Virus record (IMG/VR): IMGVR_UViG_3300048591_000865
Coordinates: 1-48,032 of that record
DNA: 48,032 nt
DNA from: a virus
Strand: one strand, 5' to 3'
A program made the translations under genes and the position numbers. The notes beneath the pieces were generated by a model. That model made no database searches. It saw only the letters and a program-made list of their open reading frames with translations, and had not been told where the DNA came from. Each line of letters opens with the position of its first letter. Position 1 is the first letter of the stretch. Of the stretch, positions 1-48,032 are shown piece after piece.

Positions 1-79
1 TCGCGCAGTTTGTACAAAGAGTTAATATGAAAAGCGAGCAAGACATGTTCGAGTCTCGATTTCATTTACAGAAATATTT
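1..79. repeat. Terminal direct repeat closing the circle (left copy)
   Basis: Bases 1-79 are identical to 47954-48032 and the same reading frame runs across both copies. This is the overlap expected when a circular or circularly permuted phage genome is assembled as a linear contig. The length of 79 equals a common assembler k-mer, so it is more likely an assembly overlap than a biological terminal repeat, but that is inference. Confidence 0.9.
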
Positions 80-182
80 AGAAACCTTAAACTATGGGGA
101 CCAAATGGAGCACCAAGAATCGACGCCTGAAGAAAAGGAATTGACCGATTTGGAATTGTTTGAACTTCTCGAAGGTTTATAA
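1..182 (+). CDS. Nucleoside 2-deoxyribosyltransferase-like protein, C-terminal part (gene split by contig ends)
   Basis: This is the end of the gene that starts at 47782. After closing the circle the product is 117 aa. The part coded here holds an amphipathic segment (VKIAQFVQRVNMKSEQ) and a very acidic tail rich in Glu and Leu (ELTDLELFELLEGL), ending with TAA at 180-182 directly before the ATG of the next gene. The Rossmann-like signature lies in the right-hand part (see 47782-48032). The acidic tail is not part of the usual transferase fold and may bind a partner. Confidence 0.8.
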   Translation, partial: AQFVQRVNMKSEQDMFESRFHLQKYLETLNYGDQMEHQESTPEEKELTDLELFELLEGL

Positions 183-929
183 ATGGAACTCGAATTAGAA
201 ACCAGGGCTTGCAGACAATGCCTAAGAACTTTCAAAGTCTTGACCACAAGTCCTCAGAAGTTTCATTCTGAAATGTGTGAGATTGAATTTATGAGAGTGC
301 CGGGGAATGAAAAAGCATGGTTGGAAAAACAAAAAGAATTGAAGTCGAGAGTAATGATGGGTCTGAACGGAGCACTTCCAAGTCAGAAGACGGCGAACGT
401 TCAGAAAGCGAAGGAGTTCTCCCAGATCTTAAAGACATCGAAAAGCTCAGACAATACTGGCGAGATAAGTACAAGCGTCGAAGACTCTACTATCATAAGC
501 TCAAAATGCAAAAATACCGTTCCGATGCAGAATGGCGAGCAAAAGAAAACAAACGCAGAATACGCAATGAACAAAAACGTGTTGCCACAGACCCTGATTA
601 CAAGGAACGTAAAAGAGCCTATCAAAGGGAGTGGTATGAACGAAATAGAGAAAAGCACAAAGAATCGGCCTACAGTAATCGACGGAGACGTAACCCTGTT
701 ACCGGCTTGGACACAGCAATTAAAGCATGTAAACGAGGAGATCTCTCGGCAGACGAACTTACTCGACTCGTCGGCAAAGCTCTTGTACTCGCAAATGGAA
801 GCGGTGAAAGGAAATCCCGTAGACGTTGTGAATTACAGTCAGGGAATCGTAAACTTGATGAGAGCCAAAACGGAAACAATCAAAGCGACGACAGAGATCA
901 TAAAGACGATAAAGGAAATGGGGGAGTAG
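183..929 (+). CDS. Zinc-ribbon protein with helical C-terminus, 248 aa, hosts a nested ORF
   Basis: I do not recognise a named family. The ATG abuts the upstream TAA and the TAG at 927-929 abuts the next ATG, which supports this frame as a member of the operon. Residues about 8-32 form a compact metal-binding motif, CRQC then FHSEMC (C-x2-C ... H-x3-C). Residues about 60-150 are low-complexity and rich in Ser, Thr, Asn and Lys, probably disordered. Residues about 170-248 are helical and end in NPVDVVNYSQGIVNLMRAK, a type of tail seen in small phage DNA-associated proteins. The disordered middle coincides with the best-looking part of the nested ORF at 317-970. A DNA-binding or regulatory role is inference. 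Confidence 0.72.
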   Translation: MELELETRACRQCLRTFKVLTTSPQKFHSEMCEIEFMRVPGNEKAWLEKQKELKSRVMMGLNGALPSQKTANVQKAKEFSQILKTSKSSDNTGEISTSVEDSTIISSKCKNTVPMQNGEQKKTNAEYAMNKNVLPQTLITRNVKEPIKGSGMNEIEKSTKNRPTVIDGDVTLLPAWTQQLKHVNEEISRQTNLLDSSAKLLYSQMEAVKGNPVDVVNYSQGIVNLMRAKTETIKATTEIIKTIKEMGE

Positions 930-970
930 ATGATCGTACCAAAGTCAACTCCACGCCAAAGTCACGCTGA
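317..970 (+). CDS. Nested overlapping ORF, basic helical protein, 217 aa
   Basis: This frame stays open for 650 bp inside and past the 183-929 gene and also overlaps the first 41 bp of the next gene. Residues about 38-115 look like genuine protein: a strongly basic helical stretch with aromatic spacing (RQYWRDKYKRRRLYYHK, then DPDYKERKRAYQREWYERN), of the kind found before or within phage HNH-type DNA-binding proteins, followed by LSADELTRLVGKAL. The C-terminal 60 residues are Asn/Asp/Gly/Ser-rich and look like a frame shadow. GGGGAA at 302-307 is a possible ribosome binding site 9 bases before the ATG. Either both frames are coded (overprinting) or this is a long chance ORF; I favour real but am not certain. 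Confidence 0.45.
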   Translation: MVGKTKRIEVESNDGSERSTSKSEDGERSESEGVLPDLKDIEKLRQYWRDKYKRRRLYYHKLKMQKYRSDAEWRAKENKRRIRNEQKRVATDPDYKERKRAYQREWYERNREKHKESAYSNRRRRNPVTGLDTAIKACKRGDLSADELTRLVGKALVLANGSGERKSRRRCELQSGNRKLDESQNGNNQSDDRDHKDDKGNGGVDDRTKVNSTPKSR

Positions 971-1469
971 TACACTGAGACTTTTAGCTGCTCACAACAT
1001 TAAGGATAAGGTGGCAATCGTTGGAATCAGAGGATACTACAAAGACACGATGGGGAAAAAGGGTCAGAATGATCGCGGCATTTATGATGACGCTATCTTT
1101 ATCATTGCTCCTGAGTGTTACGTTTCTTTTAATGCTAATTGTGACCCAGGAGCTTTCCGAAAAGGCATCGCAAATCTTAAAGCAGGTGTCTGGAAATACA
1201 AAATAGGTGTTCATGGCCTCAGTAAACCAAAACCACTCAGATACAAAGCCTTGGTTCAGGCAGATAAGGTTACTGTCGCCCGTGACAATGTGGGTGACGA
1301 GACTGGATTTTTCGGTATTAACATACACCGGGGTCAACGTAGCTCTACGTCTTCCTTGGGTTGTCAAACAATCTACCCTGACCAGTGGAGTTCATTCATC
1401 GAGACTATTCAAGCTCAGCTTGAACGTCATGAACAGAGAGTGGTCCCTTACCTTTTGGTGGAGTTATGA
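930..1469 (+). CDS. L,D-transpeptidase-like peptidoglycan-active protein (endolysin candidate), 179 aa
   Basis: The C-terminal half carries NIHRG (His133) followed by SSLGCQTIYPDQW (Cys145). An H ... S-x-G-C arrangement is the hallmark of the YkuD-type L,D-transpeptidase fold, in which the Cys is the nucleophile. HGLSKPKPLRYKALVQA just before it fits the usual strand that positions the substrate. There is no signal peptide or transmembrane segment, so the protein would act on peptidoglycan only after membrane permeabilisation or from outside. GGGGGAG lies just before the ATG, and the gene overlaps the next by ATGA. No other endolysin is obvious in the genome, so a role in lysis is likely. The exact bond cleaved or formed is unknown. 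Confidence 0.6.
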   Translation: MIVPKSTPRQSHADTLRLLAAHNIKDKVAIVGIRGYYKDTMGKKGQNDRGIYDDAIFIIAPECYVSFNANCDPGAFRKGIANLKAGVWKYKIGVHGLSKPKPLRYKALVQADKVTVARDNVGDETGFFGINIHRGQRSSTSSLGCQTIYPDQWSSFIETIQAQLERHEQRVVPYLLVEL

Positions 1470-2065
1470 TTTGGAAAGACGGAGTTCCAAAAGCTGAGGG
1501 TGTTGACGATTGGCGGGACTCCGCAGTTCTTGCAGGACTTTTGAAAGCTATTGACCCTTGGGAAAACATAAAACTTTCTAGCTATTTAGATTCTCACGGG
1601 AACGTACTTCGATGTCCAGATGATGACCCTTGTGATACCTCAAGAGATAACACAATCCCAATATTTGCAGCTGCACATTTAACGAATTGCACTCCTCTTG
1701 TTCACAAAGCCATCGACAGGGTTCTTGAGACAAGCCTTTTTCAAAACGGTGACATCTGTGGGCCTGCTCAACGTGCATTCTTGATGAAGATCAGATTTTA
1801 CGAGGAACCTACATTTTTTCAAACTGTAGCTCTGTGGTTGGATGTTTTTCTAATGAGCATCCGAGATAAGACGGTTGAGACAAACCAATTTATTCTGATG
1901 TACTTGTGCATGGATAGAAAATACCTACGCTTTTACACTCGCATGAATATAAATTGGCGCGACCCTTTGAGGTACTATTGGGATTCTTGGCGTAAAGAGC
2001 CTACGCTCGCTGAAGAACTTATAAAAGTTTTAGAAAAATTTACCGGCGTCTCGGCTTATAAGTAG
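1466..2065 (+). CDS. Conserved phage hypothetical protein with SRD motif, 199 aa
   Basis: Function not recognised. The start overlaps the previous stop (ATGA) after GGTGGAG, so the two are translationally coupled. The N-terminal part has DDWRDSAVLAGLLKAID and GNVLRCPDDDP followed by TSRDNTIPIFAA. This Asp/Arg-rich pattern with an SRD core resembles, from memory, a family of phage hypotheticals often next to lysis genes. The remainder is mostly helical with several aromatic residues and no signal peptide. As last gene of the plus-strand unit it faces the end of the late operon. A cytoplasmic role linked to lysis is only suggested by position. Confidence 0.65.
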   Translation: MIWKDGVPKAEGVDDWRDSAVLAGLLKAIDPWENIKLSSYLDSHGNVLRCPDDDPCDTSRDNTIPIFAAAHLTNCTPLVHKAIDRVLETSLFQNGDICGPAQRAFLMKIRFYEEPTFFQTVALWLDVFLMSIRDKTVETNQFILMYLCMDRKYLRFYTRMNINWRDPLRYYWDSWRKEPTLAEELIKVLEKFTGVSAYK

Positions 2066-2090
2066 GGAAAAATAAAACCGCTGCAGTAAT

Positions 2091-2162
2091 CACAGGTGGT
2101 GCACTAGCATCTGACTCAGGGAAATATCTCTGAGGAAAATATCGAAGTGCAAAATACCTGTG
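2091..2162. terminator. Nested three-stem hairpin between convergent operons (bidirectional terminator candidate)
   Basis: Between the convergent ends of the plus- and minus-strand operons three helices nest perfectly: 2091-2097 with 2156-2162 (CACAGGT/ACCTGTG), 2100-2104 with 2147-2151 (TGCAC/GTGCA), and 2115-2122 with 2127-2134 (CTCAGGGA/TCTCTGAG, one G-U, loop AATA). Neither strand has a clear U-tract, so a classic rho-independent mechanism is not shown. The position suggests termination or 3' end protection of both mRNAs. Confidence 0.35.
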
Positions 2163-2171
2163 TGGAAACAT

Positions 2172-2861
2172 TTACGTCCCGTCTAAAGTAACTGCTGTTC
2201 GGTTTCCGTCAGCATCAACTGTAGCTGTAATCCTATTTTTTGTATCCAAAATGTCTCGAATTGTAACAGTCGTTGTTGCTGCACCTGAAAGTTTACCTGC
2301 CACTGCAGCCAAAATTATTCTCAAAGATTCCTGAAGGTCATAACCGGTTTCAACCTCTGTAGGAATAAGATCAGTTTTGGCTTTGATTGCTGCAACTTCA
2401 GTGTCAATGTAACCAATGATTGTATCCGTAGCTGCAGTAATTACAGAAGCATCTGCAGGGTCACTTGGAAGGTTGTCAGTCTTGGCTTTGATTGCTGCAA
2501 CTTCAGTATCTAAATAGCCTGCAATCGCGCTCAAAGATGAAATGATTGATGCGTCACTTTCCCCAGTTATATAATCCCTAACCTGCCATTTAAATTCCTG
2601 GGTATCTGCACCTGTGGAGTTTACCCGAAGAACCAAGTCTCCAAGTGTGTCTGTGTGATTCGTGTCGAAAGCAATTTGGTATCCACCAAAAGTTCTTTCT
2701 GTCACAGTTGGCGTCACCACGGAATATGCGCCACCGGCTTTACTTAAATTCATCGTCAGAGTCAGACCGGTTTTTCCCGTCGCGTGGTCTGTGGAATCTA
2801 TCATTGTGATCAGTACGTTTACTGATGTGCTTTTTTTAAGTTCGCCTTGATAGCTTCCCAT
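2172..2861 (-). CDS. Tail/appendage protein with repeated DTEVAAIKAKTD modules, 229 aa
   Basis: Last gene of the late operon. GGAG sits nine bases before the ATG. The first 110 residues are beta-rich (GKTGLTLTMNLSKAGGAYS, then GDLVLRVNSTGADT), a fold common in phage distal tail proteins. Two copies of DTEVAAIKAKTD-x-[LI]P follow, then ILAAVAGKLSGAATTTVTI and a C-terminal ATVDADGNRTAVTLDGT. These modules recur in many phage and prophage appendage proteins. The repeat exists at DNA level too (26-bp identical copies at 2377-2402 and 2482-2507). Likely a virion-attached fibre or accessory subunit; no receptor-binding domain can be named. Confidence 0.7.
   Translation of the reverse strand: MGSYQGELKKSTSVNVLITMIDSTDHATGKTGLTLTMNLSKAGGAYSVVTPTVTERTFGGYQIAFDTNHTDTLGDLVLRVNSTGADTQEFKWQVRDYITGESDASIISSLSAIAGYLDTEVAAIKAKTDNLPSDPADASVITAATDTIIGYIDTEVAAIKAKTDLIPTEVETGYDLQESLRIILAAVAGKLSGAATTTVTIRDILDTKNRITATVDADGNRTAVTLDGT
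2377..2507. repeat. 26-bp direct repeat inside the 229-aa tail gene
   Basis: The identical 26-base sequence at 2377-2402 and 2482-2507 encodes the repeated IDTEVAAIKAKTD module. The 105-bp period corresponds to 35 residues, so it reflects in-frame duplication of a protein module. Confidence 0.85.
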
Positions 2862-3616
2862 TAGACTCTACTCCTAGAATATTGCGCTGGACCATTATAG
2901 ACGGAAGCTGCTACGAGAGACGTTCTAGATGCACCATTAAGCGCACCGTTACCACTAACTAAAGCCGTATTTGCAGGGTCTTGATCACCATCGAAAAGTA
3001 CAAATTCATCAGGTTTCATATCACATGCGGCAACAACAGAATTGGAACCAAGTCCCAGGGATATTGAGTTCCAAGTGTAAATCCCAGTGCTTGCAGACAA
3101 CGCAAACCCTGCAGTCAATTGACCTTGAAGGGAGTTATCAATATAGAGTTTTCCGGCATTTGCCGTCGTAGTTCCGTCCCATTTTAAAAGAAAATCATAC
3201 AGGGTTCCTGCAGTATTTGCTGTCCAGTTTCCGAATGAAACGGCATTGAAGCAGTTTTGATTTGCTTCATTCTTAAGGGTGAAGATCAGCGCACCAGTAG
3301 TGACGTTATGTCGAAGCTCTAAAAAGATGCCTTGATTTCCAGCTCCACCAGTCAAATTGAAAAGTACTCGAGTTGCTGAAGGTGCTCCAGTGTAATTTGG
3401 GGCAAAGCGAAGAAGAATCGAAAAAGACCTAGTTGTTGAAACGTTATTTACACCACTCCAACAAATACCTTTGTTGGATGCGGCGTTGGTCATGTCGAAA
3501 TAATTTCCAGATAAAAAGCCAGCGTCAGCTGTAATGTTTACAGTACCAAAAGTGGTTCCGTTCTTAAAACCGCGAGAGTAATAAGCATCTTTACTGCTAG
3601 CTCTAACGGCGAACAT
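2861..3616 (-). CDS. LamG/concanavalin-like lectin-domain phage protein, 251 aa
   Basis: The product is a single beta-rich domain with the layout of LamG-like jelly rolls: GNYFDMTNAASNKGICWSG, a RSFSILLRFAP strand, LYDFLLKWDGTT, then GKLYIDNSLQGQLTAGF and NSISLGLGSNS. LamG domains bind carbohydrate or surface polymers, so adhesion to the host surface is the likely role. I choose ATG at 3616, with AGGTGG eight bases upstream, over the GTG at 3628. The stop overlaps the ATG of the next gene. No signal peptide. Family assignment is from pattern only; glycan specificity cannot be told. Confidence 0.65.
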   Translation of the reverse strand: MFAVRASSKDAYYSRGFKNGTTFGTVNITADAGFLSGNYFDMTNAASNKGICWSGVNNVSTTRSFSILLRFAPNYTGAPSATRVLFNLTGGAGNQGIFLELRHNVTTGALIFTLKNEANQNCFNAVSFGNWTANTAGTLYDFLLKWDGTTTANAGKLYIDNSLQGQLTAGFALSASTGIYTWNSISLGLGSNSVVAACDMKPDEFVLFDGDQDPANTALVSGNGALNGASRTSLVAASVYNGPAQYSRSRV

Positions 3617-3620
3617 TACG

Positions 3621-3755
3621 TCAGCCACCTAGTGCCTCGATTGCTTTTTGAATTGAATCTATATCTGCCTCGACCATACCTACTTGTTCATTAATTTCAG
3701 CAAGTAAGGTCATCTTGGAATCCAATTCGAATTGAAGTTTTTCAATATCATTCAT
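3621..3755 (-). CDS. Small coiled-coil protein, 44 aa
   Basis: A short ORF starts at ATG 3755 and ends with TGA at 3621, filling the gap between the lectin-like gene and the 159-aa coiled-coil gene. The product is almost one continuous amphipathic helix (KLQFELDSKMTLLAEINEQV ... QKAIEALGG) with heptad spacing of Leu, Ile and Met. The upstream gene is also coiled coil, so the two may associate. No family recognised. Its tight packing in the operon makes it probably real. Confidence 0.6.
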   Translation of the reverse strand: MNDIEKLQFELDSKMTLLAEINEQVGMVEADIDSIQKAIEALGG

Positions 3756-3766
3756 TGTAAAACCCT

Positions 3767-4246
3767 TTAGATTTTACCCTTAATTTTTTCAAGGGCCTCA
3801 TGAACTTCAGCAAGTTTACGTTCTTTTGCGGCAATACTATCATTCAACTGACTCAGTTCTTCTTGTCGTTGAGCTTTGGTAATTTCAAAACCTCTAGCTG
3901 CATCGTCAACCATTTGCTTACATTGGTCGTAACTTGATTTGGCATCATCCAACAAAGCTTGAGCTTTAGCTTCCCCGGCTTTAACCAAGGCTTCAGCTTT
4001 GGCTTTACCATCTTCTAACATTGCAGCCGCTTCAGATTTTGCAGCCTCAATGTTAGCTTTAGCGTATTCAAGATCACCGGAGAGCTTCTCAAGCTCTTTA
4101 GAAGCTTGAGTTTTAGCAACTTGAATTTCTTCAAAATGATTTTCAACGCTTCCCATTTTTTCAAGTTCTTCACCAAACTCGATCAAACCTTTGAATTGTT
4201 TAGAGAGTCTTTTAATGTTGTCACTTGCTTCGTTAAATTTACCCAT
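3767..4246 (-). CDS. Coiled-coil protein, 159 aa
   Basis: Nearly the whole protein is a charged coiled coil: VENHFEEIQVAKTQASKELE onwards, with Ala/Lys/Glu-rich heptads (AKAEALVKAGEAKAQALLDDA), ending in KLAEVHEALEKIKGKI. No signal peptide or transmembrane segment. AAAGG precedes the ATG. Long Ala/Glu coiled coils in phage late operons often act as shafts or trimerisation elements of appendages; that is inference. It lies between two small beta-rich tail proteins. Function not recognised. Confidence 0.65.
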   Translation of the reverse strand: MGKFNEASDNIKRLSKQFKGLIEFGEELEKMGSVENHFEEIQVAKTQASKELEKLSGDLEYAKANIEAAKSEAAAMLEDGKAKAEALVKAGEAKAQALLDDAKSSYDQCKQMVDDAARGFEITKAQRQEELSQLNDSIAAKERKLAEVHEALEKIKGKI

Positions 4247-4250
4247 CGGA

Positions 4251-4607
4251 TTAACCTTTCGATACCATTAAAAGATGAACATCCAAGTCAGCCGCAGCAC
4301 CACCGGAAACCGACGGTCTGATGAATTGACTCACTTCTAGAACTTGTTTGATACCTGCAGCGGTAAAAGTCAGTGGGGTTCCTGCAGCGTCGTTTAAAGT
4401 CGACCACGTTGCGCCACCATCATTTGAACCTTGCATGGTCACAGTTGCACCGCCAAAGGTCCCTGTCACTTGAACTGAGCGATCTGTAAAGGTCGCATTC
4501 GGTACAGCTGAACCGACATCGCCGGTTAACATTGTCTCCCAAAGGGCCTTACTTGCTCGACCGTGAAGGGTGGTTACATTTGAACCTACATGGGTAATTG
4601 TTGGCAT
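4251..4607 (-). CDS. Small phage appendage protein, 118 aa
   Basis: A compact beta-sandwich-like product with the pattern VQVTGTFGGATVTMQGSNDG, TWSTLNDAAGTPLTFTAAGI and FIRPSVSGG. Small proteins with this SNDG ... TFTAAGI ... IRP pattern are common in phage structural modules, function unassigned. AGGAG lies just before the ATG. It is the first gene after an apparent terminator and promoter (4627-4682), so this and the four downstream genes may form their own transcript for adsorption proteins. Confidence 0.68.
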   Translation of the reverse strand: MPTITHVGSNVTTLHGRASKALWETMLTGDVGSAVPNATFTDRSVQVTGTFGGATVTMQGSNDGGATWSTLNDAAGTPLTFTAAGIKQVLEVSQFIRPSVSGGAAADLDVHLLMVSKG

Positions 4608-4626
4608 GGTCTCTCCTAGAAATTAA

Positions 4627-4655
4627 ATTAACACATTAAAACTCTATTTTATCAA
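4627..4655 (-). promoter_or_regulatory. Sigma70-like promoter candidate for the distal appendage genes
   Basis: On the minus strand TTGATA (4655-4650) and GTTAAT (4632-4627) are separated by exactly 17 bases, five and four matches to the sigma70 consensus. It lies directly after the terminator-like hairpin at 4663-4682 and upstream of the 118-aa gene, which has its own AGGAG site. That order fits a fresh start of transcription. Confidence 0.45.
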
Positions 4656-4662
4656 GCGGAAC

Positions 4663-4682
4663 AAAAGTCCCATCCGTGGGAC
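4663..4682 (-). terminator. Rho-independent terminator candidate after the lysis-like genes
   Basis: Perfect 6-bp stem GTCCCA/TGGGAC (4667-4672 with 4677-4682) with a 4-base loop, followed on the minus strand by TTTTG. It sits about 45 bp downstream of the 91-aa membrane protein stop. Short stem, so strength may be moderate. Confidence 0.55.
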
Positions 4683-4727
4683 ATGATCGGCATCCTTGCC
4701 TTTCAAATCCCGCAGAATAGTCTCAAT

Positions 4728-5003
4728 CTACTTTGGCTTCTCTGGCATTTTGATTGAGAGCAACCAATCCAAAAGAAATACGAAAGCCTTGTAACCTTTG
4801 GATTGTTCAAAACTTGCAAGCCAAGCGTCATCGCTGTCATATGGAGTCATTTTTACGAATGCTTGAGCCATTGTCATCAAAGGTTTGATGCAAAGACGTA
4901 AAAAACCGATACCAAGCATGACTGTTGCAAACATTGGGTATTGAGCCGCATAACCCATAACCCATTTAACTACTACTTCCATAAACCATTGTTCCATAAA
5001 CAC
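4728..5003 (-). CDS. Small membrane protein, holin-like candidate, 91 aa
   Basis: Two hydrophobic stretches are visible: YPMFATVMLGIGFLRLCI (about 21-38) and FVFLLDWLLSIKM near the C-terminus, with an amphipathic N-terminal helix (WFMEVVVKWVMGY). The segment between holds TPYDSDDAWLASFEQSKGY and the tail is short and basic. AGGGAG lies five bases before the ATG. It directly follows a one-TM/coiled-coil gene, an arrangement typical of phage lysis cassettes, so it may be a holin or holin regulator. No firm family match; could instead be a structural membrane protein. Confidence 0.6.
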   Translation of the reverse strand: MFMEQWFMEVVVKWVMGYAAQYPMFATVMLGIGFLRLCIKPLMTMAQAFVKMTPYDSDDAWLASFEQSKGYKAFVFLLDWLLSIKMPEKPK

Positions 5004-5010
5004 TCCCTGT

Positions 5011-5214
5011 TTAAGTTAATTTTTCTTCTAATTTATCAATCCGTTTGTGCGCTCTTACTGATGAGTCTTTGGCGTCTTTAATACCGCTCTCTGTTTTTGC
5101 TACAAACATTCCACCTTTAAATATGAAAACCACAAGTGCAATGAGCGATGAGAAATTCGCAACAATCAATGTGCCGACAATCACGTAGAATGATGTTGGA
5201 ATATTGGCTTCCAT
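5011..5214 (-). CDS. Single-TM protein with coiled-coil tail, 67 aa
   Basis: One clear transmembrane segment (FYVIVGTLIVANFSSLIALVV region, about 8-32), followed by a short charged tail with heptads (DSSVRAHKRIDKLEEKLT). This is the shape of small phage lysis-cassette proteins (holin accessory or i-spanin-like), though the tail is shorter than a usual spanin. The ATG immediately follows the TAG of the 15-codon ORF at 5215-5262. It acts in the inner membrane; topology cannot be fixed from sequence. Confidence 0.6.
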   Translation of the reverse strand: MEANIPTSFYVIVGTLIVANFSSLIALVVFIFKGGMFVAKTESGIKDAKDSSVRAHKRIDKLEEKLT

Positions 5215-5262
5215 CTACAGTTCCACCCCAGAGAAAAGTAAAATTGCGATTAAAAGTTTCAT
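5215..5262 (-). CDS. Micro-ORF, 15-residue hydrophobic peptide
   Basis: ATG at 5262 overlaps the TAA of the 647-aa gene (TAATG) and follows AGGGGGAA, a strong ribosome binding site. The peptide MKLLIAILLFSGVEL looks like a bare signal or anchor sequence with no mature part. It ends one base before the ATG of the 67-aa membrane gene. It could be a translated lysis micropeptide, a leader that couples translation, or the relic of a deleted secreted protein. I cannot tell these apart. Confidence 0.4.
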   Translation of the reverse strand: MKLLIAILLFSGVEL

Positions 5263-7205
5263 TAGTTCCCCCTTGGTCCCATGCAGATGATGTTTACTGA
5301 CCCTGCGATTAATGCATCTGTTTTATCTCTTGTTTGAAATCTTATCAAAGAGCTACTCGGAGAAGATGCAAACATACAGGCAACAGTTTGTGACGAACCA
5401 TTGTCTACCGTACAATTGCAAGCGGGTGAAGTTCCAAATATTGCGGTATTCAGATTTAAGCTACAGTCCCCATTGTTATTATGTGTAGTAGATGATACCC
5501 AAGTTCCAGACTGGCTTGATATAGTGCAACTTCCACCAGCTGAAACAGCATTAACTCTTTCAATCCTCTCTAAGCCTGTCGAATTACTCGTCACACTTCC
5601 GACAAGCAAAGGCATTGGTGAAGCTGCGGTGAATGGGTACATACTTACGTGAATATTTCTTCCACCGCTAGCGCTTCCAGCACCGTCTGCTAAAATTAAA
5701 TTTGAATCAGGAGTCCCGTTAATTTGCTGCACGTACATTAGGCGAATTGCTTTTGTTCCTGCTGACGAAAAATTGAAAACTCCGCACACTTTATTTGGAT
5801 AATAATTATCCATATTTGTGCCGCCAGTATTTCCCTTGGCTCCACTCGTTATTGCCGAGCCACCAGCGGTTGTCAGTGTTTGTGCATTTGTTGGCGTTTC
5901 ATACGTTTGAAATACTGGAATTGCCTCAACATCACCGTCTGTTCTTGTATAGTGAGAAAAGCTAAAACATACATTATAAGTCCCGGCCCAGGGTATCGCT
6001 GTGTTAAACCCAATGTCCTCACTTCCAGCCGAGCACGTACTTGCGGAGGTGCTAGGGCTTGCAGCCGCATTGGTGGAGTCGCAAGTTATTCCCACGGCTG
6101 CGGAACCGCTTGATGGTGTAAGGGTCAAGGATGCGTCTGCTATGTCGATATATGAAGTCCGAATGCTTGTACCTAATGAAATATTTGCCCCGGTAATTTT
6201 AGCATCAACATACCAAGGTGTGTTGTTGTCATTCACGACAGCTTGTGCGCCCCAGCCGACAATTGGCAAAGGATTGGTCGTAAGCCTAATAGCATCGTTG
6301 TTAGTGAAAGTTCCTGGAGCTGCCTGGGTAACGGCAAGCCCAGCGTTGGTCATTACAAAAATTGCCGTCGTTGAGCTTGCGGGTACAGCCCGAACATATC
6401 CTACGGTTCCTGATCCGGCAGAAACTATCGCAGCCGGACCTAGAGTTGCTACTGTTGAAATCTTGGTAGAGTCTATAGCTAAACCTGTCGGCAGGTTGAC
6501 GCTTAAGTTTGCCGATGTCGGCGTTCCCGTAATGGCCAAATTTATTTCTAACTCAATCGAGTCGCCGACCCGTCGGTACTTACAATTGTAAGTCGTATTA
6601 GCGACCCAGCTACCTGTGCACGTGTACGACTCCCACGGCCCGATCTGATTCGCTACGCCTAAATTCGTAGCCTGTCCCCAATACACTCGACCGATATTTA
6701 CAGCCGCACCTGTGCCGGATTCTGTCTGTGTTAGGCGAACAGTGCGAGTGGTGCCGCAAGGATAGTTCACACTTACAGCAGACCAATCGCTTGCGTTTGC
6801 TAAAACCGCACTTGAAGTGACTACGTTTGAGCCATCGTGAATTTGTAATTTGTAAAGTGAAGCATCACCCTTGAACACTGCTTTAGCTTCGCAGTTTCCG
6901 GTCTTGTCGCCTTCTTGGATTGTCTTAGAATCCCACTCGCAGTATCCGTTTTGTGCGGAAGCATCGCAGACCAAACTTGCCACGCCATCAAGTAAGTCAC
7001 TTGAACCAGTCACGTCTTGCGCGATGGTGGCGCTTGAAGTTGTGACGTTCAGAGCATTCTTAAAGCCGCTTGGATTGATGACATAGTTTACTTTGGAATC
7101 TTGACTCTCAACAATATCAGGACGTGAAAACTTCATGCTTTGTGCAAAAGCTGGAGTGCAATGAGAGAAAACTAAAAGTGCGGATAAGAAAATTCTATTT
7201 AACAT
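5262..7205 (-). CDS. Large secreted beta-rich fibre/adhesin-like protein with Sec signal peptide, 647 aa
   Basis: The start at ATG 7205 gives a textbook Sec signal: positive start (MLNR), hydrophobic core IFLSALLVFSHC, and a PAFA/QS cleavage site near residue 22. The TTG at 7220 would put extra residues before the signal, so I reject it. The mature part is Ser/Thr/Ala/Gly-rich and beta-predicted, with repeated modules: a WESYTCTGSWVANTTYNCKY segment, an LTLTPSSGSAAV segment, NICFSF-like strands, and a C-terminal Cys-containing block (GGSCTISSQSGTWVSSTTHN). Paired Cys residues suggest disulphides formed in the periplasm. It follows another signal-bearing gene with an 11-bp overlap. Position implies an appendage or fibre, but the signal peptide implies export by the infected cell, which is odd for a virion part. 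Confidence 0.72.
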   Translation of the reverse strand: MLNRIFLSALLVFSHCTPAFAQSMKFSRPDIVESQDSKVNYVINPSGFKNALNVTTSSATIAQDVTGSSDLLDGVASLVCDASAQNGYCEWDSKTIQEGDKTGNCEAKAVFKGDASLYKLQIHDGSNVVTSSAVLANASDWSAVSVNYPCGTTRTVRLTQTESGTGAAVNIGRVYWGQATNLGVANQIGPWESYTCTGSWVANTTYNCKYRRVGDSIELEINLAITGTPTSANLSVNLPTGLAIDSTKISTVATLGPAAIVSAGSGTVGYVRAVPASSTTAIFVMTNAGLAVTQAAPGTFTNNDAIRLTTNPLPIVGWGAQAVVNDNNTPWYVDAKITGANISLGTSIRTSYIDIADASLTLTPSSGSAAVGITCDSTNAAASPSTSASTCSAGSEDIGFNTAIPWAGTYNVCFSFSHYTRTDGDVEAIPVFQTYETPTNAQTLTTAGGSAITSGAKGNTGGTNMDNYYPNKVCGVFNFSSAGTKAIRLMYVQQINGTPDSNLILADGAGSASGGRNIHVSMYPFTAASPMPLLVGSVTSNSTGLERIERVNAVSAGGSCTISSQSGTWVSSTTHNNNGDCSLNLNTAIFGTSPACNCTVDNGSSQTVACMFASSPSSSLIRFQTRDKTDALIAGSVNIICMGPRGN

Positions 7206-8403
7206 AAATATACCTATCAATTGTTGAGTTATAACGAAACTGCGCTACCTCATATTTATAAAGTGTCAGCGTTCCAAAATTCCCAACACAGCCTTTTGCT
7301 GAGTCAGTCCATGTGATTGAAACCGGATCTGTGTCGCTATTTCCGATTAATTCAATCAGCGTCCCATCAAGCGGCGCAGATGAACCAAAAGGTGTCGTGG
7401 ACATTGTTATCGCACCGCTATTTCCTTGAACGCGGTATGATTGATTTAAACTAATAAGCGAGATCGCTAAAGTATCTGAAGCAGTCATTGTCAGATCTGA
7501 GCCGACAGTGATTGAACCACCACCACCTGACCCGCCAATAATTCTCCAGCGAGATGAAGTGGAATCGTACAATAACCAAATACTAGCCGTATTTGCGACT
7601 GAAATGTCAGAACCTGAACCTGTGATAATTCTATCCGCTGCTGTCGCTGTGGCGTCATTGATGATTGTAACCGCTGAACCTGTAGCGTTTACCCAAACAA
7701 AAAACTGCTCATTACTTGGTGCTGTGAAACCTGCGATCGATGTAACTGCACCTGTAGACCTGACAACTGACTTGGTAGGTGTAGCAATCGTCTGATTTGC
7801 TCCAGCTGTTACATCGGCTACAATGTCGCCATGAAGCGCACCTGTTAAACTTACGTTGGCGATTGTTAATTGGTTTGCGGTATCGTCAAAAGCGAAGTTC
7901 GTATTGTCTTCACCGAAAGCACTTGTTGATGCTGCGAAAACTACAGAATTCGCAGACCATGTGGGTTTATTGGAACCGCCGTTCGCAGTCGGTAAAATAC
8001 TTGAACCCACCAAAGCACTTTGGGATAGATCAATTGAACCGTATCCTGGAGTGGTTGCACCCATTCTCAATACTTCATATTGAGAACCTGCAGCTAGTGT
8101 CGAGGGTGCTGCACCCGCACCACCGCCAATAATTAATTGATCTACAGTCAGTGCACCTGATGAAGCGATGGTTGTACCGGCTGAGAAATAAGGGACACCT
8201 CCGCTTGTACCGGAAGCTATTCCAGTACCTCCGTTTGGTACTGCTAAAACAGATGAGCCAACTGCAGCCGAAGCAGCTAAATTTACTGACCCCATCCGAG
8301 CTTTACCGCCACCGGAAGGAACTCGCATTACTGAATTTGCCGGACCTGTTTCTTGGGCCAACACATTTAAACTGAATAATAAACTTAAGATAAAATATTT
8401 CAT
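7195..8403 (-). CDS. Tail-fibre-like protein with Sec signal peptide, 402 aa
   Basis: ATG at 8403, directly after the fibre-base stop, gives MKYFILSLLFSLNVLAQ, a short Sec signal with cleavage after LA. The longer ORF start at 8469 would bury this signal, so I reject it. The mature part has the NGGTG-x-ASGTSGGVPYFSAG motif typical of phage tail fibres and repeated AxxGSSxLxxxNGG units (residues about 45-60 and 130-145), then DNTNFAFDDTANQLTI and a C-terminal beta domain ending FRYNSTIDRYIYVK. It lies immediately after the gp17-like fibre base, so it is probably the distal fibre. Combination of a fibre motif with a signal peptide is unusual. Confidence 0.72.
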   Translation of the reverse strand: MKYFILSLLFSLNVLAQETGPANSVMRVPSGGGKARMGSVNLAASAAVGSSVLAVPNGGTGIASGTSGGVPYFSAGTTIASSGALTVDQLIIGGGAGAAPSTLAAGSQYEVLRMGATTPGYGSIDLSQSALVGSSILPTANGGSNKPTWSANSVVFAASTSAFGEDNTNFAFDDTANQLTIANVSLTGALHGDIVADVTAGANQTIATPTKSVVRSTGAVTSIAGFTAPSNEQFFVWVNATGSAVTIINDATATAADRIITGSGSDISVANTASIWLLYDSTSSRWRIIGGSGGGGSITVGSDLTMTASDTLAISLISLNQSYRVQGNSGAITMSTTPFGSSAPLDGTLIELIGNSDTDPVSITWTDSAKGCVGNFGTLTLYKYEVAQFRYNSTIDRYIYVK

Positions 8404-8404
8404 A

Positions 8405-9616
8405 TTAATCCGCCCAGTACCAATCTCCGCCGATGGCTTTAACCACTCGTCGAGTCCATTGATATTCAATTACAGGGTTTACTTCACCACTCACAGTTCC
8501 TGTGATTGTGACAGTGTTTACGCTATTATCAATTTTAATCACTTCATACATTAAACCGTCATCTGTAGGGTCTGCAATTGTTGGTAATGTAAGTGATTGA
8601 TTCCCTGCCGTCGCGTCGAAACGATAACTTGCAGACGATAAAGGGCCTGGTGCTGGAGACTCAGCACCTGCAGCAGTAATGGTCGGCACATAAGTGAAAA
8701 CTCCGAAGACCGCTGCGGCTGCTGCAGCTTCAGATAATGCGGCGGCTGCAGCACTGGCTGCGGCTGCAAGCTCAGAAGCTGCAGCTAAATTTTGAGAGTT
8801 TAGAGCGGCTGCGGCTGCGACTTCAGCGTTGTTCTCTGCGGTCTCAGCATTTGTCTCTGCGGTCTCAGCATTATTCTCACTAACCAAGGCGGCGGCGGCA
8901 CTGGCAGCTGCATTTGCTGCGCTTGTACCTGCAAGGATTCTGTCAGCACTTGCTTCAGCGGCACTTGTTGCAGCGTCCTCTGCAGAGTTTGCAGCATTGT
9001 CCTCAGAGATCTCAGCGGCATTTGATGCTGCAACGGCTGTAGCTTCAGCAGCTTGTGCACCGTCTTCAGCAGCCTCTGCAGCGGCAACCAACCCTTCAAG
9101 GTAAGGAACACTTGGACCAAGAACAAACTGATCACCAGTAGGACTGATGGCTAATAAGGTATCTTCGGCAACATCATCAAGCTCAGCATTAAAATCGACA
9201 GCGTCTAAAACCTTCTCAGGTAATTTTAGAGATCTACCTACCAAATAACTAAGACGTTGGATTTGCCCGACAACCACATCAAGAGCTGCTTCAAATCGCT
9301 TGAGTGTAAAATCCCGCTTATCACGAAATTCAACTTCTTGAAGTGGAGTGTCGTTGGCTTGAAGGATAACCATGTTATGATTAGCCGGAAGATCATCAAC
9401 TAGGACAATCTCACCACCACCGTCAACCGCATCAACTACGCAAGACGTGAGATAGGTTGTATCAGTTCCACGAACTCTGAAAGTCTCAACCCCATCTTCA
9501 TCGTAAACAGCGACAAGGACTTGTGCGGCAGAGGCAACTTTAAAACCAAAAGAATAAGTGTCGAGTGAACCAGTACCGACATACTCTTCCCTGGGTCTGT
9601 ATTCTGTAATAGCCAT
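8405..9616 (-). CDS. T7 gp17-like tail fibre base with Ala-rich coiled coil, 403 aa
   Basis: Residues 1-150 match the N-terminal virion-attachment domain of T7 gp17-like fibres: YVGTGSLDTYSFGFKV, YDEDGVETFRVRG, then DKRDFTLKRFEAALDVVVGQIQRL. Residues about 175-300 are an alanine-rich heptad region (AAEAAEDGAQAAEATAVAAS and similar) forming a trimeric coiled-coil shaft. It includes a 21-bp tandem DNA repeat (about 8833-8874) encoding ETNAETA-type units. The last 100 residues are a small beta domain ending GGDWYWAD, shorter than a full receptor-binding tip. This protein is likely an adaptor to which the two downstream fibre-like proteins attach. AAAGGA precedes the ATG. Confidence 0.82.
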   Translation of the reverse strand: MAITEYRPREEYVGTGSLDTYSFGFKVASAAQVLVAVYDEDGVETFRVRGTDTTYLTSCVVDAVDGGGEIVLVDDLPANHNMVILQANDTPLQEVEFRDKRDFTLKRFEAALDVVVGQIQRLSYLVGRSLKLPEKVLDAVDFNAELDDVAEDTLLAISPTGDQFVLGPSVPYLEGLVAAAEAAEDGAQAAEATAVAASNAAEISEDNAANSAEDAATSAAEASADRILAGTSAANAAASAAAALVSENNAETAETNAETAENNAEVAAAAALNSQNLAAASELAAAASAAAAALSEAAAAAAVFGVFTYVPTITAAGAESPAPGPLSSASYRFDATAGNQSLTLPTIADPTDDGLMYEVIKIDNSVNTVTITGTVSGEVNPVIEYQWTRRVVKAIGGDWYWAD

Positions 9617-9630
9617 ACGAAATCCTTTAT

Positions 9631-12600
9631 TTAATTGCGGTTTTTGTCAATATCGGAAACCTTTGCTTCCGCCTCTAATGTTTTTTGGGTCAGCCAGTCT
9701 TTAAACTCGCCAACCTTCATCCTGTTTCTGAAACCGTAGGTCTTCATCACTTCCGGGGTGACTAAAGTCTTAAGTTTCTCAGAGTCAGATGAATTCAGAA
9801 CGGTAATGGCTGCTTCAGGTCCCAAAATACGAGCAGCGTAAAGAGTGTCCGTATTTGCAGGAAGTTGTCCAGTTTTGAGGATTCTGGCATTTTTCTCATT
9901 GACCCACCCCATGGCCTCATTTTGCTGGGTCTGGTCTTTGGACACTCGACCGTTCTCAGTGAGTCCCAGGTCAGGTGCAGCGGTCTGGATTTCTTCCCAT
10001 TCCTTTTCCGTAAACTGGAAAGTTCCAGCGGCACCGGTCTCAGGGTTATAACTTCTCCAGTTCCCACCGCTGATCATCTCTGCCATAGCTGGAAGGGTCT
10101 CTTTTGGAATGTCCACTACATTTGACTGCGGTTCAATTTCAGACTGAATCTGTTTTAGGTCATCGATAAATTCTTTTGGAACTCGACTGGAACCTTCATT
10201 CTTCTTCAGGAAAGATTTGATGGATTTACTCATTTGATCAAACTGACTTTCGATCTCATAAGGGATATCACGGTAGTCCGGTTTATCCAATTCCTTATCG
10301 ATTCCACCAAAAGGAAGCTTTGTCAGGTAGCCAAGGGTGAAAACCATTGCTCTAGCTTCTTTTTTAGAAACAGGTTCTTCAACAAAAGGAAGCATGTGGA
10401 TGAGTCCAGTTGTAGCATTTGCCGCATCAGTGATCATTGTCTGAACTGGAATTTTAGTATCCCATTTAACCTTAGTGTCGAATTGAATGTCCCTTAATAT
10501 TGGAGCGGTTCCGATAGTTAAGTCGACACTGGATTCCATGAATGTACTTTTAAATTTTTCAAGATACTCTTCCGGGTCATCACTTTCAGGCAATTCTAAA
10601 CGACCTTGAATCGCATCAATATAAGTTTTCACAGTCATCATCATGATTGTGTAACCCATTAGTCCACCGATACCAAGACCGGCAAGCTTTCCAGCCCTGC
10701 TCATTTCTTTTTTGGAAGCGGCATCTTTAAATTCTTGGAACTTTTTCTTTGCAAGCCTGTACTCCATAAGATGACCGTTATGGATGTTATTCAAATCGTT
10801 ATAGAATAGTAACATCGACTTGATGTTTTTATTCTTTTGGATAGGTGACAAGTTCCTAGTATTAGAATGAGTTTGGGTAAGCTCGGCAATATTACTCGCG
10901 TATCTCATTGCCTCAGCGTGATTGTTCGCAGGTACACCGTCGGCATCACCGTTGATGGCTTGAGAATAAGCGGTCGTGACTGTGACAACCTTATTTAACT
11001 GATCGGCATGACCAAGAGCCGAGAAACACATATCGACGATAAAATCTCTACTTGCTACGACAGGGTTTTTCTTTTGTTCAAAAACTGTGAGTAAGTTTTG
11101 AACCATGTCACCTTCAAGATCTTCCCTTACATTTCTAATATCAGGATGAATCTCAGCCGCAAACTCATAAAGTTTACCGTTTGTCACAAGGTCAGGATTT
11201 GTCGCAAGTTTTTTCGCAACAAGAGCGAAGTGCTTACTACCTTTAATTAAACCCATACGATTGATTGCAAAAGGTAAAGACGCAGCCTGAATTAGAACTG
11301 AACTTGTTTTACCCGCAATAGCCATGGTTTGAAATCCTTCAAGTCCACGACGCATTAATTTCATCAAAATACCTGTGGTCTTGTCAGGTTGGTTATTGGT
11401 TGCAGAGTCAGCCACGTCTTCAATTGTACTCATAACCGTAACGTAACCTTCTTGTCCGATCACAGATACAAGAGCGTCTTTAATCTTTGGATAGGTTAAA
11501 AGCTTACTCGTATCCATGAGCATTTTACGATGGGTTATATCGTGAATGGTTTGACCTAAAGAGTAAGCAAAATTTGAAACATCCAAACTCAAATAAGAGT
11601 CGCTTCCGGTTCGCGCTTCTAAGTGACCTTGATCGGTCATCGCACGCGCATGAAAACGCTGAATGAGTCTATCAAGTTTTGTCATTTCCGCTTTACCTAC
11701 AGCACTCTCAGCTGCAGCCTTGGACTTATCAGAAGCGTAATGAATAGCGTAATATCCACCCTGATACTCTTTACCTTTAAAAGTAAAAGGTTTTGATTCA
11801 ACCATTTTAGGTTCAACACCAGTCGTATCAAGCTCAAGCTGTTTTACTTGTGGTTCAAGTGATTTATTAATGTTCCAAAACTCTTGAGCAAGGTCAGCGT
11901 GACGAGAGTCGAGGTGAGTCTCGATAGCTTTAAAAATGACATCTTTGGATACGCCAAAGTTTTCAAGGCGATTGATATTTCCTTCATTGCCAAAATTCAA
12001 AAGCATCGTGAAAAGATTCATTTTAGAAATGCGGTCGTAACGTAAACCTTTAGCGTCTTTGAAATCCGCCACAATTACGAAATCAGAAGCCATAGTCTTG
12101 AATTCTTTTTCGCCAAACTTCTTAATAGCTGCGAGTAGATCTTTCTGTACGCTTTGAGTGAGTTTAGCTTTTTCAGCGTCTGCAGCTTTGATGGGTTGCC
12201 ATACTCTTTGGTCCCAAGGACCGTTTAATTTGTCACTGTCGGCAGACAGAAGTAAATACTGAGTTCGATCGAGAGTTGTAACTGTAGTTCTAAACGTCTC
12301 ACCAAACTTCTCAGTCTTAGTCTTCTCTTCAAATACTTCTGTTTTGGACGGATCAAACTGAGGTGACTGAGAAGCGACCTCAGACAAAACTTCAGCATGA
12401 GCTTCAAGAGTCTGAACCTCTTTAATCTCAGTAAATTTCTTGTTGAGCTTATTCTTCATTCTAGAGACATGAAGCATGTTTCTTAGAACATCGACAGCTT
12501 TTGAGTGTTGCTCGAAAGTCATCTCATTTGCAGACTCTCGAATGTCGGCCAACCGAGAAGGAATCTCTAAAGGTAGGTTCCCGTTAGCGACCTCTTTCTT

Positions 12601-15486
12601 GAGATATTTTTGATACTGACCCGCTTCACTCGTACCTTTTTGACTTGGGTCAAGATTGAAAATGTCCAATATCTCACGAGCCGCAGACATGTTTCCAGCG
12701 TCTTGAAGTTCGCGCATTCTGTCTTTTTTCAGAAGTCGTTTAATGAATCGTTTGTTGCGGTTAACTGTGGCGATTGCAATGTGAGTGTCTTTTGCAAGGT
12801 ACACGTTCTGAGTTGCTGCTTCTTTGGCAATAAACGCTGCAGTCACATCATTATTTAAAATAGCTTTGACGGCTTTACGTTGAGACTTACGCTCAGCCAC
12901 TTTATATTGATTAGCGTTTAATTGACCAAGAGTGGTATTGTTAATGACTGTTCGAGATCTGTCAGCAAATTCTTGGCTGCGCTTCAACGGTAAAGCTATA
13001 GTCTTAATTCCAAACTTTGTAGCTGCCCATTCTTGAGATTTCATAAACTGCATTTCAGCGTAATGATTGGCGGCTGTTGCCTCATAAGCTTTAATGATTG
13101 CAGTCTCGTTTAGGTTTACTGACTCTTTTAATTTTCTACGCAAGTCCGGGTCGCGTGCTTCAGTTCTAGCTTTTGCTACCTGCTCGCGTGTAGGAGTCTG
13201 TGAGAGAGTCTTCAATAGCAGACTTCCGTTATTCAAACCCATGAAGCGAGCTGAATCTTCTAAACTGATTCCACCTTTTACAAAGACCTTGTGGGATTTC
13301 AGTTGTGGGTCTTTCAAGTAAGATTTTAAATCATCAGGTACAGTTCTAGGGTCAATCGCATAAGGGGAAAAACCTGGCTTCTGATGGGCTTCAGTCATTT
13401 CAGAAGTGGTTCTGAAACGTCCTTTATAATCAGGAATTGCTTCAGCATTCTGCATGAATCGATCAACGATTATGATATTTGGACTGTTCTCAGTTCTTGC
13501 AAGTTGAGCTTCAAACTCAGCTTCACGAGTAATTTCCATTTGAATATCAACAATTTCATTCATTTCATATTCGGCAGTCTCGTTGATATTGTCGACAACT
13601 GTCTCACGAGCTTTACGTTGAGCATCGTTGTATTTTTGGACCACTCCAGGACCAAGGGTCGCTTCAACAGCCTGAGTGAATGTAGGCTGGTTTAAATAGT
13701 CATCTTCACCGAAGACATCATTGCTAGGTTCAGTCGTCTCCAAAGCTTGTTTCTGAATTGTCTCGATCTCAGCTTTACGTTCGGGTGTCAAATTAGGTGA
13801 ACCGAGTTCTGCCAATAATTCTTGTCGTTGAAGGTCAGCCTTATCTCGCTTATCCAAAAGTTCTAAAGCTTGATTTGTATTTGGACCTTCAGGTTTTAAT
13901 TGAATCAATTGAGTCAGTTCAGGATACTTCTCAGTAAGTTTAAAAACTTCAACTGGGTCAAATGACATCGGAACATTGAGTGAAGCTCTTTCCTCATTCT
14001 CAACACTGATTATCTTTCTAATGTCGGCAGCTTTGGTTTCATTGTCTGCCCAGGTTGTTAGAGCCTCTTTATCAATGAAAAACTCTTTAAATCCGCCGCG
14101 ATCTAAAACCTTTTTGGTTATCTTATAAGTCTCAGAAGGTGAAAGCTTTTTGATCTCAGTCGTATCTAAAACCTTCTTTACCATGTCCAAAGACTGATCT
14201 AATTGTAGGACTTGGACAATATCATCGATCACACTAGGTGGAGGAAGTGCTTCACCATCAGGACTTAAAGCCCTTGGAACAATGTCAGACTTGCGACTTA
14301 CTTGCTCGACCAGTGTATATTTTGGAGTGAAATAATTCTTAGCTTGAGCGAAAGCTAGAGGTGCAGGTACAGCGGTCATTGTACCACTTGTTAAACCTCC
14401 AACCACCCCTGATTTTAAGATCTCACCGGATTGAGCTTTCAACTGCTGTGTTGCAGCTACAGCACCATTTATAAATCCAGTCTCAGTACCGTCCCAGTTT
14501 CTAGCAAGCTCTTTACTGATGATTTCAAAACTTGTGTCTAAAGACTCACCAACACCGCCGCTCGCCATAGACTCACCAAGATCTGTGAGGATTTTAGCTG
14601 TGGCTTTACTGGCCGGAGATTGGAAAAATTGAGCTGCAAGCTTTGGAGTTGCGAACTTATTTAAAAAAGGAAGTGTCCTTGCGACTTTTGCACCGACAAA
14701 CCCTGAGATAACACCGGAAGCAATACCTACACCTGTGGCAAAATATTTCTTGGTTTCATGGTCGATCTCTTTACCATCTTCCATTTGAAGATCGCCCATT
14801 TCACCATAAACGAGAGCCATTTGCTTTTTAGCTGAGTCTACACCTATCGCTAAAGAAGTACCGGCAACAAGTCCTGCGCCCGCACCCGCGAATGCACCTG
14901 CAGGAACACCAATAGGACCGAGGGCTACTCCACCAAATGAGCCGATAACTGCACCTGCCCCCGTAGCGGCTGCAATCTTCTCAGAATGTTTCCATACTGA
15001 GCTACCTACATCAGCAAGCGCACCTACGACCAAACCAGGCAGTTCTTCACCGAAAGTTAAATCAGGAATCGCAAGCTCTTGTTCTTCAACTTTTAATTCT
15101 TCAATTTTGTATTGGTCATCTTGAGTAACTTGATCAGGACTCCACATTTCTTTAAAGTGCAAATCCGCTCGCCTATCAGTAAGACTCTTCAGTCCACCTC
15201 GACCTACTTGATTTCCGACGTGCTTGATGACTTTCTCAACATAAGAAAGCTTCTCAACGTCTTTAATCGCAAGTGCAGTGTGCTCAGGAGACTGACCCAT
15301 GTACTCGGCAACGTCCGGTGTAGCTTCAGAAGGATAGGACATTTTGTCGAGTTCAGGTTTTAAAGCTGCTTTATTCTGTTTGAAAATATCAGGCGCAATA
15401 TTAAATGCTGGAGCACTGTGGATATTTTCAGCCGCTTCCTGTGGAGTTGAATCAATAAATTGGGTGACTTCTGTAATGTCTTTCAT
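9631..15486 (-). CDS. Giant internal virion/ejection protein with C-terminal lysozyme-like motif, 1951 aa
   Basis: The largest gene. The size and place after two smaller internal virion genes match T7 gp16-like ejection proteins, which leave the head and form the DNA channel across the envelope. Residues about 165-225 are Gly/Ala-rich and hydrophobic (GAVIGSFGGVALGPIGVPAG), a membrane-insertion candidate. Long charged helical stretches fill the middle. Near the C-terminus (about 1799-1835) there is a lytic-transglycosylase-like patch: AEMISGGNWRSYNPETGAAG then FQFTEKEW. The usual ESGG is here ISGG, with a Glu three residues before the Ser, so the catalytic acid is uncertain. In T7 the enzyme domain is N-terminal, here it is C-terminal. 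The ATG overlaps the upstream TAA (TAATG). Confidence 0.82.
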   Translation of the reverse strand: MKDITEVTQFIDSTPQEAAENIHSAPAFNIAPDIFKQNKAALKPELDKMSYPSEATPDVAEYMGQSPEHTALAIKDVEKLSYVEKVIKHVGNQVGRGGLKSLTDRRADLHFKEMWSPDQVTQDDQYKIEELKVEEQELAIPDLTFGEELPGLVVGALADVGSSVWKHSEKIAAATGAGAVIGSFGGVALGPIGVPAGAFAGAGAGLVAGTSLAIGVDSAKKQMALVYGEMGDLQMEDGKEIDHETKKYFATGVGIASGVISGFVGAKVARTLPFLNKFATPKLAAQFFQSPASKATAKILTDLGESMASGGVGESLDTSFEIISKELARNWDGTETGFINGAVAATQQLKAQSGEILKSGVVGGLTSGTMTAVPAPLAFAQAKNYFTPKYTLVEQVSRKSDIVPRALSPDGEALPPPSVIDDIVQVLQLDQSLDMVKKVLDTTEIKKLSPSETYKITKKVLDRGGFKEFFIDKEALTTWADNETKAADIRKIISVENEERASLNVPMSFDPVEVFKLTEKYPELTQLIQLKPEGPNTNQALELLDKRDKADLQRQELLAELGSPNLTPERKAEIETIQKQALETTEPSNDVFGEDDYLNQPTFTQAVEATLGPGVVQKYNDAQRKARETVVDNINETAEYEMNEIVDIQMEITREAEFEAQLARTENSPNIIIVDRFMQNAEAIPDYKGRFRTTSEMTEAHQKPGFSPYAIDPRTVPDDLKSYLKDPQLKSHKVFVKGGISLEDSARFMGLNNGSLLLKTLSQTPTREQVAKARTEARDPDLRRKLKESVNLNETAIIKAYEATAANHYAEMQFMKSQEWAATKFGIKTIALPLKRSQEFADRSRTVINNTTLGQLNANQYKVAERKSQRKAVKAILNNDVTAAFIAKEAATQNVYLAKDTHIAIATVNRNKRFIKRLLKKDRMRELQDAGNMSAAREILDIFNLDPSQKGTSEAGQYQKYLKKEVANGNLPLEIPSRLADIRESANEMTFEQHSKAVDVLRNMLHVSRMKNKLNKKFTEIKEVQTLEAHAEVLSEVASQSPQFDPSKTEVFEEKTKTEKFGETFRTTVTTLDRTQYLLLSADSDKLNGPWDQRVWQPIKAADAEKAKLTQSVQKDLLAAIKKFGEKEFKTMASDFVIVADFKDAKGLRYDRISKMNLFTMLLNFGNEGNINRLENFGVSKDVIFKAIETHLDSRHADLAQEFWNINKSLEPQVKQLELDTTGVEPKMVESKPFTFKGKEYQGGYYAIHYASDKSKAAAESAVGKAEMTKLDRLIQRFHARAMTDQGHLEARTGSDSYLSLDVSNFAYSLGQTIHDITHRKMLMDTSKLLTYPKIKDALVSVIGQEGYVTVMSTIEDVADSATNNQPDKTTGILMKLMRRGLEGFQTMAIAGKTSSVLIQAASLPFAINRMGLIKGSKHFALVAKKLATNPDLVTNGKLYEFAAEIHPDIRNVREDLEGDMVQNLLTVFEQKKNPVVASRDFIVDMCFSALGHADQLNKVVTVTTAYSQAINGDADGVPANNHAEAMRYASNIAELTQTHSNTRNLSPIQKNKNIKSMLLFYNDLNNIHNGHLMEYRLAKKKFQEFKDAASKKEMSRAGKLAGLGIGGLMGYTIMMMTVKTYIDAIQGRLELPESDDPEEYLEKFKSTFMESSVDLTIGTAPILRDIQFDTKVKWDTKIPVQTMITDAANATTGLIHMLPFVEEPVSKKEARAMVFTLGYLTKLPFGGIDKELDKPDYRDIPYEIESQFDQMSKSIKSFLKKNEGSSRVPKEFIDDLKQIQSEIEPQSNVVDIPKETLPAMAEMISGGNWRSYNPETGAAGTFQFTEKEWEEIQTAAPDLGLTENGRVSKDQTQQNEAMGWVNEKNARILKTGQLPANTDTLYAARILGPEAAITVLNSSDSEKLKTLVTPEVMKTYGFRNRMKVGEFKDWLTQKTLEAEAKVSDIDKNRN

Positions 15487-17270
15487 TATTCGGCTTCAGC
15501 ACTTCTATTGGTTTTTAAATAGTTGTTTCTATATTTTTGATAAGCGGTGGAGTTGATGTCAGGCCAAACTCCACCGTTGTCTCTTCTCCAAGCTTTTCTA
15601 ACTTCCATTTCCTGCTTTACCGTAGCTTGAGGAATCTTGGCTGCTGGAGTTTCATTTCTAACAATCTGTCTATCATCCAAAGGTTCATATGAAACAGCAG
15701 CTTTTTGGATGCCTGAAGGCGGTCTAAAAACTTCATCTTTTGCAATACTCACAGCAAGACTCTTGACCCACTCAGTTCGATCTTTAAGTGACATGTTCGG
15801 TGGAAGGTTGTCGAATTGTTCATTGAACTTTTCAGTAGCCTCATTCATTCGAGTCATGTCTCGCTTACCCATACTGGCAGCACCAATGCGAACATAACCC
15901 ATACCTTGAAGTTGTTTTTTCAATTCCGTCATCATTCCAGACTGCATTCGATTTCGATCAGTATCGGTCTCTTTGTTCGCCAAAGACCACTCACGTTGAG
16001 CCCTATTAGACTCTTTCTCACTCAAACCCACTTGAAGTTGAGCAAGATCATTGGCAGTCATACCTTTAAGTTCACCTGAAGCAATAGCGTTGTTTAATTC
16101 AAAAACAGCTTCAGGTTCAGAGAATTTGGGTTTAACAACCATCGCGTGAGCAGCTTCTCTGGTTTTCGGGTCAAGCAAAGGAATAAGCCTAGCGACTTTA
16201 GGGTCACTTTCAAGTTCATCGATAGTCCTAAAAGGTCTACCTTGTTGTCTTCTCTCAAGGATAGCTCTACCAATAACCTCAGACCGGGTTTTATTGGCAG
16301 ACGCTTTAGCCTCGTCCATTTGTAGACGAAATGTGTGCATTTTCGCTCGAGCCTTTTCACCAACTTCACCAGGAATCTCTTTGAGTCTTCGCATGGCCTC
16401 ATCTGGTGCAAGGTTCATTACTTTTTCAAGTTCAATAAAAGCCTGTTGTTCAGCTCCAGCTTCTTTTTGAACTGTGTTTAATTTCTTCTGATTTACAACG
16501 TCGATACGATCTTTGTATTTATCCGCAAGCATGTTACCAAGTTCAACCTGCTTTGAATCTTTAGATCGAAGCAAATTTTCAATTGTATTGGTCAATCCTT
16601 CGCTTGTCTCTTTTGCAAGCTGCTCTTGAAGTGAAGGTAGATAAGCAATCTTTCCTTCAATTTCAGTAACCAAACCACGCTTTTCACCATACTTGATAAT
16701 TGTACTTTCAAGATCTTGAAGTTTTATATCAAGTGCTGAAGTGTCCAAAGCTTTTGGGTCCATGAATGCGGTAGCTTCAAACATGTCATCTTTGATGATT
16801 GAGATTGTACTGTCAGCTACACTTTTCTCGTAGCGTGAACGTTGAGAGTATTTAGCCTGTAGTGCTCGATCGCTATATTTTCCGTTAGTAAGGTCGAGTT
16901 TCTCTTTAACCTTGGTTTTCACCAAGTCATCAGCGTCTTTGTAAGTCTCTAAAATTTCATTGTATTTGCGCTGTCTGTCTTCATCGTATTTTTGATAAAC
17001 AGGGTCAGGGTTTCCGTCTTGGTCTTTAATTTGCAAAAGTGATTCGTTGGCGGATTTATCAAAATCATAAGCTGCCTTATCTGCTTCAGTATCGGCTGCA
17101 CTTACCTGATAACCTTCGTACATCCGAGCAGCGCCTTCAACCAAATTCCCTACAGCTTTAGTCTGCATCGCTTGACCGCGACCTAAATCAGGAGTGTTGA
17201 CTTGAAGTCGACCCACAGACTCTTCAGCTTGTGGTGCAAATCTATTTACTCTTGGAAGTTGAAATGCCAC
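15486..17270 (-). CDS. Internal virion protein (T7 gp15-like position), 594 aa
   Basis: A soluble, strongly helical, charged protein with few hydrophobic runs. It begins FQLPRVNRFAPQAEESVGRL, a type of start common in podovirus ejection proteins, and contains long helical repeats (TKVKEKLDLTNGKYSDRALQ; EAGAEQQAFIELEKVMNLAP; LNNAIASGELKGMTANDLAQ). No enzyme motif seen. The GTG start at 17270 has AGGG six bases upstream; there is no in-frame ATG close by. It lies between a 162-aa and the 1951-aa internal virion proteins, the classic gp14-gp15-gp16 order, so it probably forms part of the ejected trans-envelope channel. Confidence 0.75.
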   Translation of the reverse strand: MAFQLPRVNRFAPQAEESVGRLQVNTPDLGRGQAMQTKAVGNLVEGAARMYEGYQVSAADTEADKAAYDFDKSANESLLQIKDQDGNPDPVYQKYDEDRQRKYNEILETYKDADDLVKTKVKEKLDLTNGKYSDRALQAKYSQRSRYEKSVADSTISIIKDDMFEATAFMDPKALDTSALDIKLQDLESTIIKYGEKRGLVTEIEGKIAYLPSLQEQLAKETSEGLTNTIENLLRSKDSKQVELGNMLADKYKDRIDVVNQKKLNTVQKEAGAEQQAFIELEKVMNLAPDEAMRRLKEIPGEVGEKARAKMHTFRLQMDEAKASANKTRSEVIGRAILERRQQGRPFRTIDELESDPKVARLIPLLDPKTREAAHAMVVKPKFSEPEAVFELNNAIASGELKGMTANDLAQLQVGLSEKESNRAQREWSLANKETDTDRNRMQSGMMTELKKQLQGMGYVRIGAASMGKRDMTRMNEATEKFNEQFDNLPPNMSLKDRTEWVKSLAVSIAKDEVFRPPSGIQKAAVSYEPLDDRQIVRNETPAAKIPQATVKQEMEVRKAWRRDNGGVWPDINSTAYQKYRNNYLKTNRSAEAE

Positions 17271-17279
17271 AAATTACCC

Positions 17280-17768
17280 TTACTTTCTAGCGTATCCCGC
17301 AAGACCTGTTCCAACTGCCCCAATAATTGCCGCATTTTGTGTCGCACTTGCATCGTACTCGGCTTGAGCTTTACCCATCGCACCCTGCAGACGATATTGA
17401 CGAGCTTGCGTTTTGTAACCCATAGCTTGCGCGTGTGCTTGCTCACGAATTTCCATTTGATTAAGCATACCGTTTAATTTGGATTCCTGTTGAAGTTCTT
17501 TTGCAGTACCGAAATCAACATCGACATCTTGTGCAGCGAGTGCCACACGTTGAGAACTGATGGTCTGTTTGATCACATTCTCATAGCGTGCAACTTGTTC
17601 TTCACCGTTAAGTTTGGCTTCCCATGCGTCGATCTCAGCATATTGAGCATTGAGTTCTGCGATTTCTTTTTGAAGTTCAGCATTGGCTCGAATACTCTCA
17701 GCTTGCTGCAAACCGGACAAGATCTGAAATCCTGCCATACCTGCGTATGCGTAAGCAATTGCTGCCAT
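17280..17768 (-). CDS. Small internal virion protein (T7 gp14-like), 162 aa
   Basis: The N-terminus is hydrophobic and small-residue-rich (AAIAYAYAGMAGFQILSGL), followed by helices with regular Ala/Glu/Gln (QKEIAELNAQYAEIDAWEAK), and ends with a second hydrophobic Gly/Ala segment (NAAIIGAVGTGLAGYARK). This layout is typical of T7 gp14 family internal core proteins that insert in the outer membrane during ejection. GGGGG lies seven bases before the ATG. A terminator-like hairpin at 17784-17812 separates it from the tail tubular gene upstream. Confidence 0.75.
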   Translation of the reverse strand: MAAIAYAYAGMAGFQILSGLQQAESIRANAELQKEIAELNAQYAEIDAWEAKLNGEEQVARYENVIKQTISSQRVALAAQDVDVDFGTAKELQQESKLNGMLNQMEIREQAHAQAMGYKTQARQYRLQGAMGKAQAEYDASATQNAAIIGAVGTGLAGYARK

Positions 17769-17783
17769 GTTAAAACCCCCATC

Positions 17784-17812
17784 AAAACGATAAGTTTTTT
17801 AAGAACCTATCG
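17784..17812 (-). terminator. Intrinsic terminator candidate between tail tubular B and the internal virion genes
   Basis: On the minus strand a 9-bp stem (CGATAGGTT/AACTTATCG, one G-U pair, 17804-17812 with 17788-17796) is followed by TTTTG. It overlaps the stop codon region of the 882-aa gene. AT-rich stem, so probably only partly effective, which would lower expression of the ejection proteins relative to capsid genes. Confidence 0.45.
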
Positions 17813-20455
17813 CAATATATTTAACTCAGGAATGATGGATAAAATCTCAAAAGGTAGCGGATCTACTTGCCTAAAGCAGATTCTACCGTTGGATTCCCAA
17901 TCATTCGGAACTGAGACTTCAATGCGTTTAGATTGAAGCGGTTGCGCAGCATTTCCAACATTCCCCAATTCAATATCTTCCGTCCTGGTCTCAAGGTCGG
18001 CCATACCGTCAACATAATCGTTTTCAGGGAAAGCAGAACCCACATAAAGACCACGAGTATTGAAAACCTTTACGTTCACTTTTTCACAAATTTTTGATTC
18101 TAAAAGTGCAGGTCTTTGTTCAACTGTGTCGATGTCCAGGGTCTCTACGTCGCAAGTAAATGGTAAGCCGACATGAACAAAAGCACCCCGTAAACCATCA
18201 GGAATCGTAACTTGTCCACCGCTAACCTCAAGGTCATCGTAGTCCTCAATGTCATTATTTGGCGATGCTTCAACATATCCGTCGACCATAAGAGACACGA
18301 GTTTACCGTTTAAATGCGAGAGTCCTGTGAGTGTCGAATAAGTGCGATAAATTGTAATCCCAGAAGCTTCAGCCGATGGGAAAGTCACTGAAGGTGTGAC
18401 TTTGACTGAGGTTGTACCGGTATAGGTTGTGACTTCTAAATCAATCGCTGCACCTTCAGAATCAAACATTCTAAAAATACTTCCCACAGCGCCAAGGTCT
18501 GCACTATTGGAAAAAATAGCGATGTTAGAGGTAAGTGTGAGAGTACCTTCCCAATCCATAGGGTCATCTGCGGTGACGTTTAAGGTTGCACCTGCAGAGA
18601 GTTCAGAGTTGTAAGAAACTGCTGAATCCATGCAAACCATCTCTTTGATGTCTTCGACAAAGCGATCAGTTCCATATTCAATGTAACGAACACCATCACG
18701 ATTAATGACAAAGTAAACGACGCTACGACCATCGAGGTCATTTCTGACAGTGACCGATTCATAAAGACCATTCGTATCGCAGCGACACCATGCCCGCATC
18801 TGATGGTCTTTATCGTAAGTAAAACCTGCAGCTTCACCGTCTTCAAAAACAACCCAAACTAAAGGTATTTCTCCACCTTGAAAAGCCCAAGATGTGATCT
18901 GTCTACCTCTAAACAAATGATCACTGAATATACTTACTTCATCACCTGGGAAGCCACCTGCCTCCTCCGAAAATATAAGATTACGAACAGTATTGGTGGA
19001 TTTATCTACGAACAATAATCCACCAGGGATTTCAAGAGGTACAACCTTATCATCAATTATCCAGTTACCTCGTTTTTCCATTCTAATATTGCTTGGGGAT
19101 AACACTCCACTATTAGAGAAAAGTCCTACTGTAGTGAAAGCAAGTAAATAATTTGCAGAGTCAATCAAGTGAAGGATTCTAGCGTAACCGGAAGTTCCAC
19201 ATTTAAAAACAAGCCCTGACTCATCAGAAAAAGGAAAGTCCCTATAAAAATTTGCAAGGTATCCTGTACGAGAAGCAAAAATTACTTCTTCATATATAGA
19301 ATCAGAAACAAGAAGTTTCTGTTGATAAAAACATCCGGTTCTTCCTCTAACACCAAGAGATACACTTGTAATTGTACTACCGTAGGCGGCATCTACTGCC
19401 TTAATAGGTTGCTGAGTATAATCAACGTCCTCACCGTAATCGATAAAAATTGCACTGTTCCCTGCTACGGGGACCGTTGCCATATACCCATAAGCGATAC
19501 CCCTAAACGGTCGTCTATATACTCTAAGTTCAGTGATGCCAGTATTTCCAGCGGAGGAAATTGTAATCTCGTTTTCCTCACCTACATTTATTGGTAGTCC
19601 ACTTGCGGGCGATAATTCTACGGTTGTAAACTCTTCGCCGTTTTTAACCAGTGCTATCGCATATTGAACAGGTTCACCTGTTCCTCCTATTACTCTACCT
19701 GACTCTGTAGGTACGGCTGCGAAATTGACCAATCCAACAAGTACGTTTTCAATTCTTGTATCTCGAAATGGGTCTGCAGAATCAAGATCACCAATAACTA
19801 ATTTTTTAGCGTAATTGTCTTTACAGAAAACATTAACGTAACCTTTTGTCGGAACAAACTGAACATAAGGTAGATCGTCCTCAACCATCGTATGATCGAC
19901 ATCTACATAACTGTTAGCGGTTACATCATGAACACGAGCGTAACCATGCCCCCACTCAATAACATAATCTGTATAAGGAACAGAATAGAGGATACTTTTT
20001 CTACTTCCTGAACCGACTGGTGTAACGGTGTGTGTGCCAGACCCGGTAGTTGTAATGTCTATATATGTTCCAGCAGCAACATTAGCGAGACTGGTACAAA
20101 GTCTGAAATTTAAACTGCTCGTATAGAGCACATAATAAGTAGTGTCTGCGACTAATGGTGACGGTAAAGTGGTAGTACTCGATACAGTAACGGCATCACC
20201 GTCACGAAAGCGATTTGCGGCCACAATCAGTACATCTGAACCTGTATCAGCTGTAAAGTTTATAGCGGTGAGGATTGGGTCACGAGCTTGCAAATATAAC
20301 TTTTTACCAGCACGCGAAATAATTCGACCAGTTTTTCCAATATGAGCATTTCTTAAAGTTTTAAGTCCTGTTTTATATTTATCAAAAGTTGTTCGCTCGT
20401 GCAGAGCTGGGTCAAGTTCACCGGCAGAAAAACTCGCTTGAATCTTCTGAGCCAT
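17807..20455 (-). CDS. Tail tubular protein B-like (T7 gp12 / Bbp13-like nozzle), 882 aa
   Basis: The N-terminus QASFSAGELDPALHERTTFD followed by YKTGLKTLRN and GRIISRAGKKL is the characteristic opening of podovirus tail nozzle proteins. The body is a large beta-propeller-like protein (SVPYTDYVIEWGHGYARVHD, FRGIAYGYMATVPVAG, LLVSDSIYEEVIFASRTGYL, VFEDGEAAGFTYDKD) ending in a beta domain with NDWESNGRICFRQVDPLP. Length suits the family. The ATG overlaps the TAA of the tail tubular A gene (TAATG), so they are coupled. It forms the distal tube of the short tail. Confidence 0.85.
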   Translation of the reverse strand: MAQKIQASFSAGELDPALHERTTFDKYKTGLKTLRNAHIGKTGRIISRAGKKLYLQARDPILTAINFTADTGSDVLIVAANRFRDGDAVTVSSTTTLPSPLVADTTYYVLYTSSLNFRLCTSLANVAAGTYIDITTTGSGTHTVTPVGSGSRKSILYSVPYTDYVIEWGHGYARVHDVTANSYVDVDHTMVEDDLPYVQFVPTKGYVNVFCKDNYAKKLVIGDLDSADPFRDTRIENVLVGLVNFAAVPTESGRVIGGTGEPVQYAIALVKNGEEFTTVELSPASGLPINVGEENEITISSAGNTGITELRVYRRPFRGIAYGYMATVPVAGNSAIFIDYGEDVDYTQQPIKAVDAAYGSTITSVSLGVRGRTGCFYQQKLLVSDSIYEEVIFASRTGYLANFYRDFPFSDESGLVFKCGTSGYARILHLIDSANYLLAFTTVGLFSNSGVLSPSNIRMEKRGNWIIDDKVVPLEIPGGLLFVDKSTNTVRNLIFSEEAGGFPGDEVSIFSDHLFRGRQITSWAFQGGEIPLVWVVFEDGEAAGFTYDKDHQMRAWCRCDTNGLYESVTVRNDLDGRSVVYFVINRDGVRYIEYGTDRFVEDIKEMVCMDSAVSYNSELSAGATLNVTADDPMDWEGTLTLTSNIAIFSNSADLGAVGSIFRMFDSEGAAIDLEVTTYTGTTSVKVTPSVTFPSAEASGITIYRTYSTLTGLSHLNGKLVSLMVDGYVEASPNNDIEDYDDLEVSGGQVTIPDGLRGAFVHVGLPFTCDVETLDIDTVEQRPALLESKICEKVNVKVFNTRGLYVGSAFPENDYVDGMADLETRTEDIELGNVGNAAQPLQSKRIEVSVPNDWESNGRICFRQVDPLPFEILSIIPELNILR

Positions 20456-21069
20456 TACGAAGTCCGTTCTTCGACAAATTCAGACAGTGTTGCGTCGTCG
20501 TCGAAGTTGTGATTTTCCATTCGGTCATGCTCTTGAGCCTCAGTCTTAGCAACTACATATCGCTCGCTCAATTGCTTGGTCAACTTGTCTGCACCTTTTC
20601 CAGCAATCAAAGGTGATGCCAGTAGTGCCAATTTGTAGGCGATTGCAAGGCCAACGTTCGCACTCAAAGTGGTGAGAGGTACGTCTTTTGGGATATACTC
20701 AATGATGATGTCTTCTTGGTTTGTGAAGATAACTTTTTCACCATTATGAATCCCAATTCTTTTTGGGACTTGAGTACTTCTGACATCTTTTAGTTGTTGA
20801 GTTTGGATTCTTCGGAAAAAGACACAATCATCAGGGTATTTATATGCGAACAACCAAAGGTCGTTTGGGTCTGTCTCTCGAAGTTCTGCAGTTTTTTGTG
20901 CTGAAGTCCCATCTAAATCGAGGTCTTCAAGCGTAGAATAAAGGGCTGTTTCCCAGTGGACATTCAGAGTTTGATTTTCAGGTGAAACATCTGTTTCAGT
21001 ATCTGAAATTCTTTTTTTTAGGAGCAGTGCACCCAGAGCCAAATTGAAAATTTTAGCCTTTGTGTACAT
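20455..21069 (-). CDS. Tail tubular protein A-like (T7 gp11 / Bbp14-like adaptor), 204 aa
   Basis: It starts MYTKAKIFNLALGALLLKKR, the usual helix-initiated opening of gp11-type adaptors, followed by NVHWETALYSTLEDLDLDG and DPNDLWLFAYKYPDDCVFFR, the conserved W...F-x-Y-x-x-P-x-D-C pattern. IIIEYIPKDVPLTTLSANVG and a helical ALLASPLIAGKGADKL complete the fold. GGGAG lies about five bases before the ATG. The protein bridges the portal and the nozzle. It precedes tail tubular B with a stop/start overlap. Confidence 0.82.
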   Translation of the reverse strand: MYTKAKIFNLALGALLLKKRISDTETDVSPENQTLNVHWETALYSTLEDLDLDGTSAQKTAELRETDPNDLWLFAYKYPDDCVFFRRIQTQQLKDVRSTQVPKRIGIHNGEKVIFTNQEDIIIEYIPKDVPLTTLSANVGLAIAYKLALLASPLIAGKGADKLTKQLSERYVVAKTEAQEHDRMENHNFDDDATLSEFVEERTS

Positions 21070-21086
21070 CCTGCTCCCTCACTCAT

Positions 21087-21359
21087 TTAAACTTTTTTCA
21101 TCCAAGAACCGAGTTTACTTTCATCCGGAACCATAAATTTGTCGCCGGGTGCTCTGCGAACTCGTTCAAAAAAACCTGCGCGAAGAGCAACAACCATAAA
21201 TGGTCCACTGCTTCTTTTCACCGGTTCAGATTTTGGAGCTACGGCCTTTTCTTCAGAAACGCTAACCTCAGCAGACGCCGAAGCGTCCACTTTTGGTCGT
21301 CGTCCAGAAGAAGGAGGTGGAGCAGGCATTGACCCGCTCTGACTCGATTCTTCAGACAT
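21087..21359 (-). CDS. Small capsid-module protein with disordered N-terminus, 90 aa
   Basis: The first 50 residues are Ser/Pro/Ala-rich and charged (disordered). The C-terminal 40 form a small conserved unit: FMVVALRAGFFERVRR followed by PGDKFMVPDESKLGSWMKKV. Proteins with this ALR-x-GF ... GD-x-F-x-[VI]P ... W pattern sit next to the capsid or head-completion genes of many phages; no function is established to my knowledge. Only two bases separate it from the upstream stop. Likely a virion or head-completion component. Confidence 0.68.
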   Translation of the reverse strand: MSEESSQSGSMPAPPPSSGRRPKVDASASAEVSVSEEKAVAPKSEPVKRSSGPFMVVALRAGFFERVRRAPGDKFMVPDESKLGSWMKKV

Positions 21360-21360
21360 C

Positions 21361-21798
21361 TTACACCGCCGCGTTTACAACTTTAGGGAACGATTTGTAC
21401 TTAGCGATTTCATCGGAAGGTACAAGGTAAACGTCCAAAGTTACTGTGGTAGTACCACCAGTTGAAGTATTGCGGAAGCCAATGTGAAGTTGGTCCATAA
21501 CACCTTTTGGAATTGGAATTTCATGAACACTTCCAACGGTCAAATCTGCCGCCAAAATAGTCGTGCTCGCCAAAACTGCCAAATTGGTTGTCAAAGCTGT
21601 GTTGTCAGCTTGAACAACTTCCATTGTGTGAGTAGAACCTGCACCGGCAGCAACAGTCGGAACAATCAACAATGACATTTGACGGCCAATGCTGAGGTCC
21701 TGAGCAGCTGACTGCTTTTGGTACGAATTTGCTGAAACTGTTGCGGCACCAGTGAAAGCCTGTGCAACACACAGTTGATTTTGAATATCAAATCTCAT
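21361..21798 (-). CDS. Bbp16-like capsid cement protein candidate, 145 aa
   Basis: A beta-rich product following the major capsid gene. It begins MRFDIQNQLCVAQAFTGAAT and includes GRQMSLLIVPTVAAGAGSTH, SVHEIPIPKGVMDQLHIGFR and VTLDVYLVPSDEI. This pattern and position match Bbp16-like proteins of BPP-1-type podoviruses, where a cement protein trimer decorates the capsid. AGGAG lies eight bases before the ATG, a strong site that fits high expression. Assignment rests on gene order and fold style. Confidence 0.68.
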   Translation of the reverse strand: MRFDIQNQLCVAQAFTGAATVSANSYQKQSAAQDLSIGRQMSLLIVPTVAAGAGSTHTMEVVQADNTALTTNLAVLASTTILAADLTVGSVHEIPIPKGVMDQLHIGFRNTSTGGTTTVTLDVYLVPSDEIAKYKSFPKVVNAAV

Positions 21799-21833
21799 TG
21801 AGAAATCTCCTGTTAAATTGTTTCAAAACTTAA

Positions 21834-21857
21834 GCGACCCGGATTTCTCTAGGTCGC
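21834..21857. terminator. Hairpin downstream of the major capsid gene
   Basis: A 6-bp GC-rich stem GCGACC/GGTCGC (21834-21839 with 21852-21857) lies between the major capsid stop and the next start. On the minus strand it is followed by TTAAGTTTTG, on the plus strand by ATTTTATT. It may act as a partial terminator or as a stabiliser of the capsid mRNA 3' end. Confidence 0.35.
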
Positions 21858-21868
21858 ATTTTATTCAA

Positions 21869-22891
21869 TTACACTACTCGATCTTCTGTGTTCAACAGAG
21901 CATCAGAGCGACGAACTGGATTACCCAAGAACATCAAAACTGGTGAACCTTGATAATTTTGGTAGGTAATTCCTGCGCCTGCACCAACTGCAGTCAAAGC
22001 TTGTTTGTGCAAGAAAGCTTCGATTGTGCGGTTAACATACCAAACACCGCGACCGTTTTGTGGATTGTGGATTTTATAGTGACCGCTGATCATAAGGTCG
22101 ATCAAGTTCGCAGCTCCAACACCTGACAGCAACAAAGCTGGGTCGATGTTAGCGATACGGCAAGCTTGACGATAATCTTTTACGACCAGACCATGATCGA
22201 TTTCAAATTGCTCTTCGTAACCGTAGAAAGTTCCGGCATCACCATTTGAATCAAGACCTGCGATTTGAACCAATTTACCACCCGCAGAGCGGTCAGTACG
22301 TTTCAAACCTGCTTGAGTTCCTTTTGGATAAACTCCGAAAACTGACATTGGACCCCAGTGAACCAACAACATTGAGGTGTTGTCGCCACCAGTACCGCCT
22401 GCATCGACGACTTGTTTTGAAGTCTCTTCAGAAGCATTTACTGTTGAGTAAATATCCATGAAGCCTGCAGATTTCAAAGTTGAAGCTTGTGGAGATCCGT
22501 AGATGGTCAAAGCAGCGTGCTCGATTGCTTGAGCTTGGATATGACCCATTGCTTGATTCCATCGGTTGAAAGCGATGCGGTCTTTACCGCCGCGAGCTGC
22601 AACAGCTTCGTCCATTTGAGATTTGGACTCGAAGTGAGAAGCAGTAAATGTGCGCTCTTCGATAGTGGTTTTAGAAGCAGGAATCGCTTGATTCGCTTTA
22701 CGGTAGTAAACCGCAGGTAAAGCTGAACGGATACTTTCCTTGTGGATTGTACCTTCATTCATTTCCATGTAAGGAATATCCATCAGCATTGGATTTTCTT
22801 GAACAAGAACCTCCGCAACTTTACCGATCTGAATATCTTTACCTTTCGCAACATCTGCGAGCGTGACTAATTTTGTACCTAGAGCTGACAT
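21869..22891 (-). CDS. Major capsid protein (Bbp17-like), 340 aa
   Basis: Length and position (after scaffold, before cement) fit an HK97-fold capsid subunit. The N-terminus TLADVAKGKDIQIGKVAEVL with LVQENPMLMDIPYMEMNEG, then PAVYYRKANQAIPASK and FTASHFESKSQMDEAVAARG, is the recognisable start of this podoviral capsid family. The C-terminal part has LVVKDYRQACRIANIDP, HKQALTAVGAGAGITYQNYQ and PVRRSDALLNTEDRVV. GGAG seven bases before the ATG. No sign of a cleaved N-terminal delta domain. It forms the head shell. Confidence 0.85.
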   Translation of the reverse strand: MSALGTKLVTLADVAKGKDIQIGKVAEVLVQENPMLMDIPYMEMNEGTIHKESIRSALPAVYYRKANQAIPASKTTIEERTFTASHFESKSQMDEAVAARGGKDRIAFNRWNQAMGHIQAQAIEHAALTIYGSPQASTLKSAGFMDIYSTVNASEETSKQVVDAGGTGGDNTSMLLVHWGPMSVFGVYPKGTQAGLKRTDRSAGGKLVQIAGLDSNGDAGTFYGYEEQFEIDHGLVVKDYRQACRIANIDPALLLSGVGAANLIDLMISGHYKIHNPQNGRGVWYVNRTIEAFLHKQALTAVGAGAGITYQNYQGSPVLMFLGNPVRRSDALLNTEDRVV

Positions 22892-22918
22892 TTTATTCTC
22901 CCGTTAAGGTTTTAGATT

Positions 22919-23677
22919 TTAAGTATAAAAGCTCAAATGAGCGTCTTCGCTTGATTCAATTTTCTTTTCGGCAATTGTTGGCTCACCTTGAATCATTTTT
23001 TCAGGTTTATAAAGTTTCGAAGCCAGTTGTGCCAAATCGCGCATAACATAAGGAGGCAGCATCGACTTACGTTCTGTCAATGCTTTTTTTGTCTCAGGCA
23101 TAAATTCAGAAAGTACCTTTTCGGCCATCATTACGTTCTTATTGAATTTGTCACCGCCAAAAGTCGGGTCTTTACGAAGTTCGCTGTCCCATTTACTTTT
23201 CACGGCCTGCACTGCTTTTTCTTGGGCCGCTTTATTATCTGCTAAAATTTTAGCAGCGGCCTTAACTTCAGCAAGTTTTTGGTCCAAAAGATCTTGAGCT
23301 GCTTCTTTTGGAAGCTTGTGCTTGAGCGCGAGTTCTTTAATTTTGGTGACTTCCTTCGCATCCAAATCTTTAGCTTCAAGTTCATATTCAAGTTTTACTT
23401 CAGGTTCTGGTGGTGGCGCCGCTGGAGGGTCAGGTTGAACTTCAGGTTGAGGTTCTTCAGTGTATCCACTTACTGGGTCTTTAATCTCTTCAACGACTTC
23501 ATCTGCTGGAGCGTCAGCTTTTTTCTCTTCAGGGGCAGCAACAGACGGTTCAACAGCATAACCAAATTCATCAACGTCGGATACTGCTGCAGCTGGGGGT
23601 GGTGTTCCACCTGCAGAAGAACCCTCTTCAGGGGCTATGGCTTGTTCAAACTTAAGTAAGTTCCATGTTCTCAACAT
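22919..23677 (-). CDS. Scaffolding protein, 252 aa
   Basis: The ATG at 23677 with AGAAGG just upstream is preferred to the TTG at 23692. The first 110 residues are acidic, Pro/Glu/Ala-rich and disordered. The C-terminal half is helical and highly charged (ELKHK-type and KAAAKILADNKAAQEKAVQA), with YVMRDLAQLASKLYKPEKM near the end. This acidic-disordered plus helical layout and the place between the portal and major capsid genes are diagnostic of podoviral scaffolds, which direct capsid assembly and then exit. It overlaps the upstream Bbp19-like gene by 26 bases. Confidence 0.78.
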   Translation of the reverse strand: MLRTWNLLKFEQAIAPEEGSSAGGTPPPAAAVSDVDEFGYAVEPSVAAPEEKKADAPADEVVEEIKDPVSGYTEEPQPEVQPDPPAAPPPEPEVKLEYELEAKDLDAKEVTKIKELALKHKLPKEAAQDLLDQKLAEVKAAAKILADNKAAQEKAVQAVKSKWDSELRKDPTFGGDKFNKNVMMAEKVLSEFMPETKKALTERKSMLPPYVMRDLAQLASKLYKPEKMIQGEPTIAEKKIESSEDAHLSFYT

Positions 23678-23966
23678 TTTTTTCCTTCTCAATCTGAGCT
23701 AAAGTAGCTCCGGCAAATTCAGGACTAGCTTGAGCGACAATTTTGAAAATTGAATTGCCTGCTCGTAAAAATCCTAAACGGTCATGCAAGAACTCACCAG
23801 ATAAACCTATTGGTGGCGCTTCGCCTACATCAAAATTCTTGAAAAGATATTTGATAAAATCTTTTCCCGGCTTGGTAGCAACGACCGCTTGAATCGCCAT
23901 CAGAACGTTATGGTGTTCATAACGTTCCTTTGCTTCCTGATTCAATTGGTCGATTTTACTACTCAA
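23652..23966 (-). CDS. Bbp19-like phage protein, 104 aa
   Basis: The product matches the Bbp19-like family pattern as I recall it: GKDFIKYLFKNFDVGEAPPI, then FLHDRLGFLRAGNSIFKIVA and a final Leu-Ala-Gln-Ile-Glu-Lys-Glu helix. In BPP-1 the homologue is encoded in the capsid module; its function is not established. The start is TTG at 23966, with AGAGGACAC directly upstream, and no ATG lies near the family N-terminus. It overlaps the scaffold gene. Confidence 0.72.
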   Translation of the reverse strand: MSSKIDQLNQEAKERYEHHNVLMAIQAVVATKPGKDFIKYLFKNFDVGEAPPIGLSGEFLHDRLGFLRAGNSIFKIVAQASPEFAGATLAQIEKEKNVENMELT

Positions 23967-23975
23967 AGTGTCCTC

Positions 23976-24992
23976 TTAGTTTACGTCAGTTACAACGCCA
24001 TTGTGCGCGATAACTGCCCACAAGTTTGCGCCGATAGCTTCCAAAGTTACAGAAGAACCGATGTCAGTGATACGAATCGCATCACCTGCCGCAGGTGTAA
24101 TGGTAGCTCCTGAAGAAGTAACATGTGCAATTTGGTCAGTACCATCTGCAGGATTGATGTCAAAGTCGTCAGCTGTTCCAGCAATAAAGGTAAGTCGGCA
24201 ACCTAAAACTGTCGAAGCTTCAGGGAGTGTCATTACATCAGCACTGTTTGAAACAAGTGATTGACCACATTGAGCTGCAGTGATGGCCGCAGTTGTAGAA
24301 GCCGTTTGAAGTTGCAAGAAGCCGCTTAAACTGTCACCACCATCACCAGTGATTCCACCAGTCAAAGTCATATCGCCGTCAGCAGCCGCAACAGTAATTT
24401 TAGCAACTTGTGAACCTGAAGCGTCATTGGAAAGAGTGAAAGAGTTGTCTGAAGCAACAGAACCTAACAACCAGTCATCGCCGTTGTCGTCTGATTCATC
24501 GGCTTTAAGTGTGATGTTTGCGTTGGTAGCTTCAAAAGCCACAACGTTTACATTGGCTGCGGCATCATCAAAACCAAAGCTGATTGCATCGGTAGCATTT
24601 GTAACTGTCTCGCTGTCAGCTAAAGTCAAAACTCCCGCTGTAGAGATTGTCAGTTTGGCAACTTGAGCACCTGAAACGTTATTGCTAAAGCTTAAAGCGT
24701 TTCCAGAAGCTGCTACAGTTGCTGCCCAGTCATCACCGCTGTCATCGGAATTATCCGCTGCCAAAGTGAAAACGATGTCTGTTGCATTCGCTGCAGTCAA
24801 ACTTACGTTTCCTGCCAGGGTAGGCGAAGAAATCATACTGAAGTCATTTCCAACACGCGAGCAAGTCAGGCCGGAACCGCACTTAATCGAATTGAAAATA
24901 CCTAAATTCGTGGTCGATTGATACCCACGAAAGCCTGCAATAGCGAGTACGCTAAAGAGTAAAATTGCGACGGTAAGCGTGATTTTTTTCAT
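23976..24992 (-). CDS. Secreted repeat protein inside the head module, 338 aa
   Basis: MKKITLTVAILLFSVLAIAG is a clear Sec signal peptide. Then FRGYQSTTNLGIFNSIKCG and GLTCSRVGNDFSMISSPTL, a trimerisation-like opening seen in fibre proteins. Two repeats follow: one with ADNSDDSGDDWAA and SFSNNVSGAQVAKLTI, one with ADESDDNGDDWLL and TLSNDASGSQVAKITV. The C-terminal part (GCRLTFIAGTADDFDINPAD) is beta-rich and ends in GANLWAVIAHNG, like fibre tips. AAAGGG lies before the ATG. It is placed between portal and scaffold where no secreted protein is expected. The role could be a capsid-attached fibre or a host-surface protein made late in infection. Confidence 0.75.
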   Translation of the reverse strand: MKKITLTVAILLFSVLAIAGFRGYQSTTNLGIFNSIKCGSGLTCSRVGNDFSMISSPTLAGNVSLTAANATDIVFTLAADNSDDSGDDWAATVAASGNALSFSNNVSGAQVAKLTISTAGVLTLADSETVTNATDAISFGFDDAAANVNVVAFEATNANITLKADESDDNGDDWLLGSVASDNSFTLSNDASGSQVAKITVAAADGDMTLTGGITGDGGDSLSGFLQLQTASTTAAITAAQCGQSLVSNSADVMTLPEASTVLGCRLTFIAGTADDFDINPADGTDQIAHVTSSGATITPAAGDAIRITDIGSSVTLEAIGANLWAVIAHNGVVTDVN

Positions 24993-25015
24993 TTTAAACC
25001 CTTTCGTTTAAAAGT

Positions 25016-26722
25016 TTATTTTTTAACTTGTTGAGCTGAAGCTACGTCTTTCATCGCCCCTGCGAGGGCCGGTGCAGTTTCGTTTAACATCTGCTCACGT
25101 TGGGCCTGTCTCATGGCCTTCTCGCGTAACGCTTCGACTTTTGACTGAGGATTATTAAGTCCAGCTGGTAAAAATAAACGGTCTTCATAAATATCTGCCA
25201 GCTTGTCCAAATTCATCTTGTCAAAAATCGCAGGTTGTATCTGTCCAACATTGGAGACCATTTCGACATACCTGTCAATAACCGGCAAATCGGCAGCTTT
25301 TTGGGCTTGAGCAAAAACAGAGATATACTCGGTCCTTAAACTCTCACCTTGAAGACCTTCAGGAATTGGCGGAAGGTAGGGGTCTTCGTCCAGTACATAG
25401 TCCATAATCAATTCAATCACCGGTGTATTGTGGGTAAAATTGAGACTTTGTAGGTTTGGTCCAATGACCACTTGTTGTTCTTGAATCACCGCATTAGTTT
25501 CAGTTGCTGTTCTCGTTTTGGGATTACGACTCAAATACATTAAATAGTCAGAATAGTAAATTTTGTCGACCATTGCCCGAAGATCATTAACATCCAAATT
25601 CAAAGTAGCGATCGCCGGATTTATTTCAAAAATCTTTTTCAGTCCACCCGCTGCCATAGATTGCGCGTCCATTGGGACATAGGAGTTGGGGGCCGTACTG
25701 ATGTACGATTTTCTCAAATTAGCAGGGCCTTGAACTGCCGGTTTCAACATCTGATCTAGCGCGATGTCTTTACCGATAGCTTTTTTATTTAAGGATTTAA
25801 TTAAACCGAGGGCATCAAGTGTCGGCCCCTTTTCTCCATATTCAAAATTATCAGAGTTCTCAGAACGGCCAACAATGAAAGGCTTGCGTTTTGAGGCGCT
25901 GATTTTCAAAAATGTGGAATCGTGATTTGGGTCTTCAACACTGCTCGCACTGAGTTCAGCAATTGTACTGTAACTCTGAGTTGAACCTACTTCGTAAGTC
26001 AGTGAGAGCCACTTCTTGTTCATCAGTGCTTCCGGCATTTCCGGCTTAAACATAGAGTTTGGTTTGATTTGGTGAACTACATCAATTTTGTGAGTGTAGT
26101 TTCCTTCTTCGTACATTTTTCGCACATGAGAGCTGAAATTGGACCAGTCCCATTTTCCGTTTTTCTTCTTACCGTAGGCGTCTACCAAAGCTTTAACTGT
26201 CAGAGTGAATTCACGAACCAGACAGTCAGCGATACCTAAATTGTTATTTAAAATGTAGTAGCTTCCAGGAGTCAGATTGTGGAAATGAAGACCTGTCTCT
26301 AACTCATCAACATAATAAGCACCGCAATTAAAAACACCGTAGTCATAATAAAATTGTCCTGCAGCATGGTAGAAATTTGAAGTTGAGAGTGCAGTCAAAG
26401 TGCGTTCTGTGAATTTCTGCAACCATTCCCTATTTGCCGGAAAGCGATTAACATCAGAATCAGAATGAGCAATACGATACCATGGTCGAGAAGCTGAAGT
26501 GTTACCTTCAAGAAATCCTGCAACATACGATCGCAACGCTAAGATGTGAGTGGCGTCGACTATGTGCTGATTGAGTCTCTTACCCTCTTCTTGTGCAAGC
26601 AGAACGCGAGTCCTATGAGGTAGCGCCCAGCGACCACATTGAATCCAAGACTCTTTGACTTTATCAAATCGCTCTTTGGTTTGATGTCTTAAATATTCAC
26701 AGTCACGTTTTGAATAACTCAT
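25016..26722 (-). CDS. Portal (podovirus head-to-tail connector), 568 aa
   Basis: Matches the head-tail connector family of podoviruses: RFDKVKESWIQCGRWALPHR near the start, then DATHILALRSYVAGFLEGNT and SRPWYRIAHSD, FYHAAGQFYYDYGVFNCGAY and LHFHNLTPGSYYILNNNLGI. Later RTATETNAVIQEQQVVIGPN marks the crown/wing region, and the last 60 residues are Ala/Gln-rich helix. Length is within the family range. AGGA precedes the ATG, which follows the upstream TAA directly. The dodecamer at one capsid vertex is the DNA entry and exit channel and terminase docking site. Confidence 0.88.
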   Translation of the reverse strand: MSYSKRDCEYLRHQTKERFDKVKESWIQCGRWALPHRTRVLLAQEEGKRLNQHIVDATHILALRSYVAGFLEGNTSASRPWYRIAHSDSDVNRFPANREWLQKFTERTLTALSTSNFYHAAGQFYYDYGVFNCGAYYVDELETGLHFHNLTPGSYYILNNNLGIADCLVREFTLTVKALVDAYGKKKNGKWDWSNFSSHVRKMYEEGNYTHKIDVVHQIKPNSMFKPEMPEALMNKKWLSLTYEVGSTQSYSTIAELSASSVEDPNHDSTFLKISASKRKPFIVGRSENSDNFEYGEKGPTLDALGLIKSLNKKAIGKDIALDQMLKPAVQGPANLRKSYISTAPNSYVPMDAQSMAAGGLKKIFEINPAIATLNLDVNDLRAMVDKIYYSDYLMYLSRNPKTRTATETNAVIQEQQVVIGPNLQSLNFTHNTPVIELIMDYVLDEDPYLPPIPEGLQGESLRTEYISVFAQAQKAADLPVIDRYVEMVSNVGQIQPAIFDKMNLDKLADIYEDRLFLPAGLNNPQSKVEALREKAMRQAQREQMLNETAPALAGAMKDVASAQQVKK

Positions 26723-27145
26723 TTATAGTCCTAAGAAATCACGGGTCATTCCCGCTTCAGCTTGTCCCAATAATTGAGATCGCTGTTGTGCACTTACTGA
26801 ATTGGTAAGAAGACCAGCTTCAACAGATGTCTGAACATCAAGTCGCGCCTTCCTAGCTTTCTGATCTGCCATGTCTTGCCTTCTCGCTGCAGCTTCAGCT
26901 GCAACCGCATCTTTCGCGTCCATGTTGGCTTTTCTGGCTTGATTTCGACCAGTAACTTCACCAATACCCTCATCAGCCGCGCGAGTGGTTACACCGGCCC
27001 CAAATTTACCATCCTCGTAACCGACGAGACCATAGGTTAAATATTGAGTTCCTACGTTAATGACATCATCTACAGTTCTAATTCCTGTAGCGTTACTGAC
27101 TTGATCAGTGACTCTCTCTACCGCTTTTCGTGGGTCTTCACACAT
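26723..27145 (-). CDS. Small helical protein upstream of the portal, 140 aa
   Basis: ATG at 27145 with GGAG eight bases upstream is chosen over TTG 27157. Residues about 1-60 include RKAVERVTDQVSNATGIRTV and YLTYGLVGYEDGKFGAGVTT; residues 75-110 are a charged Ala-rich helix (KANMDAKDAVAAEAAARRQD), ending AEAGMTRDFLGL. Similar small genes precede podoviral portals; some are internal or head-tail joining proteins, but no function is established here. It overlaps the GNAT-like gene by 8 bases. Confidence 0.65.
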   Translation of the reverse strand: MCEDPRKAVERVTDQVSNATGIRTVDDVINVGTQYLTYGLVGYEDGKFGAGVTTRAADEGIGEVTGRNQARKANMDAKDAVAAEAAARRQDMADQKARKARLDVQTSVEAGLLTNSVSAQQRSQLLGQAEAGMTRDFLGL

Positions 27146-27533
27146 TGCATTCTCCAAAGAAAACTGTCATTGGTTTTGGGAATTTCAAAGCGCCGCTTTT
27201 TTCAAAACGTTTAATTGCCGGAACCTCATCCATGACAGATACGAAAGCATCATAACCAAGAGATTTTGTGACGCTTTTTAAGTTATTTACAAGATAATCA
27301 ACGGCATCTGAGGAAAAAACTTTATCGCAAAATGGATTTCTCGTAATAAAAAGAAACATGCAAAGCTTTGAACCGAGTATCGGATAAACCATTATTGCTG
27401 CCCCTAAAACTCCGTCTTTTTCAACAGTTGCGATATTTTCGCAAAGTAAAAAATTAGGAAAATGTGTGTGGTAATGACAATACCACTTAAAATATTCTTC
27501 CCGTTCGGCTTCGGTCATAAGTCGAATTTGCAT
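27138..27533 (-). CDS. GNAT-like N-acetyltransferase, 131 aa
   Basis: The predicted fold follows the GNAT order: beta strands around LCENIATVEKDGVLGAAIMV, then a CMFLFITRNP strand, the helix SDAVDYLVNNLKSVTKSLGY and the late GYDAFVSVMDEVPAIKRFEK helix with an SGALK turn. The classical acetyl-CoA pyrophosphate loop (Q/RxxGxG/A) is not obvious, so cofactor use is uncertain. Small GNAT-like genes are frequent between the terminase and portal genes of podoviruses; targets are not known. GAGG lies five bases before the ATG. Confidence 0.6.
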   Translation of the reverse strand: MQIRLMTEAEREEYFKWYCHYHTHFPNFLLCENIATVEKDGVLGAAIMVYPILGSKLCMFLFITRNPFCDKVFSSDAVDYLVNNLKSVTKSLGYDAFVSVMDEVPAIKRFEKSGALKFPKPMTVFFGECNV

Positions 27534-27567
27534 ACAACCTCAATGGTTTCGGTAACATCTCAATAAG

Positions 27568-29151
27568 TCAATCGTATAAATCACCGTAAGCGTCATCCTC
27601 TTGATACGAGGGTTCATGGTCGGGCATTTGGTAGGCACCCTTTCCAATCCCTTTATTCATCGGGTCGGCGTGCATGTCATTGTCCGGCAGGCGCTCCAGA
27701 ATAGGCCGAGCAAATCCTAAAACCAGACCATCGGCAATGTCCGGCGATGACCCTACTCGAGCTTTAATCTCGAGTTTCGGTTCCGCCAATTTCTTCATAT
27801 TTATTTTGTGGCGTCCACCTTTGGTCCAGCAGAGCTGTTTACGAATGTCATCAATCCAATGCTTCTCACGCGCATCGATCACGGCACTTTCACGAAGCCA
27901 CTTCTCAGTCTCGTAGTACATCTGTGCGCGAAGATTCGCATACTGCGAGTCCTTAAATTCCGCAGCATCATTTGGTGAAGCTGCAAATGAGACCAGTTCC
28001 CAATTAAATTTGTGCTGATTATTTGCTAAAGTTTTAAGTGCTGTTCCTTCACCCTGATCTATGAAAACCGCATCGATCGCAAGCTCTCTCTCCCACTGAC
28101 AAAGCTTATTGAAAGTGTACATGTGATCTTGTCCAAGGGATTTATCAAGTCTGTATCGCTCAAGCAGTCTCGCATAATTACCTTGGCGAAACCAAATCAC
28201 CGTCTCATCGCCGCCTGTCCAAGCAGGGTCACACATGAGTATGGCTGGAAGCATCTGCACTGATGTTACGTCGAATTTCGCCGCTCTCTCAATGGCTTGA
28301 ATGACAAGCTCTTGTGTGATGATAGAGTCTTTGGAAGTCTTACGCGGAAGTCCTCGTACACGAACCCGAAAGTCATCATGGTCCTCATTCCCACCACACT
28401 CTGTAAGCCACGCCTCGATTTGCTTCGGGTCAACGTGACTCATTGTGCGCGTATCAATCCTTCTGGAATTCCATATTGGTGATTCCATGTTCTGCTCAAA
28501 CTTACTCTCAGGGTCATCCGAGTTCCCGAACGCCATCCATATCTTTATCGTATCTTTGTCCGTCATGGCACCAGATGCGTATTGCCAAATGACTGCAGGA
28601 ATACCGGGCGCTTCCTCAAATATATAGAGGATTGCATGTCCCTCATTGTGGAGACCGGAAATACTGGCCGGATTCTCTTCACTCCAAGTCACTGAGTCCA
28701 GTCGCCAAGTCTCAGCAAGCTTAGGGTCTCTGGCTTTAATACTCTGTCCGAGCTTCTCGAAAAAATGCTCACTGTACCGGGCATGTCTGTACCATTTGTC
28801 ATACTCAGGCCAAATGATCGAGTTCATCTGTGGTTGAGTATTGGCAGTGATGCGCCCTCGTACTCGCTGCGTGTACATGAGCATGAAATACGTCATTGCT
28901 CCAAAGGATGTCTTTGCGGCACCATTCCCGGAACTGACAATGAGTCTGTAAGCCTCGTGACGAGTGGCAGGGTCAGAGAGGTGTTTTGAGAGCTTAGCCC
29001 ACTCTTCCATTTGCCAGTCGTAGGGTTTTTTAAACTCTAACTCATGACCCTTTTGACCGAATGGGAAAATAATGTAGACCAATTTACAGAAGTCATACCT
29101 GTTCTCGTCGATCAACTCTTTAAATAGTGCTAACTCATCTTTATTTATCAA
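27568..29151 (-). CDS. terL: Terminase large subunit, 527 aa
   Basis: ATPase: residues 43-50 PYDWQMEE (adenine-binding region), deviant Walker A SSGNGAAKTS (73-82), Walker B ILYIFEEA (174-181) with catalytic Glu180. Nuclease: Asp308 in LMCDPAWTGGDE, Asp365 in VFIDQGEG, and Asp471/Asp474 in SPDIADGLVLGF, giving the RNase H-like metal site. It translocates DNA into the prohead and cuts it. The start is TTG at 29151, overlapping the upstream TGA (TTGA), with AAAGGAG eight bases before it; there is no alternative ATG near. It follows the small subunit and a zinc-ribbon gene, all coupled by overlaps. Confidence 0.93.
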   Translation of the reverse strand: MINKDELALFKELIDENRYDFCKLVYIIFPFGQKGHELEFKKPYDWQMEEWAKLSKHLSDPATRHEAYRLIVSSGNGAAKTSFGAMTYFMLMYTQRVRGRITANTQPQMNSIIWPEYDKWYRHARYSEHFFEKLGQSIKARDPKLAETWRLDSVTWSEENPASISGLHNEGHAILYIFEEAPGIPAVIWQYASGAMTDKDTIKIWMAFGNSDDPESKFEQNMESPIWNSRRIDTRTMSHVDPKQIEAWLTECGGNEDHDDFRVRVRGLPRKTSKDSIITQELVIQAIERAAKFDVTSVQMLPAILMCDPAWTGGDETVIWFRQGNYARLLERYRLDKSLGQDHMYTFNKLCQWERELAIDAVFIDQGEGTALKTLANNQHKFNWELVSFAASPNDAAEFKDSQYANLRAQMYYETEKWLRESAVIDAREKHWIDDIRKQLCWTKGGRHKINMKKLAEPKLEIKARVGSSPDIADGLVLGFARPILERLPDNDMHADPMNKGIGKGAYQMPDHEPSYQEDDAYGDLYD

Positions 29152-29360
29152 TGCTCGCTCTCCTTTAAATATGCGGGGTCTATAAAGGAGGCGAAACTAT
29201 TTTGCTCCTCGCACTGTGGACATTGGAGTCTAAACAGTTGTGTGCTTGCCTCGATAGTTCCAATCCATCTATGAAAGCAATTCATACAAAGTGCCAATAT
29301 CACAAACCTCTCAGGCTTGGTTCTATACTTACTGAAGTCGATGACATTACTCACTGTCAT
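29148..29360 (-). CDS. Zinc-ribbon protein between the terminase genes, 70 aa
   Basis: The ATG at 29360 overlaps the end of the small terminase gene. Four cysteines at 25, 28, 47 and 50 (LCMNCFHRW and LQCPQCEEQ) make a treble-clef or ribbon zinc site, and the tail is SFASFIDPAYLKESEH. Small proteins of this exact layout (VIDFSKYR start, CxxC...CxxC, SF ending) are common between terS and terL in podoviruses. A role in terminase or packaging regulation is inferred from the position. The longer upstream reading frame has no support. Confidence 0.75.
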   Translation of the reverse strand: MTVSNVIDFSKYRTKPERFVILALCMNCFHRWIGTIEASTQLFRLQCPQCEEQNSFASFIDPAYLKESEH

Positions 29361-30027
29361 CCTCTGGCTCTGGAAGTGCCACTGGTGGGGCGACATCTCG
29401 CATCTCCAATAACCTATCCTCTGCACGCTTACGAGACTCGAGCAGCACGCTTGCCATGTTGTCAGAAATACTATGCTCGATTTTTTTATTCTCTTTAAAG
29501 ATATTCTTCTCACGTCCAAGCAGCTCGACTGCTTTCATCTTATCCCAAAGCTCAACCTCTATTATGCGCCCACTCACAACCCGCATTCCATTCGGGTCAG
29601 TGTCATAGCAATTCTTCACTTTGAATTTCCTCACCGCACGACGAGTCTCTGGTGACAGCTCTGAGAGCTTCTCTTTATATGTTCCATCTGCGTTCTCAAA
29701 CTCCGCGATGTCGACATTTGCGACTTCTATCACCTTCTGAACCACATCATGAGCGTCGTAACCGTACTTATTCAGAGCCAAGTCTGTGATCTTATTTATC
29801 GCCTCGTAAATGTCAGGTCTACGCTTAAGCGACTGACAGTCACGATACGAGAGACCTGTCTCAGCCGCCACTTGTCTCAAGTCTCTGCTTACTAGGTAAG
29901 CGTTGATAAATCTTAAAATATTCGGGTCTTCTCTATGCTGAGGCCAAAGTGTAGTGGACAAAATAATAGAGATGTCACTGGTTGGAATTGTGGTCGCTTT
30001 ATGTCCTGGGGGTAAAGGAATGCTCAT
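29347..30027 (-). CDS. terS: Terminase small subunit, 226 aa
   Basis: First gene of the late operon. The N-terminal half has a helix-turn-helix: NAYLVSRDLRQVAAETGLSY then RDCQSLKRRPDIYEAINKI. The C-terminal part has LWDKMKAVELLGREKNIFKE, the signature end of Terminase_2-type small subunits. It binds packaging-initiation DNA and recruits TerL. I choose ATG 30027: the alternative TTG at 30063 lies in the U-tract side of a strong terminator (30064-30105) and would add 12 unlike residues. No clear Shine-Dalgarno sequence precedes the ATG, which is unusual here. Confidence 0.82.
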   Translation of the reverse strand: MSIPLPPGHKATTIPTSDISIILSTTLWPQHREDPNILRFINAYLVSRDLRQVAAETGLSYRDCQSLKRRPDIYEAINKITDLALNKYGYDAHDVVQKVIEVANVDIAEFENADGTYKEKLSELSPETRRAVRKFKVKNCYDTDPNGMRVVSGRIIEVELWDKMKAVELLGREKNIFKENKKIEHSISDNMASVLLESRKRAEDRLLEMRDVAPPVALPEPEDDSE

Positions 30028-30063
30028 AGTCCAACTGTGTGAGTGAGTCTTATTATATGTCAA

Positions 30064-30105
30064 TAAAAAGACCCCGAGGGAGGTTTTCCAGCCTTCTCGG
30101 GGTCT
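30064..30105 (-). terminator. Strong intrinsic terminator just upstream of the late operon
   Basis: Perfect 10-bp stem AGACCCCGAG/CTCGGGGTCT (30069-30078 with 30096-30105). On the minus strand it is followed by TTTTTATTG, the textbook rho-independent form. On the plus strand no T-tract follows. It would stop minus-strand transcripts entering terS from the right, including any that start at promoters between 30110 and 30410. Confidence 0.85.
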
Positions 30106-30430
30106 AAGGGTTTGGAGGACCCAAGTGATCGCATCAGGGAATGTGACTGCTTAATTAAATTGTCGGAGCAGAGTGTTACATAGTGAAGTCGAGAAAAAGT
30201 CGAGACGGTACTCCGTCAGTCCTGCGCATGAGTGCCAACTGGAACCACCCAGTAAACAGATGGCAGCACATGGCAGGAATATTAGGATATGCTAACACCT
30301 CTATATAATAGTAGACCAGTTCGCTCACAACCAAAGACCGGCGTACTAAAGTGCCCGGGAGTTCTGAATTATGTTGCATAGTGTTATAGGAATAACTACC
30401 TAGTTGACAGAAGCATACTTGCATGAGTTA
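30106..30430. other. Non-coding leader region with small hairpins
   Basis: No convincing gene. It holds a GACGG-TACT-CCGTC hairpin (30204-30217), a repeated AGTCGAGA (about 30187 and 30199), repeated ATGGCAG, and the candidate late promoters. The 82-codon minus ORF here has no ribosome binding site and no protein-like pattern. Likely an untranslated late leader. Confidence 0.5.
30305..30410 (-). promoter_or_regulatory. Candidate late promoters on the minus strand
   Basis: Two sigma70-like pairs read towards terS: CTGTCA-N16-TATAAC (30410-30383) and TTGGTT-N18-TATTAT (30334-30305). Each has one good hexamer and one weak hexamer. Both lie upstream of the terminator at 30064-30105, giving a 200-300 nt leader. 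A lone TATAAT at 30057-30052, past the terminator, has no -35 partner. Confidence 0.3.
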
Positions 30431-30474
30431 CGCAATTTTATACGAAATCATATAATTTTAAAGTTATAAAAAAA

Positions 30475-30577
30475 AATTCTACAGGCGCTGTCAAAAAAAT
30501 TTTTGCGAAACGTGTTGGTGGAAAACTACAAAAATATAAATTTCGCAAAAATTCTACTGGTGGAAAATTACAAAAAT
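30475..30577. repeat. AT-rich direct and inverted repeats (origin or operator candidate)
   Basis: TGGTGGAAAA-[CT]-TACAAAAAT occurs at 30516-30535 and 30558-30577 (19 of 20 identical, 42-bp spacing). A 13-bp perfect inverted repeat AATTTTTGCGAAA / TTTCGCAAAAATT (30498-30510 and 30541-30553) brackets the first copy. TTCTACAGG and TTCTACTGG also repeat at about 30478 and 30552. The segment is extremely A/T-rich with poly-A runs. Such clusters occur at phage origins and regulator sites. No plausible gene covers it. Confidence 0.6.
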
Positions 30578-30744
30578 TTTTGATTCGGCCTTTATAAAAA
30601 AAATAAACTTTTTCAATTTTTGTGCGCCCCCCTTCAAAATCTTTTTTCAAATTTAAAAAATCAAACAAACAAACTTCATTCAATTGGTGGCACTGATACC
30701 ATTGAAACAAAGCGCTGCATTTTTAAATGAATCAAACAAACTCA

Positions 30745-30900
30745 TGCGTGGGCCTCACACTCGAGCGCACACTCACCACCTCGCACACAACGCTCGAGCG
30801 CTCAGCTGAGGCGAGTACTCCTCAAGTCGAATATAACGAGGCCTCTAATCGCCTCACCACGGGCAATCTGAAGGGTGAGGCATGGTTAGGCATACCCCAG
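30745..30900. ncRNA. GC-rich island with multiple hairpins, non-coding RNA or origin candidate
   Basis: In an otherwise AT-rich gap this island contains CTCGAGCG/CGCTCGAG (30760-30767 with 30791-30798), TGAGG/CCTCA around 30807-30824, and GCCTCACC/GGTGAGGC (30851-30858 with 30874-30881). GCCTCAC also occurs at 30752-30758 and could pair alternatively with 30875-30881. The 61-codon plus ORF across it has no ribosome binding site and encodes an unnatural Ser/Thr/Glu mix. The strand, if transcribed, is unknown. Confidence 0.4.
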
Positions 30901-31009
30901 ACGCCGGTCTAGTATTGATGCAATGCCAAAACATGATTTAAGTATTTAATTTTATTAGGGAATATCGAAAATGAGTGTGAATTTTTATGTTAAGATTTTA
31001 TTAATTATA

Positions 31010-31038
31010 TTGACTATCCAAAACTCTTAATGTAAAAT
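31010..31038 (+). promoter_or_regulatory. Sigma70-like early promoter
   Basis: TTGACT (31010-31015) and TAAAAT (31033-31038) are spaced by exactly 17 bases, five of six matches each. It points towards the early operon at 31359 and is the best sigma70 match I found in the window. Transcription would start near 31045 and reach a terminator-like hairpin within 30-50 bases. Confidence 0.65.
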
Positions 31039-31056
31039 GTTAGTTAACTTCTAACA
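31038..31056. promoter_or_regulatory. Palindromic operator candidate over the early start site
   Basis: TGTTAG-TTAACTT-CTAACA is a perfect 6+7+6 inverted repeat beginning on the last base of the -10 box and covering the predicted start site. This is where a repressor would block transcription. The Cro-like protein encoded at 35910-36098 is a candidate ligand by inference. Confidence 0.5.
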
Positions 31057-31067
31057 CGAAGATGTGT

Positions 31068-31096
31068 TGAGAAAACCCTGCGAAGCCGGGTTTTTC
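31068..31096 (+). terminator. Intrinsic terminator/attenuator in the early leader
   Basis: AAAACCC/GGGTTTT (31072-31078 with 31088-31094) with an inner GC pair set, extendable outward by TTGA/TCAA, followed by T-run and C on the plus strand; the A-run on the other side makes it usable in both directions. It lies only about 30 bases after the predicted start from the 31010-31038 promoter, so it would yield a roughly 50-nt transcript unless read through. Confidence 0.65.
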
Positions 31097-31248
31097 AATC
31101 ACACTTCATAAAGTCTATCTCACTAATATTTTAGTCTCGTTGCCTCGCGTCAGCCTCAAATCGCATATATTCGAGCCCATAATTAAGCCATACTTCAAGC
31201 TATTCATTATAATTATATATAATTTAGCTATATTTTACATAATTAGTA

Positions 31249-31302
31249 AAACATTGGTTGTTTTGTCTTGCTATTTTAGCAAACAATGTTTATGATTATA
31301 AT
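31249..31302 (+). promoter_or_regulatory. Second early promoter region with palindromic operator
   Basis: TATAAT at 31297-31302 is a perfect -10 box. The -35 position (about 31274-31279) has only TTTTAG and lies inside the perfect palindrome TTGCTA-TTT-TAGCAA (31268-31282). That palindrome is itself nested within AAACATTG/CAATGTTT (31249-31256 with 31284-31291). A weak -35 under palindromes suggests control by a bound regulator. GCGCA-CCGA-TGCGC (31307-31320) makes a hairpin near the 5' end of the mRNA, 38 bases before the first gene. Confidence 0.5.
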
Positions 31303-31358
31303 ATAAGCGCACCGATGCGCGTTAACTGACTTGGATGTCCTTAATTAAAGGATAAAGT

Positions 31359-31604
31359 ATGAAAAAATCAAACAAAGCCATCTTATATGTTGGTATCGTT
31401 TTAGCGATGCAATTCGCATCCGATGCATTCGCAGTCACCTATTGCAATCCAGAGCGCTCAAAACCTTGCGGTGGTGGTTGCATCTCTTTAGACAAGCAGT
31501 GCCGCACCAGCTGGACAACTGCGAAGTCTGGAGTGAATCCAAATAAAGCGGGTAAAAAAGCCTATTCGACTCCCACGTTCGTAGATAAAGCGCCAACTAA
31601 ATAG
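31359..31604 (+). CDS. Small secreted Cys-rich protein with Sec signal, 81 aa
   Basis: First gene of the early operon. MKKSNKAILYVGIVLAMQFA plus SDAFA is a Sec signal with cleavage near residue 25. The mature part has YCNPERSKPCGGGCISLDKQ followed by CRTSW: four cysteines in a C-x8-C-x3-C-x6-C spacing, then a basic tail with WTTAKSGVNPNKAGKKAYS and PTFVDKAPTK. Proteins with this YCNP...SKPCG-x-GCI core are scattered among Gram-negative bacteria and mobile elements; I know no proven function. AAAGGATAA precedes the ATG. An early exported protein could alter the host envelope, for example in superinfection exclusion; this is inference. Confidence 0.78.
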   Translation: MKKSNKAILYVGIVLAMQFASDAFAVTYCNPERSKPCGGGCISLDKQCRTSWTTAKSGVNPNKAGKKAYSTPTFVDKAPTK

Positions 31605-31644
31605 ATAAACACCGCCACGGACGGCTTTAACACTGGAGATATAT

Positions 31645-31707
31645 ATGATTGAAGCCATTTTGATAGTTCAATTTTTCATGACTTTTATCGTGATGGTGCA
31701 GCCATGA
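31645..31707 (+). CDS. Micro membrane protein, 20 aa
   Basis: ATG at 31645 after CTGGAGATATAT. The 20-residue product is almost one hydrophobic helix (IEAILIVQFFMTFIVMV). Its TGA overlaps the ATG of the next micro-ORF. Tight ATGA coupling to two further genes supports translation; a bare hydrophobic helix could also arise by chance. Confidence 0.45.
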   Translation: MIEAILIVQFFMTFIVMVQP

Positions 31708-31787
31708 GCGAACGTCACGCAATCGAGCGCGTAACTGCGCTCGTATTCATTGGACTTTTCATCTGCAATTTACTGGTGATGGTATGA
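31704..31787 (+). CDS. Micro membrane protein, 27 aa
   Basis: Starts in an ATGA overlap with the previous ORF and ends in an ATGA overlap with the 97-aa gene. Polar N-terminus MSERHAIERV followed by one transmembrane helix (TALVFIGLFICNLLVMV). Function unknown; probably an inner-membrane peptide or a coupling ORF. Confidence 0.5.
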   Translation: MSERHAIERVTALVFIGLFICNLLVMV

Positions 31788-32077
31788 GACACTTAGTCGA
31801 CGTGTTGGCTTTGGCATTCGAGTACAAGCGCCAAAGACATGAAGTTTTAAAACAGTCACTCTGTGAAGAGATAAAAATAGTGAGAGGATATTTGGCCGCT
31901 GTCAAAGGTGGCGCTTTTGACTATCTAAACTCATATCCTTGCGGCTATCAGGACGCGCATGGCGACAAGGTTGACAGGATGTTCGATCGCTTTGAGGCGC
32001 TTAAGGTGGCTTATGATTTACAAAAAGGCAACACAAAGCGATTCAATCGCATCGCCAAACTTATAGGAGAGTACTGA
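31784..32077 (+). CDS. Early hypothetical protein, 97 aa
   Basis: Not recognised. A helical, charged product with a central segment RGYLAAVKGGAFDYLNSYPC and DAHGDKVDRMFDRFEALKVA, ending RFNRIAKLIGEY. One run of basic residues near the start (FEYKRQRHEVLK). It starts inside the stop of the 27-aa ORF. Likely one of the host-takeover or accessory early proteins common in such operons. Confidence 0.62.
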   Translation: MRHLVDVLALAFEYKRQRHEVLKQSLCEEIKIVRGYLAAVKGGAFDYLNSYPCGYQDAHGDKVDRMFDRFEALKVAYDLQKGNTKRFNRIAKLIGEY

Positions 32078-32079
32078 CT

Positions 32080-32262
32080 ATGAGCGCACGCAAAAAGACA
32101 GCTGTTGAATTGGCTGCGGACTTCATCAAAGGTCCGCAGCAGCTTGGAATGAAACCGAAAGAGATTTTAAAAAGGTATTCAAGCCGCGAGATATATCAAG
32201 CGGCATTGCGTGCCGGAATGAAGCCACCATTGCGCGTGCTTCAAGGTGGACGCTTATGGTGA
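32080..32262 (+). CDS. Early basic protein, 60 aa
   Basis: Not recognised. The ATG follows GGAGAG in the end of the previous gene. Basic and helical: MSARKKTAVELAADFIKGPQ, then MKPKEILKRYSSREIYQAAL and RVLQGGRLW. The KEILKRYSSREIYQAALRAG part could be a small helix-turn-helix-like DNA-binding unit. Its TGA overlaps the next ATG. Confidence 0.58.
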   Translation: MSARKKTAVELAADFIKGPQQLGMKPKEILKRYSSREIYQAALRAGMKPPLRVLQGGRLW

Positions 32263-32468
32263 GACCAAAGACTGACGTTGAACGAGTCGTGGCATTAGTC
32301 GGGAAATATGGACTGCATATATGTTGGGGATTAGCGCCTAATCCGTTCGGGTTTAGCTTTGAAGCCACTGGAAACAAGCGCCTAGACAAGCGCTTGAGTG
32401 ACTTGCTGTTTAGTATCGATTGCAGTCACCGAGAGTCTGCGAAGCTTAGAAAGGCTCTCTATGGATAA
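32256..32468 (+). CDS. Early hypothetical protein, 70 aa
   Basis: Not recognised. Starts 7 bases before the previous stop, with AAGGTGG upstream. Mixed alpha/beta: RPKTDVERVVALVGKYGLHI then GLAPNPFGFSFEATGNKRLD. A single Trp/Cys pair at the centre (ICWG). Overlaps the next gene by eight bases. Confidence 0.57.
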   Translation: MVRPKTDVERVVALVGKYGLHICWGLAPNPFGFSFEATGNKRLDKRLSDLLFSIDCSHRESAKLRKALYG

Positions 32469-32700
32469 GACTGTAAAGCTTAACCGATCAGACTCCCCAC
32501 TGACGCTTGAATTCACTGGTCGATACACTCCAGCGACTCCAGAACATTTTTGCAATGGTCACGGTAATTGGTTGCCGGGAGATGCTGCCGAGTTTGACGT
32601 CGAAGAGACGCGACTAGGTGGCATGTTGGTCACTGGACGCATTGAAGCCATTTTAATAGAGGAATTTTACAACGAAATACTAGAGGAGTGTTTGAAATGA
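32461..32700 (+). CDS. Phage small acidic protein with YTP motif, 79 aa
   Basis: ATG at 32461, overlapping the previous TAA, is preferred to a start at 32398 that would bury it. The layout LEFTGRYTPATPEHFCNGHG, LPGDAAEFDVEETRLGGMLV and an acidic helical end (IEEFYNEILEECLK) resembles a common family of small early phage proteins with a YTP-x-x-P ... AEFEIE ... EEA pattern. No function established. Its TGA forms an ATGA overlap with the clamp-like gene. Confidence 0.62.
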   Translation: MDKTVKLNRSDSPLTLEFTGRYTPATPEHFCNGHGNWLPGDAAEFDVEETRLGGMLVTGRIEAILIEEFYNEILEECLK

Positions 32701-33266
32701 ACTTAGAAACGTTAAATAAAATAATTAAACAGCTTGAGAATACAGTCAGTCAGGACGCAACGAGATATCATCTTGGTTGTGTCGAGATCACGAAAGATTT
32801 AATTCAATCGACTGACGGCCATATCATGGTACGAAACAAAATTCAAGATGAGGCGCTTAAAAATATCGACAAGGCTTACATTCACCGGGACATGCTCCCA
32901 TATCTTAAATCAGTCGCAAAGCTTCACAAGCGCATGTCTATAGTGCTGAGTGAATGCGGAGTCCATACAATTACAATTGACGGCAAGCTTGTGACTGAGA
33001 AGGATAAAATTAAATACCCTAATCTTGATCAATTTGTCCCTAAACACATTGAGACCGCTTCAATTGGCATCGATGCCAATTTACTTTATAAGCTGGTCGA
33101 GACTTTGAAGGTTCAAAAACGTCAGCACTGTAAACTCACTTTTAAAGTTACAACCAATAAGTCTAGCGACGGTAGAATTTTAAATTTTGTTTTGGATAAT
33201 TGCAGCCCGTTTCAAGTCACGACCGGGACAGATGACCTTGGTATAATTATGCCAGTGAGGATATGA
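32697..33266 (+). CDS. DNA sliding clamp-like protein (beta-clamp fold), 189 aa
   Basis: The pattern CVEITKDLIQSTDGHIMVRN, HRDMLPYLKSVAKLHKRMSI, HTITIDGKLVTEKDKIKYPN and LDQFVP matches beta-clamp domain strands and the typical YPxxxxxxP turn. At 189 aa it has about half the length of bacterial DnaN, so it could form a higher oligomer or serve as a clamp variant. GAGG at 32684-32687 abuts the GTG at 32688, so ATG 32697 is the better start. It would tether the PolB enzyme encoded at 45480-47453 to DNA. Family assignment is from pattern and similar phage annotations. Confidence 0.62.
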   Translation: MNLETLNKIIKQLENTVSQDATRYHLGCVEITKDLIQSTDGHIMVRNKIQDEALKNIDKAYIHRDMLPYLKSVAKLHKRMSIVLSECGVHTITIDGKLVTEKDKIKYPNLDQFVPKHIETASIGIDANLLYKLVETLKVQKRQHCKLTFKVTTNKSSDGRILNFVLDNCSPFQVTTGTDDLGIIMPVRI

Positions 33267-33595
33267 TAATGAGACTAGATGACTCAAATTTAAATGAAGG
33301 CGTGCACCCTTGTAAAAAAGTTTATGTTCGTTGCCAAGGTTTAAAGCGACGAGATAAAAAGATAAAAAATCATAATTTCATTGTTGGTTTTTATCATCCA
33401 AATGCGTTGATGAAAGACTGTGAACTTGATGCGGTGGCAACAATTAAAGAAGAAATGAAAACCTTAACTAATCGTAACTGTGAGATTTCAATTCAAAACT
33501 ATACAATTGAAATAAAAGACAATATGCGAATCGAAAAGTTTTCTTCCAATGATATTTTTGACGCTGAAAAGAAAGTTGTTGAGGTGATGTTTTGA
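33263..33595 (+). CDS. Early hypothetical protein, 110 aa
   Basis: Not recognised. Starts in an ATGA overlap with the clamp-like gene (a second ATG at 33269 is also possible). Mixed alpha/beta, basic N-terminal half (VYVRCQGLKRRDKKIKNHNF), then IVGFYHPNALMKDCELDAV and a strand-rich ISIQNYTIEIKDNMRIEKF. Two cysteines, no metal motif. Could be a small nucleic-acid-binding protein by charge; unproven. Confidence 0.58.
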   Translation: MIMRLDDSNLNEGVHPCKKVYVRCQGLKRRDKKIKNHNFIVGFYHPNALMKDCELDAVATIKEEMKTLTNRNCEISIQNYTIEIKDNMRIEKFSSNDIFDAEKKVVEVMF

Positions 33596-34410
33596 ACACT
33601 TATGAAGCTAAAAAAGCCGCTCGAATTGAACGGCTTGAAAGGCGCATCGAGCGCCTTGAAGCCTTTTCTAAAGGTAAAGATTTAAGCATGTTTGGTGAGT
33701 CTCGCAGTGGTATTCCATTAGGACAACCAATAATTGTAGGACATCACTCAGAGCGTAGGCACCGCAGGCATTTAGAAAGGATTGATAGGATTGTCCGGGC
33801 AGGATACGACGCTCAAGCTAAGGCTGCGCAATTAAAGCAGCGCATTTTTGCGATCAATGAGAATAAGTCCATAGCTTCGGACAATCCTGACGCATCTGAC
33901 TTGGTAACAGAGAAGATAAAAAAACTAGAGGCGCGATTAGAATACGTCAAACGACTAAATAAAGTTTTATCAAAATTTGAAACGATTGATGAAGCTTTGG
34001 AAAAATTAAAAACACAATCTGATGGTGACTCTGTTTATCTTACAGTTCATTTAGAGAATCAAAAACATTGGTATGCATCCCGAAGAATTGGACTATGGTA
34101 TTTTAATACTACAAACCTAGGCGCAGAAATCCGACGCTTGAAGAAACGACTTGATGCGCTTTCAGTAATTCAGTCAGAGTTTACACCTTTTGAAATCAAC
34201 GGAATAAAAATCGATCTAGTTGACGGTCAGATACAAGTTGAATTTCCTTACAAGCCAAACGAAGCAACCAGAGAGAAATTAAAACGCAGTCCTTTGGCTC
34301 TTAAGTGGTCTAGCTATTCTAAAAAATGGGTTCGCAAACACACTGAGACAACGTGCGGTCAATATTTTCAAACAGAACTGCGCAAGGTTTTAGAAGTGGC
34401 GGCAGAATGA
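33592..34410 (+). CDS. DUF3560 domain protein, 272 aa
   Basis: Residues 1-70 match DUF3560: AARIERLERRIERLEAFSKG, then GIPLGQPIIVGHHSERRHRR and HLERIDRIVRAGYDA. The middle is coiled coil (DLVTEKIKKLEARLEYVKRL). The C-terminal part, INGIKIDLVDGQIQVEFPYK ... REKLKRSPLALKWSSYSKKW, resembles a module found fused to DUF3560 in plasmid and phage proteins. The family is common near antirestriction genes on mobile elements; molecular role unknown. The start is TTG at 33592 overlapping the previous TGA, with GAGG about 9 bases before. Confidence 0.75.
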   Translation: MNTYEAKKAARIERLERRIERLEAFSKGKDLSMFGESRSGIPLGQPIIVGHHSERRHRRHLERIDRIVRAGYDAQAKAAQLKQRIFAINENKSIASDNPDASDLVTEKIKKLEARLEYVKRLNKVLSKFETIDEALEKLKTQSDGDSVYLTVHLENQKHWYASRRIGLWYFNTTNLGAEIRRLKKRLDALSVIQSEFTPFEINGIKIDLVDGQIQVEFPYKPNEATREKLKRSPLALKWSSYSKKWVRKHTETTCGQYFQTELRKVLEVAAE

Positions 34411-34610
34411 TCATTCATCAATTAATTTTGCACGACTTTGGAAATTTACAATTTCAAGTCTTGGCCGAGTCTGACGATGCATCGACGCTTTTAGAAATCT
34501 GCGACAATATTAATTTTTTGATGGCGAAAGCAGGTCAGTCAAAGACTTTTGTTGCTGAGATTAACGAATTAGAATTGCAAGACTTTCCGGGAGAGTTAGA
34601 ACATGAGTGA
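34407..34610 (+). CDS. Early hypothetical protein, 67 aa
   Basis: Not recognised. ATG overlaps the DUF3560 stop (ATGA); the longer frame from 34353 lies inside that gene. Starts with strands MIIHQLILHDFGNLQFQVLA, then an acidic helical part (DDASTLLEICDNINFLMAKA) and ends ELQDFPGELEHE. Net acidic. Overlaps the following 56-aa gene. Confidence 0.58.
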   Translation: MIIHQLILHDFGNLQFQVLAESDDASTLLEICDNINFLMAKAGQSKTFVAEINELELQDFPGELEHE

Positions 34611-34773
34611 GAAGCTTTATTTTACAGAAGTCGAATTGGTTGAGATATATTTAGCAAAAAATCACGTTGTCGATAGGCAAGCGGCGATTGCAGGTTATGT
34701 TGAGACTCCGAAAGGTTTTATTTGGTTTACTGACTGGCAGGTTTTAAATGAAAACACTCGATCAAGTAATTAA
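34603..34773 (+). CDS. Small protein, 56 aa
   Basis: ATG at 34603 (after GGAGAGTTAGAAC) to TAA at 34771. Product: MSEKLYFTEVELVEIYLAKN then a VVDRQAAIAGYVETPKG segment and WFTDWQVLNENTRSSN. Not recognised. Overlaps both neighbours, as do most genes of this operon, and fills what would otherwise be a 137-bp gap. Confidence 0.55.
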   Translation: MSEKLYFTEVELVEIYLAKNHVVDRQAAIAGYVETPKGFIWFTDWQVLNENTRSSN

Positions 34774-34969
34774 AGACGCTCTTAGATTTCACACAAATCC
34801 GCAGAATGCCGCCGAGTCACTCTATGAGAACGTTAGGGATTTTGTCGCTGATAAAATCATCGAATGCATTCCGCCGGACTCATCACTTGACGAGAATAAA
34901 ATAATGAAGGATTTATACAGGAAATTGACCGTTAGAAAGGTTGTGACCAATGAACCAAAGCGTAACTAG
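34748..34969 (+). CDS. Early hypothetical protein, 73 aa
   Basis: Not recognised. Helical: MKTLDQVIKDALRFHTNPQN, YENVRDFVADKIIECIPPDS and a basic C-terminus (DLYRKLTVRKVVTNEPKRN). Its start lies 26 bases inside the previous ORF and its stop lies 20 bases inside the next. Confidence 0.55.
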   Translation: MKTLDQVIKDALRFHTNPQNAAESLYENVRDFVADKIIECIPPDSSLDENKIMKDLYRKLTVRKVVTNEPKRN

Positions 34970-35372
34970 GAAAGCGTATCTGAGATTTAAAGGGAAAATG
35001 AAAGGTGAGGAAAAACCTAGAAGTTTTATGCCAATTTTCACCTTATCAAATACTCCAACAAAGTTTGAATTGAACGAATTAGAGCAGACCATCGAACAAT
35101 GGACCGATTCAACTTTTGACGAAATCCATTCTCCTGTGTCGGTGAATATTTGCGAAACTATCGATGAAGTCGTGAATGGTCTCTCTGTACATTATACGAA
35201 AAGTCTTTTTAAAACTGAATTTTTCAGTGAAGCTTTTAAAATTGAAGAAGACCCTGTCGAAACACCAAAACAAAAAGAAAGTCAGCAACAATACACTGAA
35301 GAAGAAATGAAAAATTTTGAGAAACGTAGACAAGTTTTAAAAGATTATTTAGGAGAGGATTACGAAGAATGA
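34950..35372 (+). CDS. Early hypothetical protein, 140 aa
   Basis: Not recognised. Basic N-terminal 25 residues (RKAYLRFKGKMKGEEKPR), then LNELEQTIEQWTDSTFDEIH and a Glu/Lys/Gln-rich C-terminal helix (QKESQQQYTEEEMKNFEKR) ending LGEDYEE. The bipolar charge resembles small regulators that bind nucleic acid or polymerase. Ends in an ATGA overlap with the RHH-like gene. Confidence 0.57.
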   Translation: MNQSVTRKAYLRFKGKMKGEEKPRSFMPIFTLSNTPTKFELNELEQTIEQWTDSTFDEIHSPVSVNICETIDEVVNGLSVHYTKSLFKTEFFSEAFKIEEDPVETPKQKESQQQYTEEEMKNFEKRRQVLKDYLGEDYEE

Positions 35373-35920
35373 GCCGATATAAAAAGACAAAAGAAGAATG
35401 GCCAATGAGGACAATTCAAGGAATGGTCCCTAAAAGTTATTTTACTAAACTTAAAAAACTTTCTATTGAGCAAAAAACCCCATTGACTCATTTAGTGGCA
35501 AGGGCTTTAAAGAATGAATTCGATTGTGGGAATCCTTTTGAATATAAACAGCCGGACATTAAAAAAATAACAAACGAAGAAGGTGATGCTGTTTTGACAG
35601 TCGATTCTCACACTCTTTTTAACTATATTAGAAAACACCCTCAACTTAGCTTAGAGCAGCACATTATGCTTAAAGAAGACATGGGTTTTAACGGCTCAGA
35701 TGATCAATTAAAGTCGGCTTATGGTCTACTTTTAGGTTTGGAAGTTGTTGAAGAGTATTATCCTGCTGGGGCTCACACTAATTTTCCTGAGAATTATCGA
35801 AGAGTGAGAGTTAAAGGTTTAAATGAGAAAAAAATAAGAAATAAAAAAATACCTGGACCAAAATACAAGGCTCTCGACTATGAAAAATCTCCACTCCACG
35901 AGGTAGACGATGAAACCTAG
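35369..35920 (+). CDS. Ribbon-helix-helix-like transcription regulator candidate, 183 aa
   Basis: Residues about 14-52 (RTIQGMVPKSYFTKLKKLSI then EQKTPLTHLVARALKNEF) follow the ribbon-helix-helix layout: a short strand and two helices with a Pro-Leu-Thr turn. Residues 70-130 (FNYIRKHPQLSLEQHIMLKE; LKSAYGLLLGLEVVEEYY) look like a winged-helix unit. The tail is basic. It directly precedes the Cro-like gene with an 11-base overlap, so the pair may form the early regulatory switch. Family placement is by pattern only. Confidence 0.55.
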   Translation: MSRYKKTKEEWPMRTIQGMVPKSYFTKLKKLSIEQKTPLTHLVARALKNEFDCGNPFEYKQPDIKKITNEEGDAVLTVDSHTLFNYIRKHPQLSLEQHIMLKEDMGFNGSDDQLKSAYGLLLGLEVVEEYYPAGAHTNFPENYRRVRVKGLNEKKIRNKKIPGPKYKALDYEKSPLHEVDDET

Positions 35921-36098
35921 TGAATTTGTTGCATTTAGAAATCGTTTAGGTCTATCACAGACTGAAATGGCACAACTAATTGGAGTCACTTGGCAAGCTG
36001 TTCACTATTGGGAAACAGGTCAACGTAAAATATCTTTGACAGTCGTTAAGGTTTTGCGTTTGATCAAAAAATATCCACAGCTTTTAGAGGAGTTTTAA
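35910..36098 (+). CDS. Cro/XRE-type helix-turn-helix protein, 62 aa
   Basis: A complete HTH_3 domain and little else: FRNRLGLSQTEMAQLIGV (helices 1-2) then TWQAVHYWETGQRKISLT (recognition helix and the conserved W-E-x-G turn) and a final VVKVLRLIKKYPQLLEEF helix. Such mini-repressors bind palindromic operators as dimers. Candidate targets are the palindromes at 31038-31056 and 31268-31282 (inference). It overlaps the RHH-like gene, and GAGG lies just upstream of the ATG. Confidence 0.85.
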   Translation: MKPSEFVAFRNRLGLSQTEMAQLIGVTWQAVHYWETGQRKISLTVVKVLRLIKKYPQLLEEF

Positions 36099-36101
36099 TT
36101 T

Positions 36102-36719
36102 ATGACCGACGAATACACAACGCTGCCGAATCACTTACAGCCGAGGGATGGGATGGATAAACTTAATCATTACATAGCTAGAACGATTGAGCATATTCAT
36201 CGCGTTCAAAAGAATATGGTTTATCTAACAACCAATTGTCGAGCAAAGCTAGAGCTAAACAGAGAAGATTGCAGACAGCTTTTATTCAACGTGATGAAGC
36301 ATGACCAGAGTAAATTCTCTGTCGAGCAGTTCGAGCCCTACATTGAGTTGACTGAATATTATTTTCAGCGAAAAAACCTTAAAAACCTAGCTTATGAATA
36401 CCCAGAAGGCGTTAAAAAGAAAGTGGATGAAGCTGTTATCCACCACTATAAAAATGAGAATCACCACCCAGAAATCTTTGAAGGAACAATTGGGAAATGG
36501 TCCAAACTCGAAGCCATAGAAACAGTTTGCGACCTTCAAGCAATGGCTCAAGAGTTTAACGAAGGGACTTGTCGAAGCTACTTCGAGAATGTTTGGAAAA
36601 TGAAAGAATCGAAATACTTTTACGACGACTTCAATTGGGTTGAGGTGACTGCATGGATGGATGCGGCGATTAAATGTTTTGAAAGACACGAAGCACTTAA
36701 CAAGATCGGGGCGGAGTAG
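36102..36719 (+). CDS. DUF5662 family protein, 205 aa
   Basis: Matches DUF5662: HIHRVQKNMVYLTTNCRAKL, then the HD-like LFNVMKHDQSKFSVEQFEPY and VDEAVIHHYKNENHHPEIFE, followed by KLEAIETVCDLQAMAQEFNE. Conserved His and Asp residues (KHD, HH, N-x-HH-x-E) are arranged as in HD-superfamily metal phosphohydrolases, so a nucleotide hydrolase activity is plausible but not shown. GAGGAG lies 12 bases before the ATG. The genes before and after are small regulators and membrane peptides. Confidence 0.72.
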   Translation: MTDEYTTLPNHLQPRDGMDKLNHYIARTIEHIHRVQKNMVYLTTNCRAKLELNREDCRQLLFNVMKHDQSKFSVEQFEPYIELTEYYFQRKNLKNLAYEYPEGVKKKVDEAVIHHYKNENHHPEIFEGTIGKWSKLEAIETVCDLQAMAQEFNEGTCRSYFENVWKMKESKYFYDDFNWVEVTAWMDAAIKCFERHEALNKIGAE

Positions 36720-36860
36720 ATGGAGCACGAAAAAACACAAGATGCGCGATTTTTAGAATTATTGTTTTTCATGGTTGGCATGCTTATATTTTTTAGGAAT
36801 GAACCCGCGTGGGTTCCTCTTGTTGGCGGATTTTTTGTATGGATTGGAATGAAGTCATGA
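36720..36860 (+). CDS. Micro membrane protein, two TM segments, 46 aa
   Basis: ATG at 36720 directly follows the TAG of the DUF5662 gene, with CGGAG upstream. Two hydrophobic segments: FLELLFFMVGMLIFF and WVPLVGGFFVWIGM, separated by RNEPA. Ends in an ATGA overlap with the next gene. Inner-membrane protein of unknown role. Confidence 0.6.
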   Translation: MEHEKTQDARFLELLFFMVGMLIFFRNEPAWVPLVGGFFVWIGMKS

Positions 36861-37159
36861 CCCCAAACCCGGGCGAGGCGGACGAGAAGGCTGCGGAGAA
36901 GTATGCGTACAGCTATAGCTTAGATAGAGTAACCCATGAAATTATTAAAAACGCTTTCATTGCTGGTCGTGAATCAGGAAGCGCCCACCATAAAGCGCAA
37001 ACCGAGGGGCTGGTGAAAGAAGTTGAATGGGTTTTAGAGAACTGCGAGTTTCTTACTTATGAGCCTGTCGGTGGCGACGGTGCGCCAACTGGTTATTTAC
37101 CATTTCCATTTGAACCAGTAGCTCTACGCAAAGCCCTCGCAGATTGGCGGGGGGAGTGA
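36857..37159 (+). CDS. Early hypothetical protein, 100 aa
   Basis: Not recognised. ATG 36857 overlaps the previous TGA; the longer frame from 36809 is inside that gene. Acidic Pro/Gly start (MTPNPGEADEKAAEKYAYSY), helical FIAGRESGSAHHKAQTEGLV, then EVEWVLENCEFLTYEPVGGD and a final helix ALRKALADWRGE. Ends in a GTGA overlap with the following membrane gene. Confidence 0.6.
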   Translation: MTPNPGEADEKAAEKYAYSYSLDRVTHEIIKNAFIAGRESGSAHHKAQTEGLVKEVEWVLENCEFLTYEPVGGDGAPTGYLPFPFEPVALRKALADWRGE

Positions 37160-37347
37160 GCAACGCCGAGGCATGGACAATCGTAGGATTACAAATATGG
37201 AATTGCCTGAAATACGTATTGCCGCCAATATTTTGGTTTTTGTCTGGATATTTATTTTCTGAACCAGTTTCAGATCTAAATGGGCCACCATACGAACTTT
37301 TACTATTTTTCTTTGCGATCGCACTAACATTTTGGAGCTATCAATGA
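37156..37347 (+). CDS. Small membrane protein, two TM segments, 63 aa
   Basis: GTG at 37156 overlaps the previous TGA; the TTG at 37144 is the alternative. Two hydrophobic segments are visible: VLPPIFWFLSGYLF and LLLFFFAIALTFWSY, separated by a polar EPVSDLNGPPYE loop. Inner-membrane location is likely. No holin or exclusion family recognised. Ends in an ATGA overlap with the next gene. Confidence 0.6.
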   Translation: MSNAEAWTIVGLQIWNCLKYVLPPIFWFLSGYLFSEPVSDLNGPPYELLLFFFAIALTFWSYQ

Positions 37348-37565
37348 CCGACGACAAGATTAGAATCAATAAAATCACAAAGAGTGATGGGTCAGAACAA
37401 ATATTCGATCCGCCAATTGAACTTGGTCACGAAGCCGCGCCAATGCTAGCGAAGGTCGAGAGGCTTGAGAAGCAATTAGCTAGGGCGAAAGAGTTTCTAT
37501 GTACCGAGACAGAAGATTCGCTTTTGATTACACATTACAACGCCGAGATTGAGGCTATAAAATAA
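37344..37565 (+). CDS. Early hypothetical coiled-coil protein, 73 aa
   Basis: ATG 37344 overlaps the previous TGA. N-terminal basic-acidic strand part (DKIRINKITKSDGSEQIFD), then a coiled coil MLAKVERLEKQLARAKEFL, ending THYNAEIEAIK. Last gene of the plus-strand early operon. Not recognised. Confidence 0.58.
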   Translation: MTDDKIRINKITKSDGSEQIFDPPIELGHEAAPMLAKVERLEKQLARAKEFLCTETEDSLLITHYNAEIEAIK

Positions 37566-37566
37566 T

Positions 37567-37650
37567 TGAGGCACACGCGCTCATAACGTAGAGGTGGACT
37601 TGCCCGAGATGGAAGGGCCTTGTTTTGCAAAGACCACTAAGTGTGCCTTA
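37567..37650. ncRNA. Three-way-junction RNA-like element, tRNA-like in part, between convergent operons
   Basis: AGGCACAC (37569-37576) pairs perfectly with GTGTGCCT (37641-37648), extendable by a G-U and a T-A pair. Inside are a small CTC/GAG arm (37580-37582 with 37591-37593, loop ATAACGTA) and a longer arm 37594-37603 with 37627-37637 (GTGG/CCAC and CTT/AAG, GC/GC). GCTCATAACGTAGAG looks like a tRNA D-arm and the closing stem like an acceptor, but there is no canonical anticodon or T-arm. TTATTTTG follows on the plus strand, so it may act as terminator of the early operon. Confidence 0.4.
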
Positions 37651-37675
37651 TTTTGAATATGTATTATAATACATA

Positions 37676-39673
37676 TTACCTTAATTCTCGTCCATCCATA
37701 TCAGTCACAATTAATACTCTATCCTTCGAAAGGACATCAGGGTTTGGCATTTGCGTGATTTTCTCACCCATGTGACCAGTGTATTCAAGTGCAGTAAGTG
37801 CACGCTTGATGCGATCTTGGCTCATTGCCCCTGCACAATTCATAAAGTGACCAATCACTACTTTTGCGGTCGGATATTTATCTTTTTCACGTTCTTGTTT
37901 GATAAATGTAAAGATGCGATCGGTGTCAGCTAATTCTTTTTCTAATTCACGAGTTTTTTGCAGTGACAGACTCAATCGACTAAACAGATAACCGTCTCGA
38001 ATAATTAAAAAATGCTTGTTTAAAAGTGGACTGCCGTCGCTGAATTTATTTATCACACAGACCATTGCAGTCTTGTCGCCCATGATCTCAGTACCGGTCA
38101 TTTCAATATATTCTTCAGGTGAAATACCACGCATTACTCGAGCTACACGAGAGTTTGAAGGCAGTCCTGAACCGCCACGTCCTGCAAATTGAGTGATGTC
38201 CTTATTCGCAGATGATGATTTACCCATGTGATTGATCATTTCAACGCAAGCCTTAGACCTTTCACATAGTTCACTCATGAACCTTGTGACGGCCTTATTC
38301 ATATCATTGAGTCCACTCTCACTTCCCCAAAAACTTGAGATCGGGTCAAACACGATGAGTTTTGGTTTTATATCATCCACTGCTTGCATGACTTTTTCGA
38401 GTGCATCACGGTTTGGATACAAAAATCCTTGTTTATCTTTTACGATAAGACAGAGATCAGCGTCTTTTTTAATTACGATTGATTGTAAAACAGTATCGAC
38501 TTTAAGTTGAGCTTCTGGAGTGCCGTCAAAGAGTCCCATTTGTTTCAACATCGCGCCAAGCATTGCAGCGAGTTTCTCAGCGGTATCTTCACCAGTGATG
38601 AACAATGTTTTACCACGTTGAACACAATCAAAACCTAAAAACCGTTCACCCAAGGCCAAACATACTGCTTCAAAAAGTTTTAATGTGGTCTTACCTGTAC
38701 CGCCATCGGCAGTGGTGAGAGTGATGTCCTCAGTTGACCAGTCTCGGAAAAGCTGTGGTTTTCTCAATTTTGAGGTATTAAGGAGATCTTGACGTGTAAA
38801 ATACCGAGGCGTCCAGCGAGTCGGCGGCTCAGGTGCAGGTGGCATTGCGATGGCAGAGACAGGTTGTCCGGTAAAGGGTGCAACAAGAGGGTTTTTGTTG
38901 CCACCGTCAAGACCGCTTTTTATGGTCGCTTTGGACTCATAGTCGGGTTTTCCGCGCAATTTCGCTGCCCTAAATAGCTCGGTCTCTGCGACCTCACGAG
39001 ATATTGCACCACAAGCGACCATTTGACCGATACGGAAGGACTCACGGTTGAGGGTATCATTGGACTCCCCTGCAGGCGCGTTGATTATAGACTGAATGGC
39101 GGCGTCAAAAGCGGCTCGAGCAATGTCAGGAACTACAGTCATGTTGGCTTGAGTCGCGCTAACAGGAGCGTCGGGTTTTTTCAAGTTCGCGTAATGATAA
39201 ATCCATTCAGGTGCAGGAAGGATAGGTTTACGCCAATCAACGTCTTTGTTGTACCAGGCTATCCAGCCACCTTCAGACCTAATGTCGAGACCTGGCAAGA
39301 AACCCACTTTATTGCCGAGGTTCCGCGTCGGATCATATTTAAAAATAAAGTGGGTCCCACCATTTAAAGTCTTTTGTGAAAGAGTGTCAGGAATCTGAAG
39401 GCCGAGCTGTTTAATTGTTTCCCAACCGTTGGATTTTATATCAATGTCGAGTACTAAAATATCATTTGGAGTACCGCAAGGAACACCAAAGAACGCCAAT
39501 CGATCACGATATTGCTCGCACCATAGTTTAATTTGATTTTGATCAGTTGTTGCGGCTTCTTTCCACCCTGATATAAGTGGAATTTTTTGTCCTTGTGGAC
39601 TAAGCCACGCAGGAAAAACTTTAAATCCTGCTTGTTGGTTTGTGGTCATTAAAAGCCCCTCAGCTTTGGTCAT
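37676..39673 (-). CDS. Prim-Pol primase/polymerase domain fused to RepA-like helicase, 665 aa
   Basis: N-terminal 165 residues follow the bifunctional primase-polymerase (Prim-Pol) pattern: FPAWLSPQGQKIPLISGWKE, LVLDIDIKSNG with Asp76/Asp78, NGGTHFIFK and RSEGGWIAWY. Residues about 290-580 are a RepA/AAA_25-type hexameric helicase: ITLTTADGGTGKTTLKLFEA (Walker A 324-330), TLFITGEDTAEKLAAMLGAM, LIVFDPISSFWG (Walker B 439-444), MINHMGKS and FAGRGGSGLPSNSRVARVMR. The C-terminal 90 residues are winged-helix-like. It would unwind and prime the template. ATG 39673 has GGAG about nine bases upstream, right after a structured leader (39683-39742). Confidence 0.87.
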   Translation of the reverse strand: MTKAEGLLMTTNQQAGFKVFPAWLSPQGQKIPLISGWKEAATTDQNQIKLWCEQYRDRLAFFGVPCGTPNDILVLDIDIKSNGWETIKQLGLQIPDTLSQKTLNGGTHFIFKYDPTRNLGNKVGFLPGLDIRSEGGWIAWYNKDVDWRKPILPAPEWIYHYANLKKPDAPVSATQANMTVVPDIARAAFDAAIQSIINAPAGESNDTLNRESFRIGQMVACGAISREVAETELFRAAKLRGKPDYESKATIKSGLDGGNKNPLVAPFTGQPVSAIAMPPAPEPPTRWTPRYFTRQDLLNTSKLRKPQLFRDWSTEDITLTTADGGTGKTTLKLFEAVCLALGERFLGFDCVQRGKTLFITGEDTAEKLAAMLGAMLKQMGLFDGTPEAQLKVDTVLQSIVIKKDADLCLIVKDKQGFLYPNRDALEKVMQAVDDIKPKLIVFDPISSFWGSESGLNDMNKAVTRFMSELCERSKACVEMINHMGKSSSANKDITQFAGRGGSGLPSNSRVARVMRGISPEEYIEMTGTEIMGDKTAMVCVINKFSDGSPLLNKHFLIIRDGYLFSRLSLSLQKTRELEKELADTDRIFTFIKQEREKDKYPTAKVVIGHFMNCAGAMSQDRIKRALTALEYTGHMGEKITQMPNPDVLSKDRVLIVTDMDGRELR

Positions 39674-39682
39674 GTTAAAAAC

Positions 39683-39742
39683 TCCAAAGGGAAGCTGACC
39701 AAGCTTCTCGGATACGGAAGCAACCCCGTACCTATCCCTTTG
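39683..39742 (-). promoter_or_regulatory. Three-stem structured leader of the primase-helicase gene
   Basis: On the minus strand, P1 CAAAGG(GA)/(TC)CCTTTG (39742-39735 with 39692-39685) encloses TACGG-GGTTGCTT-CCGTA (39730-39726 with 39717-39713) and GAAGCT-TGGTC-AGCTTC (39707-39702 with 39696-39691). P1 and the third stem share two bases. The GGAG ribosome binding site begins at the 3' edge of P1. That placement suits translational control. It resembles no riboswitch class I can name. Confidence 0.45.
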
Positions 39743-40148
39743 AAGACTTCCAATCTGTTATTATTTTCTTAAAAGATTCAACAGAATTGGCAAATCCGGC
39801 GATACCGCCTCGTGACAAAATGAAATCAATAAAGTTTTTTTGTCCTATCTCGCGTTTAGATAGGTTTTTAGGAAAGGTCCAACTTGACCGTTTAGTTTCA
39901 ATAGCAGTAAACACCGCGATCACTTTCCCTACCATTTCAGGTGTGATTAGTACTTCAGTGAACCCTATGCGATCAGAGCTTTTGAACTCCTCGTTCTTTT
40001 TTTTCGACTCATTCGCAAGACCATATCGCACGTTTCGACCAGTTGAATCTGTGAAGGCACCTGAATTGTTTCTAAATAAAGTGGACTTAACAGTCGGTGC
40101 AACCAGTAGAATCCTTTGATCTACTTCGTCCTCTAACATATCACTCAT
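39732..40148 (-). CDS. VRR-NUC domain nuclease, 138 aa
   Basis: Matches VRR-NUC: KSTLFRNNSGAFTDSTGRNV, RYGLANESKK, SSDRIGFTEVLITPEMVGKV and AVFTAIETKRSSW. The PD-(D/E)xK site is Asp59 (SSD) plus Glu84-x-Lys86 (AIETK), with an N-terminal Asn/Glu region. Phage VRR-NUC proteins act as structure-specific or Holliday junction nucleases. ATG 40148 is inside the end of the upstream gene; GTG 40160 would add four residues and cannot be excluded. It lies between a SF2 helicase and the primase-helicase, which fits replication-fork or recombination-intermediate processing. Confidence 0.85.
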   Translation of the reverse strand: MSDMLEDEVDQRILLVAPTVKSTLFRNNSGAFTDSTGRNVRYGLANESKKKNEEFKSSDRIGFTEVLITPEMVGKVIAVFTAIETKRSSWTFPKNLSKREIGQKNFIDFILSRGGIAGFANSVESFKKIITDWKSSKG

Positions 40149-40350
40149 AAATTTCTTCACTTACCAAAATGATTTTAGTGTCGACATCGATCTCTTCAAC
40201 CGCTCTACCTCGAACCTCAATGATACGAGTCATTTTATTTTTTAAAATTTGAACCGCTTCCTGCTCGGTCTTGGCTTGCACCGGAACACTACCCTCAATC
40301 TCAAGTTTAAAATTTATGTCATAAGTTTTCAACGTTCCCCCCGAGATCAT
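40141..40350 (-). CDS. Small protein between helicase and VRR-NUC genes, 69 aa
   Basis: Not recognised. Overlaps the helicase gene end by 32 bases and the VRR-NUC start by 8. Strand-rich: TYDINFKLEIEGSVPVQAKT, then a helix EQEAVQILKNKMTRIIEVRG and DVDTKIILVSEEIYE. Similar small single-domain proteins with this V-x-A-x-[ST]-E-x-E-A pattern occur widely. The start may be ATG 40350 or TTG 40335 after GGGGGGA. Probably a partner of one of its enzyme neighbours. Confidence 0.55.
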   Translation of the reverse strand: MISGGTLKTYDINFKLEIEGSVPVQAKTEQEAVQILKNKMTRIIEVRGRAVEEIDVDTKIILVSEEIYE

Positions 40351-41989
40351 AAATTCGATCGAGCATTTCAACTTTTGGTTTCGCTAAAGTTTCTGAAATA
40401 GTCTCGTCAAATTTAATGAAATACTCCTTATGTATCTGCCGATCAGTCATTCCGTAATCGTTGCGCATTTGTCCTGCCCAGAGAGCAATAGTTTCAGCTA
40501 ATTTTTTCTGTGTCTCTATTCTTTCTATCTGATTACGCATTGCTGCAGTGGCTGCGGCTTTACCTGCAACACGTCCGACACGCGCTGCAACGGTTCCAGG
40601 GTCATCTAAAACTGTGTTCTTTTCGAGTTGGCGTAAGGTATCAGGGTCAAGCATAACCAAATCACCGTCAACCATGGCAGGGCTTACACGACCGCCGCCC
40701 TCACCCGGCTTTTTAGGTTCGTCTTTCGTTCCACAATATGGACATTCAGTGAGAAGCCTGTCGAAAGGTGCATTACACTCAACGTTTTTACAGATACGAA
40801 TGAGGTTCAATTTTCTTTTTCTTTTTGATGGTCGATCGAGTGTCCATTTCCTTCGACTGTCTGGAAGACCATGCTCTTTTACGTTTCCAACATGGTCGAT
40901 GAGAATCATAAACGGTTTATCTTTGGCCGGTCTTAGTCCTCGACCGCACATCTGCAAAAATTTACCGAGGGACTTCGTAGGACGTGCCATGATGACCACT
41001 TCAATACCGGGAACATCCAAACCTTCATCAAAAAGATCAACGTTAATTAGCACGTTGATGCGTCTTTCTCTGAAGTCATTCATCGATGATAAACGAGTAG
41101 AATCTTCTGTTAGACCTGTTAAAAGTTTGGCTGTGACTCCGGCGTCTTTAAATTTCGCTTGCATCCGTTCACCGGCACCAATATCAGAAGCAAAGATAAT
41201 GGCCTGTTTTCCTTCAGCAAATTTTTTATAATTGGTTACAACGTCCCCTACAATGTGAGATTTTTCAGAAGCTACAATCATCGCTTCTTTGGTGTAGTCA
41301 CCGTCACCTGACGACTCTTTCAAATGTAATCTATAGTCACTTTCAGGTATGACAATTTTGTATTTGCTTAGGAACCCGTTGTCGATTCCCCATTTGGTGT
41401 CCGGTCCTTCGACCATGTAGTCGAACACTCCGTCGACGTGACTTCCAAGGCCGCGTTTGTCGAGACGTTCCGGCGTTGCTGTAACACCGAGTCCAATGGC
41501 ATTGGTAAAGTATTTGATGGCCCTGCCCCATTTGTTCTCTTTAAGTAGATGAGCTGCTTCATCTGTAATCCAAAGTTTAATTGATTTCGCCCACTTCTCA
41601 TGCTTCAGAATCCTTGAATTGAGTGTGTCGACGCTGACAATCGTCACGTTAGCGCCATAGTCATAAAACTGTTTCTTGAGTTGTTTTCGTTGTTCAGCAA
41701 CTATTCCCAAGATCACACTACGAGGCGCAATGATATTATGAAGGATTTCTTCTTCCGCAAGTGTCAATGAAATTTGAGACAAAAGCTCTTTTCGGTGCAC
41801 CATGATGGCAGTAGGAAGTCGCCTATGTGCAGGTGCTTTAATTGCAAGGTCATTGGCTATATCACAAAACGTTTTCGTTTTTCCTAAGCCGGTCGGCAAA
41901 CGAAGCAGGACGTTATTGTAACCATCTTCCCAGGCTTTATATATGTCAGCTTTAACTTTTTTTTGGTAATCCCTTAAAATTATTGGCAT
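40319..41989 (-). CDS. Superfamily 2 DNA helicase (DEAD/DEAH-type), 556 aa
   Basis: Motifs in order: LRDYQ (5-9, motif Q-like), LPTGLGKT (31-38, Walker A), TIVSVDTL (Ia/Ib region), ITDEAAH (141-147, DEAH-like box), VTATPERLD (motif III), AIIFASDI (IV), NVDLFDEGLDVPGIEVVI (V) and FLQMCGRGLRP (VI). A zinc ribbon follows (CKNVECNAPFDRLLTECPYC). The C-terminal 130 residues are helical. Such phage helicases remodel forks or recombination intermediates, often beside a VRR-NUC nuclease as here. ATG 41989 puts the Q-motif at the usual distance; TTG 41998 is the alternative with AGAAAG nearer. Confidence 0.9.
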   Translation of the reverse strand: MPIILRDYQKKVKADIYKAWEDGYNNVLLRLPTGLGKTKTFCDIANDLAIKAPAHRRLPTAIMVHRKELLSQISLTLAEEEILHNIIAPRSVILGIVAEQRKQLKKQFYDYGANVTIVSVDTLNSRILKHEKWAKSIKLWITDEAAHLLKENKWGRAIKYFTNAIGLGVTATPERLDKRGLGSHVDGVFDYMVEGPDTKWGIDNGFLSKYKIVIPESDYRLHLKESSGDGDYTKEAMIVASEKSHIVGDVVTNYKKFAEGKQAIIFASDIGAGERMQAKFKDAGVTAKLLTGLTEDSTRLSSMNDFRERRINVLINVDLFDEGLDVPGIEVVIMARPTKSLGKFLQMCGRGLRPAKDKPFMILIDHVGNVKEHGLPDSRRKWTLDRPSKRKRKLNLIRICKNVECNAPFDRLLTECPYCGTKDEPKKPGEGGGRVSPAMVDGDLVMLDPDTLRQLEKNTVLDDPGTVAARVGRVAGKAAATAAMRNQIERIETQKKLAETIALWAGQMRNDYGMTDRQIHKEYFIKFDETISETLAKPKVEMLDRIYDLGGNVENL

Positions 41990-42100
41990 AGGTCGCAAAC
42001 TTTCTAGGGGTTAGGATTCTTTGTCAAACTTTCTTTATTATTTACTTGATTCTTTAAATTTGGGTCATTACGGTTCTGTTTCAAACCAGGAGATTAAACT
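41990..42100. promoter_or_regulatory. Divergent promoter region between the helicase and replication operons
   Basis: The 111-bp gap serves two divergent units. TTGACA reads towards the helicase on the minus strand (42027-42022 region) but the only nearby -10 candidate is weak and would give an almost leaderless mRNA. On the plus strand TTGATT-N17-TACGGT precedes a good ribosome binding site (CCAGGAGATTAAACT). No palindrome stands out. Promoter placement is uncertain. Confidence 0.35.
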
Positions 42101-42865
42101 ATGTATAAATTTGAAATCAGCGCCGACTCACCGCAAGAGCTTCAAGAGAAGATGATTGAGTTCGCAAATGAATATAAGACAAGCGAAGAAGCAGATGAAT
42201 ATGTCAATGATCCTATCCCTGCTTTTGTTGAACCGATGGTCATTCCAGTAGTTGAAAAATTTAGTAGTCCTAATGATGGTAGTATCGGCACCAATATTCT
42301 TGAAACCGTAACTGCTGTTCCAAAACCTACACCTGAAGTTGATTCTAAAGGTGTAATCTATGACCCGACAATTCACTCTGCGAACAAGTCCGTCAACGCT
42401 GACGGTTCATGGCGCATGAGACGCGGTGTCGATAAATCTAAAGTTAAAGAAAAAGAAACTGTTGCAACACCTGAACCTTTCGTCGCTCCTCCCCCACCTG
42501 CACCAGTTGAACAACCTGTTAATACTTTTCCGGGAATGATAAATCCTGTTGTAGGTCCAACAGCTGCAGTTCCTCAAGTCTTACCAGTTGTTGAACCTGT
42601 TGTTATACAACCTGTAAACACTCCAAGTTATGACCCGATTCCTACACCTGCAGGCGCACGTCCGGCTTATTTGGCATCATTTAAAAACAACATCACACTT
42701 GTTTTTGCGAATCTGATAAATGAGAAGAAAATTGATCAAGCCTACGTTGAACAGTTAAAGTCTCATTTCAAAGTCAAAGAAGTTTGGGATATTTTAAAAG
42801 ATGAAAAGTCTTCTCAAGAATTGTTCAATTTCTTCGGTCAACTCGGCTTCATTACAATGGTGTAA
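42101..42865 (+). CDS. Conserved phage replication-module protein with Pro-rich linker, 254 aa
   Basis: First gene of the second plus-strand operon, after GGAGATTAAACT. It has three parts: an N-terminal strand-helix unit (MYKFEISADSPQELQEKMIE), a small conserved motif region (SKGVIYDPTIHSANKSVNAD then GSWRMRRGVDKSKVKEKET), a Pro/Val/Ala-rich disordered linker (about 120-190), and a helical C-terminus FFGQLGFITMV. The DPTIHSxxKxxxxDGSWRxRRGVD motif recurs, as I recall, in phage proteins encoded beside DUF2800 nucleases and SSB-like proteins. That matches the neighbours here. Function unknown, likely recombination-linked. Confidence 0.68.
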   Translation: MYKFEISADSPQELQEKMIEFANEYKTSEEADEYVNDPIPAFVEPMVIPVVEKFSSPNDGSIGTNILETVTAVPKPTPEVDSKGVIYDPTIHSANKSVNADGSWRMRRGVDKSKVKEKETVATPEPFVAPPPPAPVEQPVNTFPGMINPVVGPTAAVPQVLPVVEPVVIQPVNTPSYDPIPTPAGARPAYLASFKNNITLVFANLINEKKIDQAYVEQLKSHFKVKEVWDILKDEKSSQELFNFFGQLGFITMV

Positions 42866-42867
42866 AC

Positions 42868-43044
42868 ATGGAAAAAGTTGACGAATGGGAAATAACACGA
42901 GTGAAAGACGTTAAATATAGGCTCAGCGATTATTATAGAGATGGCACTTACAAAAACGTCGCTCAAATGTTTGAGGACTTAAAACAAATGGTTCATTTAT
43001 TAGAAAAGCATGTGGTGAAAAATGAAAAAAATAACAGTCGTTAG
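42868..43044 (+). CDS. Small charged protein, 58 aa
   Basis: ATG 42868 comes two bases after the previous TAA. Product: MEKVDEWEITRVKDVKYRLS, YRDGTYKNVAQMFEDLKQMV and a basic end KHVVKNEKNNSR. It overlaps the DUF2800 start by 23 bases. Not recognised. It fills the only gap in this operon. Confidence 0.58.
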   Translation: MEKVDEWEITRVKDVKYRLSDYYRDGTYKNVAQMFEDLKQMVHLLEKHVVKNEKNNSR

Positions 43045-44125
43045 ATGTTCAGGTCTGTCACGTCCTATGACTTGCGCAGGTTCACTATTCTTTGATCTTC
43101 CACCGCAACCAACAAATCCTGCGGCTGAAGAGGGAACCGCAGCCGGTGAATTGCTTGCTCATCTTTTGACAAAGTATAGAGAAGCTCCACCCAAACGAGC
43201 CAGTAATGGCGTGGACATCGATGATGAAATGAAATTCTTTATCACTCCAATTGCTGATGAGATTGCACAAAGAGCCGATGAGTTACCGCTTTGCGAGCAA
43301 CGCATTGACTGGAAGACTCGATCAGGGATTACAATTTCAGGAAGTTATGACGTTTGTTACACTCATGGCGGGAAACTTTATATTGAAGACTTGAAATACG
43401 GTTATGGTATTGTCGAGGTGAAAGAGAATTGGCAACTTTTAGGTTATGCTATCGGTGAAGTCATCCGACGTGGTGTAGCGTTTGAACGTATCGTAATGAA
43501 AATTCAACAGCCAAGACCGCATCACGAAGACGGTCCTGCTAGAGAGTGGGAAATTACTTATGAACAATTACTTGAATACAAAGAACAAATTGAAAAGCGA
43601 ATGGATCAAATCGCTGCTGGTTTCTCAGAGCTTGTTACCAGTCCGAAATGTAAATATTGCCCCGCGACTGCTGAGGCTTGTACTGCTTTCAATCGTGCTG
43701 TATTTCACGGTATCGATCATGTTCTAAGTCACGCCCAACAAGACCAAATCAATGAAAAAGAAATCGCTCATCAATTGGACTTGCTTGACCGCACGACTGA
43801 GATTTTAAAAATTAAGTATGACTCTTTGAAACAGCTTGCAGTTGATCGCATGAACAATGGGGCACTCATTCCAGGATACATGAGTGAACCCTCATACGGT
43901 GATCGCAAATGGAAAAAGGAAATCAGTCCTGAAGTCATCAAGACTCTGACAGGTAAAGACATCACTGAAACAGTTATGCTTAGTCCTGCAAAGGCTGAGA
44001 AAATCGGCGTACCGAAAGAATTGGTAAAGACGTTTGTTGACAGACACTTTATCGGTAACAAATTAGTTAGAAAAGATGTGTCGGCTTTAGGTAATAAAAT
44101 TTTTGGAAAACCAATTAACCAATAG
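43022..44125 (+). CDS. DUF2800 Cas4/RecB-like exonuclease, 367 aa
   Basis: DUF2800-type PD-(D/E)xK nuclease. Motifs: TCAGSLFFD near the start (Cys18), AAEEGTAAGELLAHLL (the Gxxx-type helix), ITISGSYDVCY with Asp110, and KLYIEDLKYGYG with Glu122/Asp123-x-Lys125. NWQLLGYAIG is the conserved Q-x3-Y helix. Three later cysteines (210, 213 and 220 in CKYCPATAEAC) with Cys18 could bind a Fe-S cluster as in Cas4. It probably resects DNA ends for recombination with the SSB-like protein just downstream. No ribosome binding site of strength; coupled by overlap. Confidence 0.85.
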   Translation: MKKITVVRCSGLSRPMTCAGSLFFDLPPQPTNPAAEEGTAAGELLAHLLTKYREAPPKRASNGVDIDDEMKFFITPIADEIAQRADELPLCEQRIDWKTRSGITISGSYDVCYTHGGKLYIEDLKYGYGIVEVKENWQLLGYAIGEVIRRGVAFERIVMKIQQPRPHHEDGPAREWEITYEQLLEYKEQIEKRMDQIAAGFSELVTSPKCKYCPATAEACTAFNRAVFHGIDHVLSHAQQDQINEKEIAHQLDLLDRTTEILKIKYDSLKQLAVDRMNNGALIPGYMSEPSYGDRKWKKEISPEVIKTLTGKDITETVMLSPAKAEKIGVPKELVKTFVDRHFIGNKLVRKDVSALGNKIFGKPINQ

Positions 44126-44137
44126 GGAGAAATTAAA

Positions 44138-45019
44138 ATGCAGCAACAAGATAACGGTCGTAACATAATGGTTCAGGGTCGGATAGTTTGGACAGTCGGT
44201 GACTTGTTCAAAGGTGACTTAGCCACTCAGTACGGGACCAAGACGCCGAAATTAAACAAGCAAGGTCAACAATATCGTGAATACGGTTTTGGTTTGGCAG
44301 TACCGAAAGAAGTTTTAGGGCAAATGGGACCTGGACAACCTGGGGAAATTTGGGCAGCGATTCATGAAGTCGCTTACACTCTTTACCCAAGCCGTCAAAT
44401 CCCAGCGAACTTTCACATGAAATATAAAGACGGTGACACTGGAACAAATCAAGATGGGACTCCTGTGAACACTAAAGAGGGTTATCCTGGACATGTTGTT
44501 TTCGCTTTGAAAACATCTGCAGCGGCACCAAAGTTTTTCCGCTGGGAAAACGGTCAGAACATTCAGGTAAACGAAGGCATTAAATGCGGCGATTACGTTC
44601 AGGTTCAAGTGAACATCAAAGCTCACGCTGGAACGAATGCAGGGCTTTATTTGAATCCGATGGCAGTACGCTTTTTGGTTTACGGTAAAGAGATCATTAA
44701 CGCCCCATCAGGTGACACTCTGTTTGGAACTGCAGCTCCAGCAATGCCTGCAGGCGCTTCTTCTACTCCAATTGGACCTGTCGGTATGATTGTACCTCAA
44801 GGTATGCCAGCGCCTCAGCAACAGTTTGCTCCACCACCCGTGACAGCACAACCTGCACAGCCGCACTTCGGAGTATTGCCGACGCCGTTTCAACCTGCAC
44901 AGCAACCAGTACCAGGACCTATAGCTGCACCTCAGTATGCTCCACCGCCCGTGGCAGCACAACCTGCACAGTCACAGTATCCCGGTATGCCACCACTCCC
45001 TGGAAGTTTTCAACAGTAA
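44138..45019 (+). CDS. Phage single-stranded DNA-binding protein-like, 293 aa
   Basis: The first 190 residues follow the OB-like DUF2815-type phage SSB pattern: GRIVWTVGDLFKGDLATQYG, YREYGFGLAVPKEVLGQMGP, EIWAAIHEVAYTLYPS, HMKYKDGDTGTNQDG, GYPGHVVFALKTSAAAPKFF and CGDYVQVQVNIKAHAGTNAG then LYLNPMAVRFL. The C-terminal 100 residues are Pro/Gln/Ala-rich with repeated APPPV-x-AQPAQ units and end FQQ rather than in the acidic tip of bacterial SSB. GGGAGAAATTAAA precedes the ATG. It coats ssDNA during replication or recombination and may recruit PolB and the nuclease. Confidence 0.75.
   Translation: MQQQDNGRNIMVQGRIVWTVGDLFKGDLATQYGTKTPKLNKQGQQYREYGFGLAVPKEVLGQMGPGQPGEIWAAIHEVAYTLYPSRQIPANFHMKYKDGDTGTNQDGTPVNTKEGYPGHVVFALKTSAAAPKFFRWENGQNIQVNEGIKCGDYVQVQVNIKAHAGTNAGLYLNPMAVRFLVYGKEIINAPSGDTLFGTAAPAMPAGASSTPIGPVGMIVPQGMPAPQQQFAPPPVTAQPAQPHFGVLPTPFQPAQQPVPGPIAAPQYAPPPVAAQPAQSQYPGMPPLPGSFQQ
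44828..44971. repeat. 33-bp direct repeat in the SSB-like gene
   Basis: Copies at 44828-44860 and 44939-44971 differ at two bases and encode APPPV-[TA]-AQPAQ. The 111-bp period is a multiple of three, so the reading frame is preserved. The repeat lengthens the proline-rich tail. Confidence 0.8.
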
Positions 45020-45040
45020 GAAAATGAAAGGAGCATCTTT

Positions 45041-45496
45041 ATGGAAAAATATTTAAAATTCATGAGTAGAGTAAATAAAGATGCTCCAAACGGTTGTTGG
45101 GAATGGATGGGATTTTCTTATCCTAATGGATACGGTCAAGCCACTTTCAGTTTACAAAACGCTTCGAGATACGCTCACAGAATCTCGTATGTTTTCCATA
45201 ATGGTCCACTTCCTGATAGTAGGACTCATGTTTGTCATAAATGCGATAATAGAATTTGCGTGAATCCTGCACATTTATTTCTTGGTTCCGCTTCCGAGAA
45301 CAATTTGGATATGAAGAACAAGGGTAGAAATAAAAAAGGCAAACATTATATTACTCATTGTAAAAACGGACACGAATTCACTGAAGAAACCATAAAAGTT
45401 AAAAAGAACGGCACAAGATATTGTGGTGCCTGTCATAAATTACAAGGTCGAAAGAGGTATCTTTCAACAAGGTTAAATTGTGCAAAAGAAACTTAA
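45041..45496 (+). CDS. Free-standing HNH homing-type endonuclease, 151 aa
   Basis: HNH_3 architecture: [36 protein letters not shown], then [18 protein letters not shown] with the His66, Asn75 and His78 catalytic triad and zinc Cys65, Cys68 and Cys73. [18 protein letters not shown] follows. A second zinc-like site (CKNGHEF ... RYCGACHK) forms the C-terminal DNA-binding part. Such genes are mobile in phages and often insert beside DNA polymerase genes, as here. AGGAG precedes the ATG. It overlaps the polymerase start by 17 bases, so the insertion has been accommodated in the operon. Confidence 0.88.
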
Positions 45497-47453
45497 TTAT
45501 TTTACATATGACATCGAAACTCTCTTGAACTTTTTCTCGTTCAGCGGAAAATTCTACAATGATGATAGAATGTATTCTTTTGAGATCTCCTCTAGGAAGA
45601 ATCAAAGGTCTGAACTGTTAACTTTTCTTTCTTATTTACAAAACGCTAATGTGCACATGGTAGGATTCAATAATCTTGGCTTTGACTGGCCGATAGTAAG
45701 CGAATTGATGAACAACCCTTACACTTTTACTTACCAAACAGCGCACCACTTATCCCAAACGATTATCGGCTCGCAAAAGTACGGTCAGACTCCGTTTGGT
45801 ATTATCCCAGTCCGTGAGCGCATCATTCCTCAAATTGATTTGGTAAAGATCAATCATTTCGATAATAAAAACCGTCGTACACCTTTAAAATCTTTGCAGT
45901 TTGCAATGCGCCTACCGAGTGTGGAAGATTTACCGGTTCCGTTTGACAGAGATCTCACACTTGAAGAAATGGAACTTGTACTCCCTTACAATTACAACGA
46001 CGTTCGCGCCACAGAAGAGTTCCTTCGTAAGTGTGAACACTTGATCGATATGCGTAAAGAGTTGCTCGACAATGGTGTCTTGTCCGGTGACGTTTTAAAT
46101 TTTTCCGATGTTAAAATTGGTGCCGAGTATTTGATTAAAAAGATCGGTCGCACAAAATGCTTCTCAGGAAATAAACCACTGCAAACACCTCGCCACTCAG
46201 TTGCATTTAAAGACATTATATTACAAAAGATTACATTTTATAGTGAACCCTATCAGGCTGTGCTCGATTGGTTCAAAACTCAAACGGTCTATAATAAAAT
46301 GGAAGAGACTCCAAGTTATGAGTGTAAGCTTGCAGGTCTTGATTTTAAGTTTGGTCTTGGTGGAGTTCACGGGTCTGTTGAGAATAAGAAATACGAGTCT
46401 TCTAAAACTCACGTCATTCGTGACATCGACGTTAGTGGTATGTACGTCTCAGTCGCAGTTGCTAACGGCTTTGCACCTGAACATCTAGGGAAAGATTTCA
46501 GCGTAGCCTATAAGCAACTGCAGCTCGATCGATTACAGTATAAAAAAGGTACGTCAATGAATGCGACTTTGAAACTCGCAGGCAATGGTGCCTACGGTAA
46601 GAGTAACGATATGTTTTCTTGCTTCTATGACCCACAGTACACCTTTACAGTAACCGCGAATGGTCAACTACAATTGCTTCAACTTGTGGAAACCCTATCA
46701 ATGATTCCAAGATTAGAGATCATCCAAGCCAATACAGACGGCATCACAGTTTACATGCCTCGAGAAGTGGAACCATATTTTAATCTCTGGAAGTCTGACT
46801 GGGAATATATTACAGGTTTGAAATTGGAAGAAGTGGACTATTCCAAAATGTGGATTAGTGACGTAAACAATTACATGGCTCTCACGGTAGACGGTAAGAT
46901 TAAAAACAAAGGTCGCTACTTCTTTCCTCGTGACTGGAAAGATTACGACGGGATTTGGAACAAAGACTTCTCTTGTTTGGTGGTTCAAAAAGTTATTGAG
47001 CAGGTTTTGATTAATGGTTGGAAAGCTGAAAATTTAATTAAGTGCATGACTGACCCTTTTGATTTTATGATCAGATACGAGACTCCAGGCGGCGCCAAAG
47101 TTTACATTGGTGATAAAGAGTGCAGTAAAACCGTTCGATATTATGTGTCTACCAAAGGTGAACCGATGAAAAAGATCGCTGAACCTAAAGGTGAACTCGG
47201 AACGTATAAGCGCAAGAACTCACTCAGTGATGCTTACTTTGAAAAGATTATGAAAGAAATCGGACCCGGTGTTTGGGACGAGCGAATCCATACAAGCAAC
47301 AAAAAGAAATACGAAATGGTCACAACGTCGATCGAGAGAGGTAGACTCGTAAAAGAGTGTAACATAGCTTCTAAGTTCGACTGGAGTGACGTGGACTTTG
47401 ATTACTATATTCAGGAAATTAATAAGTTATACATTGGAGATAAAAATGTTTAG
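45480..47453 (+). CDS. Compact family B DNA polymerase, 657 aa
   Basis: Exonuclease motifs: YDIET (Asp11, Glu13), GFNNLGFDW (Asn64-Asp69) and YNYND (170-174). Polymerase motifs: [10 protein letters not shown] (Asp315 or Asp317); [10 protein letters not shown] (Lys365, Asn369, Tyr372); [11 protein letters not shown] with NTDG (418-421) in place of the common DTD. Only one carboxylate stands in motif C, so the second metal ligand must come from elsewhere; phage short PolBs show the same. There is no obvious terminal-protein domain. It replicates the phage genome. The GTG start follows AAGGTT and overlaps the HNH gene; no ATG fits before the YDIET strand. Confidence 0.88.
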
Positions 47454-47682
47454 TGCAACAGAAGAGAGAGTTTTAAAAATCCTCGGTAAAAAGAAACTGA
47501 CAGTGAAAGTTTTGAGTGAGAAATATTTTAAGGGACAAAAGAAACCCATCAATCCGAGTAACGTTATTTCCGGCGCAATCGTTCGCATCAATAGAAAGTG
47601 TTCTTATTTTGGTCTTGATTGGTACGTTTACGGTGAAGGATTAGGTCGTCACGGTAAGACTGTGTGGGTGTGCAATGATTGA
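47446..47682 (+). CDS. Winged-helix-like small protein, 78 aa
   Basis: ATG 47446 overlaps the polymerase stop, with GGAG seven bases upstream; the longer frame from 47386 lies in the polymerase gene. The pattern ATEERVLKILGKKKLTVKVL, a second helix SEKYF, PINPSNVISGAIVRINRKCS as recognition helix, and an EGLGRHGKTVW hairpin is typical of small winged-helix DNA-binding proteins. It may regulate the downstream genes or assist replication. Confidence 0.68.
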   Translation: MFSATEERVLKILGKKKLTVKVLSEKYFKGQKKPINPSNVISGAIVRINRKCSYFGLDWYVYGEGLGRHGKTVWVCND

Positions 47683-47782
47683 TTGGGTTATGTTTAAATA
47701 TTTTCTTCTCGTATTTTTTAGCATCTTAGGTTTTAGCTATTTGGTTTATTGCTTGTGGCATTTAAGTAGGGGGACATTTTAA
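47675..47782 (+). CDS. Micro membrane protein, 35 aa
   Basis: ATG 47675 lies inside the end of the winged-helix-like gene and TAA 47780-47782 overlaps the next ATG (TAATG). One transmembrane helix: YFLLVFFSILGFSYLVYCLW, then HLSRGTF. Same style as the 20, 27 and 46-aa membrane peptides in the early operon. Could be a small holin-type or exclusion peptide; it is eight hundred bases or more from the L,D-transpeptidase-like gene across the contig join. Confidence 0.58.
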   Translation: MIDWVMFKYFLLVFFSILGFSYLVYCLWHLSRGTF

Positions 47783-48032
47783 TGGCTATTCAAGACGAAG
47801 TTGTTCGATGTAAAGCGTGCATTACGGTCATAACTGGAGATAATTTCGAGCATCCTGAAGTTGCTTTACAGTTAGGTTTTGCAATGATTTACGGTAAGCC
47901 AATAGTTTTAGTGGTCGATAAAAGTGTGAAGCTACCTGACTCAATGGTTAAGATCGCGCAGTTTGTACAAAGAGTTAATATGAAAAGCGAGCAAGACATG
48001 TTCGAGTCTCGATTTCATTTACAGAAATATTT
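47782..48032 (+). CDS. Nucleoside 2-deoxyribosyltransferase-like (or TIR-like fold) protein, N-terminal part
   Basis: The gene continues at 1-182 to give 117 aa. The signature VRCKACITVITGDNF then HPEVALQLGFAMIYGKPIVL and DKSVKLPDSM is the second half of a nucleoside 2-deoxyribosyltransferase-like Rossmann fold: the conserved Glu39 in PEVALQLG is where the catalytic Glu of a [GE]xxxELGxA motif lies, and GKPIVLVV is the next strand. The first beta-alpha unit that normally holds the substrate (YLAGP-like) is missing, so this is a short variant. It could act on nucleosides or nucleotide signals such as NAD derivatives, or only bind them. Start in TAATG overlap, with AGGGGGA upstream. Confidence 0.62.
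   Translation, partial: MAIQDEVVRCKACITVITGDNFEHPEVALQLGFAMIYGKPIVLVVDKSVKLPDSMVKIAQFVQRVNMKSEQDMFESRFHLQKY
47954..48032. repeat. Terminal direct repeat closing the circle (right copy)
   Basis: Exact copy of bases 1-79. The reading frame of the transferase-like gene passes through it without change. Confidence 0.9.

Follow-up and report, generated by a model that had tools for sequence, protein, structure and literature searches.

Tail fibers are normally assembled in the cytoplasm, where tailed phages are thought to complete their assembly before lysis. The T7 gp17 fiber is synthesized and assembled there, and the fibers and tailspikes of T4 and P22 are likewise cytoplasmic and carry no signals; they can be added in vitro, and finished particles accept fibers outside the cell. 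Sec-exported fibers have been described on predatory bacteria: the MAT proteins are trimeric fibers with Sec signals and S74, TNF-like or lectin tips that are displayed on Bdellovibrio, and their defining trait is a conserved, beta-rich N-domain of ~130 aa that follows the signal (PMC10769870). For phage fibers, no system with signal peptides appeared in the literature covered, which comprised titles and abstracts and few subscription papers. In this study, we have found that fiber-like proteins of numerous related phages have conserved export signals. These signals suggest that some of the virion forms outside the cytoplasm and is joined to the remainder later.

The window, that is, the whole 48,032-nt stretch of IMG/VR virus record IMGVR_UViG_3300048591_000865, carries a podovirus-type virion module on its minus strand, with terminase, head-tail adaptor (portal), protease, major head protein, and tail protein genes. 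In this module, a 1,951-aa internal protein is followed by a gp17-like base, a 402-aa protein, a 647-aa protein, and small membrane proteins (Table 1). The preliminary description had placed two fiber- or adhesin-like proteins in the virion operon, directly after a gp17-like base, and both this arrangement and its coordinates were correct; the two genes lie in the tail module. Residues 1 to 149 of the base match the T7-type fiber N-terminal families PHROG 5510, 1640, and 13893, and its coil matches PHROG 1419/24159; despite this gp17-like N-domain, a Pfam search of the 403-aa protein gave no match. Its counterpart in the sister phage G002 is 44-47% identical. As in T7, a gp17-like N-domain and coiled coil are combined with distal adhesive modules in a gene position after the internal virion proteins; unlike in T7, the distal part is located on separate genes with predicted cleavable Sec signals, and the 647-aa protein has many cysteines. 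The genes are tightly packed, the ATG of the 402-aa ORF (8403-8401) lying one base past the gp17-like stop (8407-8405) and the ATG of the 647-aa ORF (7205-7203) overlapping the stop of the 402-aa ORF. A split or frameshifted fiber gene was considered and ruled out, since the domains are complete in both neighbors and the IMG/VR sequence L007 has the same order.

Table 1. Features of the fiber locus and of P0015 in the window (a slash marks the predicted cleavage site)
Feature	Position	Strand	Evidence
Internal virion protein, 1,951 aa	9631-15486	-	Weak LPD22 and transglycosylase-like matches
gp17-like tail fiber base, 403 aa, without signal	8405..9616	-	N-domain of T7 type, Ala-rich coiled coil, distinct type of beta tip
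Predicted exported fiber-like protein P0001, 402 aa	7195..8403	-	ORF; G008 relative; tip matches gp17-like fibers
Predicted Sec signal of 402-aa protein, MKYFILSLLFSLNVLA/Q	8356..8403	-	Rule-based test; G002 signal at same place
C-terminal tip domain of 402-aa protein, residues ~300-402	7198..7506	-	P0013 identity; HMM matches
Predicted exported fiber-like adhesin P0002, 647 aa	5262..7205	-	ORF; phi1422 gp68 and L007 P0009 relatives
Predicted Sec signal of 647-aa protein, MLNRIFLSALLVFSHCTPAFA/Q	7143..7205	-	Rule-based test; also in L007 and phi1422 homologues
Carbohydrate-binding-module-like beta sandwich (lead), residues ~28-190 of 647-aa protein	6636..7124	-	Common to L007 and phi1422; Foldseek
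Shared adhesive module, residues ~188-328 of 647-aa protein	6222..6644	-	Exported fibers of ~10 phages and 2 nonexported fibers
Cys-containing C-terminal tip, residues ~526-645 of 647-aa protein	5271..5630	-	HMM common to G007, G031, G013, and G016 exported fibers
Mini-ORF, 15 aa, MKLLIAILLFSGVEL	5215..5262	-	TAATG: begins on stop of 647-aa gene
P0015, predicted exported fiber-like protein, 338 aa, directly after portal gene	23976..24992	-	Signal, relatives, capsid-spike-like fold
Predicted Sec signal of P0015, MKKITLTVAILLFSVLAIA/G	24936..24992	-	Rule-based test; conserved in relatives

Signals were called by a home-made, rule-based Sec/SPI test combined with conservation among relatives. The N termini of the 402-aa and 647-aa proteins have a short positive N-region, a hydrophobic core, and an A-x-A-like site (VLA/Q and AFA/Q, respectively), and the rule was positive in only 3 of the 58 ORFs in the window: these two and P0015 (24992-23976). 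Shuffled N termini passed it in 28 of 3,540 cases (0.8%). Signals are present at the homologous start in gp68 of the Bdellovibrio phage phi1422, in L007, in the uncultured podovirus MW202898, in G002, and in most sister phages with a gp17-like base; the G002 protein, whose signal is MKFLILSLFLLTQIVSA/S, starts where the 402-aa protein does relative to gp17, and in MW202898 the signal starts at an internal ATG, 11 codons past the annotated start. Sec export of both proteins is therefore well supported by rule-based prediction and by recurrence in relatives, and the textbook signals that had been proposed for them are confirmed; however, the second signal is 21 residues long rather than 22, and the count of two signal-bearing proteins, each of which is real, was incomplete, because P0015 is a third. 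The two proteins thus lack the usual fiber trait of cytoplasmic synthesis without a signal, a trait that is usual rather than strictly defining.

The association of an exported protein with the fiber base extends well beyond the window. Sister phages were picked by their portal (mostly 52-76% identity; none cultured; among INPHARED portals the best match has ~30% identity), the gp17-like base was located in their contigs, many of which are fragments, and the next gene was read. That gene encoded a fiber-like protein with a Sec signal in 15 of the 16 close relatives in which it was readable (the window, G002, L015, G019, G014, G009, G015, G013, G016, G007, G008, G010, G011, G017, and G031); the sole exception was G012. 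More distant gp17-like phages mostly have no exported next gene (G026, G030, G032, L017, L018, L020, and L021); those that have one are G028, G029, and MW202898. The exported proteins differ in sequence and have no single N-domain that unites them, but fiber features recur among them, including an S74 chaperone in G002, C1q in G009, and tail fiber PHROGs in G013. In G002 (L011:2552-7159), five signal-bearing genes follow gp17, among them an S74 fiber and a LamG-domain protein.

Pfam and PHROG searches of the 402-aa and 647-aa proteins gave no family match, single-protein searches of the 402-aa protein in INPHARED and IMG/VR gave no relative, and a PDB search of it gave a poor match only. Their fiber character is nevertheless well supported by comparison with individual relatives. 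Residues 41 to 158 of the 402-aa protein are 58% identical to the exported fiber of G008, its tip is 37% identical to that of the cytosolic fiber P0013 (E = 2e-31), and an HMM of the tip matches gp17-like proteins of G009, G019, G016, G018, L015, G008, and MW202898; in relatives, a tip of this type ends nonexported fiber bases directly upstream of the exported fiber gene. The C-terminal 200 residues are common to a nonexported L007 fiber that precedes a homologue of the 647-aa protein. As the L007 fiber has the most similar tip, and both proteins are encoded just upstream of 647-aa homologues, a chain is suggested in which the 403-aa base, the 402-aa protein, and the 647-aa protein likely follow one another in this order.

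Covariation among the sister phages bears on how such a chain may be joined. Similarity of the C-terminal tip of the base tracks similarity of the mature N terminus of the downstream exported protein (Mantel r = 0.55, P = 2e-4, 18 phages; r = 0.54 when partial on the base N-domain), whereas the base tip and the C terminus of the distal fiber gave r = 0.05. In the 13 phages whose third gene could be read, the correlation between base tip and exported N terminus was 0.84 (P ≤ 2e-4; 0.74 without G012). Simple adjacency was rejected as the source of this covariation, because the next, equally adjacent gene boundary shows none (distal C terminus against the next gene in the same 13 phages, r = -0.02). 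The covariation argues for physical contact between the base and the exported fiber, with comoving modules as the alternative. Docking of the exported fiber on the base is thus supported indirectly, from other phages, as the base tip of the window belongs to none of the covarying classes.

A second indication comes from two sister phages that share the same tail protein N-domain. The exported fiber of G013 consists of a signal plus GIPLSTNFTVNTALPIEDR, with tail families PHROG 25379 and 24134 on the N-domain, whereas two fibers of G012 begin with M plus GIPLGSNF or GIQLGSNF and have no signal; the junction is the cleavage site, and the signal therefore appears to be an add-on to a tail protein. 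The G012 fibers also show that such an N-domain can occur without a signal, which would suit a reading in which the hydrophobic N termini are not cleaved signals at all, either because translation starts downstream or because the segment is retained in the virion. We regard this as very improbable, however, since the conserved start codons abut or overlap the stop of the preceding gene, conservation extends to the A-x-A site and to the Q or G at +1, and the even cysteine counts and co-occurring pairs described below require an oxidizing compartment.

Relatives of the 647-aa protein were found by tblastn in phi1422 (gp68, AFC22588, annotated as hypothetical; 27% identity over residues 40 to 318) and in MW202898, and an IMG/VR scan added L007 P0009 (44% identity). 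All three have a signal, and each is encoded directly after a nonexported fiber gene; the L007 homologue ends in a phage tail-collar domain. The gp68 gene directly follows the tail fiber gene gp67, as the 647-aa gene follows a fiber gene here; unlike the window, phi1422 is a myovirus, with one exported fiber at that place and a different C terminus. The passages covered of the paper on phi1422 (PMC3391216) contain no mention of a gp68 signal. Foldseek matches of the 647-aa model to CBM35, CBM4, CBM6, and CBM22 provide a lead to a carbohydrate-binding module, the model being of low confidence (AlphaFold pLDDT 41). The profile of the module at residues 188 to 328 also matches the C terminus of the nonexported gp17-like fiber of G030 (47 bits) and the nonexported fiber of L009 (52 bits), against a maximum of 10 bits for shuffled sequences; the profile search alone detects this module, as BLASTP with the 647-aa protein as the query gave no match in the G030 fiber. 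The same module occurs in a 163-aa exported protein (L062:5098-5589) encoded between a portal gene and a P0015-type gene.

Because the tip of the 402-aa protein and this module are common to nonexported virion fibers, the exported proteins could bind the same receptors, and they might act as decoys that occupy the phage receptor against superinfection or against loss of progeny on debris. T5 Llp is an example of receptor blocking, and export to the envelope would fit such a role. The proteins are, however, large multidomain fibers, the covariation with the base tip is seen at their N terminus, where docking would occur, and not at their distal end, and the base would have to adsorb alone; a decoy is therefore distinctly unlikely.

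The cysteines also bear on export. The mature 647-aa protein has 16; the 402-aa protein has one, so disulfides are uninformative for it. Exported fibers have 0.92 Cys per 100 residues, compared with 0.37 for nonexported fibers (P = 4e-8, a value that treats residues as independent), and the other virion proteins of the window have 0.35. Within the family of the 647-aa protein, loss of C80/C90 and of C196/C208 is pairwise, as judged by eye. Periplasmic folding of the Cys-rich 647-aa protein, which had been proposed from its Cys-rich modules, is well supported.

The clearest pattern of cysteines was seen in the family of P0015. This family comprises 82 loci (57 nonidentical), and on contigs that include the portal gene the locus nearly always follows it directly; INPHARED phages yielded no relative. 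The rule detected a signal at 80 of the 82 loci, and the signals of the remaining 2 are evident by eye. All 48 mature aligned sequences have 2, 4, or 6 cysteines; columns C38/C44 are both present in 42 and both missing in 6, and the optional pair 271/308 is present in 20 and absent in 28. Even numbers and co-occurring pairs indicate disulfides, hence an oxidizing compartment and real export. The P0015 model (pLDDT 78; C-domain 91-96) has as its top PDB match a capsid spike, from Pseudomonas phage Pa223 (9ny6; E = 5e-6, TM about 0.25-0.28), followed by tailspike parts, and a viral structure library returned phage proteins, several of them fibers. P0015 may accordingly be an exported head spike: its gene place between the portal and head genes fits, but the match is weak, and P0015 differs from the Pa223 spike in its Sec signal and its conserved pairs of cysteines.

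The preliminary description had not decided between assembly of the exported proteins on the virion and a coat on infected cells. We favor the virion, because of the covariation with the base, the G013/G012 pair, and the fusion of the 647-aa module to a nonexported fiber in G030; fiber or receptor-binding domains (S74, tail collar, C1q, and tail PHROGs) are present on exported relatives. Their resemblance to the surface-displayed MAT fibers counts against it. MATs, compared here by description, appear to be the closest in appearance: like the exported relatives in the phages, they combine a Sec signal, a fiber, and swappable tips (S74 and C1q/TNF-like). The exported proteins might then be adhesins displayed on infected-cell envelopes, serving prey adhesion if the host is predatory, a role with which the relative of the 647-aa protein in a Bdellovibrio phage would agree. 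We consider this role unlikely, as the genes lie in a virion operon and their products track the fiber base, the N-domains vary and follow that base where those of MATs are conserved, and late expression, as the operon implies, would leave little time for cell adhesion.

Phi1422 is the sole link to Bdellovibrio as host. A 179-aa peptidase-like protein at the genome end (930-1469, plus strand) is 57% identical to phi1422 gp76, but a genome scan with it gave relatives of 41-49% identity in Bacteroidota, Nitrospirae, and other metagenome-assembled genomes and no match in Bdellovibrionota; with relatives in unrelated phyla, it is no guide to the host. The N-domain of the 647-aa protein had no match in a genome scan, and a control scan with S74 gave a signal in E. 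coli only.

It can be envisioned that the 402-aa and 647-aa proteins, as receptor-binding or adhesin segments, would pass through Sec, have their signals removed by signal peptidase I, and fold outside the cytoplasm, the latter with disulfides; host lysis would bring virions and exported fibers together, and the fibers would then dock on the base. That the two are distal tail fiber parts that dock on the gp17-like base after release is, in our view, somewhat probable; the timing (during or after lysis), the place, the order of the chain, and receptor binding are inferred only. Addition of fibers to T4 and P22 in vitro likewise joins a particle to a separately added fiber, with the difference that signals are present only here. 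Dilution of the fibers can be raised against docking after lysis, as can the usual cytoplasmic assembly of tail fibers and the possibility that the covariation arises from modules that move jointly. A predator host that grows within a closed prey cell would, on lysis, free virions and fibers into one small space, which is speculation. The wider proposal, that these uncultured podoviruses build two-compartment virions, with cytoplasmic heads, tails, and bases joined after lysis to Sec-exported, disulfide-bonded fibers and capsid spikes, is tentative, and we give it slightly under an even chance.

If they are virion parts, exported disulfide-bonded fibers would represent a new assembly route, Cys-rich adhesive domains would be possible on virions, exported fibers could be shared among virions or transferred to the surface of the host, and phage fibers would be linked in sequence to the secreted fiber adhesins of predatory bacteria. 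The cultured phage phi1422 makes the trait testable now.

Several minor features were observed near such loci. A 255-aa protein of the window (2861-3628, minus strand) is LamG-type lectin-like by eye, with no Pfam match and no signal. Four signal-bearing proteins follow the fiber in the G028 contig (L145, oriented genes 1, 4, 5, and 6), one of them LamG-like by eye. Finally, the mini-ORF MKLLIAILLFSGVEL encodes a bare signal-like peptide, perhaps a coupling peptide or the remnant of an exported protein such as the one of ~107 aa that G002 encodes at that place.
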